A DNA stretch of 41,564 nt from Levilinea saccharolytica. GTDB taxonomy: Bacteria; Chloroflexota; Anaerolineae; Anaerolineales; Anaerolineaceae. The stretch spans positions 1 through 41,564 of the forward strand of contig NZ_LGCM01000020.1 of NCBI RefSeq assembly GCF_001306035.1. Reading direction: 5' to 3'. Every line of letters starts with the position of its first letter. Within the stretch, counting starts at the first letter, position 1. A program made the translations under genes and the position numbers. The notes beneath the pieces are model-generated. The model did no database searches and had not been told where the DNA came from. It worked only from the letters and a program-made list of their open reading frames with translations. This document shows, one piece after another, positions 1-41,564 of this stretch.

Positions 1-2
1 CC

Positions 3-1574
3 CCCACCCCTCCCCCCGCCGCCCGCCAGCTTCTGCTGGCCCGCGGGGATTTGTTTTCCGCCTCCGGCGAATGCGCCGGCTGCCACACCGGCCTCAAAGA
101 TGAATCCGGTGCGGATGTGTCCATTGACGCCCACTGGCGCGCCACCATGATGGCCAACGCCGCCCGCGACCCCTATTACCGCGCCTCCGTGCGCAGCGAG
201 GTCGTGCGCCTGCCAGAGCTGCGCCCCGCCATCGAAAAGAAATGCGCCACCTGTCACCTGGGCATGGCCTACACCACCGCCCTGGCCGTGGAAGAAAGCA
301 CCGCCATGCTGGACGACGGTTTCCTCAGCCCCCAGCATCCCCTCTTCCCCCTGGCTCAAGACGGCGTCTCCTGCACCCTCTGTCACCAGGTTCAGCCGGA
401 CGGCCTGGGCACGCCCGCCTCCTTCAGCGGCGAATACATCATTGACAAGACCACCCCCCAGGGTCAGCGCGCCATCTTTGGCCGCTTCCCCGTCAACGAA
501 GGCACCGCCGCCATCATGCGCGGCGCATCGGGCTTTGTCCCCAAGCAATCCGAACACCTCTCCGGCCCCAACCTGTGCGCCTCCTGCCACACCCTCTTCA
601 CCACCACCGTCCAGGCCGACGGCACGCTGGCAGCCGACCCCTTCCCAGAGCAGACCCCCTACCTGGAATGGGCGCAAAGCCAGTACGCTGGTCAAACCGT
701 CTGCCAGGACTGCCACATGCCCACCGCTCAGGGGGCTGTGCGCATCGCCAACACCGGTTCGCAGCCGCAGTCTCCCTTCTTCCAACACAATTTCACCGGC
801 GCCAACGCCTTCATGATCGGTCTGCTGCAGGCCAACGCTGAGGCCCTGCAGGCTACCGCCGAGGACGAGCATTTTAACACCCTTCAGCAGCGCACCCAGC
901 AGCTCCTTCAGCAGCAGACTGCCCAGTTGGAGCTGAGCGCCCAGCGCAGCGGCAGCACCCTGAATGTAACCGTCAACATCACCAGTCAGGTGGGTCACAA
1001 GTTCCCCTCCGGCTTCCCCTCCCGCCGCGCCTGGCTGCACCTCACCGTGCGCGATGCCGCGGGGACCGTCCTGTTTGAATCCGGCCAGGTGCAGCCCAAC
1101 GGCTCCATCCCCGCTAACGATAACGATCAGGACCCGACCCGTTTTGAGCCGCACTACGATCAGATCACTGCCCCCGATCAGGTGCAGATTTACGAAGCGA
1201 TTATGGTAGACAGCCAGGGGGCCGTCACTACCACCTTGCTGCAGGCTGCCGCCTACCAAAAAGATAACCGCCTGCTGCCCCTCGGTTTTGACCCCGCCCA
1301 GGCCCCCCCAGAGATCGCCGTGCAAGGGCAGGCCGCCCAGGACGATAACTTCACCGGCGGCGGCGATCAGGTGCAGTATCAGATCACGCTTGCCGACTCC
1401 AATGCCCCCCTCACCGTAGAAGTGGAGCTGCTCTACCAACCCCTCAGCTACCGCTGGATTGAAAAAATCCGTGCCCAAGACACCCCCGAAAGCCAAAATT
1501 TCAGCGTGTACTTGCAAAATGCCCCCGCGCCGACTTTTTCAAAGGTGGCAGCCGCCCAATTGCAGGTTCCCTGA
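3..1574 (+). CDS. Multiheme (five CxxCH) c-type cytochrome, 5' end cut by window
   Basis: Probable periplasmic electron-transfer cytochrome. Five heme-binding motifs are visible in order: CAGCH, CATCH, CTLCH, CASCH and CQDCH, all in the first half. They are followed by a Gln-rich helix and a beta-rich C-terminal part with a GHKFPSGFPSRRAW stretch that recurs in multiheme cytochromes of the c554 type. The frame stays open from base 3 with no stop. The TTG at 51 falls just before the first heme motif and leaves no room for a signal peptide, so the true start and export signal very likely lie left of the window. It ends 102 bp before the convergent oxidase operon. The electron donor and acceptor cannot be told; the adjacent cytochrome oxidase suggests a respiratory role but gives no proof. 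Confidence 0.85.
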   Translation, partial: PTPPPAARQLLLARGDLFSASGECAGCHTGLKDESGADVSIDAHWRATMMANAARDPYYRASVRSEVVRLPELRPAIEKKCATCHLGMAYTTALAVEESTAMLDDGFLSPQHPLFPLAQDGVSCTLCHQVQPDGLGTPASFSGEYIIDKTTPQGQRAIFGRFPVNEGTAAIMRGASGFVPKQSEHLSGPNLCASCHTLFTTTVQADGTLAADPFPEQTPYLEWAQSQYAGQTVCQDCHMPTAQGAVRIANTGSQPQSPFFQHNFTGANAFMIGLLQANAEALQATAEDEHFNTLQQRTQQLLQQQTAQLELSAQRSGSTLNVTVNITSQVGHKFPSGFPSRRAWLHLTVRDAAGTVLFESGQVQPNGSIPANDNDQDPTRFEPHYDQITAPDQVQIYEAIMVDSQGAVTTTLLQAAAYQKDNRLLPLGFDPAQAPPEIAVQGQAAQDDNFTGGGDQVQYQITLADSNAPLTVEVELLYQPLSYRWIEKIRAQDTPESQNFSVYLQNAPAPTFSKVAAAQLQVP

Positions 1575-1624
1575 CCGTCAATATCTCCTGTCCGCGGCGC
1601 ACGCCGCGCCGGGACAGAATCAAA

Positions 1625-1656
1625 GACGCGCACGGCCTGGGATGGCCGTGCGCGTC
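1625..1656. terminator. Bidirectional hairpin between convergent genes
   Basis: A perfect 12-bp inverted repeat (GACGCGCACGGC and its complement) with an 8-base loop lies between the multiheme cytochrome gene and the end of the oxidase operon. Read on the minus strand it is followed by TTTGATTCT, a short imperfect U-tract. It probably terminates the oxidase operon and may act for both strands. Confidence 0.6.
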
Positions 1657-1676
1657 CTGTTTGGCTGGTGTTCACC

Positions 1677-3482
1677 TTAGACCAAAACGTCTAACACCAG
1701 CGCCACAAAAATAAACATGAGATACATGCTGGAATAACGGTACATCTTCCAGGCCACCTTATTGCCGCCCACGCGCAGCACCCGCCAGGCCGCGCCAATC
1801 AGCCACAACCCCAGCACCGCCGCGGAGATCAGGAACACCGACCCCGTCAAATTGAGCAGCGGCATCAGCAGCGTCACCGCCACCAGTTCCAGAGTGTAGA
1901 TAAAAATTTGGATACGCGTGCTTTTTTCGCCGCGGATCACCGGCATCATCGGCACGCCCGCTCGCGCATAGTCGTTGCGCCGCACCAGCGCCAGCGCCCA
2001 GAAATGCGGCGGGGTCCATAGGAAGATAATGGCAAACAGGAACAGCGCCGGAAAGGTCAGCGAACCCGTCACGGCCGCCCAGCCCACCAGCGGAGGGATG
2101 GCCCCGGCCCCGCCGCCGATGACGATATTCTGCACCGTCAGGCGCTTCAGCCACAGCGAATAAATCAGCACGTAATACACCATGCCTGCCAGCGAAAGCA
2201 GAGCCGCCGTCAGGTTCACGAAACCCGCCAGCAGGAAGAACGAGATCAGGTTGGCCGCCACACCGTAGGCCAGCCCCTCACCCGGGGTCAGCCGCTGCGC
2301 GGGCAAAGGCCGCTTGGCCGTGCGCTGCATGCTGCCGTCAATATCCCGGTCAATGTACTGGTTGATGGCGCTGGAACCAGCCGCTGCTAAAGCCCCGCCC
2401 AGCAAGGTCCACAAGGTCACTTCCCAGCCCGGGATAGCCCGCGCCCCCATGACCATGCCCGCGTAGGTGGTCACCAGCAGCAGCGCCACGATCAGGGGCT
2501 TGCTGAGGGTGAAGAAGTCGCGCAGCCGCGCGCGGAACTGCAGCGGTTCGCTGGCCTCGCTGCGCTCGTCCTCGCTGCGGCGGCCGGCCAAACCTGCCGC
2601 GGCCGCGGTCAACGCCAGGGCCGCCCACACCCCCGCCGCCGAAGCTGCATGCAGCCCCACCAGATCTGGCGAAAAGCCGCGGCTCACCTTCACCGCCCCA
2701 ATCAGCACCTGCCCGGCAAAGAGGGTAAAAGCCGCCGTCGCCGCGGTCAGGGTCACCTGCTGGCTGCGCTGCCCGCGCCAGGCGCGCACCACCAGCGCCG
2801 ACACGCCCACCCCACTCACCAGGGTCAGCGCGCGGTGCGCCAACGCCAGCCATCCTAACCCGTTCGTAGGCAGCCCGCCGGCGCACAGCGGCCAGCCTGT
2901 GCAGGAAGCGCCCGCGTCCAGGCTCACCACCCAGGCCCCGCTGACCATCAAAACCCCCACCAGCGCCAGAACCGCCAGCGTCAGCCGCGCAAACGGGGAG
3001 GCAAAGCGCAGGCCGTCGGCCTGCTGCGGGTCGTGATGAAAGCGGTACGCCGCCAGCGCCGCCGCGCTCAAAGCGCCCAACGCCGTCAGAGCCAGCCCCA
3101 GATGCACCCCGGCCAGAAACTCAGTTTCCGGGCGCAGGGCCACCCACGCGCCCCAGCCCGCCTGCACCAGCATCACCCCCGCGCCTGCCGCCGCCAACCC
3201 GCGCACCACGCGTGCCGCCCCGCGCCGCACGGCCAACACCGCCGCCGCCAGGGCCAGCAGCGCCCCCGCGCCGCTCACCAGGCGGTGTACCATGTGCAGC
3301 TGCGCCGCCGTATCCTGCGGCCAGGCGGCCTGCCCATAGCAAGTCGGCCAATCGGCACACACCGCCCCGCTGGCGCTCACCCGCACCACGTTGCCCATCA
3401 CCACCGCGAAAAAGGTCACCAGGGCTGCCGCCAAAAGCCACCCGCGCAGACTGCCCGCTGCCGTTCGTTCATTTGCCATCAT
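1677..3482 (-). CDS. ctaA-ctaB: Heme A synthase (CtaA/COX15) fused to protoheme IX farnesyltransferase (CtaB)
   Basis: A 601-residue membrane protein joining the two enzymes that turn heme B into heme O and then heme A for the oxidase encoded upstream. Residues 1 to about 300 are CtaA-like: paired cysteine motifs CADWPTC (42-48) and CTGWPLC (194-200), and histidines at 63/66, 127, 216 and 278 as in the heme-binding helices. Residues about 318-601 are a UbiA-fold CtaB with N374-D378-D382 (NxxxDxxxD) and the MQRTAKRPLP signature. The halves are joined by a short charged linker near 300-320. Start chosen at ATG 3482, after GGGGAGGA; it overlaps the SURF1 stop as ATGA. The frame extends 46 codons further upstream, but those lie inside SURF1. 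Last gene of the oxidase operon. Confidence 0.93.
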   Translation of the reverse strand: MMANERTAAGSLRGWLLAAALVTFFAVVMGNVVRVSASGAVCADWPTCYGQAAWPQDTAAQLHMVHRLVSGAGALLALAAAVLAVRRGAARVVRGLAAAGAGVMLVQAGWGAWVALRPETEFLAGVHLGLALTALGALSAAALAAYRFHHDPQQADGLRFASPFARLTLAVLALVGVLMVSGAWVVSLDAGASCTGWPLCAGGLPTNGLGWLALAHRALTLVSGVGVSALVVRAWRGQRSQQVTLTAATAAFTLFAGQVLIGAVKVSRGFSPDLVGLHAASAAGVWAALALTAAAAGLAGRRSEDERSEASEPLQFRARLRDFFTLSKPLIVALLLVTTYAGMVMGARAIPGWEVTLWTLLGGALAAAGSSAINQYIDRDIDGSMQRTAKRPLPAQRLTPGEGLAYGVAANLISFFLLAGFVNLTAALLSLAGMVYYVLIYSLWLKRLTVQNIVIGGGAGAIPPLVGWAAVTGSLTFPALFLFAIIFLWTPPHFWALALVRRNDYARAGVPMMPVIRGEKSTRIQIFIYTLELVAVTLLMPLLNLTGSVFLISAAVLGLWLIGAAWRVLRVGGNKVAWKMYRYSSMYLMFIFVALVLDVLV

Positions 3483-4297
3483 CCTATCCTCCCCGGTTCT
3501 TCCAACCATCTTTGCTCTACATCCGCTTGCACATCCGCGCCGCGATCTGGCTTCTGGCGCAGCTGCTGGCGCACAAAAAATGGATACCCCGCCAAGAGCA
3601 GCCCCGCAAAAGCAAACCACTGCATGGCATAGCTCTGATGCGACCCCTCGGTCAGCTCCACCTCGGCCAGCCCTCGGTAGGGCAAAGCTGTCCAGCCGGG
3701 GTCGGGAGCCTGCTGAATGTACACCGGCAGCAGTTCATACGGCACTTGCTGCTGAATACGCTCCAAATTGATAATATTCCAGGCCGCCAATCGCGTCTCC
3801 CCCGGCGCCAGGGTGGGGTCGGGCACACCCCCAAAATCGGGCCGGGTCTGCGGCCGCCGGATCTGCCCGCGCACCGTCACCACCCCCGGCTCATCGTACA
3901 CGCTCAAATCCTGCGCCTCTTCCAAAGGGATCCAGCCGCGGTCCACCAGCACCGCCGCCTCACCGCCCGCCGTCCGCAGCGGGGTCAGCAAACGGTAGCC
4001 GCTGCGCTCCTCCCAGGCCTGATTGCGCAGCAGCACCTGCTGGGAAAAGTCATATTCTCCCTGCACTGTCACCGCGCGGTATTCCATATCGAATAAATCG
4101 TCTGCCTTCCAGCGGTGCTGGTTCAAATCCAGCTCCGGCGCGTTGATCTGCGCGCTCACCCTTGCGTTAAAGGCCCGCCGCCATTCCAGCCGGTCCAACT
4201 GCCAGATGCCCAGGCGGGCCATCACCCCGGCCGCCGCCAGCACCAGCAGGCTGGTCAGCAGCCAGCGCAAGCTAAGCAAGCGGCGCAGCGTACTCAT
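3479..4297 (-). CDS. SURF1 family cytochrome oxidase assembly protein
   Basis: Inner-membrane assembly factor of 272 residues; family members help deliver heme A to oxidase subunit I. An N-terminal membrane segment is followed by the family signature LGIWQLDRLEWRR. A C-terminal signature (HQSYAMQWFAFA) leads into the second membrane segment, with an external domain between. The ATG at 4297 follows a strong AGGAGGAGCAAG ribosome site. The gene starts 26 bp inside the upstream cupredoxin-like gene and its stop overlaps the CtaA-CtaB start as ATGA, so translational coupling is likely. Confidence 0.92.
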   Translation of the reverse strand: MSTLRRLLSLRWLLTSLLVLAAAGVMARLGIWQLDRLEWRRAFNARVSAQINAPELDLNQHRWKADDLFDMEYRAVTVQGEYDFSQQVLLRNQAWEERSGYRLLTPLRTAGGEAAVLVDRGWIPLEEAQDLSVYDEPGVVTVRGQIRRPQTRPDFGGVPDPTLAPGETRLAAWNIINLERIQQQVPYELLPVYIQQAPDPGWTALPYRGLAEVELTEGSHQSYAMQWFAFAGLLLAGYPFFVRQQLRQKPDRGADVQADVEQRWLEEPGRIG

Positions 4298-4793
4298 CTT
4301 GCTCCTCCTCTTTGCGCGGCCCCACCGGCCGGATCACCAGGCTGTACAGCCAGAACAGCACCCCGCTGGGCAGTCCCACCGAGATAACCCCCTGCACGCG
4401 GATCCAGCTCGTCAGCCGCGGCTGCACATCCACCCCCAGCGTCTCCTGCGGCTGAAAACTGCAATCGTAACTGTAGGAGTTCGGCTCGCCCATCGTCAGG
4501 CTGCCGCTGCCCCCCGCTGGAACCCACACCGGCCCCAATTGGTGGCTGACATCATCCTGATTGACCACCACCAGCACATCTCCCTGAATGAAGGTCATGC
4601 TCTCCGGCAGGCGCGGGTCGCCTTCACCCTGCGCCACTCGCTGCGCCGTGCCCGCCGGGATGACCAGTTCCAGCCGCTGCGGGGTGTTGCGCACGTTGCG
4701 GTTCACCAGGCGAAAAGACACCTCGCTCACCAGCCACCCAAACAGCATGCTGGCCGCCATGACCCACAAGAAGCGTTTCAGGTGCGCATTCAT
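4272..4793 (-). CDS. Membrane-anchored cupredoxin-like protein of the oxidase operon
   Basis: A 173-residue protein with an N-terminal membrane segment (about 8-24), an external beta-rich domain and a second membrane helix (about 135-155). The middle resembles a cupredoxin fold: VVVNQDDVSHQLGP (His84), a PAGGS turn, and YSYDCSFQP (Cys111). The second histidine expected after the cysteine is Gln114 and no clear axial Met is seen, so a normal type 1 copper site looks incomplete. Between SCO1 and SURF1 it may help metallate the CuA or CuB site (inference). ATG 4793 overlaps the SCO1 stop as ATGA. Function is not established. Confidence 0.75.
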   Translation of the reverse strand: MNAHLKRFLWVMAASMLFGWLVSEVSFRLVNRNVRNTPQRLELVIPAGTAQRVAQGEGDPRLPESMTFIQGDVLVVVNQDDVSHQLGPVWVPAGGSGSLTMGEPNSYSYDCSFQPQETLGVDVQPRLTSWIRVQGVISVGLPSGVLFWLYSLVIRPVGPRKEEEQDEYAAPLA

Positions 4794-5398
4794 GAGCTTT
4801 TCTCTTTCAGCAGATAGCGCACATCTTCCACGATGTCGTCCACCGCCGTGCCAAAGGGGTAGGTCAGGCGCAGCTTGCCCGCTCGATCCACCACATACAC
4901 GCGCGAGCTGTGCGTCACCAAATACCCCGCGGCGGTCGTCTCGGTCTGAAACTCCACCGTGACCCCATAAGCGCGGTAGACCGCCTCCAGCGCTTCCGGC
5001 GAACCCGTCAGACCCAGAATGGCCGGGTCAAACAGGCTCACATACATGCCCATGCGTTCCAGGCTGTCCCGCGCCGGGTCCACGGTGATAAAGAGCATGT
5101 CCACGTCCGCCGCGCGCTCGCCCAGGGCCTTGCGCACCTCACGCATCTCGCTCAGCGTGGCCGGGCACACATCCGGGCAGCTGGTGTAGCCAAAGAAGAT
5201 CAGCGCCACCCGCCCCTGTCGTTCGTGCAGGGAATAGGTGGAGCCGTCCGTGGCCGCAAGGACGATTTCTGGCGCCGGCGCGCTCGAATCGATCACCGAG
5301 CCGCGCAGTTGGTAGGGGCGCAGGCTGGCCAGGCCCATCATCACCACCCAGCCCAAAAGCGCGCCCACCGCCAGCCAGAAACCGTATTTGCGCACCAT
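4790..5398 (-). CDS. sco1: SCO1/SenC family copper chaperone
   Basis: A 202-residue thioredoxin-fold protein tethered by an N-terminal membrane helix (about 5-25). It carries the copper-binding CPDVC motif (Cys74, Cys78) and the distal His163 in VTHSSRVYVVD, so all three SCO copper ligands are present. SCO proteins deliver copper to, or reduce the cysteines of, the CuA site of subunit II, which fits its place six bases after the subunit III gene and upstream of the cupredoxin-like and SURF1 genes. ATG at 5398. Confidence 0.95.
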   Translation of the reverse strand: MVRKYGFWLAVGALLGWVVMMGLASLRPYQLRGSVIDSSAPAPEIVLAATDGSTYSLHERQGRVALIFFGYTSCPDVCPATLSEMREVRKALGERAADVDMLFITVDPARDSLERMGMYVSLFDPAILGLTGSPEALEAVYRAYGVTVEFQTETTAAGYLVTHSSRVYVVDRAGKLRLTYPFGTAVDDIVEDVRYLLKEKSS

Positions 5399-5404
5399 CT
5401 GTCC

Positions 5405-5986
5405 TTACCCTCCCACCGTGCCAATCAAATACAGCGCCGGGTAGAAGAAGATCCACACCAGATCCACAAAGTGCCAATAGTTGGCCGCCGCTTCCACCGC
5501 CCAATGGTTCTCCGCCGAGTAATGCCCGCGCATTCCGTTGCGCAGGATGAACCCCAGGAAGATCACCCCCGTCAGCACATGGAAAGCGTGCATGCCGGTC
5601 ATCATGTAGAACACCGCGCCTTCCGTGCCGTCCGCCGGGCCAAAGGGGGCCAACTGCCATTCAAAGCCCACCACGCCCACCAGGAAGACGATCCCCAGCA
5701 GCATGGTGATGACCGTGTTGCGCACAAAGCTCTTGCGGTCGTTGTGGGCGATGCTGACCTCGGCACGGTTCATGAAGAAACTACTCACCAGCAGCACTGC
5801 CGTCACAATCAGCCCCAAAAACTGCTCCAGATGCGGGCGCGCCTGCCCCAGCAGGTAAAAGCGCGTCACCAGCAGCCCGCCAAACACAAACCCATCCGAG
5901 AGGAAGAACAGCCACAGCCCCAAACGGCGGGTGGTCATTTTCCGCGCCGCCTCTTTGGCCGTCAATACCGCGGTATGCGTGCTCAT
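5405..5986 (-). CDS. ctaE: Cytochrome c oxidase subunit III
   Basis: A 193-residue polytopic protein with about five membrane helices, the shorter bacterial form lacking the first two helices. GLWLFFLSDGFVFGG, FYMMTGMHAFHVLTGVIFL and the C-terminal NYWHFVDLVWIFFYPALYL are family hallmarks. The start is ATG 5986, after GGAGG and overlapping the subunit IV stop as ATGA. The reading frame is open for 36 more codons upstream, but those lie inside the subunit IV gene. Confidence 0.95.
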   Translation of the reverse strand: MSTHTAVLTAKEAARKMTTRRLGLWLFFLSDGFVFGGLLVTRFYLLGQARPHLEQFLGLIVTAVLLVSSFFMNRAEVSIAHNDRKSFVRNTVITMLLGIVFLVGVVGFEWQLAPFGPADGTEGAVFYMMTGMHAFHVLTGVIFLGFILRNGMRGHYSAENHWAVEAAANYWHFVDLVWIFFYPALYLIGTVGG

Positions 5987-6201
5987 GCGTGTCCTCCTTC
6001 TTCCGGGTTGGTCAGGCGGCGGATGTGCATGAAGAACCACACCACCAGGGCCGCCTTCAAAATCGCGATCGCCCACAGCGTGAACGCCGGCCATTCACTC
6101 ACCCCGGCCCAATATTCCAAACCCGTCAGCGCCGCCAGCCCCAAAAATACCTGCACACCGGTGCGCCACTCTTTCTTTTTTGAAGTTTCCATCGCATCCA
6201 T
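5983..6201 (-). CDS. ctaF: Cytochrome c oxidase subunit IV (small, prokaryotic type)
   Basis: A 72-residue protein with two predicted membrane helices ending in AALVVWFFMHIRRL, typical of the bacterial subunit IV/COX4_pro family, accessory to the catalytic core. Two close starts exist, ATG 6201 and ATG 6192. I prefer 6201, which has an AAAGAGG ribosome site at good spacing. The gene begins 16 bases after the subunit I stop and overlaps the subunit III start. Confidence 0.85.
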   Translation of the reverse strand: MDAMETSKKKEWRTGVQVFLGLAALTGLEYWAGVSEWPAFTLWAIAILKAALVVWFFMHIRRLTNPEEGGHA

Positions 6202-6217
6202 TCTCGGCCTCTTTCCG

Positions 6218-8062
6218 TCAGTCGCCCGCGGGTTGGCGCACCGTTTCCACGTAGCGTGAATTCGGCAGGCCATAATCGTAGGGTTCGCCCACCACCCGGA
6301 TTGGCTCCGCAAAGTTGTGCAGCGGCGCCGGCGAAGGGATCTGCCATTCCGGCGAGCGCGATTCCCACAAATTGCCTTCCACCACCTCACCCTTGCGCGC
6401 GCTGATCCACAAATTGATGAAGAAGATCAGCACAGAGAAGGCCACCAAAAAACCGGCGATGGTGATCAGTTGGTTGGAGAAGGTGAAGCCCATCTCCGGG
6501 TCGTAATCGGCGATGCGGCGGCGCATGCCCAGCAAGCCGATGCGCATTTGCCCAAAGGTTTGCAGCAGGAAAGCCGGCAGCAGCAGCCAGAAGTGCGCCT
6601 TGCCCAGTTTTTCGCTCATGCGCCGCCCCGTGATCTTGGGGAACCAGTAATAGATGGCGGCGAACAGCGGGAAGATATATCCGCCAAACATGGTGTTGTG
6701 AAAGTGCCCCACGATGTAATAGGTATCGTGCAGGTGCAGGTCGGTCGAAACCGTGCCGCTCGGCGGGCCGGTAAGACCCCCCATCAGGAATACAATCACG
6801 CCGCCCAGCACAAACAGCATCGGCGTCGGAAACCGCAGCCGCCCCTGCCACATGGTGGCCACCCAGCTGAAGAACTTGATCCCCGTGGGAACCGCCACCA
6901 GCAGGGTGCTGTACATGAAGGGAACCCGCAGGTATTCCTCCATGCCGGAGGTGAACATGTGGTGTCCCCACACCAAAAAGCCGGTCAACGCGATGCCCAT
7001 CGAAGACAGCGCCACCCAGCGGTAGCCAAACAGCGGCTTGCGTGCAAACACCGGCAGCAGCTCGCTGATCACCCCCAGGCCGGGCAGCACGAAGATGTAC
7101 ACCGCCGGATGGGAATAGAACCAGAACAGGTGCTGGAACAAAATCGGGTTGCCGCCCGAAGCCGGGTCAAAGAAACCCATCCCCAGCAGGCGCTCAAACA
7201 TCACCATCTGGAACGACAGACCGATCAGCTGTGTGGCCGTAGTGGAAATGATCGAGGTCGCCAGCATAGCCCAGGCGAAAATGGGCATACGGAAGAGGGT
7301 CATCCCAGGCGCGCGCATCATCAGGATGGTGGCGATCAGGTTCAGAGATCCCAGAATGGAAGACCAGCCCACGATGTACACACCCAGGAAGAACATCTGA
7401 ATGCCCATCGGACCGCGCACGCTCAGCGGCGGGTAAGCCGTCCAGCCCGTCTCAAACCCGCCTACGAACATAGCGCTCACCAGCAGCACCGTTCCCGGAA
7501 CCGCCATCCAGAACGAGAACGCGTTCAGGCGCGGAAAAGCCATGTCCTTGGCCCCGATCATCAGCGGGATGATGAAATTGGCCATCGCCGCGATGCCCAT
7601 CAAAATCGAGGCGATCAGCACCATGCCGTGCATCCCAATCAGGGTGTTAAATTGCAGATAATTGAGAAAATCCAGCCCCGCCTGAGCCAGCTCGGTGCGG
7701 AAGATCAGGGCAAAGGTGCCGCCCAAGGCCAGGGTGATCATGGAAAGGAAGCCGTACTGCACCCCAATCACCTTATGATCCAGGCTCACGCCAAAATAGC
7801 GCGCCCCTCCCGGGGTCTCGTGCACTTCCTCAGCCTCCGGCACCGGTTTGCCCAGCGCCATATGCCACCAATCGCGCATCGTGCCGATGCCCGCCAGGAA
7901 GGTGATGGCCCCCACCACCCCGCCAAAAACCATGGCCGGCTCCGTCTTCCAGGGCAGGCCCATCAGCGCGCGGATGGCCCCCAACAGGCCCATGCCCGCG
8001 GCTGTGCCGATCGCCTGCCAAATTAGCCCGCGTACCAACCCAAGTGAAAAGAATTTTTTCAT
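6218..8062 (-). CDS. ctaD: Cytochrome c oxidase subunit I, A2-type heme-copper oxidase
   Basis: Catalytic subunit, 614 residues. Heme and copper ligands are visible: His145 (heme a), His318, His367 and His368 (CuB), His453 (heme a3) and His455 (heme a). The cross-linked Tyr is Tyr322. Instead of the GHPEVY motif of A1 oxidases it has YSHPAVY (316-322), so the proton-channel glutamate is Ala and the Tyr-Ser pair of A2 oxidases is present. The K-channel lysine (Lys396 in VPTGIKFFSW) and the D-channel aspartate (Asp173 in GAKDMAFPRLN) are kept. An N-terminal extension of about 80 residues carries two extra membrane helices before the usual core. The start is ATG 8062, 16 bases after the CtaC stop. 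Confidence 0.97.
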   Translation of the reverse strand: MKKFFSLGLVRGLIWQAIGTAAGMGLLGAIRALMGLPWKTEPAMVFGGVVGAITFLAGIGTMRDWWHMALGKPVPEAEEVHETPGGARYFGVSLDHKVIGVQYGFLSMITLALGGTFALIFRTELAQAGLDFLNYLQFNTLIGMHGMVLIASILMGIAAMANFIIPLMIGAKDMAFPRLNAFSFWMAVPGTVLLVSAMFVGGFETGWTAYPPLSVRGPMGIQMFFLGVYIVGWSSILGSLNLIATILMMRAPGMTLFRMPIFAWAMLATSIISTTATQLIGLSFQMVMFERLLGMGFFDPASGGNPILFQHLFWFYSHPAVYIFVLPGLGVISELLPVFARKPLFGYRWVALSSMGIALTGFLVWGHHMFTSGMEEYLRVPFMYSTLLVAVPTGIKFFSWVATMWQGRLRFPTPMLFVLGGVIVFLMGGLTGPPSGTVSTDLHLHDTYYIVGHFHNTMFGGYIFPLFAAIYYWFPKITGRRMSEKLGKAHFWLLLPAFLLQTFGQMRIGLLGMRRRIADYDPEMGFTFSNQLITIAGFLVAFSVLIFFINLWISARKGEVVEGNLWESRSPEWQIPSPAPLHNFAEPIRVVGEPYDYGLPNSRYVETVRQPAGD

Positions 8063-8078
8063 AGGGAGCGCTCCTGCC

Positions 8079-9500
8079 TTACTTCAAAGATTGCATGTAA
8101 GCCACCAGATCGGCGATTTGCTGCTCGCTGAACTGGTCTGCATAGGTGGCCGGCATGACCCCCGGCGGAAAGCCTTTTACCACCGCCGCGTTGGGTTCCA
8201 GAATGGCCTGGATCAGGTAAGCCTCGTCCACCGTCACGCTGCTGCCGTCCGCCAGCTCATGTGTGCTGCCCGCCATACCTTTCCAGGTCGGCCCCACCAG
8301 CGGGCTGCCGTCCAGCGAGTGACACCCCAGGCAGCCGTTGTTTTTGGCCAGCCGTTCGCCGCGCGCCGCCGGGTCGCTGCTCACCGCCGCCATCTCGCCC
8401 GCTTCCCAGGCAGCAAAGTCGGCCTTATCCATCACGATCACCGGAGCGTTCATGTTGGCGTGCGCCCCGCCGCACAGCTCCGCGCACAGCACCTTGTATT
8501 CACCCGTCAGCGTGGGCGTAAAGCGCAGTTCCTTCACCAGGTTCTCTCCCGGCAAAATGTCCTGCTTCACGCGAAATTCCGGCACCCAGAAGGAGTGGAT
8601 CACATCCGCCGAGGTCATCTTCAACAGCACCTGCTCGCCCACCGGCAAAACCAGGCTGCCTGAGGTGATGCCCGTCTCTGGGTACTCAAAGCGCCAGTAC
8701 CACTGCCCGGCGGTCACGTTCACCACCAGGGCCTGCGGTTCCACCCGCCGGATGTCGGCCAGGGAGAGCGACCCCAGGTAAGAGAAGTACAGCACCGTCC
8801 CCAGGGGGATAATCGTCCAGAAGATTTCCAGCTTGGTCGAGCCTTTAAAGAATTTGCCCTGCTGGGTATCGTTCTCCCCTCGCCGCCGGAAAACGACGAT
8901 GCTGTACACCATGAACACCCCGATCAGGGAGAACAGGAAGGAGATCACCCAGTAATGCGCGTTAAACAATTGGTCAATGAGGGTCGCCTGCGCGCTGGCC
9001 TGCACAGGCAGCAATCCGGCGCTCTGCAAACCGAAATTGGTCAATACGGTAAAAATGACCACCAAGACACCGACAATCACAAAATGTTTCATACCATCCT
9101 GCCTCCTGGGTTGTTCTTGCGAAGGGGGTTGCGTGGGCCAGGGCTGCTCCAGCCAATCCCCTGCCCGTTCACCGCGAAAAGTTTGCCGGTCGTACACCAC
9201 CACCTCACCGCTGTCGCGCAAAGAAACCATCACTACCTGTAAGGCGCGGCCGCCGCCCTGAATCAAATGATCCAGAAAACGCGCGCGTTCAATGGTTTCG
9301 TCGTCATAGTCCACCAGCACCAAATCCGGCTGCCATTGGTCCAGCGCATTTAAGGCCGCGTGCATCTCCCCCGCCAGCCGCACCTGCTCCGGCGCAATCT
9401 TCCAGCGCTGGCGCAGCAGTTTCTCCAAACCCTTGCCGAACAATGGGTTTGCGGAAGCAATCAACACTCTTTGTGGGGCCTGCTCTGCATGTCCTGCCAT
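8079..9500 (-). CDS. ctaC: Cytochrome c oxidase subunit II with C-terminal cytochrome c (caa3), preceded in frame by a degenerate receiver-like domain
   Basis: The open frame from ATG 9500 gives 473 residues. Residues 1-120 resemble a two-component receiver fold (RVLIASANPLF, then DLVLVDYDD with Asp64, then VVMVSL), but the acidic pair after strand 1 and the usual conserved Lys are missing. Residue 137 is a Met that starts a normal subunit II (337 residues if used): a signal-like first helix, two membrane helices, CuA ligands His166, Cys203, Cys207, His211 and Met214 (numbered from that Met), and a fused heme c domain with CLGCH and a GVMP axial-Met region. An AGGAGG lies 9 bases before the internal ATG at 9092, so subunit II may be made separately. 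First gene of the oxidase operon. Confidence 0.9.
   Translation of the reverse strand: MAGHAEQAPQRVLIASANPLFGKGLEKLLRQRWKIAPEQVRLAGEMHAALNALDQWQPDLVLVDYDDETIERARFLDHLIQGGGRALQVVMVSLRDSGEVVVYDRQTFRGERAGDWLEQPWPTQPPSQEQPRRQDGMKHFVIVGVLVVIFTVLTNFGLQSAGLLPVQASAQATLIDQLFNAHYWVISFLFSLIGVFMVYSIVVFRRRGENDTQQGKFFKGSTKLEIFWTIIPLGTVLYFSYLGSLSLADIRRVEPQALVVNVTAGQWYWRFEYPETGITSGSLVLPVGEQVLLKMTSADVIHSFWVPEFRVKQDILPGENLVKELRFTPTLTGEYKVLCAELCGGAHANMNAPVIVMDKADFAAWEAGEMAAVSSDPAARGERLAKNNGCLGCHSLDGSPLVGPTWKGMAGSTHELADGSSVTVDEAYLIQAILEPNAAVVKGFPPGVMPATYADQFSEQQIADLVAYMQSLK
9090..9107 (-). promoter_or_regulatory. Internal ribosome-binding site and start for subunit II
   Basis: Within the long ctaC frame, an AGGAGG sits 9 bases upstream of ATG 9092, which begins MKHFVIVGVL, the natural N-terminus of a subunit II. 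The same bases read in another frame give GTA TGA overlapping this ATG as ATGA, the junction type used elsewhere in the operon. A one-base shift upstream would therefore make the receiver-like part a separate coupled gene. Confidence 0.6.
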
Positions 9501-9539
9501 CGCCTCGCTCCGCGTCTGATTAAGACTTTTTTGATCCAC

Positions 9540-9555
9540 ATTCAATATACTGAAT
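9540..9555 (-). promoter_or_regulatory. ctaC: Likely promoter core and operator of the oxidase operon
   Basis: On the minus strand, ATTCAGTATATTGAAT contains a TATATT -10-like box (9544-9549) framed by 5-base inverted arms ATTCA/TGAAT. No good -35 hexamer is seen 16-18 bases upstream, which would suit activator-dependent transcription. About 50 bases further upstream, GGTGTCACATTTCACC (within 9594-9612) is a second partial dyad. The assignment rests on position and match only. Confidence 0.4.
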
Positions 9556-9736
9556 CCCCCTTCCCAATTCCATCCACCGTACAGCCCCCCAGGGGTGAAA
9601 TGTGACACCCAAAAGGATGATCCACCCTCACCCCCGCACGGCATGTGCCTTTTTACCTGACAAGGGGCATGTTTTGCGTACAGGCGATTAGGTTTATGTA
9701 CTTATTGGCTACACGCATTTTAGCTTCCCCTAGAAT

Positions 9737-9763
9737 CAAAAAACGCGCCTGCGCGCGCTTTTT
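9737..9763 (-). terminator. Terminator after the two-component system
   Basis: On the minus strand, AAAAAGCGCG and CGCGTTTTTT can pair (one G-U pair) around a 6-base loop, ending in a run of six T. It lies 24 bases after the response-regulator stop and separates that pair from the oxidase operon. Confidence 0.75.
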
Positions 9764-9786
9764 CCTGCTGCCCTTCCGCCTTATCC

Positions 9787-10437
9787 TCAGCGTTTCTGGC
9801 GCAATATCCCCAACTGCATGGCCTTGCTCACTGCCTCGGTGCGGTTGGCAGCCCCCAGTTTTTCCAAAATATGCCGCACGTGGGTCTTAATCGTGTTCTC
9901 CGATAAAAACAATCCGCTCGCGATCTGCTGCGTGGTTTGCCCCAGCGCCAGCAAATCCAAAATCTCCATCTCCCGCTCGCTCAGCATCGACTGCGGGGCT
10001 TCATTCCCGCTCTGTATCAGCGCCCGCAGCACCGGCGCGGTCACCTCCGGCGAAAGCACGCTTTGCCCTTGCGCCACGCGCAGCAGCGCCCGCCGCAAAT
10101 CCTCTGGCTCGGTATTTTTCAGCAAATACCCGTCTGCCCCCGCGCGGATGGCCGCCAGCAGATCGGCGTCATTCTGCGAAATGGTCAGCATCAAAATACG
10201 CGGCTTGTCCCCTGCCCGCCGCACCGCCTCCACCACGCCCAGGCCGTCCATCACCGGCATGTTCAGGTCCAGCAAAATGATGTCTGCCTGCACCTGTGCC
10301 AAAACCGCCAGGGCCTGTTCGCCGTTGCTGGCCTCGGCCGCCACCTCAAATTCCGGCATATCCCGCAGCAGACCCACCAGCCCGCGCCGGAACAAAGCAT
10401 GATCATCCACCACCACCAGCCGCACCCGTTCGCTCAT
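9787..10437 (-). CDS. NarL/FixJ-family response regulator
   Basis: A 216-residue regulator. The receiver domain (1-120) has the acidic pair Asp11-Asp12, phospho-acceptor Asp57 in DIILLDLNMP, and Lys in YLLKN. The LuxR-type helix-turn-helix occupies about 150-212 (LSEREMEILDLLALGQTTQQIA, then NTIKTHVRHILEKLG). The ATG at 10437 overlaps the histidine kinase stop as ATGA, so the pair is co-translated. Its gene precedes the oxidase operon on the same strand, making that operon, the neighbouring cytochrome c gene or both plausible targets (inference). The frame extends 74 codons upstream, but those lie inside the kinase gene. Confidence 0.95.
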   Translation of the reverse strand: MSERVRLVVVDDHALFRRGLVGLLRDMPEFEVAAEASNGEQALAVLAQVQADIILLDLNMPVMDGLGVVEAVRRAGDKPRILMLTISQNDADLLAAIRAGADGYLLKNTEPEDLRRALLRVAQGQSVLSPEVTAPVLRALIQSGNEAPQSMLSEREMEILDLLALGQTTQQIASGLFLSENTIKTHVRHILEKLGAANRTEAVSKAMQLGILRQKR

Positions 10438-12224
10438 CCGTTGTGCTCCAATTGTGTGCGCGGCAGCCGCAGGCGCACCCGCGTGCCCTGACCCATCTGA
10501 CTGGTGATTTGGAAATCTGCGCCAATCACCTCCGCCCGTTCGCGCATCCCGCGCAGCCCAAAACGCATCACCTCCGGCACGTCCTCCGGAGCAAATCCGC
10601 GCCCGTCGTCGGCCACCTCCAGGATCAAGTCCCCTTCCCAGGCCCCCAGCCGCACCCAAACGCGCTGCGCCCCGGCGTGTTTGCGCACGTTGCTCAGCGC
10701 CTCCTGGTAAATGCGCACCAGCTGGGCGCGCACCTCCGGAAGCACTTCGGGAACCTGCGCATCCACCTGGGTTTCCACACGCAGCCCGCTGGCGCTTTCA
10801 AAGGCAGCCCCCGCCGTGTGCAGCCAATCACCCAGAGACATATCCGCGTCCAGGCGCAGGTTTTCAATCACCTGGCGCGTTTCCAGATAGGCGGCGTTCA
10901 GCGCGCCCAGATGATCCTGCACCACTTCGTTCAGGCGGCCCGTCTCGCCGCGCTCCAGCAGCTTCTGCATTTGCGAAGTCTGCATCTTTAAAAACGCCAG
11001 AGTCTGGGCCAGGCCGTCGTGAATCTCGCGCGCCAGACGCGAACGCTCCTGCATCACCGCCTGGTACTCCAGCTCGAAGAAATCACGTTGGGTTTCCACA
11101 AAATGGGCCGCCTGGGCTGCCAGAGTGTTCACCGTTTCCAACTGGCGTGCGTCAAACCCCGCCCCGTGCGCATCCACCCGGCCGATCAGCAGCCCGCCCA
11201 CGGCCTGCCCCCCGGCTGTGGTCACCGGCGCACCGGCCCACAGCCCGCCCCCCAGACGAAAGAGAGTGTCTCCCTCCCGCTGCGCATCCGCAAAGGCTGC
11301 CCGCGCCGTTTCTGCGTCCACCCCCGCCAGCCAACCCTGCTCCGCCTGCACCCCCACCAGGCGCTCGCCGTAAGGCTGAATCCACAGCAGGGCGTAATCG
11401 CCTTCCAGCGCCTTACGCGCGCCCATCACTAGCCGGTCGGCCATGGTTTGCAGGTCGCTGTGTCCGCCGTGGCTCTGTTGGATCTGCTGAATGGTGTTGA
11501 TTTCCTGGTTGCGCAAACGGATGGTTTGGATGGCGTAGGCAATTTCGTTCAGCAGCCCGTCCAAAAACACGCGCTCTTCCGCCCCCAGGCCGCGTCCCGC
11601 GGGCAGGTACAGGCTGAACAGGCCCAACATGCGTCCCTGCCGCCGCAGCGGCAGGCAGTACACCCCCAGCACTTGTGTAAAGGGCGGCTCCAGCAGCGGG
11701 CAGGGCGTGCCCGCCTCGGCCTGCAATTCCTGACAGACCGAACAGCGCTCCTGCACCGCGTGGGAGGCCAAGTGTTCGGCCCAACCCTTGATCAAACCTT
11801 CAGGGATGACGCCCTGGGTGTAAGCCGTCAACGGCTGACCCCATTCGTCCAGGGGCACAAACGTGCTGGCGCGCGCGTCGGTCAATTGGCGCAGGATCTC
11901 TAAAGCCTGCTGGATGAAACCGTGTTCATCCCCGGCGTTCACCAGGCTGTGGTTGAGGCGCAGCACGCTTTCCATGCGCGCCGTCAACTGCCGCTGCTGG
12001 GTCTGCATCTCGGCCAGCTTCCGCCGCTGCGCTGCCCCATACAGCCACCAGCCCACCGCCGCCGCCGCCATCCCCGCCGCGGCCAGCACCAGCAGTACAT
12101 ACCCGCCCAGGGGCAAAGCCGCCCCCAACCGCGGGCGCAGGGCCAGCCCGGCCGCCCCCACCGCAGCGGCAGCCAAAAGGCTCATCCCCATCCTCGTCGT
12201 CCAGTGCATCCAGCCGGGTCTCAT
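10434..12224 (-). CDS. NarX-like sensor histidine kinase with GAF-type sensing regions
   Basis: A 596-residue membrane kinase. Two membrane helices (about 14-30 and 41-63) with almost no external loop are followed by a coiled segment and two GAF-like regions (about 95-235 and 250-375). A HisKA_3 dimerisation helix carries the phospho-His402 in LAREIHDGLAQTL, and an HATPase domain has the N-box EALSNVRKHA and G-box VADDGRGF. The first GAF-like region has Cys161, Cys164, Cys175 and Cys190 (CSVC...PCPLL), which might bind a cluster or sense redox state. The lack of a periplasmic sensor suggests a cytoplasmic signal. Start chosen at ATG 12224 because a promoter ends just before it; the frame is open to 12272. 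Confidence 0.9.
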   Translation of the reverse strand: MRPGWMHWTTRMGMSLLAAAAVGAAGLALRPRLGAALPLGGYVLLVLAAAGMAAAAVGWWLYGAAQRRKLAEMQTQQRQLTARMESVLRLNHSLVNAGDEHGFIQQALEILRQLTDARASTFVPLDEWGQPLTAYTQGVIPEGLIKGWAEHLASHAVQERCSVCQELQAEAGTPCPLLEPPFTQVLGVYCLPLRRQGRMLGLFSLYLPAGRGLGAEERVFLDGLLNEIAYAIQTIRLRNQEINTIQQIQQSHGGHSDLQTMADRLVMGARKALEGDYALLWIQPYGERLVGVQAEQGWLAGVDAETARAAFADAQREGDTLFRLGGGLWAGAPVTTAGGQAVGGLLIGRVDAHGAGFDARQLETVNTLAAQAAHFVETQRDFFELEYQAVMQERSRLAREIHDGLAQTLAFLKMQTSQMQKLLERGETGRLNEVVQDHLGALNAAYLETRQVIENLRLDADMSLGDWLHTAGAAFESASGLRVETQVDAQVPEVLPEVRAQLVRIYQEALSNVRKHAGAQRVWVRLGAWEGDLILEVADDGRGFAPEDVPEVMRFGLRGMRERAEVIGADFQITSQMGQGTRVRLRLPRTQLEHNG

Positions 12225-12230
12225 GCTCAA

Positions 12231-12260
12231 ATTGTACCTGAAAGCGCCGCATCCTTCCAA
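12231..12260 (-). promoter_or_regulatory. Promoter of the histidine kinase gene, possibly leaderless
   Basis: On the minus strand, TTGGAA (12255-12260), an 18-base spacer and TACAAT (12231-12236) form a sigma70-type promoter. The -10 box ends six bases before ATG 12224, so the transcript would start at or next to the start codon. No clear ribosome site precedes that ATG, in keeping with a leaderless message. Confidence 0.5.
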
Positions 12261-12270
12261 TACAACATCC

Positions 12271-12307
12271 AATAAGAAAAGCCCTCCTCACCACGCCGAG
12301 GAGGGCT
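12271..12307 (-). terminator. Intrinsic terminator of the cytochrome c lipoprotein gene
   Basis: On the minus strand, a perfect 10-bp stem AGCCCTCCTC/GAGGAGGGCT with an 8-base loop is followed by TTTCTTATT. It lies 32 bases after the cytochrome stop codon and just before the kinase promoter. Confidence 0.9.
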
Positions 12308-12339
12308 GTGACCAGCGCAACAGGTGAAAATCTTGCGGT

Positions 12340-12774
12340 TTACTTGAAGGTCTGAATGTGGGTGATGACCTGCCAGATTTCATCTTCCGACAGAATGTCT
12401 TTCCAAGCGGGCATCGAGGATTTGTACGGATCCATCATGCCGCCTTCGGCAATGCGGTAATAGATATAGGCTTCATCCGTCTCCGCGACGGCTTTGGCCA
12501 GATTGTACGGCTTGGGCGATAGGGAAGCGCCCGCCGGGCCGTCCCCCGCACCCTTCTCACCGTGGCAGGAGGCGCAGTTGACATCGTACAGGGCTTTGCC
12601 CGCCGCGGCAGCATCCGCCGAACCCGCTACCGGGTTTTTCTTCCCAGCATATTCAGCCGGGGTCGCCCCGCGCTCTTTGCCGCTGTCCGCAGCCGGGGCA
12701 CCGCCGCCGCAAGCTGAGAGCATCAACGCGCTCAAAACCAAAATCACTGCCACTAGATAAAATGACCGCTTCAT
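12340..12774 (-). CDS. Monoheme cytochrome c lipoprotein
   Basis: A 144-residue exported cytochrome. The signal peptide ends in a lipobox LSAC (Cys22), a Gly/Ala-rich linker follows, then one class I heme c domain with CASCH (67-71) and a likely axial Met121 in SSMPAW. A small lipid-anchored cytochrome beside a caa3 operon is a plausible electron carrier to the oxidase (inference). ATG 12774 follows AGGAGG at good spacing. It has its own terminator and promoter and is divergent from the Rrf2 regulator. Confidence 0.95.
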   Translation of the reverse strand: MKRSFYLVAVILVLSALMLSACGGGAPAADSGKERGATPAEYAGKKNPVAGSADAAAAGKALYDVNCASCHGEKGAGDGPAGASLSPKPYNLAKAVAETDEAYIYYRIAEGGMMDPYKSSMPAWKDILSEDEIWQVITHIQTFK

Positions 12775-12818
12775 TCTTTCCTCCTGTGTTCGAGTAATGT
12801 GACTGTCTTCACGAGGAC

Positions 12819-12824
12819 ATTATA
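12819..12824 (-). promoter_or_regulatory. -10 box of the cytochrome c lipoprotein gene
   Basis: A perfect TATAAT on the minus strand, 45 bases before the start codon. The -35 position is T-rich without a clear TTGACA, so an activator may be needed. The AT-rich stretch upstream contains TGTGACA, TATCACA and TGTCAC words, up to the Rrf2 promoter. Confidence 0.55.
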
Positions 12825-12977
12825 ACTCTCATTTATCAAAAATAAAAGTCTGACCCCCGCTTGTCACACCTTTGGCGCAGCATGCTTCCCTTTGGGGTGA
12901 GTAAATTTCATCCAATTGGTATTAATGACTAACATTTATCACATTTATCTGCGAACTCGTGATATCTGTCACTTCCG

Positions 12978-13006
12978 TTGATTTAAATCATCAATTATCT
13001 TATATA
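12978..13006 (+). promoter_or_regulatory. Rrf2-family gene promoter overlapped by an FNR/CRP-like palindrome
   Basis: TTGATTTAAATCAT (12978-12991) matches the FNR consensus TTGATnnnnATCAA at nine of ten fixed bases. Its first six bases also serve as a -35-like TTGATT, followed after 17 bases by TATATA (13001-13006) as the -10. A regulator bound here would cover the -35 element, which would suit repression or autoregulation. The start codon at 13048 follows a GAGGTG site. Confidence 0.5.
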
Positions 13007-13047
13007 CGGTCATTTTGACCCCATCTTACCCGTACGAGGTGTAACAC

Positions 13048-13491
13048 ATGTTTCGTATTAGTCGGCGTTTAGATTACGGTTTGAACTTGATGCTTGCCTT
13101 AGCCTCTGAGAACAGTGAACTGCCCCAATCCACGGCATCCCTGGCCGAAAAGCTCAATATGCCCCTGCCCTTCATGCACCAGATTGCGCATTCGCTCATG
13201 CAGTCTGGTTTGATCAAAGCCACTCCCGGCCCGCGCGGCGGCCTGCGTCTCAACCGCCCCACCACCGAAATCAGTGTGCTGCAAATCATCGAAGCTCTCG
13301 AAGGCCCCATCAACCTCAATCCCGAAGGGACCGAGAGCAATTTGAAGAGCGCCCTGGCCAGCACCCTCATTTGGGATGATCTTCAGCAAAAACTCCTGCT
13401 CCAATTAGGCGGCTTATACCTAGAAGATATGGTCACTCAGGCTGACCAGCTGCAGTTGTACTCGCAGGCGCTGCTGCCCTCGAATAACTAA
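13048..13491 (+). CDS. Rrf2-family winged-helix transcriptional regulator without cysteines
   Basis: A 147-residue protein. The winged helix covers about 1-85 with the family pattern: RRLDYGLNLMLALA, a recognition-helix region (LAEKLNMPLPFMHQIAHSL), and the wing GPRGGLRLNRP. The Rrf2 iron-sulfur sensors IscR, NsrR and RsrR use cysteines or nearby residues in the region after residue 90; this protein has no cysteine at all, so it should not bind a Cys-ligated cluster. It is divergent from the cytochrome c lipoprotein gene, and the shared 270-bp AT-rich gap suggests it controls itself and that gene. Confidence 0.88.
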   Translation: MFRISRRLDYGLNLMLALASENSELPQSTASLAEKLNMPLPFMHQIAHSLMQSGLIKATPGPRGGLRLNRPTTEISVLQIIEALEGPINLNPEGTESNLKSALASTLIWDDLQQKLLLQLGGLYLEDMVTQADQLQLYSQALLPSNN

Positions 13492-13513
13492 TCGAAGCGC
13501 ACATCCCATAAAC

Positions 13514-13554
13514 CCGACGATCCTCCTTGCCGCTGCGGCAAAGGGGATCGTCGG
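13514..13554. terminator. Long hairpin between convergent genes
   Basis: CCGACGATCC and GGATCGTCGG pair perfectly over 10 bp and continue inward, with small mismatches, to CTTGCC/GGCAAAG around a GCTGC loop. It lies between the stops of the Rrf2 gene and the DUF3592-type gene. There is no long T-run on either side (GGTTTATG on the minus strand), so termination is likely but not of the strongest kind. Confidence 0.65.
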
Positions 13555-13569
13555 TTAAGGGTGAGCGGT

Positions 13570-14049
13570 TCAGCCAATGGTCATGCCCATCCACACCGCC
13601 GCCCCCACCAGCCCCGCCCCCACCAACATGAAAATCAGCCAGCTCCAGCCCACCCCCACTTCCAGGGCGGTCTCCTCCCGGTTAGCCGGGTTGTAATACA
13701 CGGTCACCTTTTGGCCCACCGGATAGCGCTTGACCACCTTCTCCGCCAGCGGACGGGCATAGGTGCGCTGAGACAACCCCAACTGCTTACGGGTCAGGGT
13801 TTCCTCCCCCAGGGTGAAGCGGTATTCCACCACCGGTTCATACGAAACCTCCGTGCGCACGGTTTCATCCCGCGCGGTCACCTGACGGCGCTCCACCACC
13901 TCGCTGTAGGTCACCTCCCCTTCCACGCTGGCCCAGCGGCGGCTTTTGATCCCCTGCCGCAGCACCATGCCGCCCATGCCCACCAGGAACAGGCCAAACA
14001 GGCCCAAAATGCCCGTCACACACAACACCACCACGCTGCTGCTCGTCAT
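13570..14049 (-). CDS. DUF3592-type membrane protein
   Basis: A 159-residue protein with a membrane helix at each end (about 5-30 and 133-157) and an external beta-rich middle. The middle holds the pattern VEYRFTLGEETLTRKQLGL, then VGQKVTVYYNPANREETAL, characteristic of DUF3592 proteins; the function of that family is unknown. It is last in a three-gene minus-strand cluster, 24 bases after the propeller lipoprotein, which suggests an envelope role. Confidence 0.8.
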   Translation of the reverse strand: MTSSSVVVLCVTGILGLFGLFLVGMGGMVLRQGIKSRRWASVEGEVTYSEVVERRQVTARDETVRTEVSYEPVVEYRFTLGEETLTRKQLGLSQRTYARPLAEKVVKRYPVGQKVTVYYNPANREETALEVGVGWSWLIFMLVGAGLVGAAVWMGMTIG

Positions 14050-14073
14050 ACGCGCCTCTTCTCCCCGCGGGCC

Positions 14074-15402
14074 TCACGGCTGCAAGACCCACAACCCTTC
14101 GTCTTCACCACCCAAGGCCGCCGCAAAGAGCCGCCCCTTGCCGTCCACCGCCAGGCGCACAAAACCCGCCCGCAGTTCGCCCACTTCGCTCAAGGTGCGC
14201 TGCTTCCACAGCAGCACTTTACCGCCCGCGCTCAAATACCCCGCATCATCCGGCAGAATAGCCCAGCTCGTCGGTTCGGCTCCCGTGGTTTCATACACGC
14301 GCATCCAGCCGTAATTGCGCTCCATGTGGAATATCACCGTGGAGCCTTCCAGGCTGGCCCCACCCCGCCGCCAGGCCGCCATCCAGGGCCGGTCCTGCGG
14401 ATCCACGGCCACACGGTGCACCAAATAGGTACGGTTGATGCCGTCCGGGAAGTACTCCTTACCCCAGTTGCCGCTGTTCGGGTTATAGCGCAGCAGCACA
14501 TCGTAGGTTCCGGCGTAGGCCGTGCCCTGCCGGTCCACCGCCATATCCAGCACGCAGGCCCCCTCCGCAGCCAGAATGGGGTTCCATTCGCCGTTGGAGT
14601 AGCGCGCAATCCCTGCGCCTTCCAGCGCCTCACCCTTGCCCACGCAGCCCCCCACCCACACTTTACCCGCGCTCGATACGCTGACATCCGTCAGGAAATA
14701 GCCCTGATACCCGTTGGTATCCTGTTCGGGGAAGTTCAGCGCGCGGTGATCCAGCCCCGTCCAGCGGTTGTTGGCCCGCGAAAAACGCCGCACCTCATCC
14801 ATGCCCGTCGCCAGCCACAGATCCCCCTCCGGCCCTTCCACAATCTCATCCGCCAGGCCGGGGCTCAGGTACTCCGGTTCCGGCAGCGGCAGCCAGCCTT
14901 CCGCCTCGCCGTAGAAGATCCATTCGCCGGGGGCCAGTGCCCCCATCACCGCGCCCCCCTCCAACACCACCCACACCCAGCCGCGGCTGTCTGCGCCTAA
15001 GATCGCGTCCGCGGGGGTGTCCAACTGTTCCACCCATTCTTGCTCACCCGCCACAAACACCCCGCTGGCCGCGCTGACCCACACCTCCCCATCCGGCGAC
15101 ACCCACAAATCGGTAATGCCCTTGAGAGGCTGCCCATCTTTCAGCACCGCTGTAAACGGCCCGGCGCTTTCCGCCGCGGATGCGGTAGGTGTGCCTTCCA
15201 CGGGTGTTTGGGTGGGTTTGGCCGCCGTGGACTTGGGCAGAGCCGTGGGTTCGGGCTTCTTTGCGGTGGGTTCAGGCAGGGCCGTGGCCTGCGCCTCCGG
15301 CGCAGGCGGCTGCTCCGTGGGGCTTTGGCCGCCCCCCAGGCTGCACGCCAGCATCAGCCCCATCAGACCCAATACAGCCGACCAGCGCATCCACCTATAC
15401 AT
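14074..15402 (-). CDS. Lipoprotein with a predicted beta-propeller
   Basis: A 442-residue exported protein with lipobox LMLAC, a Pro/Thr/Ala-rich linker of about 65 residues, and then repeated units of the type ITDLWVSPDGEVWVSAASGVF, LGADSRGWVWVVLEG, IVEGPEGDLWLATG, VSSAGKVWVGG and VDPQDRPWMAA. These look like blades of a two-component-regulator-type or similar propeller. No catalytic motif is seen. ATG 15402 follows GGGAGG. It lies 10 bases after the lipoprotein gene upstream and is probably cotranscribed. Ligand-binding or scaffolding is a guess. Confidence 0.8.
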   Translation of the reverse strand: MYRWMRWSAVLGLMGLMLACSLGGGQSPTEQPPAPEAQATALPEPTAKKPEPTALPKSTAAKPTQTPVEGTPTASAAESAGPFTAVLKDGQPLKGITDLWVSPDGEVWVSAASGVFVAGEQEWVEQLDTPADAILGADSRGWVWVVLEGGAVMGALAPGEWIFYGEAEGWLPLPEPEYLSPGLADEIVEGPEGDLWLATGMDEVRRFSRANNRWTGLDHRALNFPEQDTNGYQGYFLTDVSVSSAGKVWVGGCVGKGEALEGAGIARYSNGEWNPILAAEGACVLDMAVDRQGTAYAGTYDVLLRYNPNSGNWGKEYFPDGINRTYLVHRVAVDPQDRPWMAAWRRGGASLEGSTVIFHMERNYGWMRVYETTGAEPTSWAILPDDAGYLSAGGKVLLWKQRTLSEVGELRAGFVRLAVDGKGRLFAAALGGEDEGLWVLQP

Positions 15403-15412
15403 GGCTCCCTCC

Positions 15413-16588
15413 CTACGGCTTGATCGGAATCTGGTTAAACACGCCCGAAACTGTCAAAAAGCTCCCCGGCTTATCCTTGTTTTCAGCCTCAAAGCTGAAA
15501 TATCCGCTCAGTTTACCGCCCTCCACTTCGGTCAACACCAAAGAGCCGCTGGTCATGTAATAGAACCATGCCCCGGCAAAGATGGCAAAGGTCGGCCCTT
15601 TGGCTGCCAATTTGGCGTCGTAAGGTTTCAAGGCCACTTCCCCGGCCTTCACGTCGTAGGGCAGGAACATCGAAAGCGAATAGCGCTCAGTTTTGTTGAT
15701 CAGGCCGATCACGGCCCCGTTGTCTGTGTTCTGATACTGCACCTTGCCCCCATCAGCGCGGTCGTTTTCCGCCCCGCTGAGTTCATACACAAAGCTGCCG
15801 GGCTTCAGGCTGGCCGGGTCAATGCCCAGCACGTTGCCGCTGGCCGCGCCGGTGCTGCCGCCAGAGCTGCCCCCCGTACTGGGCTGGCTGCCTCCGCTGG
15901 AGGCCGTGTTCTCCCCGCTCGCACCCACCGTGATCCCCACCAATTCCACCGCGTCAATTTCGTTCCAACCCAACCCCAACACGCTCTGATCCACCACCAG
16001 ACGCAGCCCCATGATAGGGAATTCCACACCCTCTACGGTGATGGTCATCAAATCCGGGCAGATATCCAGGTACTGCGGATCGCGCACCAGGATCAAATGC
16101 TGCTCGCCTTTGAGGTCAATCACATACACCTCAGCCACCTGGGTGGGATTGTAACTTTGATAAATGTTGATCTCGGTAGCCACCACCGGTGTATCAAAAT
16201 ACACTTCCAGCCATTCCACGCCGGTGGCACTGGACGAAGCCCAGGCCGTACCGTAATCACCGCACTGATCCGTGTTGGCCGGGCCGGTAGCCTGTTCTGC
16301 CGACCAATCCGCCGAGCCAAATTCTGAGCTGGCGTTGGCGCCGCTGGCCCACTGGCGGATCAGCTTGCCGCCCATATCCACGGGTTCAGCCGTCGGCTCC
16401 ACCGCCGATGCTGCCGGCGGCGGCTCCTCCGCCATTGGCGTTTTGGCGTTGTGCTGCCCCGATGCGGACGGAGCCGCGGGGGTTTCTGGTTTCTCATCCG
16501 CGTCTTTGCCCATAAAGGGCAGTCCGCAGGCCATCGTCAACAAGCACAGTATCACCATCACCGCCAACCACCGCGCGCGCTTGTGCAT
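15413..16588 (-). CDS. Lipoprotein with a discoidin-like (F5/8-type) domain
   Basis: A 391-residue exported protein with lipobox TMAC, a Pro/Ala-rich linker, and a beta-sandwich region. Phrases such as ASSEFGSADWSAEQATGPA and GVEWLEVYFDTPVVATEINIYQSYNP are typical of galactose-binding-like folds. A Ser/Gly-rich linker (about 230-255) leads to a C-terminal domain of about 130 residues that I do not recognise. First gene of a three-gene cell-surface cluster; ATG after AAGGAGG. A carbohydrate- or surface-binding role is inferred only from the fold. Confidence 0.75.
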   Translation of the reverse strand: MHKRARWLAVMVILCLLTMACGLPFMGKDADEKPETPAAPSASGQHNAKTPMAEEPPPAASAVEPTAEPVDMGGKLIRQWASGANASSEFGSADWSAEQATGPANTDQCGDYGTAWASSSATGVEWLEVYFDTPVVATEINIYQSYNPTQVAEVYVIDLKGEQHLILVRDPQYLDICPDLMTITVEGVEFPIMGLRLVVDQSVLGLGWNEIDAVELVGITVGASGENTASSGGSQPSTGGSSGGSTGAASGNVLGIDPASLKPGSFVYELSGAENDRADGGKVQYQNTDNGAVIGLINKTERYSLSMFLPYDVKAGEVALKPYDAKLAAKGPTFAIFAGAWFYYMTSGSLVLTEVEGGKLSGYFSFEAENKDKPGSFLTVSGVFNQIPIKP

Positions 16589-16662
16589 TTCAGCCTCCTT
16601 ATTTGCGCATGTTCTGTCGTGTAAGATTAAAAAGCCCGCCCTATCGTTGATTGCTTAAGTAT

Positions 16663-16690
16663 ATTATAGAGAAAATTCCCTTTTTCACAA
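16663..16690 (-). promoter_or_regulatory. Promoter of the lipoprotein cluster
   Basis: On the minus strand, TTGTGA (16685-16690), a 16-base spacer and a perfect TATAAT (16663-16668) lie about 75 bases upstream of ATG 16588 in an AT-rich patch. The divergent membrane-protein gene starts at 16764. Confidence 0.6.
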
Positions 16691-16763
16691 GCACGCCCCC
16701 GTCTGGTTGCGCTTCCCCGCGGTCTGTGTCATAATCCTCTCGCCGTCATTTGCAGGAGAACCC

Positions 16764-18260
16764 ATGACCACCTGGCTGCGCCGCCTTCGCCAAAATTTTG
16801 ACTCCCTTTCCCCCGCCTCTCGTCTGGTCAGCGTGTTGGTGCTGCTGCTCATCTTCCTTATGGCCGCGCGCACGCCCCTCGACCCCGACATGTGGTGGCA
16901 TTTGCGCGCCGGGCAGGAAACCTGGGAAAACGCCGCCCCCTACACGGTGGACACGCTCTCTTACACCCGCGCTGGGGCGGTGTGGGTCAACCATTCCTGG
17001 CTGGGCCAGCTCAGCCTGTACCTCTCGTACCGTTGGGGCGGTTTTTTCGGCGTCAGCCTGTGGGTAGCCGCCCTGGCCGTGCTCAGCATGGCGGTGCTGC
17101 TGATGCAAATGGACGGCCCCTTTGGTTTGCGCGCCGCCCTGCTGGTGCTGGGCAGCCTCGTGGCCGCCACCACCTGGGCGCCCCGCCCGCAGATGTTTAC
17201 CCTGCTCTTTCTGCCCATTCTGCAGGCCCTCATCACCCATGCCAAAACCACCGGCCGCGACCGGTTCTGGCTGCTGCCGCCATTCTTCTTGTTCTGGTCC
17301 AACCTGCACGGCGGCTATTCCGCCGGAATCCTCTTCCTGGCGGCAATTTTGGCCGGGGAAGTCCTCAACCACCTGCTCGACCCGTCCTCTCCGCTCACCC
17401 TTTCCTGGCCGCGTCTGGGGCGTCTGGCAGGCTGGAGCGGACTGTCGCTGCTGGCCGTGCTGGTGAACCCCAACGGCCTGAACACCTGGCTCATCCCCTT
17501 CCAGACTCTGGATGTCAGCGTGGCGGAAATTGACGAGTGGTTTTCTCCCAATTTTCACAACCTCAATGAACAGCCCATGCTGTGGCTGCTCATGCTGACC
17601 CTCTTCGCCCTGGCCCTGGCCAACCGCCGTGCCGACGGCGGCGACCTGCTGGCCGTCATCGGTTTTGGCGCGCTGGCGCTGATGGCCAAGCGCGGTTTCG
17701 GCCCCTTTGCCGTGGTGGCTTTGCCGCCCCTCTCCCGCGCCCTGTGGTCTGCCTGGCGCGCTGCCCCCCGGCTGAAAAGCCTGCTGGCTCGTTTTCAATC
17801 CCCACCCACCCCCCAGGCCCCCTGGCAGAAAGCCGTCAACCTTACCCTGGTGGGCCTCATCGCCGCCGCGGCCTGGGCCAAAGCGGGCGTGGTCAGCCAC
17901 CCCACCGCCGTGCAGATCTACACCGCCCAGCAGTACCCCACCCGCGCCGTGGCCTGGCTGGCCGCCCAACCGCACAGCGGCCATCTGCTCAATTCCTACA
18001 ATTGGGGCGGTTACCTCACCTGGGCCTATCCCCAGCAGCCCGTGTTCATTGACGGCCGCGCGGATCTGTTCGGCAACCAGATCATGGGCGAATGGCTCAC
18101 CCTGGTGCGCACCCAGCCCGGCTGGGAAGACCTCCTGAAAAAATGGGACATCCGCTGGGTCTTGCTGGAAAACGGCACCCCCCTGGTCAACGCGCTGCAA
18201 ACCCGCGGCTGGCCGATTCGTTACCATGACGCGCAGGCGGTGATTTTAGAACACCCCTGA
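16764..18260 (+). CDS. Polytopic membrane protein of unknown function
   Basis: A 498-residue protein with about ten predicted membrane helices. Near the N-terminus is a DPDMWWHLRAGQ motif followed by YTVDTLSYT and WVNHSWLGQ. The C-terminal external domain contains NSYNWGGYLTWAYP and VFIDGRADLF. Acidic and Trp/His residues in the first external loop recall GT-C-type membrane glycosyltransferases, but I cannot assign a family or substrate. ATG 16764 has an AGGAGA site. It is separated by 49 bases from the nucleoside hydrolase gene and may be cotranscribed with it. Confidence 0.75.
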   Translation: MTTWLRRLRQNFDSLSPASRLVSVLVLLLIFLMAARTPLDPDMWWHLRAGQETWENAAPYTVDTLSYTRAGAVWVNHSWLGQLSLYLSYRWGGFFGVSLWVAALAVLSMAVLLMQMDGPFGLRAALLVLGSLVAATTWAPRPQMFTLLFLPILQALITHAKTTGRDRFWLLPPFFLFWSNLHGGYSAGILFLAAILAGEVLNHLLDPSSPLTLSWPRLGRLAGWSGLSLLAVLVNPNGLNTWLIPFQTLDVSVAEIDEWFSPNFHNLNEQPMLWLLMLTLFALALANRRADGGDLLAVIGFGALALMAKRGFGPFAVVALPPLSRALWSAWRAAPRLKSLLARFQSPPTPQAPWQKAVNLTLVGLIAAAAWAKAGVVSHPTAVQIYTAQQYPTRAVAWLAAQPHSGHLLNSYNWGGYLTWAYPQQPVFIDGRADLFGNQIMGEWLTLVRTQPGWEDLLKKWDIRWVLLENGTPLVNALQTRGWPIRYHDAQAVILEHP

Positions 18261-18309
18261 CCCACAGCTGCACCCCCGTATTCACCCTTAGACTGGCGGT
18301 AGGAAACCT

Positions 18310-19245
18310 ATGAAACCTGTGATCATTGACACCGATATGGCTTTAGACGATTGGATGGCCATCCTCTACCTGCTGCGGCATCCCCAGGTCGCGGTTCAGG
18401 CCGTCACCGTGGCCGCCACAGGCGAGGCCCACGCCCGCCCCGGCGCCGTCAACGCCCTGCGCCTGCTGGCCCTGGCCGAACACGCCCCCTGCCCGGTGGG
18501 CGCGGGCAGCCCCGTGCCCCTGCGCGGCAGCGCGGCCTTCCCCTGGCTGATCCGCTTTATCATGGATCACCACTTCTTCATCCCTCTGGTGCGCGTGCCC
18601 GCCCCTGCCGCGATCCCCGAGGCCGTGCCCCTGCTGGCCGAGCAGCTTTCCGCCGCGCCGCAGCCGGTCACCATCCTGGCCGTCGGCCCGCTCACCAACT
18701 TGGGCGCCCTCCTCCAGTCTTCTCCCCATCTGGCCGCCAAGATCGAACGCGTGGTCATCATGGGCGGCGCGCTGGATGTCCCCGGTAATATTCAGGATAT
18801 CCTCCCACGCTCCCCCAACGCCCACGCTGAATGGAATATCTATATTGACCCCAGCGCCGCCAACCTGGTGTTTGCCTCCGGCGTGCCCGTCACCCTGGTG
18901 CCCCTGGACGCCACCAACCAGACCCCGCTCACGCCGGATTTCCTTCAGCGCCTGGGGCAGCGCGCATCTCACCCCGCCGCCCGCTTTATCCACCGCGGCC
19001 TGCAAAACATGAGCCGTCTGAACAAGGGCCGCGGTTTCTATTTCTGGGACCCACTGGCGGCCGTCCTCGCGGTTCGTCCCGATTTGGGCCGTTACCAAAC
19101 CCGCCCGGTGCGTGTGATCGAAGAAGAAGGCAGCCAGTACGGCCGCACCCTCAGCGAAGAGGGCGCTTATCCCATCCAGGTGTGCCTGGGCGTGGATCAG
19201 CCCGCCTTCGAGCAGGAATTTTTGGATACGCTCTGCGCCCCGTAG
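18310..19245 (+). CDS. Inosine/uridine-type nucleoside hydrolase
   Basis: A 311-residue enzyme of the family that hydrolyses the N-glycosidic bond of ribonucleosides using a bound calcium. The calcium-binding start DTDMALDDW (Asp7, Asp9, Asp13, Asp14) is present, as are VGPLTNLGALL, VIMGGA and AEWNIYIDPSAA. The family usually has HDPLA near residue 240; here it is WDPLAAV, so the leaving-group histidine is Trp, which points away from the classical purine/pyrimidine nucleoside specificity. A terminator follows. Confidence 0.88.
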   Translation: MKPVIIDTDMALDDWMAILYLLRHPQVAVQAVTVAATGEAHARPGAVNALRLLALAEHAPCPVGAGSPVPLRGSAAFPWLIRFIMDHHFFIPLVRVPAPAAIPEAVPLLAEQLSAAPQPVTILAVGPLTNLGALLQSSPHLAAKIERVVIMGGALDVPGNIQDILPRSPNAHAEWNIYIDPSAANLVFASGVPVTLVPLDATNQTPLTPDFLQRLGQRASHPAARFIHRGLQNMSRLNKGRGFYFWDPLAAVLAVRPDLGRYQTRPVRVIEEEGSQYGRTLSEEGAYPIQVCLGVDQPAFEQEFLDTLCAP

Positions 19246-19267
19246 CCTGGCCTGCACTTAAATCAAA

Positions 19268-19310
19268 ACCCGCCAGGTTCGCTCAAGCGCATCTGGCGGG
19301 TCTTTTTTCT
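19268..19310. terminator. Intrinsic terminator, bidirectional
   Basis: A perfect 9-bp stem ACCCGCCAG/CTGGCGGGT with a 16-base loop is followed on the + strand by CTTTTTTCT and on the minus strand by TTTTGATTT. It terminates the nucleoside hydrolase gene and the convergent peroxiredoxin gene. Confidence 0.92.
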
Positions 19311-19334
19311 ACCGCTTATCTCAACCGTGTCTGC

Positions 19335-19796
19335 TTACCCCTTCAGGGCCGCCAACACCTCGGCGCTGTGACCCGCGGGTTTGACGTTTTCAAACACCTT
19401 CTTGATCTCGCCGTCCGCGCCGATCACAACGGTGCTGCGCAGCACGCCATCATATTCCCGGCCCATGAATTTCTTACGTCCCCAGGCTCCGTACAATTCG
19501 CACACCTGATGATCCTCATCCGCCAGCAGCGCAAAGGGCAGCTGATATTTTTCCTTGAATTTCTTGTGCGATTTGGGGCTGTCGGGGCTGACCCCCAAAA
19601 TCACCACCCCCGAGCCTTCGTAATCGCTGTAATCGTCGCGAAAGGCGCACGCCTCGGTGGTGCAGCCGGGAGTGTCATCTTTTGGGTAAAAATACAGCAC
19701 CACCGGCTTGCCGCGGTAATCCGAAAGGCGGTGAAGGGTTCCGTTTTCATCTTGCAGGCTAAAATCCGGTGCGGTCTGGTTGGCAGCAATCGTCAT
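19335..19796 (-). CDS. bcp: Bcp/PrxQ-type thiol peroxidase (peroxiredoxin)
   Basis: A 153-residue thioredoxin-fold peroxidase that reduces hydrogen and organic peroxides. It has the motif PKDDTPGCTTEAC, with peroxidatic Cys45 and a resolving Cys50 five residues later, as in atypical 2-Cys Bcp/PrxQ. Start chosen at ATG 19796 after AGGAGA; an in-frame ATG at 19823 would add nine residues. It follows the MoeA-PBP gene by 44 bases and may be the last gene of that operon or have its own promoter. Confidence 0.95.
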   Translation of the reverse strand: MTIAANQTAPDFSLQDENGTLHRLSDYRGKPVVLYFYPKDDTPGCTTEACAFRDDYSDYEGSGVVILGVSPDSPKSHKKFKEKYQLPFALLADEDHQVCELYGAWGRKKFMGREYDGVLRSTVVIGADGEIKKVFENVKPAGHSAEVLAALKG

Positions 19797-19840
19797 GGTC
19801 GTCTCTCCTCGTTTCTTAGGCATTCATTTTTCTGTTCTGA

Positions 19841-21841
19841 TTATGCCCGTTCCGCCGGTTCAATGCTACCCAGGTGTATAACCCTGCCCATCACGCTGAC
19901 GTCGTACCCCGGCATGGCCGACACCTCACGGCGGAAGGCTGCATCCTGCATCAGGTCAAACACGGGTTTCAGCAGCTCGTTCTGGGCGTATTCTTCTGGG
20001 ATCACCAGATCATAGCGTTCGTGGAACAGGGGGATGAAATCCAGCTCCAGGGCCTGCGCCGCCGCCGTCACCCCCAGCCCGCAGTCCGCCCGGCCCGAAG
20101 CCACCGCCGCCGCCACCGCCAGATGGGTGTATTCTTCCTGCTCATACCCCTGAACCTGCTCCGCGCGGATGCCCAGGCGCTGCAAATGGTAATCCAGCAG
20201 CACGCGTGTGCCCGCCCCGCGCTGGCGGTTGATAAAGCGCATATCCTCGCGGGCCAGATCCGCCAACCCTTGCACGCCCTTGGGGTTGCCTTTGGGAACC
20301 AGCAGCCCCTGTTCGCGGTTGACCCACGCCACCAGGCGCACCTCCCGTCCCGCCAGGTACTGTCCCAAGTAGCGCAGGTTATATTCGCCGCTGTCGGGGT
20401 CGAGCAAATGCGACCCAGCCAGGTGCGCCTCACCCCGCCGCAGCGCCACCAGCCCGCCCTGACTGCCCACGTTGGCGCTCACCAGCCGCCGGCCGCGTTC
20501 CGCCAAATGCTGCGCCAGCAGATCCAACGTCAGATCATGCGAGCCAATCGCAAACACCGTGCGTTCCAGTTCTTCCGGCGCACGGTACAGCCGCACGCGG
20601 ACATTGGAGCCGGCCTCCAACCCCTGCACGCCGCGCGGCAGCACAGCGATGCCGTCTGCCCGCACCAGCGAGGTGATCACCCCCGCCCCACGCGACAGCG
20701 GCGCCGCCAGCAGCCGGGTTCCCACACGGCCCACCACCACGCGCATAAAGTCGTCATCCCCCGCCGGTGAGGTCACCTTGCGCGTCAGGGCCGCCTCCAC
20801 CTCAATCGGTTGAAAAGCCCCGCGCCCCAGCCAGCGGGAGAGCAGCGGCTCCACGAAAATTTCACCCGTCAGCGCCGCCGAAACCGGGTAGCCCGGCACA
20901 CCCACCACCGGCACGCGCCGTTCGGGCTGGGCCGCGCCCGCTGAGCGCCGCAGCATCCCCAAAATCACCGGGTGCCCGGGCCGCACGGCCACGCCGTGTA
21001 CCAAAAGCTCGCCCAGGCGTTCCACCACCCGCGCCGAAAAATCCTCCGACCCCGCCGAAGAACCCGCGTTCAGCAGCACCAGGTCGTTTTCATCCGCCGC
21101 CTGCTGCACGCGCGCGCACAGCAGTTCAAAATCGTCCGGGGTAATGGGGAAACGCACTGCCTCGCCGCCCCAGGTGTTCACCTGCCCAGCCAGCACGATG
21201 GAATTGAACTCGATGATGTCCCCCCGGCGCACGTCCTGACCCACCGGGATCAGCTCCGTGCCCGAAGGCAGCACCGCCGCGCGCGGCTTGCGCGCCGCCC
21301 ACAGGTGGGTGTGTCCGCTGGCCGCCGCCGCCCCCAAATCCACCGGCCGCACAGTGTGGCCCGCCGGAAGCACCAGCTGCGTGGCCACAATATCCTCGCC
21401 CATCGGGCGCACATGCGCCCAGGGCGGCAGGCCCGCCCGCAGCCGTATGGCCTGCGGTTTGCGCGGGTCCGCGGCGGGCTGATCGGCGCTGTCCAGCGCC
21501 TCCACCTGCTCAATCGGCACCACCGCGTCGGCCCAATCCGGCAGCGGGTCGCCCGTATCCACATACTGCGCCTGACTGCCTAAAAGCAGGCTCACCGGCG
21601 CGGTCGGCATGGCCTCGCGCGTGTCCGCGGAGCGCAGCGCAAAACCGTCCATGGCGGAGGCGTGGTAATGCGGCGAGGAAATCCGCGCCCAAACCGCCCG
21701 TGAAAGCACCCGCCCCACGGCGCGTTCATCCAGCGGGATATATTCTTCGGCCAGCACGCCCCCCAACCCGGCCTCTTCCAGGGCTTCCCGCAGCCGGGCT
21801 TGCGCCTGATCTAATGGGATATCATGCAGATATACAGCCAT
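19841..21841 (-). CDS. MoeA domain fused to a PBP-like domain (molybdopterin biosynthesis)
   Basis: A 666-residue protein. Residues 1 to about 440 are MoeA-like: ASAMDGFALRS, a VVPIEQVE region, VRPMGEDI, LPSGTELI, the nucleotide/pterin site NAGSSAGSEDF, GVAVRPGHPVILG and VPGYPVSA. Residues about 450-660 form a PBP-like domain with IGSHDLTLDLLAQHL, a QRGAGTRVLLDYHL motif and SGRADCGLGV, as in the substrate-binding domains often fused to MoeA or ModE-type proteins. No export signal is present, so the PBP-like part acts in the cytoplasm, possibly binding molybdate, tungstate or a cofactor intermediate. ATG 21841 is 17 bases after the pseudo-deacetylase gene. Confidence 0.9.
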   Translation of the reverse strand: MAVYLHDIPLDQAQARLREALEEAGLGGVLAEEYIPLDERAVGRVLSRAVWARISSPHYHASAMDGFALRSADTREAMPTAPVSLLLGSQAQYVDTGDPLPDWADAVVPIEQVEALDSADQPAADPRKPQAIRLRAGLPPWAHVRPMGEDIVATQLVLPAGHTVRPVDLGAAAASGHTHLWAARKPRAAVLPSGTELIPVGQDVRRGDIIEFNSIVLAGQVNTWGGEAVRFPITPDDFELLCARVQQAADENDLVLLNAGSSAGSEDFSARVVERLGELLVHGVAVRPGHPVILGMLRRSAGAAQPERRVPVVGVPGYPVSAALTGEIFVEPLLSRWLGRGAFQPIEVEAALTRKVTSPAGDDDFMRVVVGRVGTRLLAAPLSRGAGVITSLVRADGIAVLPRGVQGLEAGSNVRVRLYRAPEELERTVFAIGSHDLTLDLLAQHLAERGRRLVSANVGSQGGLVALRRGEAHLAGSHLLDPDSGEYNLRYLGQYLAGREVRLVAWVNREQGLLVPKGNPKGVQGLADLAREDMRFINRQRGAGTRVLLDYHLQRLGIRAEQVQGYEQEEYTHLAVAAAVASGRADCGLGVTAAAQALELDFIPLFHERYDLVIPEEYAQNELLKPVFDLMQDAAFRREVSAMPGYDVSVMGRVIHLGSIEPAERA

Positions 21842-21858
21842 ACCGCCGTCCTTGATCT

Positions 21859-22797
21859 TTAGGGGTTGGCCGGTTTCCACGGCAGCATCGCCAGGAAATT
21901 GGTCATATCTTGATTGTTGCGCACCGCAAAGCGGCCCAGATAAAACAGCGATCCGGCGTAGTGATCAAAGGTCGCCAGCAGGGTCGCCCCGGCATAATAG
22001 CCGTAGTTCGCCACCCGCGCCGCCACAAAATCGTTCACCGCCCCACCGGGGTAGGCAAATGACGTGATGGGGACGCCCAGCTTCTTTTGCAGCTCTTCCC
22101 GCGATCCGGCGATCTCCTGGCTGAGCAGTTCGGGCATACCGGTCAAATTGATGCGGCTCATGCCGCTGCTGCCGATCTCCCAGCCCGCCGCCGCCAGGTC
22201 TTTCAGCTGCTGCGTGGTCAGTTTGCCGTTGGTGTCAATTTCGTTCACCACCGTGAACACCGTGGCCACATAGCCGTACTTTTGCAGCCGCGGAAAGGCC
22301 TGGGTGTAAATGCCGGCCGAATTCTTATCAAAGGTGATCACCACCGGCCGCTGGGGCAGATTGGCGCCCTTATACACCGCCTCACTCAACTGTGCCAGGG
22401 TGATGGGGGTATAGCCCGCCTGCTGCAAGGTCAGCAAATGCTGGTCAAACACCTCCACCGGCGTGTCATCCTCCGCGCTGGAGCCTTCCCCCACTGTGCC
22501 GTACGCCAGAATGGGCGCAGTGGCCTTGCCCGCCGGATTCCAGATCCAGGTGGGGCTGGGGGTGGGCGAAGGCGCGGGGGTCTCCGTGGGCACCGGCGTC
22601 TCCGTCACCGTGGCGGTCGGCTCCGGGGTCAGCGAAGGCGTCACCGAAGGGGTCAGCGCAGAAACCGCCGTCAACTGCGCCACCACCGTGCCCGCCGCCT
22701 GGGTGTATACCAGGTTGGGGTCCTCGGCCGGGGTCTGCGGGCCGCAGGCCGCCAGCAAAAACATCAAAACCCATGCGAAAAGCAAAACTCTCTTCAT
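21859..22797 (-). CDS. NodB-like lipoprotein lacking metal ligands (predicted pseudo-deacetylase)
   Basis: A 312-residue exported protein with lipobox LLAAC (Cys18), a Thr/Pro-rich linker (about 48-83) and a polysaccharide-deacetylase fold. It is clearly a paralogue of the gene just upstream. The NodB motif TFDDG is here TFDKN (Asp157 kept, metal-binding Asp replaced by Lys158), and HSxSH is SSGMSR (both metal histidines replaced by Ser211 and Arg215). A conventional divalent-metal deacetylase site therefore cannot form. A glycan-binding or partner role is possible. ATG 22797 follows GGGAGG, 16 bases after the upstream stop. Confidence 0.88.
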   Translation of the reverse strand: MKRVLLFAWVLMFLLAACGPQTPAEDPNLVYTQAAGTVVAQLTAVSALTPSVTPSLTPEPTATVTETPVPTETPAPSPTPSPTWIWNPAGKATAPILAYGTVGEGSSAEDDTPVEVFDQHLLTLQQAGYTPITLAQLSEAVYKGANLPQRPVVITFDKNSAGIYTQAFPRLQKYGYVATVFTVVNEIDTNGKLTTQQLKDLAAAGWEIGSSGMSRINLTGMPELLSQEIAGSREELQKKLGVPITSFAYPGGAVNDFVAARVANYGYYAGATLLATFDHYAGSLFYLGRFAVRNNQDMTNFLAMLPWKPANP

Positions 22798-22813
22798 ACA
22801 GCCTCCCAAAGCA

Positions 22814-23779
22814 TCAAGGAATGAGCGCCTTAAAATCAGCCAATGATGTGCTTCGCCGCACCTCTATGCGGCTCAAGTAAAACAAACTGTCCGGCGTGTG
22901 CAGGCTGGAAGTCCCCAGCCCCAACCCCGCCTCAAACGTTTCGCGCACCGAGCGCTGCACCACGGTATCCATCACCCCATAGGGGTAGGCGAAGGTGATC
23001 ACATCCGTCCCCAAATACTCCTCCAACTCATAGCGGGAACGGCTGACCTCATACCACAGGTTGCTGTAATCGCGGGTCAGCTCGGTATGCGACATGCTGT
23101 GGCTGCCAAATTCCCAGCCCGCCGCCAGCAGTTCGTCAATCTGCTCGTGGCTGAGGATACTCTCGCCGCGGTCCAGATAATTGACCACCAGATACACCGA
23201 GGCGGTGAACCCAAATTCCTGCAAAATGGGGTACGCGCGCGTGTATACATCCCGGTTGCCGTCGTCAAAGGTGATCACCAGCGCTTTCGGCGGCAGCGGC
23301 GCCCCATCTCGCACCGCCCGCACCAGCAAAGAGATGGGGATGGTGGTGTAGCCGCGCTCAGCCAGCACCTTCATCTGATTGCGAAAATCCGTGGTCGTCA
23401 CCGTGTACAGGTTGGATTCCTGGTCGTTAACGTGATGATACAGCAGCACCGGCGCAGTCAGCTCGCCCGCCGGGTGAAAATCCCACGCGGGGGTGGGGGT
23501 ATTTTCGGGGGTAGGGCTGCTGCTGGGGGTGGGGCTGTGTCGCGGCGTGCGCGTCACCGTGGGGGTGCGCGAGGCCGTCGGCGTCAACGTCACCGGCTCC
23601 GGTAGGAAAGGCGTCACCGTTTCCGTTACCGCCGCGTTCACCGGCGGGGCGGCTGCCGCGCTGATTCCACCTGCCCCCCCAGGTAGAACACTCCAGCCGC
23701 CCAGCTCACAGGCCGCCAGTCCCAGGCTCACCAGCACAGCGGCCAGCCACAGGCCGCCGCGTTTGCATCGAACTGTCAC
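22814..23779 (-). CDS. Polysaccharide deacetylase (NodB family) lipoprotein
   Basis: A 321-residue exported enzyme with lipobox GLAAC (Cys24), a Thr/Pro/Ser-rich linker (about 50-98) and a NodB domain. Motif 1 is TFDDG (Asp172, Asp173), motif 2 is HSMSH (His227, His231), and motif 3 contains FAYPYG. All catalytic and metal positions are present. Family members remove N- or O-acetyl groups from peptidoglycan or surface glycans. The start is taken as GTG 23779, which overlaps the MoeA stop as GTGA; the frame runs 20 codons further upstream inside moeA. Confidence 0.9.
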   Translation of the reverse strand: MTVRCKRGGLWLAAVLVSLGLAACELGGWSVLPGGAGGISAAAAPPVNAAVTETVTPFLPEPVTLTPTASRTPTVTRTPRHSPTPSSSPTPENTPTPAWDFHPAGELTAPVLLYHHVNDQESNLYTVTTTDFRNQMKVLAERGYTTIPISLLVRAVRDGAPLPPKALVITFDDGNRDVYTRAYPILQEFGFTASVYLVVNYLDRGESILSHEQIDELLAAGWEFGSHSMSHTELTRDYSNLWYEVSRSRYELEEYLGTDVITFAYPYGVMDTVVQRSVRETFEAGLGLGTSSLHTPDSLFYLSRIEVRRSTSLADFKALIP

Positions 23780-25011
23780 AGCAGCACCACTTCCACCGCC
23801 GCGCCCACCTCCAAACCGGTGGCGTCCGGCGGGATGCACACCAGGCCGTCGGCGTGCGCCAGCGAAAAGATCAGATTGCTCTTGTAAAAGATCGGCTCAG
23901 CCGCCCAACCCTGCGCCTCGCGCCGCAGCCGCACGGGGACCCAATCTTCCCGCCCGGCCTGCGAAGCTAGATTCAAACTCAGCCGTGCCGGCACAGCCGC
24001 CTGCGGCTTGCCGGGTACAGCCCCCAACAGCCGCGCCACCAGCGGGCGCACGAACAGGCGTGCAATCACCAACGCGCTCACCGGGTTGCCCGGCAGCCCC
24101 ACCACCGGCTTGCCGTCGCACACCCCCAGGATGGTGGGTTTCCCCGGGCGCACGTTGACCCCATGCACCAGCACCCCCGGCGCGCCGCTTTCGCGGATGA
24201 CCGCGGCGGTCAGATCGCGCGCGCTGGCCGAAGACCCGGCCGTGATCACCACAAAATCCGCCTCATCCAGCGCCCGGCGCAGCGCCGCCCGCAGCGCCTC
24301 GGCCCGATCCGGCACAATGCCGTACAAGCGCGCCTCCCCGCCGCAGCTTTCCACCAGCGCCGCCAGGGCGTAACTGTTCACATCCCGCACCTGCCCCGGC
24401 CTCACCGCCCGATCCGGCGGGACGACTTCATCCCCGCTGGAGAGGACAGCTGCCAACGGCTTGCGCGCCGCCGCCACCTCGGTCAGTCCCAGGGCCATCA
24501 GCCCACCGATGGCCGCCGCGTCCAGCCGCACCCCCCGGCCCAGAACTTCTTCCCCGATGCCCACGTCCTCACCCGCCTTGAGCACATTTTCACCCGCGGC
24601 AACGGCCTTGAAAATCTCAATCTCCCCGGCCCGCGCGGTCTGGGTCAGCTCCAACATCACCACGCTGTCCGCCCCCTGCGGCAGCATCCCGCCGGTGTGA
24701 ATCACCGCGGCCTGCCCCAACCCCACGGCAAAACCCGGGGCCGCCCCCATCGGCACTTCGCCCACCAGCTCCAGATAGGCCGGCAGGGTATCACTGGCCC
24801 CGTGGGTGCTGCGCGCCTGCACGGCGTAGCCATCCACGGTGGAACGCGCGAACCCCGGCAGAGCCTCCGGCGAGCGCACCGCCTCAGCCGTCACCCGGCC
24901 CAGAGCCTGCGCGCTGGGGATGCGCTCCACCCCAACCCGCGGTTCCGGCATGGCCCGCAGCCACACCGCCAAAGCCTCTTGAGGAGGCATCAATTCCAAG
25001 AATTCAGGCAT
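23776..25011 (-). CDS. moeA: Molybdopterin molybdenumtransferase MoeA
   Basis: A 411-residue cytoplasmic enzyme that inserts molybdenum into adenylated molybdopterin. Features in order: LPGFARSTVDGYAV, the HTGGMLPQGADSVV motif, KAGEDVGIGEEVL, LSSGDEVV, the binding loop TAGSSASARDLT, VHGVNVRPGKPTILG, LPGNPVSALV, and a C-terminal beta-barrel (about 335-411). Length is normal for MoeA. It lies six bases after the UbiA-family gene and shares its stop with the start of the deacetylase gene. It is the simpler of two MoeA genes in this operon. Confidence 0.94.
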   Translation of the reverse strand: MPEFLELMPPQEALAVWLRAMPEPRVGVERIPSAQALGRVTAEAVRSPEALPGFARSTVDGYAVQARSTHGASDTLPAYLELVGEVPMGAAPGFAVGLGQAAVIHTGGMLPQGADSVVMLELTQTARAGEIEIFKAVAAGENVLKAGEDVGIGEEVLGRGVRLDAAAIGGLMALGLTEVAAARKPLAAVLSSGDEVVPPDRAVRPGQVRDVNSYALAALVESCGGEARLYGIVPDRAEALRAALRRALDEADFVVITAGSSASARDLTAAVIRESGAPGVLVHGVNVRPGKPTILGVCDGKPVVGLPGNPVSALVIARLFVRPLVARLLGAVPGKPQAAVPARLSLNLASQAGREDWVPVRLRREAQGWAAEPIFYKSNLIFSLAHADGLVCIPPDATGLEVGAAVEVVLL

Positions 25012-25017
25012 TGTCTT

Positions 25018-25920
25018 TTATCCCAACCAAACTGATATCGCCAGCAAATAAGCGCTGATCCCCACCAGTCCGCGGGCCGTCAAATCCAAGAGCGGCCAGC
25101 GCGGCTTGGCGCCGTTATTAATCTGAACCACCTGCCAGATTTCAAATAAGCCCAGCGGCAGAGTCAACAGCACCGGCCAGGTCAGCCGCCAGGGCAGCCC
25201 CACCGCCGAAGCCGTCACCAGCAGCAGGTAGCCGCTCATGATGAGCACATTGTGCAGCACCATCCCGCGCTGCCAACCCAGGGTCAGCAGCAGGGTCTTG
25301 CGTCCCCATTTCAAATCGCGGGCGTAATCTTTCAGCCCCAGCGCCAAAAACGCCGCCAGCGTCCAGGCCGTCAGGCTGAAGGTCAGCATGGCGATCAGGC
25401 GGTGAATTTCACCCACCTGCAGCACAAAGGCCAGCGCCGGGATGAGGTTGGCCGCCAACAGGGCCTGCGCCATCTCGCCCCAGGCCGTCTCCGACAGGCG
25501 CAGCGGCGGCACCGCGTAGAAAAAGGCCAGTGCAAACGCCATGCCCAAAACCAACCATCCCGTCAGGCTCAAGGCCCCCTGAAAAATCAGCGCCACAGTC
25601 AAAGCCGCCCCCGCGGCCAGCGCCGTCACCGCCATTTGCAGCCACAGCCCCGGTTCCAGGCGCTGCTCTGGGCTGCCCTCCCCGCTGCGCTTGCCGCGCG
25701 GGTCCGCCAGCCGGTCAAAGTAGGCCTTCAGCCAAAAGCTGCTCACCATCAAAAACAGGGCCGCGCCCCACCCCGTTGCAGCGATCTGCCAGCGGATCAG
25801 CTCGCCCAAATACACCGCCGTCCCCAACCCCAGCAGATAAAAGAGGCTCACCGCCGCCAACATCCAAGGGCGGGCCGCTCGTGCAAAGATCCGAAAAATG
25901 GAGAGTTTGGGTGTCTGCAT
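25018..25920 (-). CDS. UbiA-family prenyltransferase
   Basis: A 300-residue protein with about eight membrane helices. Of the two aspartate motifs that bind prenyl diphosphate through magnesium, the first is degenerate (KAYFDRLAD keeps DxxxD but not the leading Asn). The second reads KDYARDLKWGRKTL, close to the MenA/UbiA pattern. The aromatic acceptor cannot be told; quinone or lipid synthesis are options. It lies between the SDR gene (10-base gap) and moeA (6-base gap) and is surely cotranscribed with them. Confidence 0.82.
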   Translation of the reverse strand: MQTPKLSIFRIFARAARPWMLAAVSLFYLLGLGTAVYLGELIRWQIAATGWGAALFLMVSSFWLKAYFDRLADPRGKRSGEGSPEQRLEPGLWLQMAVTALAAGAALTVALIFQGALSLTGWLVLGMAFALAFFYAVPPLRLSETAWGEMAQALLAANLIPALAFVLQVGEIHRLIAMLTFSLTAWTLAAFLALGLKDYARDLKWGRKTLLLTLGWQRGMVLHNVLIMSGYLLLVTASAVGLPWRLTWPVLLTLPLGLFEIWQVVQINNGAKPRWPLLDLTARGLVGISAYLLAISVWLG

Positions 25921-25930
25921 ATCCCTTCAC

Positions 25931-26677
25931 CTAGATCAAACGATAACCGCCGTCCACCACCAACGTTTCGCCCGTAATATACGGGTTTTCAATCAAGAAT
26001 ACCACCGCCCGCACCACATCCTGCGGGCCGCCGCCCTGGCGCATCGGCAGCCGCCCCGTCAGGGCCTGCCACTCCTCCGCCGTAGTCATCTCACCGCGCA
26101 GGATCAGCCCCGGCGCAACCGCGTTCACGCGCACCCGCGGCCCCCAGCGCCGCGCCAGCACTCGCGTCAGCGCCTCCACGCCCGCCTTGCTGACGGTGTA
26201 AGCCGGGAAACCGCTCCAGGCCTTCACCGCTCCCGAATCCGACAGGTTAATGATCACCCCGCCGCTGTCCATGCGCCGCGCGGCCTGCTGCGCACACAAA
26301 AACGGCGCGCGCAGATTTAAATCCATCACCGCGTCCCACTCTTCGGCCGCCATCGTGTCCGCGTCCTGCGCGGGCATGACCGCCGCCGAATTGACCCACA
26401 CACGCAGCGGGTGATCCCAGCCGTCCACCTGCGCAAACAACCGCGCAATCTGCCCCTCGTCGCGCAGGTCGGCCTGGGCCAGAAATGACCGTCCGCCCTG
26501 GGCGCGGATCTCTGCCGCGGTTTCCTCCGCCGCCTGGGCCGAGGCGTGATAATGCAGCCCCACGGCGTAGCCGCGCGCTGCCAGCCCCAGGGCAATCGCC
26601 CGCCCCAGGCGCTGACCGGCGCCGGTCACCACTGCCAAAGGCATACGTTCATCCAAAGCAAGCGGTTCTGGGTTCAT
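25931..26677 (-). CDS. Short-chain dehydrogenase/reductase, pteridine-reductase-like
   Basis: A 248-residue Rossmann enzyme. The NADPH motif is TGAGQRLG (TGxxxRxG), the variant found in pteridine reductase PTR1 and FolM. HYHAS after strand 2, NSAA in place of NNAG, an Asp in IINLSDSG, and YTVSK as the catalytic Tyr-Lys pair also fit. A role in reducing a pterin is therefore suggested, which would suit the two MoeA genes in the operon, though SDR substrates cannot be fixed from sequence alone. Start at ATG 26677, overlapping the proline dehydrogenase stop as ATGA; earlier in-frame codons lie inside that gene. Confidence 0.83.
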   Translation of the reverse strand: MNPEPLALDERMPLAVVTGAGQRLGRAIALGLAARGYAVGLHYHASAQAAEETAAEIRAQGGRSFLAQADLRDEGQIARLFAQVDGWDHPLRVWVNSAAVMPAQDADTMAAEEWDAVMDLNLRAPFLCAQQAARRMDSGGVIINLSDSGAVKAWSGFPAYTVSKAGVEALTRVLARRWGPRVRVNAVAPGLILRGEMTTAEEWQALTGRLPMRQGGGPQDVVRAVVFLIENPYITGETLVVDGGYRLI

Positions 26678-27630
26678 TTTCGGAACAGGTTCGAAAGGAA
26701 AAAGCGCACGTTTTCCGGCCGTTCGGCCAGCCGCCGCATGAAATAGGGGTACCAATGCGTCCCATAGGGCACATACACGCGCACCGCGTGCCCCTGACGC
26801 ACCAGGGTTTCCTGCAAATCCCGCCGGATGCCGTACAGCATCTGAAATTCCACCGAGCCTTTGGGCAGCCCCTGGCGTGCCATCTCCGCTTCGGCAAAGG
26901 CGATGCGCGCCGGGTCATGCGTGGCCACCGCCGCCAGCGGCGGGGTGCGTCCGTCCGCGCTCAACAGCGGCGTGCCCGCCGCTCGCGCGCTCTCCAACAG
27001 CACCTTTACCAGATGGTCGTAGTTGCGGTTCACCGCCGATTTCTGCGGAAAAGCCACGTCCGCCCCTTCGCGGTAAGCCCCCTTACACAACCGCACTTTT
27101 CCCTGCACCTCGCGCAGGCGCATCAAATCCGCCTCGCTGCGGTACAGATAGGCCTGAATCACCACCCCCACGCCCTCGCTCTGCTGGCGTGCCCAGTGAA
27201 ACATCTCCAGCGTGCGCTCTGTCAGGCTGGCGTCTTCCATATCAATGCGGATGAAAACGCCCCGCTCCCCGGCCCGAGCCAGGATTTTTCCCAAAAGCTG
27301 ACGGCACAGATTCTCATCCAGCGCCAGACCCAGTTGGGATAGTTTAATGGAAACGTTAGCGCGCAGTTCGTGAGCGTGCAGGCTGTCCAATAGGGTCAGA
27401 ATCTCTTGTGCCGCCGCCTCGGCCCCCTCGGCGTGGGTCGTGTTTTCACCCAAGGGGTCCAGGCTCACCTGCATGCCCGCCTGATTCAAGGCCAAGGCTG
27501 CCTGCAGTGCGTCTGCAATCGTGTCTCCGGCCACGAATCGCCGCGCCGCCCGCCGCGCCACCCCCCAACGCGTGATCACCCGCTGCGCCCACGGGACTTT
27601 GGATAGCAGAATGAAGAACCCTCGCAGCAT
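26674..27630 (-). CDS. Proline dehydrogenase (monofunctional, FAD)
   Basis: A 318-residue TIM-barrel flavoenzyme that oxidises proline to pyrroline-5-carboxylate and passes electrons to quinone. Signatures: IRIDMEDAS, VVIQAYLYRS, VRLCKGAYRE, ATHDP, VEFQMLYGIRR, VRVYVPYG and YPYFMRRLAERP. The length fits the stand-alone form and no P5C dehydrogenase is in the window. ATG 27630 follows GGAGGAGG. It is the first gene of the eight-gene minus-strand run that ends with the peroxiredoxin. Confidence 0.94.
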   Translation of the reverse strand: MLRGFFILLSKVPWAQRVITRWGVARRAARRFVAGDTIADALQAALALNQAGMQVSLDPLGENTTHAEGAEAAAQEILTLLDSLHAHELRANVSIKLSQLGLALDENLCRQLLGKILARAGERGVFIRIDMEDASLTERTLEMFHWARQQSEGVGVVIQAYLYRSEADLMRLREVQGKVRLCKGAYREGADVAFPQKSAVNRNYDHLVKVLLESARAAGTPLLSADGRTPPLAAVATHDPARIAFAEAEMARQGLPKGSVEFQMLYGIRRDLQETLVRQGHAVRVYVPYGTHWYPYFMRRLAERPENVRFFLSNLFRK

Positions 27631-27794
27631 GACCTCCTCCTGGACGCCGGACGGGCTGAACCCTCACCGCCGGGCAAGTGGATTCTAACATGAAACCCAC
27701 CAGAGCATCACAGCCCAGCCCCACTCGCCCCGGTGAAAGGGTGACGTTTGTACCTAAAATGTCCTTTTCTGTGCCCAAGGGGCAAAAACCCGTA

Positions 27795-27800
27795 TATAAT
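27795..27800 (+). promoter_or_regulatory. -10 box of the amino-acid transporter operon, in a 298-base divergent gap
   Basis: A perfect TATAAT within an AT-rich patch, with no good -35 hexamer; a small hairpin GCCCAAGGGGC lies just upstream. This implies a 5' leader of about 120 bases before GTG 27929, in which I see no known riboswitch. The same patch probably holds the divergent proline dehydrogenase promoter, but I could not pick its boxes. Confidence 0.5.
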
Positions 27801-27928
27801 ACAATTAAAGTTATCAATTGGTATCCATGCCGGTTGGCGTCCTGTCGCCCCGTCATCGCCGCTTCACACCTGCACATATTCACGCATCAAACCGGCAACA
27901 CCCAAATATCATAATGAGGAGAAAAGAA

Positions 27929-28675
27929 GTGAAACGCACGAGCCTGATCATTGTATCTGTCTTGGTATTGCTTAGCATCGCGTTGACCGCCTGCCAGCCC
28001 GCCAGCACCAAGGTGCGCGTGGCCACGGATGCAACCTTCCCCCCCTTCGAAACCGTGGACGAAGCTACCAAAGAGCTGACCGGTTTCGATGTCGAATTGA
28101 TGAACGCCCTGGCCGCCAAGGCCGGCATCGAAATCGAGTGGGTCAACATCGGTTTTGATCCTATGCTCGCGGGCCTCAGCCAGTGCCAGTATGACGTCGC
28201 CATCGCCGCCATCACCATCACCGAAGACCGCAAGAAAGATATGCTCTTCTCGGAGCCCTACATCAACGCCGGTCAAATCATCTCCGTGCAGAAATCCAAC
28301 ACCGAAATCACCGGCCCCGAAAGCCTGGCTGGCAAGAAGGTCGGCGCTCAGTTGGGCACCACCGGCGCCATTGAGGCCCAAAAGATCGAGGGCGTGGAAC
28401 TGAAAACCTACGATTCCTATGACCTGGCCTTCTTAGACCTGGCCAACGGCCAGATTGACGCTGTCATCGCCGACTACCCCACCGCTTTGGGTTTCATCGG
28501 CCAGAATTCTGAAAAGCTCACCACGGTGGGCGAGGTCTTCACGGACGAATCCTACGGCATCGCCGTGTGCAATAAAAACGCCGACCTGCTCAAAAAGATC
28601 AACGACGGGTTGGCCGCCATCAAAGCCGACGGCACTGTCCAGAAGCTCGAAATGAAGTGGCTCGCGGGCCAATAA
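27929..28675 (+). CDS. Polar amino-acid ABC transporter substrate-binding lipoprotein
   Basis: A 248-residue exported receptor (SBP_bac_3 family). Its signal peptide ends in lipobox LTAC (Cys22). Typical motifs: VATDATFPPFE, LTGFDVELMNALA, FDPMLAGLSQCQYDVAIAAITIT, then R at the ligand-binding position in TEDRKK and FSEPYINAG. The ligand is probably a polar or basic amino acid such as Gln, Arg or His. Start taken as GTG 27929, which has AGGAG at good spacing; ATG 27914 overlaps that ribosome site. First gene of the SBP-permease-ATPase operon, followed by a terminator. Confidence 0.93.
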   Translation: MKRTSLIIVSVLVLLSIALTACQPASTKVRVATDATFPPFETVDEATKELTGFDVELMNALAAKAGIEIEWVNIGFDPMLAGLSQCQYDVAIAAITITEDRKKDMLFSEPYINAGQIISVQKSNTEITGPESLAGKKVGAQLGTTGAIEAQKIEGVELKTYDSYDLAFLDLANGQIDAVIADYPTALGFIGQNSEKLTTVGEVFTDESYGIAVCNKNADLLKKINDGLAAIKADGTVQKLEMKWLAGQ

Positions 28676-28688
28676 TCCACCCTCTATG

Positions 28689-28724
28689 CGCCTGCGGGGC
28701 TGTGTGCCCCGCAGGCGTTTTCTC
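28689..28724 (+). terminator. Terminator inside the transporter operon, after the binding-protein gene
   Basis: A perfect 12-bp stem CGCCTGCGGGGC/GCCCCGCAGGCG with a 5-base loop is followed by TTTTCTC. It lies 13 bases after the binding-protein stop and 14 bases before the permease ATG, which has no clear ribosome site. Partial termination or mRNA protection here would give more binding protein than membrane components. Confidence 0.85.
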
Positions 28725-28738
28725 ACACCTATTCCATC

Positions 28739-29560
28739 ATGGACCTTCAAGAGAAGAAAAAGACCGAAACCGCCCCAGCCTCTGCTGGAGCCGATAGTAA
28801 GGGTTATTTCGATCCCTGGTGGTGGCTTGTATTCGCCGTCATCGGCATGATCATCCTGCTCATCACCACCCGCCCCGATCCCTTCATGCGCATTCTGCTT
28901 TTCGTCCGCGACGGCATTGGGGTCACCATCCAAACCACCATCATCTCTTTCTTCCTGGTGCTCATCGTCGGTCTGATCGCCGCCCTGGGGCGCATCTCCC
29001 GCAGCCGCATCCTCAGCGGCATCGCCACCGTCTATGTCGAGATCGTTCGCGGCATCCCGCTGCTGGTACAGCTGCTCTTCTGGTACTTTGCCTTCCCCTC
29101 TGTCATCCAGGGCATCGGCAGCGCGCTAAACATTGAAGCCCTCAAGAATTACCTCGCCAACCCGGTCGGCATGGCCATTCTCGGCATCACCTTCTGTTAT
29201 GCCGCCTACATGAGCGAAATTTACCGCGCCGGCATTCAGTCCATCTCCAAAGGCCAAATGGAAGCGGCCCGCAGCCTGGGCATGTCCTACGTCCAGGCCA
29301 TGCGCTACGTCATCCTGCCGCAGGCCGTGCGCGTCATCCTCCCCCCGGTGGGCAACGAATTCATCTCCATCCTCAAAGATTCGTCCCTGGTCAGCGTGGT
29401 TGCCGTGGCCGATATGACCCGCCGCGGGCGCGAATTCATGGCCGCCAACTTCATTCCGGTGGAAACCTGGAGCATGATCGCCCTGCTCTATCTGGTCATG
29501 ACTCTGCTCGCCGCCCGCCTTGTCACCTTCATCGAGCGCAAGTCCCGCCTGGAGAGGTAA
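28739..29560 (+). CDS. Polar amino-acid ABC transporter permease (HisM/GlnP family)
   Basis: A 273-residue inner-membrane protein with one early helix (about 28-44) and then the usual five-helix core. Family marks: [32 protein letters not shown], the ATPase-contacting loop [22 protein letters not shown] (EAA motif), and [19 protein letters not shown]. It probably works as a homodimer, since only one permease is encoded. An N-terminal cytoplasmic tail of about 25 residues precedes the first helix. Confidence 0.94.
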
Positions 29561-29564
29561 CCCT

Positions 29565-30293
<729 letters not shown>

Positions 30294-30323
30294 CCTTCGC
30301 AATTTCTCCGTTCCTCCCCAACC

Positions 30324-30356
30324 GCGCCCCGCATTTGTATGCGGGGCGCACTTTTT
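30324..30356 (+). terminator. Intrinsic terminator of the amino-acid transporter operon
   Basis: A perfect 11-bp stem GCGCCCCGCAT/ATGCGGGGCGC with a TTGT loop is followed by ACTTTTT. It lies 30 bases after the ATPase stop. Confidence 0.93.
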
Positions 30357-30394
30357 GCCCGCCCCCACCTTCTACATTTGCAGCGGCCCTTTTT

Positions 30395-30423
30395 TTGACA
30401 TTTGCCTTCAATTGTGCTATTAA
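30395..30423 (+). promoter_or_regulatory. Strong sigma70-type promoter of the MBL-fold gene
   Basis: A perfect TTGACA (30395-30400), a 17-base spacer and TATTAA (30418-30423). It gives a leader of about 60 bases before ATG 30491, with a GGAAGG ribosome site. Confidence 0.8.
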
Positions 30424-30490
30424 TACTCTTCGAATTACTTCGCATACCGCCGGTTGACCAAATCGGTTTGTCCAAGAACAGGAAGGGTCC

Positions 30491-31387
30491 ATGCAGCGCG
30501 AACGCGTCTCCGAAAATGTGTACTGGTTTCAAAGTGATGTCTATGCACAGGTGACCGCCGGGGTCATCACAGGCCCCCAGTGGGCGGTGGTCATCGACAC
30601 TCTGGCCCTACCCGATGAAACCCTGGCCATGCGCTCCTTCATCGAGGAAGAACTCAGCGTTCCTGTTCGTTACATCATCAACACCCACAACCACGCTGAC
30701 CACACCTGGGGCAACTGCTTCTTCCCCGGCGCCACCATCATCGCCCACAGCCTCACCGGCCAGATCATGGCCGAGCGCGGCCAAACCGCCCTGGAAGCCG
30801 CCCGCAAGCAGAACCCGGCCTTCAAGAACGTCAAGATCGTCCTGCCCCATCTCACCTTTGACGAAGGTCAGATCACCCTCCGCGTGGGCAAGAAAAACCT
30901 GGTGCTGTTCTCCACCCCCGGCCACAGCCGCGACGGCATCTCCATTCTGGTGGAAGAAGACCGCGTGCTCTTCGCCGGTGACGCCTTCATGCCCATCCCT
31001 TACGTGGTGGACGGCAGTCTGGATCAGCTCTCCGAAACCATGAAATCTATGGGCAAAATGGGCCTGGAAAATATCATTCAGGGCCACGGGGATATCATCC
31101 TGCGCGGCGAGATTGACAACGCCGTCAAAGAGAACGTCGCCTACCTCAGCGCTGTGCGTAAATCGGTCAAAGCTGCCCTCAAGCGCCGCAACCCCCTGGA
31201 AGCCCTCTCTCAGGTGGACATCGCCGCCTGCGGCAAGAGCCGCGTCTATCTCGGCGGGCTGGCCGAAGACCTCCACCGCCGCAATCTACGCGCGGTGCTC
31301 AAGCAAATCGCCGAGGCCGAAGGCATCGACCTGGCTGCCATCATCGCCATCGCCCAGCAGGAACAGGAATACGAAGAGGACGTCTAA
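30491..31387 (+). CDS. Metallo-beta-lactamase-fold hydrolase
   Basis: A 298-residue protein. The two-metal site is visible: THNHADH (HxHxDH), His in TPGHSRDG, Asp in LFAGDAF and His in IIQGHGD. A C-terminal helical part (about 205-298) follows the fold. The profile is of the broad SoxH/hydrolase type rather than a true beta-lactamase, and no signal peptide is present, so it should act in the cytoplasm. The substrate is unknown. It is monocistronic, between its own promoter and a terminator. Confidence 0.88.
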   Translation: MQRERVSENVYWFQSDVYAQVTAGVITGPQWAVVIDTLALPDETLAMRSFIEEELSVPVRYIINTHNHADHTWGNCFFPGATIIAHSLTGQIMAERGQTALEAARKQNPAFKNVKIVLPHLTFDEGQITLRVGKKNLVLFSTPGHSRDGISILVEEDRVLFAGDAFMPIPYVVDGSLDQLSETMKSMGKMGLENIIQGHGDIILRGEIDNAVKENVAYLSAVRKSVKAALKRRNPLEALSQVDIAACGKSRVYLGGLAEDLHRRNLRAVLKQIAEAEGIDLAAIIAIAQQEQEYEEDV

Positions 31388-31424
31388 CCCCTCTCCCCTT
31401 GATCCCTCTCCCTTTGAAATAGAA

Positions 31425-31463
31425 AAGATCACCCCACGCACCGGTCGGGGTGATCTTATTTTT
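31425..31463. terminator. Bidirectional terminator between the MBL-fold gene and plsY
   Basis: A perfect 11-bp stem AAGATCACCCC/GGGGTGATCTT with an 11-base loop is followed by ATTTTTCG on the + strand and TTCTATTTC on the minus strand. The two flanking genes converge here. Confidence 0.9.
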
Positions 31464-31483
31464 CGTCTCAGAAATGGGTCAGA

Positions 31484-32155
31484 CTACGGCTTGCGTCCAG
31501 CTTTCTTCAGCAGGTAAGCCCGCAGCCCCACCATGCGCTCCGTGCCCCGCTTGAGTCGTTCCAGATTGGGCCGCAGCGCAATCACCACAATCGCCAACGC
31601 CAACGCACCGTAGAGCACATACACCCAGGGAGATGTGCCCACCGCGGCGCGGTAGATAAACACCAGCAAAGCCGAGGCAGCGATGCTGATGGTGGTCACC
31701 GAGGCATACCCCACCAGCAGGAACACCAGCACCGCCAGCGGCAAGATCACCATCCAGGCTTGCGGCCATAAGGCAATCGCCCCGCCCAGGGCGGTGGCTC
31801 CGCCGGCCCCGCCGCGGAAGCGCAGCCTGCCGTTTTCATCCAGCTTCAGCAAAAATACCGAATAGTTGTGGCCGATAATGGCCAAGACCGCCGCCAGCAC
31901 TTGCAGCCACACATCCCCCGGCATCAGCCAGCTCACAATCCAGCCGGTGGAAACGCCTTTCAACACGTCCAAAATGGCCGTCACCAGCCCGGCAAAAAAG
32001 CCCGCTGCGCGCATGGCGTTGGTGCCGCCTGTGCGGCCGCTCTCCACCTTGAGCACGTCTTTACCTGTCGCAATTTTGACCACAATCCAGCCGCTTGGGA
32101 TTGAACCTACCAGGTAGGCCAACAGCAGAACCGATAAAATCCGTAGAATCTCCAT
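31484..32155 (-). CDS. plsY: Glycerol-3-phosphate acyltransferase PlsY
   Basis: A 223-residue membrane enzyme that acylates glycerol-3-phosphate from acyl phosphate, the first step in phospholipid synthesis. The three family motifs are present: GSIPSGWIV, SGRTGGTNAMRAAG with DVLKG, and GHNYSVFL leading to FRGGAGGATALGG. Start taken as ATG 32155, nine bases after GGAGG; a GTG at 32161 is also in frame. The C-terminal tail is basic. Confidence 0.95.
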   Translation of the reverse strand: MEILRILSVLLLAYLVGSIPSGWIVVKIATGKDVLKVESGRTGGTNAMRAAGFFAGLVTAILDVLKGVSTGWIVSWLMPGDVWLQVLAAVLAIIGHNYSVFLLKLDENGRLRFRGGAGGATALGGAIALWPQAWMVILPLAVLVFLLVGYASVTTISIAASALLVFIYRAAVGTSPWVYVLYGALALAIVVIALRPNLERLKRGTERMVGLRAYLLKKAGRKP

Positions 32156-32182
32156 CTTCACATACCTCCGCCTGTCGAAATG

Positions 32183-32620
32183 TTAAACCCCAATCTTCCC
32201 GCCGGGTTGCGTTTCCGGCAAAACTTCCCAGTCCAATTCCAAAAAACCCTGCCCCTCCACCGCCGCAAAAGCCCGCATACGCCAACCCTCCGCCGCCGGT
32301 GAAAAGATCAGCACCGCCGAATCCGGATAGGCGAACTCGCGCTCATCCGTCTCCGACGGATGGTCGGGGCCGCTGGGATGCGAATGGAAAATGGCCAAAA
32401 TCTCCTGCCCGGCCGCCTCCAACTGCATCATAGCGTCATACTGCGCCTGCGGCTCCATCCGAAAACGCACCGGGCTGTGCGCCGCGTTTTCCACCGGCAG
32501 AACCACCTGGGCTGTTCCATCTGTCCCCCCCACCAGACCGCAGCCCTCCTCCGGCAAACAGCTTTCCACGTGCCGGATCATGGCATCCCACAGCGCCGGG
32601 GGAAACCGCAGCCGCCCCAC
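32183..32620 (-). CDS. JAMM/MPN metalloprotease-like protein (Mov34 family)
   Basis: A 145-residue protein with the zinc JAMM signature: Glu in LPEEGCGLVGG and HSHPSGPDHPSETD (HxHx7SxxD), complete for catalysis. Bacterial relatives (Mec+/Rv1334 type) cut ubiquitin-like sulfur carriers or deubiquitinate, but no ThiS/MoaD-type gene or E1-like gene is next to it. Start chosen at GTG 32620 with GGAG upstream, giving VGRLRFPPALW as N-terminus; the frame is open to 32653, overlapping the previous gene by 28 bases. Confidence 0.85.
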   Translation of the reverse strand: MGRLRFPPALWDAMIRHVESCLPEEGCGLVGGTDGTAQVVLPVENAAHSPVRFRMEPQAQYDAMMQLEAAGQEILAIFHSHPSGPDHPSETDEREFAYPDSAVLIFSPAAEGWRMRAFAAVEGQGFLELDWEVLPETQPGGKIGV

Positions 32621-32625
32621 GCGCC

Positions 32626-33480
32626 CTAACTCCACCAAAACGCCAGTGCCCACAGCACCGTCAGCATCAGCGCCGGTTCAATCCACAAAATCGCCTTGGG
32701 GCGCCCCTCTTCCCAGGCCCCCGCCGCGCTGGTCAGCGCATAGGCCGTCCCCAGCAGGATCAGACCGTAGGCGATCGGCCGCAGAGGCAGGTAATGCAGC
32801 CCCATCGCCATCTGGCCGGTGAACAATGCGATGCCCGCCGCCCAACCCCAGGCCCAGCGCCCCCCCAACCGCAGGTACAGCGCGCGCAGCACCACCAGAA
32901 ACAGCGCCAGCACCATCGCCGGAAGCTGAAGGTACAGCCGCAGTTCCGCTGCCCGCATGGCGATGGAAAGGATCAAAAACAAAGCAAAGGCCACCGCCGT
33001 CAACCCCACCATGGCCGGGGCAAACAGCGCGCCGGATAAATCCACCACCACGTATTCCGCGATGAACACCAGAAGCAGCAGCAGCGCACCCAGCGCCAGC
33101 ATAGCCCACCATTCCACCCCCACTTCCAGGGTGTTCAGCGTCACCCCAATGGCCCAGGCCGTCATCATCGGCACCAGCCAATGCGGCAGCGTGCTGCCCT
33201 CCCCCAGGCGCGGATGCCCGCGCAGCAGCCATTCGCACCCCACCGCCGCCAGCCCCGCCACCGCAAAAGCCACCAGGGTGGCCAGATCAAAGCTGAAGGA
33301 AAATACCGCCCCCGGCAGGGTCAAGTTCCACACCCGTTCCTGCGTGTCCACCAGCGGAGTCAGGGCATAGGCCAGCAGAATGGTAGAAGTCAGCACGCTC
33401 AGCCGGTTCACGTCCGGAAAAACGGGGTGCTCCTCACTGCTCAAAGCCGCTGGGGCGGGCGTTTCAATCATAGCTTTCAT
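32626..33480 (-). CDS. Polytopic membrane protein of unknown function
   Basis: A 284-residue protein with about eight to nine predicted membrane helices and a short cytoplasmic N-terminus. I do not recognise the family and see no catalytic motif. ATG 33480 follows GGGGGAGG. Five to six bases separate its stop from the JAMM gene start, and plsY follows, so the three are probably cotranscribed. Confidence 0.7.
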   Translation of the reverse strand: MKAMIETPAPAALSSEEHPVFPDVNRLSVLTSTILLAYALTPLVDTQERVWNLTLPGAVFSFSFDLATLVAFAVAGLAAVGCEWLLRGHPRLGEGSTLPHWLVPMMTAWAIGVTLNTLEVGVEWWAMLALGALLLLLVFIAEYVVVDLSGALFAPAMVGLTAVAFALFLILSIAMRAAELRLYLQLPAMVLALFLVVLRALYLRLGGRWAWGWAAGIALFTGQMAMGLHYLPLRPIAYGLILLGTAYALTSAAGAWEEGRPKAILWIEPALMLTVLWALAFWWS

Positions 33481-33567
33481 TTTAACCTCCCCCTGGCGTG
33501 CTGCCAAGTCACCAAAGTCACACCGCGGTCATGGTTTTCGCCTCGCCCGGCGTGCGCCCGCCTGTGG

Positions 33568-33573
33568 TAAAAT
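33568..33573 (+). promoter_or_regulatory. Extended -10 promoter of the membrane protein/gyrB genes
   Basis: TGGTAAAAT is an extended -10 element (TGn plus TAAAAT) with no recognisable -35. It ends nine bases before ATG 33583, so the leader would be very short, with a GAGG four bases before the ATG. Confidence 0.4.
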
Positions 33574-33582
33574 TGAGGCCAT

Positions 33583-34587
33583 ATGGACGCGAATTCCGAA
33601 ACCACCCAGGCCGCCCCGCCCCGCCTCATTCCGGCCGTCACCGCGGGCTTCAACCTCATCGCTGCCAACGTCTGGATCATCCTGCTGCCTCTGGCGCTGG
33701 ATCTTTGGCTGTGGTTCGGCCCCAAACTGCGTCTGAAAGCCTTGCTGCTGCCCTGGGTCACCGATTTTTTCAGCCAGCTGCCCCCCACCACTGCGCCCGA
33801 ATCGGCCTTGCTGATCCAGCGCATCACCGAAACCTGGCAAAAAACCCTTGAATCTTTCAACTTGCTGGGCGTGCTGCGCACCTATCCCATCGGCGTCCCC
33901 AGCCTGCTGTCGGTGAACGGCGTGGCCCAAACCCCGCTGGGGCCTTCGCAGGAATATGAAATGATCACCGCCGCCGGCGCTTTGGGCCTTTGGCTGCTGC
34001 TCCTGTTGGCGGGCCTCTTCATCGGCAGCCTGTTCTTCGGCCGCATCGCCCGTCTGGCCTTCCCCACCCAGCGTCAAGACACCCTGCGCGCCCTTTTCTG
34101 GCAGTTCATGCAGATTCTGATCTTCAATCTGGCCCTCATCTTCCTGCTGATGGTGCTGCTCTTCCCCATCGCCCTGGCCACCACCCTGCTGGCCGCCATC
34201 AACCCGGATCTGGCCCAGATCGCCCTCTTCCTCATGGGCCTGGTGCTCATCTGGCTGCTTTTCCCCCTGGTGTTCGCCCCGCACGGCGTCTTTGCCCTGC
34301 GTCAAAACGTGGTCTCCGCCACCCTCACCAGCCTGCGCCTGGTGCGCTTCTTCCTCCCCGGTGCAAGCCTCTTTCTGGTGGTGCTCTTCGTCATCAGCCA
34401 GGGCCTCGACATCATCTGGCGCATCCCCCCCAGCAATTCGTGGATGCTCCTGCTGGGTCTGGGCGGGCACGCCTTCATCTCCAGCAGTCTCATCGCCGCC
34501 AGCTTCGTCTATTACCGCGGCGGCATCGAATGGATGCAGGCCAATCTGAAAAAAATCATGCAACCTTCCTCCCCCACCCGCGCCTAG
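33583..34587 (+). CDS. Polytopic membrane protein of unknown function
   Basis: A 334-residue protein with about six membrane helices: one near 20-42, then, after an external region of about 80 residues, a cluster from 130 onward. The second half (FALRQNVVSATLTSLRLVRFFLPGAS) resembles integral membrane proteins of the DUF975/YihY-like general type, without a firm match. It precedes gyrB by 37 bases on the same strand and may share its transcript. Confidence 0.7.
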   Translation: MDANSETTQAAPPRLIPAVTAGFNLIAANVWIILLPLALDLWLWFGPKLRLKALLLPWVTDFFSQLPPTTAPESALLIQRITETWQKTLESFNLLGVLRTYPIGVPSLLSVNGVAQTPLGPSQEYEMITAAGALGLWLLLLLAGLFIGSLFFGRIARLAFPTQRQDTLRALFWQFMQILIFNLALIFLLMVLLFPIALATTLLAAINPDLAQIALFLMGLVLIWLLFPLVFAPHGVFALRQNVVSATLTSLRLVRFFLPGASLFLVVLFVISQGLDIIWRIPPSNSWMLLLGLGGHAFISSSLIAASFVYYRGGIEWMQANLKKIMQPSSPTRA

Positions 34588-34606
34588 CGCAGGGAGAGGC
34601 TCTTAA

Positions 34607-36550
<1,944 letters not shown>

Positions 36551-36578
36551 CGCAGCCTCAAGAGCATCCCTTAAGCTG

Positions 36579-36740
36579 TCATTGCTTGCCCCCGCTTTTT
36601 GGGGGCGAGCCCCCGCACTTGGGGGGCGAAGCAATCTCTTCCCCGAACAAGCAAACCCCTGCTTAGCCCCCGTGTGTCCCGCTCTTTGGGGGCGCGCCCC
36701 CGCTCTTTGGGTGGGCGAAGCAATCTCTTCCCCCTCTCCC
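36579..36740. repeat. GC-rich intergenic repeat element, two copies (one degenerate)
   Basis: Copy 1 (36591-36644) and copy 2 (36678-36733) share CCCGCTYTTTGGGGGCG, a run GCCCCCGC, and a 21-base identical end (36624-36644 and 36713-36733). Copy 1 is part of a larger hairpin: ATTGCTTG-CCCCC (36581-36593) pairs with GGGGG-CGAAGCAAT (36621-36635). Read on the minus strand it has the form AGATTGCTTCG...GCAATGACA, as in dispersed intergenic repeats I know from many bacterial genomes. It fills most of the gap after gyrB, and its first hairpin (GCCCCC/GGGGGC, T-rich loop) may terminate gyrB. Confidence 0.7.
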
Positions 36741-36757
36741 CCTCTTGCCCTTTGCGC

Positions 36758-36763
36758 TACAAT
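36758..36763 (+). promoter_or_regulatory. Possible -10 box of the Ldh-type oxidoreductase gene
   Basis: TACAAT, 33 bases before ATG 36797, with no good -35 hexamer. A GAGGTG ribosome site precedes the ATG. Confidence 0.35.
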
Positions 36764-36796
36764 TAACCTAAACACCCATCACAAACGAGGTGAGCC

Positions 36797-37900
36797 ATGC
36801 CCGCTACCCTGCTCTTCCGCGCCGAAGACCTGCGCGATTTCATGATCCGCTACTTCACCGCCCTGAATGTGCCCGCCGCCGACGCCGCCGTCACCGCGGA
36901 TGTGCTCCTCTCCGCCGACCTGCGCGGGGTCGATTCGCACGGCATCATCCGCCTGTACACCTATTACGGCTCGCGCCTGCGCAGCGGCAAGATGGACCCC
37001 CTCACCCCCTACCGCCTGACCCACGAAACCCCCACCACCCTCAACTTTGACGGCGGCAACGGCCTGGGCCAGGTGGTCAGCTACCACGCCATGCAGCGCT
37101 GCATCGAAAAGGCCCGCGACATGGGCATCGCCATGGTCAGCGTGCACAACTCCAACCATTACGGCATCGCCGGCTACTACGCCATGATGGCCCTGCCCCA
37201 CGACATGATCGGCATCAGCTTCACCAATTCGCAGCCCCTGGTAGCCCCCACCTACGGCCGCACCGCCGTGCTGGGCACCAACCCCATCGCCGTGGCCGTG
37301 CCCGCCGGGCAGCAGCGCCCCTACGTGCTGGATATGGCCACCAGCATCGTGCCCATCGGGCGCGTCACCGTCTACGACAAAGCTGGGAAAAGCATGCCCC
37401 CAGGCTGGGGCATCAACCCGCGCGGCGAAGTCACCACCACCCCCGCCGAAGTGCTGCAAGGCGGCGCGCTCATGCCCCTGGGCGGCGTGGATATCATGCG
37501 CGGCTATAAAGGCTACGGCCTGTCGCTGTGGGTGGATATCTTCTCCGGCGTGCTTTCCGGCGCGGCCTTCCTGGCGCATGTCGGCCACCCCTCCAGCGCT
37601 CGCCCCAACGCCGACGTGGGCCACTTCTTTGCCGCCATGCGCGTGGACGCCTTCCGCCCCCTGGACGAATTTAAAGCCGACATGGACGCCATGCTGAGCG
37701 AATTGAAAGACGCCCCCAAAGCCGCCGGGCAGGAACGCATCTACATTCACGGCGAAAAAGAGTTCGAGCGCGCCGAGCGCTATCAAAATGAGGGCGTGCC
37801 CCTGCTGGCCAACGTGGCCGAAGGGCTGCGCACTTCCGCGGCCGAGATCGGCGTATCCTTCCCCGACCCCATCGGCCAGGCCGCCGAAGAAGACGACTAA
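36797..37900 (+). CDS. Ldh family (malate/L-lactate/ureidoglycolate-type) NAD(P)H-dependent oxidoreductase
   Basis: A 367-residue enzyme of the Ldh_2 superfamily, unrelated to classical LDH/MDH. Signatures: SADLRGVDSHGIIRL (catalytic His), VHNSNHYGIAGYY, GTNPIAVAVPA, VLDMATS, and MRGYKGYGLSLWVDIFSGVLSG. These enzymes reduce or oxidise 2-hydroxyacids such as malate, lactate, sulfolactate or ureidoglycolate; the substrate cannot be chosen here. Its stop codon overlaps that of the convergent alpha-glucosidase, with no hairpin between. Confidence 0.9.
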   Translation: MPATLLFRAEDLRDFMIRYFTALNVPAADAAVTADVLLSADLRGVDSHGIIRLYTYYGSRLRSGKMDPLTPYRLTHETPTTLNFDGGNGLGQVVSYHAMQRCIEKARDMGIAMVSVHNSNHYGIAGYYAMMALPHDMIGISFTNSQPLVAPTYGRTAVLGTNPIAVAVPAGQQRPYVLDMATSIVPIGRVTVYDKAGKSMPPGWGINPRGEVTTTPAEVLQGGALMPLGGVDIMRGYKGYGLSLWVDIFSGVLSGAAFLAHVGHPSSARPNADVGHFFAAMRVDAFRPLDEFKADMDAMLSELKDAPKAAGQERIYIHGEKEFERAERYQNEGVPLLANVAEGLRTSAAEIGVSFPDPIGQAAEEDD

Positions 37901-39501
37901 AGCATCTTCAGGATCAGCGCCTCTTCGCCTGCCAGAGCGATGACCCCATCCTGCGGCACGGGGGCTTCACTGCGCTTGTTGGAAAGCAGCAGCCGCCAGC
38001 GTTTCCCGGCCAAGCGCCCGCCCAACACCAGGCGCGCCGGCCAGCGCCGGAAATTCAGCGCCACCAGCAGGGTTTCGGTCTGAGTCTGCCTTAAATACCC
38101 CAGAACCGCGCGCGGCTCGTAGCTGAGCGGCTGAAACAGCCCCTGGCGCAGGGCGGCGTGCTCGCGCCGCAGGGCCAGCAGCCGCTTGTAGAAGTTCAGC
38201 AGCGAATCGGGGTCCTCGGCCTGGGCCGCGGCGTTGCGAAACGTGTAGTCTGGGTGCGGCGGCAGCCAGGGCTGACCCGCCCCAAAACCGGCGTTCTCGC
38301 TCGCGTCCCACTGCATGGGCGCGCGGCAGCCGTCGCGGCCCTTATGGAAGGGCCAGTAGCGCTTGCCAATCGGGTCCAAAATCTCACTGCGCCGCAGCGA
38401 AATATCGCGCATGCCGATTTCCTCGCCGTAATACAGGAAAGGCGTGCCGCGCAAACTGAGCAGCATGGCCGCCGCCACCTTCAGGCGCTCATCGTTCTCC
38501 CCGCGCCCAAAACGGCTGGCCGAGCGGCGCACATCGTGATTGTTCAGCACATAATTGGGCCAGCTTTCCGGCGACAGCACATGCTCCCATTCCTGCACCG
38601 CGCGCAGATAGCCGCCCGGCCGCCAGCCCTGGGTCAGCATTTTGAAGTTAAAGGCCGCGTGCAGCCGCCCCGGCGCGCAGTACTGCGCCGCCATCTCCGC
38701 GGGCGAATCAAAGGTCTCGCCCACCACGTAGCGCTCCGGGTATTGGTCCAGCAGTGCGCGGATCTCTTCCAGCAGCCCCATCATCTCCGGCTGGTTGTTG
38801 TCGTAGAGATGCTGTTGGCGGTCGTAACCGCGCAGCCCCAGCTTGGGCGGGTTATCGGGCAGGTCGGCGTGCTTAAAGTACAGGTTAAACACATCCAGCC
38901 GGAAGCCGTCCACCCCGCGCTCCAGCCAAAAGCGGAACACATCCAGCATGGCCTGGCGCACCGCCGGGTTGCGCCAGTTCACATCCGGCTGCTGCTTGTA
39001 AAACATGTGGTAATAGTACTGCCCGCTGGCCTCATCCCATTCCCAGGCGCTGCCGCCAAACACCGCCTGCCAGTTGTTGGGCGGCCCGCCGCCGGGGCGC
39101 GGATCGCGCCACAGGTAATAATCGCGGTAGGGGTTGTCGCGCCCCTGGCGCGCCTGCTGAAACCAGGGGTGCTGGTCGCTGGTGTGGTTCAGCACCAGGT
39201 CCAGCACAATGCGGATGCCGCGTGCGTGGGCGTCGGCGGTCAGCGCGTCAAAATCCGCCAGGCTGCCAAAATCGGGGTGAATATCCACATAGTTGCTCAC
39301 GTCATAGCCAAAATCCACGTTGGGCGACGGGTAGATGGGCGACAACCAGATGGCGTCCACCCCCAGATCCTGCAAATAGGGCAGTTTGCTGCGGATGCCC
39401 TGCAAATCTCCCACCCCGCTGCCGCTGCTGCTGGCAAACGACCGCGGGTAAATTTGATAAATCACGCCATCCCGCCACCACAAGAAGGATTCTGCTGTCA
39501 T
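37897..39501 (-). CDS. GH13 alpha-glucosidase / oligo-1,6-glucosidase
   Basis: A 534-residue cytoplasmic glycoside hydrolase. The TIM barrel begins WWRDGVIYQIYPRSF. Conserved regions are DLVLNHTSDQHPWF, GFRLDVFN with nucleophile Asp203, VVGETF with acid Glu262, and LNNHDVRRS with Asp323. LSPIYPSPNVDFGYDVS is typical of the oligosaccharide-active alpha-glucosidase group. There is no signal peptide, so it acts on imported short alpha-glucans. The C-terminal beta domain is complete. Start is ATG 39501, after GGAG. The gene is divergent from nusA. Confidence 0.93.
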   Translation of the reverse strand: MTAESFLWWRDGVIYQIYPRSFASSSGSGVGDLQGIRSKLPYLQDLGVDAIWLSPIYPSPNVDFGYDVSNYVDIHPDFGSLADFDALTADAHARGIRIVLDLVLNHTSDQHPWFQQARQGRDNPYRDYYLWRDPRPGGGPPNNWQAVFGGSAWEWDEASGQYYYHMFYKQQPDVNWRNPAVRQAMLDVFRFWLERGVDGFRLDVFNLYFKHADLPDNPPKLGLRGYDRQQHLYDNNQPEMMGLLEEIRALLDQYPERYVVGETFDSPAEMAAQYCAPGRLHAAFNFKMLTQGWRPGGYLRAVQEWEHVLSPESWPNYVLNNHDVRRSASRFGRGENDERLKVAAAMLLSLRGTPFLYYGEEIGMRDISLRRSEILDPIGKRYWPFHKGRDGCRAPMQWDASENAGFGAGQPWLPPHPDYTFRNAAAQAEDPDSLLNFYKRLLALRREHAALRQGLFQPLSYEPRAVLGYLRQTQTETLLVALNFRRWPARLVLGGRLAGKRWRLLLSNKRSEAPVPQDGVIALAGEEALILKML

Positions 39502-39542
39502 GTCGGCTCCGTCCAAGCGAAAATGAGTACGTGCTGGGGTTG

Positions 39543-39551
39543 ATTATATCA
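39543..39551 (-). promoter_or_regulatory. Extended -10 promoter of the alpha-glucosidase gene
   Basis: On the minus strand TGATATAAT is a perfect -10 with the extended TGn element; the -35 position has no match. It lies 41 bases before ATG 39501. Confidence 0.55.
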
Positions 39552-39590
39552 AAGCTGCCCCGCCCAGGCCGTTCGAAGGCTGACGATCAC

Positions 39591-39619
39591 TTGCTATCTC
39601 TTGAAAGGTATGTTAAAAT
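39591..39619 (+). promoter_or_regulatory. nusA: Promoter of nusA
   Basis: TTGCTA (39591-39596), a 17-base spacer and TAAAAT (39614-39619), preceded by TGT as an extended -10. Transcription would begin near 39626, giving a leader of about 100 bases that contains the hairpin at 39656. Confidence 0.7.
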
Positions 39620-39655
39620 AAGGTCACTGAGTAGTTAACGTCATAGAGCGCAACG

Positions 39656-39684
39656 AAAAGTGGGCGACCCCCACTTTTCTTTGT
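39656..39684 (+). promoter_or_regulatory. nusA: Attenuator-like hairpin in the nusA leader
   Basis: A perfect 9-bp stem AAAAGTGGG/CCCACTTTT with a 5-base loop is followed by CTTTGTATG, resembling an intrinsic terminator inside the leader, 39 bases before the start codon. NusA is known to control its own leader termination in Bacillus; the same logic here is inference. Confidence 0.6.
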
Positions 39685-39723
39685 ATGTCAGACAAGGTTC
39701 GGAAAAGGCTGGAGTAAGGTAGG

Positions 39724-41564
39724 ATGAAGAACGAATTTATCCTGGCGTTCAATGAAGTGTTGGAAGAAAAGCAGCTGCCGAAGGAAATCATCCTTCAGGC
39801 TATTGAGTCTGCGATGGTCTCTGCGTACCGGCGGGCGGTCAACGCTTCCAGCGCGCAGCATGTCGAGGCCAAAATCAACCCGGATACGGGCAAAGTCACC
39901 ATCATGGCCGAAAAAGAGGTTGTCGAAACGGTGGAGGACGCCCGCACCGAAGTGACCCTCTCCGAAGCTCGCCAGGTCAACCCCGAAGCGGAACTGGGCG
40001 AAATGGTCATCGTCGAAAGCACCCCGCGCGACTTTGGCCGCGTGGCGGCTCAGACCGCCCGGCAGGTCATCCAACAGCGCATCCGCGACGCCGAGCGCCA
40101 GATGCAGTTCGATTACTTCCAAAAGCAATTGGGAGAAATCGTCTCCGGCGTGGTGCAGGCCGTCAATGCCCAGGGGCTCACCATTGGTATGGATATGCGC
40201 GCCGAAGGCATGATGTCGCGCAAAGACCTCATCAACGGCGAGCGCTTCCGCATTCACGACCGCGTGCGCGCCCTCATCGCCGAGGTGAAAGACAACCCCC
40301 GCGGCCCGCAAATCATCCTCTCCCGCACCCACCGCGATTTCCTGCGCCGGCTGCTGGAAAATGAAGTCCCCGAAATCTACCACGGCATCGTGGAAATTCG
40401 CTCCATCGCCCGCGAACCCGGCGAGCGCGCCAAAGTGGCCGTCTCTGCCACCCAATCGGGCATAGACCCGGTAGGCGCCTGCGTGGGCATCCGCGGCGTG
40501 CGCATTCAAGCCATCGTGCGCGAGCTGCACGACGAAAAAATTGACGTGATCGAATGGAACCCCGACGCCGCGGTCTTCATCGCCAAGGCCATCTCCCCCG
40601 CGCGCGTGGTGGGCGTGTACCTGAACGAACGCTCGGCCAACGGCAAAACCGCCACCGTGGTGGTTCCCGAAGATCAGCTCAGCCTGGCCATCGGCCGCGA
40701 CGGTCAAAACGCGCGTCTGGCTGCCAAGCTCACCGGCTGGCGCATTGACATCAAGTCCCTCAGCGAAGCCGCCGGCGACACGCTCTACCGTCTGCAGAAC
40801 GAAGCCGAGCTGGCTGAAATCGCCCTGGCCGAACAATCCATCCTGGATGACATCTCGGCCTCCTTGGCCAAGAAGGCCGAAGGCCGCCCGCTGACCCCCG
40901 AAGAATACGACCAGATGGCCGCCTTCGTGGACCGCGTGGAAAAGCGCTCCATCCAGGCGCGTCAGCCGGTCAAACCCGCGGTGGAACCCGCCGTATTGGA
41001 CGAAGCCCGCGCTGCCATCCCCGAAGAAGCCTTCCAGCAGAACCTGCTGGACAGCGGTCTGGCCGAACACCTGGTCAATTTGCTCCAGGAAGCCGGTTAC
41101 ACCACCGTGGGCGATCTGGCCCTGGAACTGAAAGTCAACCCCGATAACGTCCTGCGTATGCCGGGTGTGGGCGCCAAGTCCATCGCGCAGCTCAACGCCC
41201 TGATGGACTCGCTGACGGCTGCCCCCGCTGTGGAAGAACAGCCCGCCGCGCCGGTGGTGGAAATGGAGGCCCCGGCCCCGGTTTCTGCCCCCATTGAAGC
41301 GGAGATCGAAGGGGTTGTCGAAACGGTAGAAGAAGAAGCTGCCGCGCCCGAAGTGGAAGTCACCGCGCCCGCGGCGGCTGAACCCGAAGGGGAAGAAGAA
41401 GCGGAAGTATCCTTCAACGAACTCTTTGCCCTCAAACCTTTGGTCGAACCGGCCATCCTCGAAGAAGAAGAAGAGGACGACGCGAGCGGCGACAAAAAGG
41501 ATAAGAAGGGTTCTAAGAAGAAAAAGAAGAAACAGGTGGTCATTTCCTATGACCCCGACCGCGA
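39724..41564 (+). CDS. nusA: Transcription termination/antitermination factor NusA, 3' end cut by window
   Basis: The frame is open from ATG 39724 to the window end (613 residues seen). The N-terminal RNA polymerase-binding domain (1-125) is followed by S1 (about 132-200, GEIVSGVVQAVNAQG). KH1 contains DPVGACVGIRGVRIQAI and KH2 has LAIGRDGQNARLAAKLTGW. A helix-hairpin-helix-like segment with LRMPGVGAKSIAQL lies near 460-500. A long tail rich in Glu, Pro, Ala and Val follows, ending in runs of acidic and then lysine residues. The tail is well beyond a 350-residue minimal NusA. The usual rimP gene is not upstream; the neighbour is a divergent glucosidase gene. Confidence 0.95.
   Translation, partial: MKNEFILAFNEVLEEKQLPKEIILQAIESAMVSAYRRAVNASSAQHVEAKINPDTGKVTIMAEKEVVETVEDARTEVTLSEARQVNPEAELGEMVIVESTPRDFGRVAAQTARQVIQQRIRDAERQMQFDYFQKQLGEIVSGVVQAVNAQGLTIGMDMRAEGMMSRKDLINGERFRIHDRVRALIAEVKDNPRGPQIILSRTHRDFLRRLLENEVPEIYHGIVEIRSIAREPGERAKVAVSATQSGIDPVGACVGIRGVRIQAIVRELHDEKIDVIEWNPDAAVFIAKAISPARVVGVYLNERSANGKTATVVVPEDQLSLAIGRDGQNARLAAKLTGWRIDIKSLSEAAGDTLYRLQNEAELAEIALAEQSILDDISASLAKKAEGRPLTPEEYDQMAAFVDRVEKRSIQARQPVKPAVEPAVLDEARAAIPEEAFQQNLLDSGLAEHLVNLLQEAGYTTVGDLALELKVNPDNVLRMPGVGAKSIAQLNALMDSLTAAPAVEEQPAAPVVEMEAPAPVSAPIEAEIEGVVETVEEEAAAPEVEVTAPAAAEPEGEEEAEVSFNELFALKPLVEPAILEEEEEDDASGDKKDKKGSKKKKKKQVVISYDPDR

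Follow-up and report, generated by a model that had tools for sequence, protein, structure and literature searches.

A single gene in a group of Chloroflexota seems to code for two nested proteins, the cytochrome c oxidase subunit CoxB and a longer protein in which CoxB is preceded by a receiver-like domain. The gene was studied in a window of 41,564 nt, the whole stretch of a Levilinea saccharolytica contig (NZ_LGCM01000020.1) that was analysed, and in related genomes; all evidence is DNA, mostly from draft genomes. Our main explanation, to which as a whole we assign a probability of about 0.48, is that coxB, in what is a caa3 oxidase operon, carries two in-phase translation starts and that the receiver-like domain of the long version acts on a neighbouring kinase and regulator pair. 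The long version would thereby attach a redox-signalling part to the respiratory enzyme.

The long product (8079..9500, minus strand, 473 aa) is read in one open frame from an ATG at 9500 with no stop at the join, which confirms the stop-free run of a 136-residue receiver-like segment into subunit II described in the initial annotation. Residues 1-136 (9093..9500, minus strand) comprise a pseudo-receiver domain, with a folded core at about residues 10-118, and a linker (residues 119-136). CoxB (8079..9092, minus strand), a caa3-type subunit II with three N-terminal helices, a CuA domain and a cytochrome c, begins at an in-frame inner ATG (9092-9090). A Shine-Dalgarno AGGAGG (9102..9107, minus strand; codons AGG AGG, encoding two Arg residues) lies within the frame, 9 nt ahead of this ATG, and both signals are located as had been claimed. 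In residues 137-473 the COX2_TM, COX2 and Cytochrom_C domains all scored above the Pfam cut-offs, and with 159.8 bits (cut-off 147.7) this part belongs to the CoxB family TIGR02866 of NCBIfam. Its best sequence match among solved structures was 2yev_B (residues 46-337, E 1.6e-41), which we take to be subunit II of the Thermus caa3-type cytochrome c oxidase. The alignment covers the CuA and cytochrome c parts; since the 2yev_B chain is 337 aa long and is matched at 42-325, it has no room for a receiver, in which it differs from the window protein.

The single window protein scored below the cut-off of PF00072 (residues 1-136; 18.7 bits against 30.2), and the receiver call therefore rests on profile and fold. 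Ten of 16 relatives matched PF00072 at E 0.01 or better, and a 16-row profile searched against the PDB matched NarL-family receivers (best 3eul, E 5e-06; 1a04, E 1.1e-4), the two best matches being NarL proteins; NarL was also the best NCBIfam match. The AlphaFold2 model of the receiver part (pLDDT 78) has a receiver fold in which beta-4 leads directly to beta-5, without alpha-4, and the predicted order of elements (beta-alpha-beta-alpha-beta-alpha-beta-beta-alpha) is that of the alternating receiver fold. About 41 of the 50 Foldseek matches listed were receivers as judged by their titles (best E 1.7e-4; just two matches at E 0.001 or better), and VIA structural matches had Z 8.5-10.4 across the 50 rows listed. 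The structure prediction and homology check thus back the earlier receiver call, and profile and model together mark the domain as a NarL-like pseudo-receiver that has no alpha-4.

The acidic pair and the conserved Lys, noted before as lacking, are indeed lost in the window protein (S16 and A17; Gln at the Lys position), but it had been overlooked that the phosphorylation site still has its Asp (D64) and that the Thr position holds a Ser. In the 31 loci where pseudo-receiver and neighbouring regulator could both be aligned, the first acidic-pair position is always Ser and the second always A, S, N or G, and the phosphorylation-site Asp, the Ser at the Thr position and a Tyr at switch position K-3 are likewise found in 31 of 31; the Lys position holds Arg (24 loci), Gln (4) or Lys (3). 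The pseudo-receiver does not have the full set of residues of a phosphorylatable receiver (acidic pair, Asp, Thr/Ser and Lys). Pseudo-receivers (PsR, e.g. CmrT of CmrRST, and FrzS) are defined in the available text of Bourret et al. 2025 (PMC12632262) as having the receiver fold minus active-site residues, and by that definition the domain is a pseudo-receiver. Compared with the neighbouring regulator, identity is highest in alpha-1 and beta-3 (0.44 each) and only 0.06-0.10 in alpha-3, alpha-4 and alpha-5. Receivers usually contact their kinase through alpha-1 and pass on output through alpha-4/5. Helix alpha-1 was examined for co-evolution of the pseudo-receiver with the regulator of its own locus, and none was seen: identity within one locus (0.44) is hardly above that across loci (0.41), giving no sign of tuned pairing.

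The comparison of homologous loci for fused and separate genes covered 50 loci, i.e. 49 fetched behind the strong matches of our searches for relatives, and the window. CoxB lies directly downstream of the receiver frame on the same strand in 46 of them; the other four (L104, L114, L135 and L136, of which L114 is a weak member with 43 bits) have no CoxB on the piece and were excluded. The two genes are joined in frame without a stop in 30 of the 46, the window included (29 genomes, 19 genera, 3 families), and separate in 16 (10 genera). In the separate loci the receiver stop lies at most 108 nt ahead of the CoxB start, and at the other extreme the two genes overlap by 4 nt (ATGA), as in one relative (G052, locus L134); the overlapping separate gene envisaged in the initial annotation is thus a real form, though one not supported for this genome. 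Since 16 loci have separate genes, covalent linkage is not always needed, which suggests that the domain can work without it.

A profile search of 251 genomes of the order gave a match at E 1e-8 or better in 46 genomes, a few of which matched weakly only and resembled ordinary regulators, and a draw of 301 genomes from the phylum gave four strong matches, all in the same order as the window, the other 10 matches (E 2.3e-10 or worse) resembling ordinary regulators. From one relative search 16 of 32 matches were dropped (E 8.9e-6 or worse) and from the order-level search 10 of 53 (E 3.8e-11 to 7.7e-9); a scan of genome contigs found just one near relative. On the CoxB tree, which has weak support at depth, the fused or separate state requires at least five changes, and the fusion may have had two origins or several losses. 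In one separate locus (L143 of G240) the receiver frame stops at a TAG 29 nt ahead of CoxB, and the receiver profile match extends across this stop, possibly a recent loss of fusion. The genus-mate G001 carries the whole module twice, fused in either case, on contigs C72 (L123) and C56 (L122), with CoxBs 58% and 97% identical to that of the window, respectively.

The full-length model (pLDDT 73, with low confidence at residues 96-115 and in the linker at 119-134) has helices at 137-160, 170-205 and 222-250, followed by the CuA and cytochrome c parts, in agreement with the three-helix topology proposed before. Together with the usual membrane orientation of CoxB, these modelled helices would place the receiver in the cytoplasm. 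The stretch LLP..AS.QA...ID after helix 1 is conserved whether CoxB is fused, separate or without a receiver (53 rows, by eye), and A168, A172, I175 and D176 are invariant in the 29-row CoxB alignment, from which L141 was excluded (truncated by a contig end, 206 aa of CoxB). Signal-peptide cleavage follows a -3/-1 rule, and the first CoxB helix may end in a signal-peptide-like manner, in which case cleavage could separate the receiver from the mature enzyme. Because this presumptive cleavage region is equally conserved in unfused CoxBs, we give about even odds to the receiver staying on the mature enzyme.

It is accordingly conceivable, although we regard it as somewhat unlikely, that the join exists in the nascent chain only and that signal peptidase yields a membrane-anchored receiver and a normal mature CoxB, the receiver acting independently, like that of the 16 loci with separate genes. 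The shared LLPxxASxQA end of helix 1 and the separate genes in 16 of 46 loci agree with such processing, as does the poor sequence conservation of the linker (18 to 126 nt among fused loci). The cleavage motif was, however, judged by eye with the -3/-1 rule, and processing accounts for the fusion being tolerated but does not by itself explain an open frame across 19 genera, unless selection acts on the membrane anchoring of the receiver.

Fused loci were compared in ten pairs, which overlap in part; dN/dS was about 0.01-0.22 for the receiver and about 0.015-0.11 for CoxB (finite dS in 7 of 10 pairs for each), pointing to purifying selection on both. For the linker it was 0.10-1.8 (finite in 9 of 10): 0.73-1.8 in five pairs, 0.39-0.46 in three, undefined in one and 0.10 in the pair of the window itself (10 codons). 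Strictly inside the 30 linkers no stop occurs in frame 0 (0 of 558 codons), against 9 of 528 codons in frame 1 (7 of 30 linkers) and 45 of 528 in frame 2 (20 of 30 linkers), together 54 stops in 1,056 codons, with the reservation that the label fused was assigned by openness, which brings ascertainment into the linker statistics, and that loci and pairs are not independent. A mononucleotide-shuffled single linker stays stop-free with a mean chance of 0.57, and single linkers therefore prove little. At least 16 changes of linker length fall on the tree among fused loci; as fused loci are in phase by definition these changes are multiples of three, and they are best weighed against the small number of frame losses (16 length changes against 4 to 6 frame-losing changes; P 2.5e-5 to 1.8e-4 under a 1-in-3 model, a rough figure). 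A frame open by chance is disfavoured by the dN/dS values, the linker-length changes and the stop counts.

All 30 fused loci carry a conserved ribosome site and start codon within the one open frame, namely an in-frame ATG with a match of at least five bases to AAGGAGGTGAT, the Shine-Dalgarno consensus used to score starts, 4-12 nt upstream; the spacing is 7 in 25 of the 30. Other in-frame ATGs of the same genes have a site of at least five bases in 17 of 246 cases. In the eight codons before the inner ATG, AGG accounts for 32 of 52 Arg codons, compared with 49 of 738 elsewhere in the genes; the Fisher values calculated for the inner start presuppose independence. Separate loci have a site of at least five bases before CoxB in 14 of 16 cases. 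At the outer (receiver) start a match of at least five bases is seen in just 6 of the 46 loci, so that the long receiver-CoxB form is probably a minor product; in the window, too, the outer ATG (9500) has a weaker ribosome site than the inner one. A promoter scan upstream of the receiver gene found none. Since changes in the linker have not closed the frame and the start signals of CoxB are conserved too, the choice offered in the initial annotation between a true fusion and a hidden separate gene is probably a wrong one, and we consider it quite probable, as one joint claim on the architecture, that two in-phase starts are in use and that the receiver fold is real.

These observations also bear on two simpler accounts. 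Were the long protein alone made, with the AGGAGG and ATG as a relic of once-separate genes, the open frame and the purifying selection on the receiver would be expected; yet every one of the 30 fused loci retains the ribosome site and ATG, AGG codons are enriched there, and the Shine-Dalgarno site of L129 lies in a different codon phase than in most loci, so that bases rather than amino acids seem to be kept, and we think such a single product improbable. It is similarly improbable that the upstream frame merely sets CoxB translation by coupling, the receiver fold being inherited baggage. The inner sites are indeed stronger than the outer ones and coxB comes immediately after the receiver frame in 46 of 50 loci, but the low receiver dN/dS disfavours a pure leader frame, and D64, D66, D67, D104 and R105 (window numbering) are invariant in 16 sequences. 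Two separate genes hidden by a frameshift or a sequencing error in this assembly, the one-base difference suspected earlier, are rejected as highly improbable, for although the other frame gives an ATGA overlap of the kind that is real in G052, and ATGA occurs at the inner start in 29 of 30 fused loci (mostly because the second CoxB residue is Lys), the genus-mate G001 has the same frame without an indel (97% protein identity to the window) and 28 further loci are fused as well.

The genes around receiver-coxB are all on the minus strand. Upstream we found a terminator-like stem-loop (9743..9756; a consensus match only) between the regulator and receiver-coxB genes, a NarL-like response regulator (9787..10461; Response_reg and LuxR HTH, with acidic pair, Asp, Thr and Lys present), a NarX/NarQ-like histidine kinase (10434..12227; GAF domains with a conserved 4-Cys motif) and a small cytochrome c (12340..12774; lipoprotein-like N-terminus by eye). 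Downstream follow CoxA (subunit I, 6218..8062; TIGR02891 611.7 bits, slightly under the cut-off of 670.75), a COX4_pro-like subunit IV (5986..6390; a GTG ORF whose true start is probably further in), a CoxC-like subunit III (5405..6094; named from position and conservation in the locus), a product that we take from its CPDVCP motif to be an SCO-like copper chaperone (4790..5398; conserved in the locus), the assembly factor SURF1 (3479..4297) and a CtaA-CtaB-like fusion (1677..3620; COX15-CtaA and UbiA in one 647-aa frame). The last fusion, with UbiA as the CtaB-like part, also occurs in one frame in L104.

The gene order that recurs, whole or in part, is Rrf2 (reading the other way), cytochrome c, kinase, regulator, receiver, CoxB, CoxA, CoxC and SCO. 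Kinase and regulator lie upstream in 27 of the 46 loci (21 of 30 fused, 6 of 16 separate), and the regulator alone in 4 of the 16 separate loci, several others of which are cut short by contig ends. Among the other nine fused loci, L145 has a partial regulator only, L147 and L121 have just 154 and 2,334 nt upstream, respectively, and six have at least 3.8 kb upstream yet no pair (L115, L116, L118, L120, L127 and L137). Five of the six genomes concerned have a kinase of 337-400 bits elsewhere; a search for the kinase in G172 (82% complete) found none. Of seven tree genomes with CoxB but no strong receiver match, six have no kinase at 250 bits or more; the exception, G054, has a short receiver-like frame before a CoxA in a neighbouring stretch of the same contig. 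The receiver is present despite an absent or weak kinase in G261 and G172 (none), G008 and G269 (127-131 bits) and G052 (230 bits). In one genus (g8: L132 of G008, L144 of G269 and L107 of G261) the locus has no kinase and the receiver is separate from CoxB; the regulators of G008 and G269 have D-N as acidic pair, two of three genomes thus having lost an acidic residue, as if the signalling module were decaying there. In L104 (G067) and L136 (G023) the pseudo-receiver follows the kinase and regulator genes and is itself followed by CtaA-CtaB or SURF1, not by CoxB.

The best NCBIfam match of the kinase was NarQ (NarQ/NarX closest; 112 bits, cut-off 553) and that of the regulator NarL (188 bits, cut-off 250). 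Kinase Cys residues 182, 185, 196 and 211 (CxxC...C...C, in the GAF region) are kept in 28-29 of 30 orthologs. These four conserved Cys in a kinase closest to NarQ/NarX fit a redox or oxygen sensor, and the motif is a candidate metal or Fe-S redox sensor site upstream of the oxidase operon.

We propose that the inner ATG gives ordinary CoxB, and that the outer ATG would give, as a minor product of the same gene, a CoxB to whose N-terminus a pseudo-receiver is attached by a flexible linker, on the cytoplasmic side. This domain, which keeps the NarL features of alpha-1 and beta-3 and would have lost the normal metal site and alpha-4, might bind the neighbouring NarX-like kinase or NarL-like regulator while itself unphosphorylated. 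Displayed on some CoxB chains, it could tether the redox-sensing pair at the membrane, or dampen it there, to a degree that follows oxidase production, and docking would serve to report on oxidase synthesis or to restrain it. Cleavage by signal peptidase after helix 1 would free the receiver as a single-pass membrane protein and leave the feedback logic intact. That the receiver acts on the neighbouring pair is a tentative suggestion, rather less probable than its opposite. The complete scheme, in which a non-phosphorylatable receiver on a minority of subunit II engages the pair controlling the oxidase, at a dose set by the second in-phase start, as a post-translational feedback, is unlikely as a whole. 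Against the main explanation we count the receivers that precede CtaA-CtaB or SURF1 in G067 and G023 and those kept in kinase-poor genomes.

Pseudo-receivers, CoxB and internal starts are each known, but their combination did not turn up in searches of an open-access library: by title and abstract opening, neither a receiver-CoxB fusion nor this locus was found there. Like NarL/NarP and NarX/NarQ, the pseudo-receiver, regulator and kinase have their best NCBIfam matches in that system (NarL for the first two, NarQ for the kinase), but the pseudo-receiver differs by lacking the HTH, the acidic pair and alpha-4, and regulator and kinase both score under the curated cut-offs. CheA, with its long and short forms, is the textbook gene with an in-frame internal start and a shorter second product. 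What the present gene would share with CheA and with N-terminal proteoforms is a second ribosome site that lets one frame yield two proteins; unlike in CheA, the signalling domain is joined to a respiratory subunit and relatives keep the two as separate genes. Among pseudo-receivers, CmrT shares an operon with a kinase and a regulator, binding or heterodimer effects on the pair being proposed as possibilities and the switching of bacterial pseudo-receivers being called a mystery in the available text of PMC12632262. As described there for CmrT and FrzS, the window domain has a receiver fold lacking active-site residues, and like CmrT it is encoded beside a kinase and a regulator; it differs from them in having no alpha-4, in having lost both acidic-pair residues with the Asp kept, in scoring only 18.7 bits to PF00072 and in being joined to a respiratory subunit. 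The 4-Cys motif within the GAF region of the neighbouring kinase, a candidate cluster site, resembles AirS and NreB, redox/oxygen kinases with an Fe-S cluster according to the available text of PMC8774646, but this kinase scores best with NarQ/NarX.

The locus offers a conserved pseudo-receiver whose likely partners are often adjacent and whose gene is joined to that of an enzyme, and it occurs naturally in both a fused and an unfused state, which allows comparison. Should the long form be retained in the mature oxidase, a redox two-component system would be linked physically and directly to a respiratory enzyme, and if the dual start is true, annotation with one start per frame gets the gene half wrong. 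Elsewhere in the window (19841-21880, minus strand) a MoeA-type molybdopterin protein is fused to a PBP-like domain.
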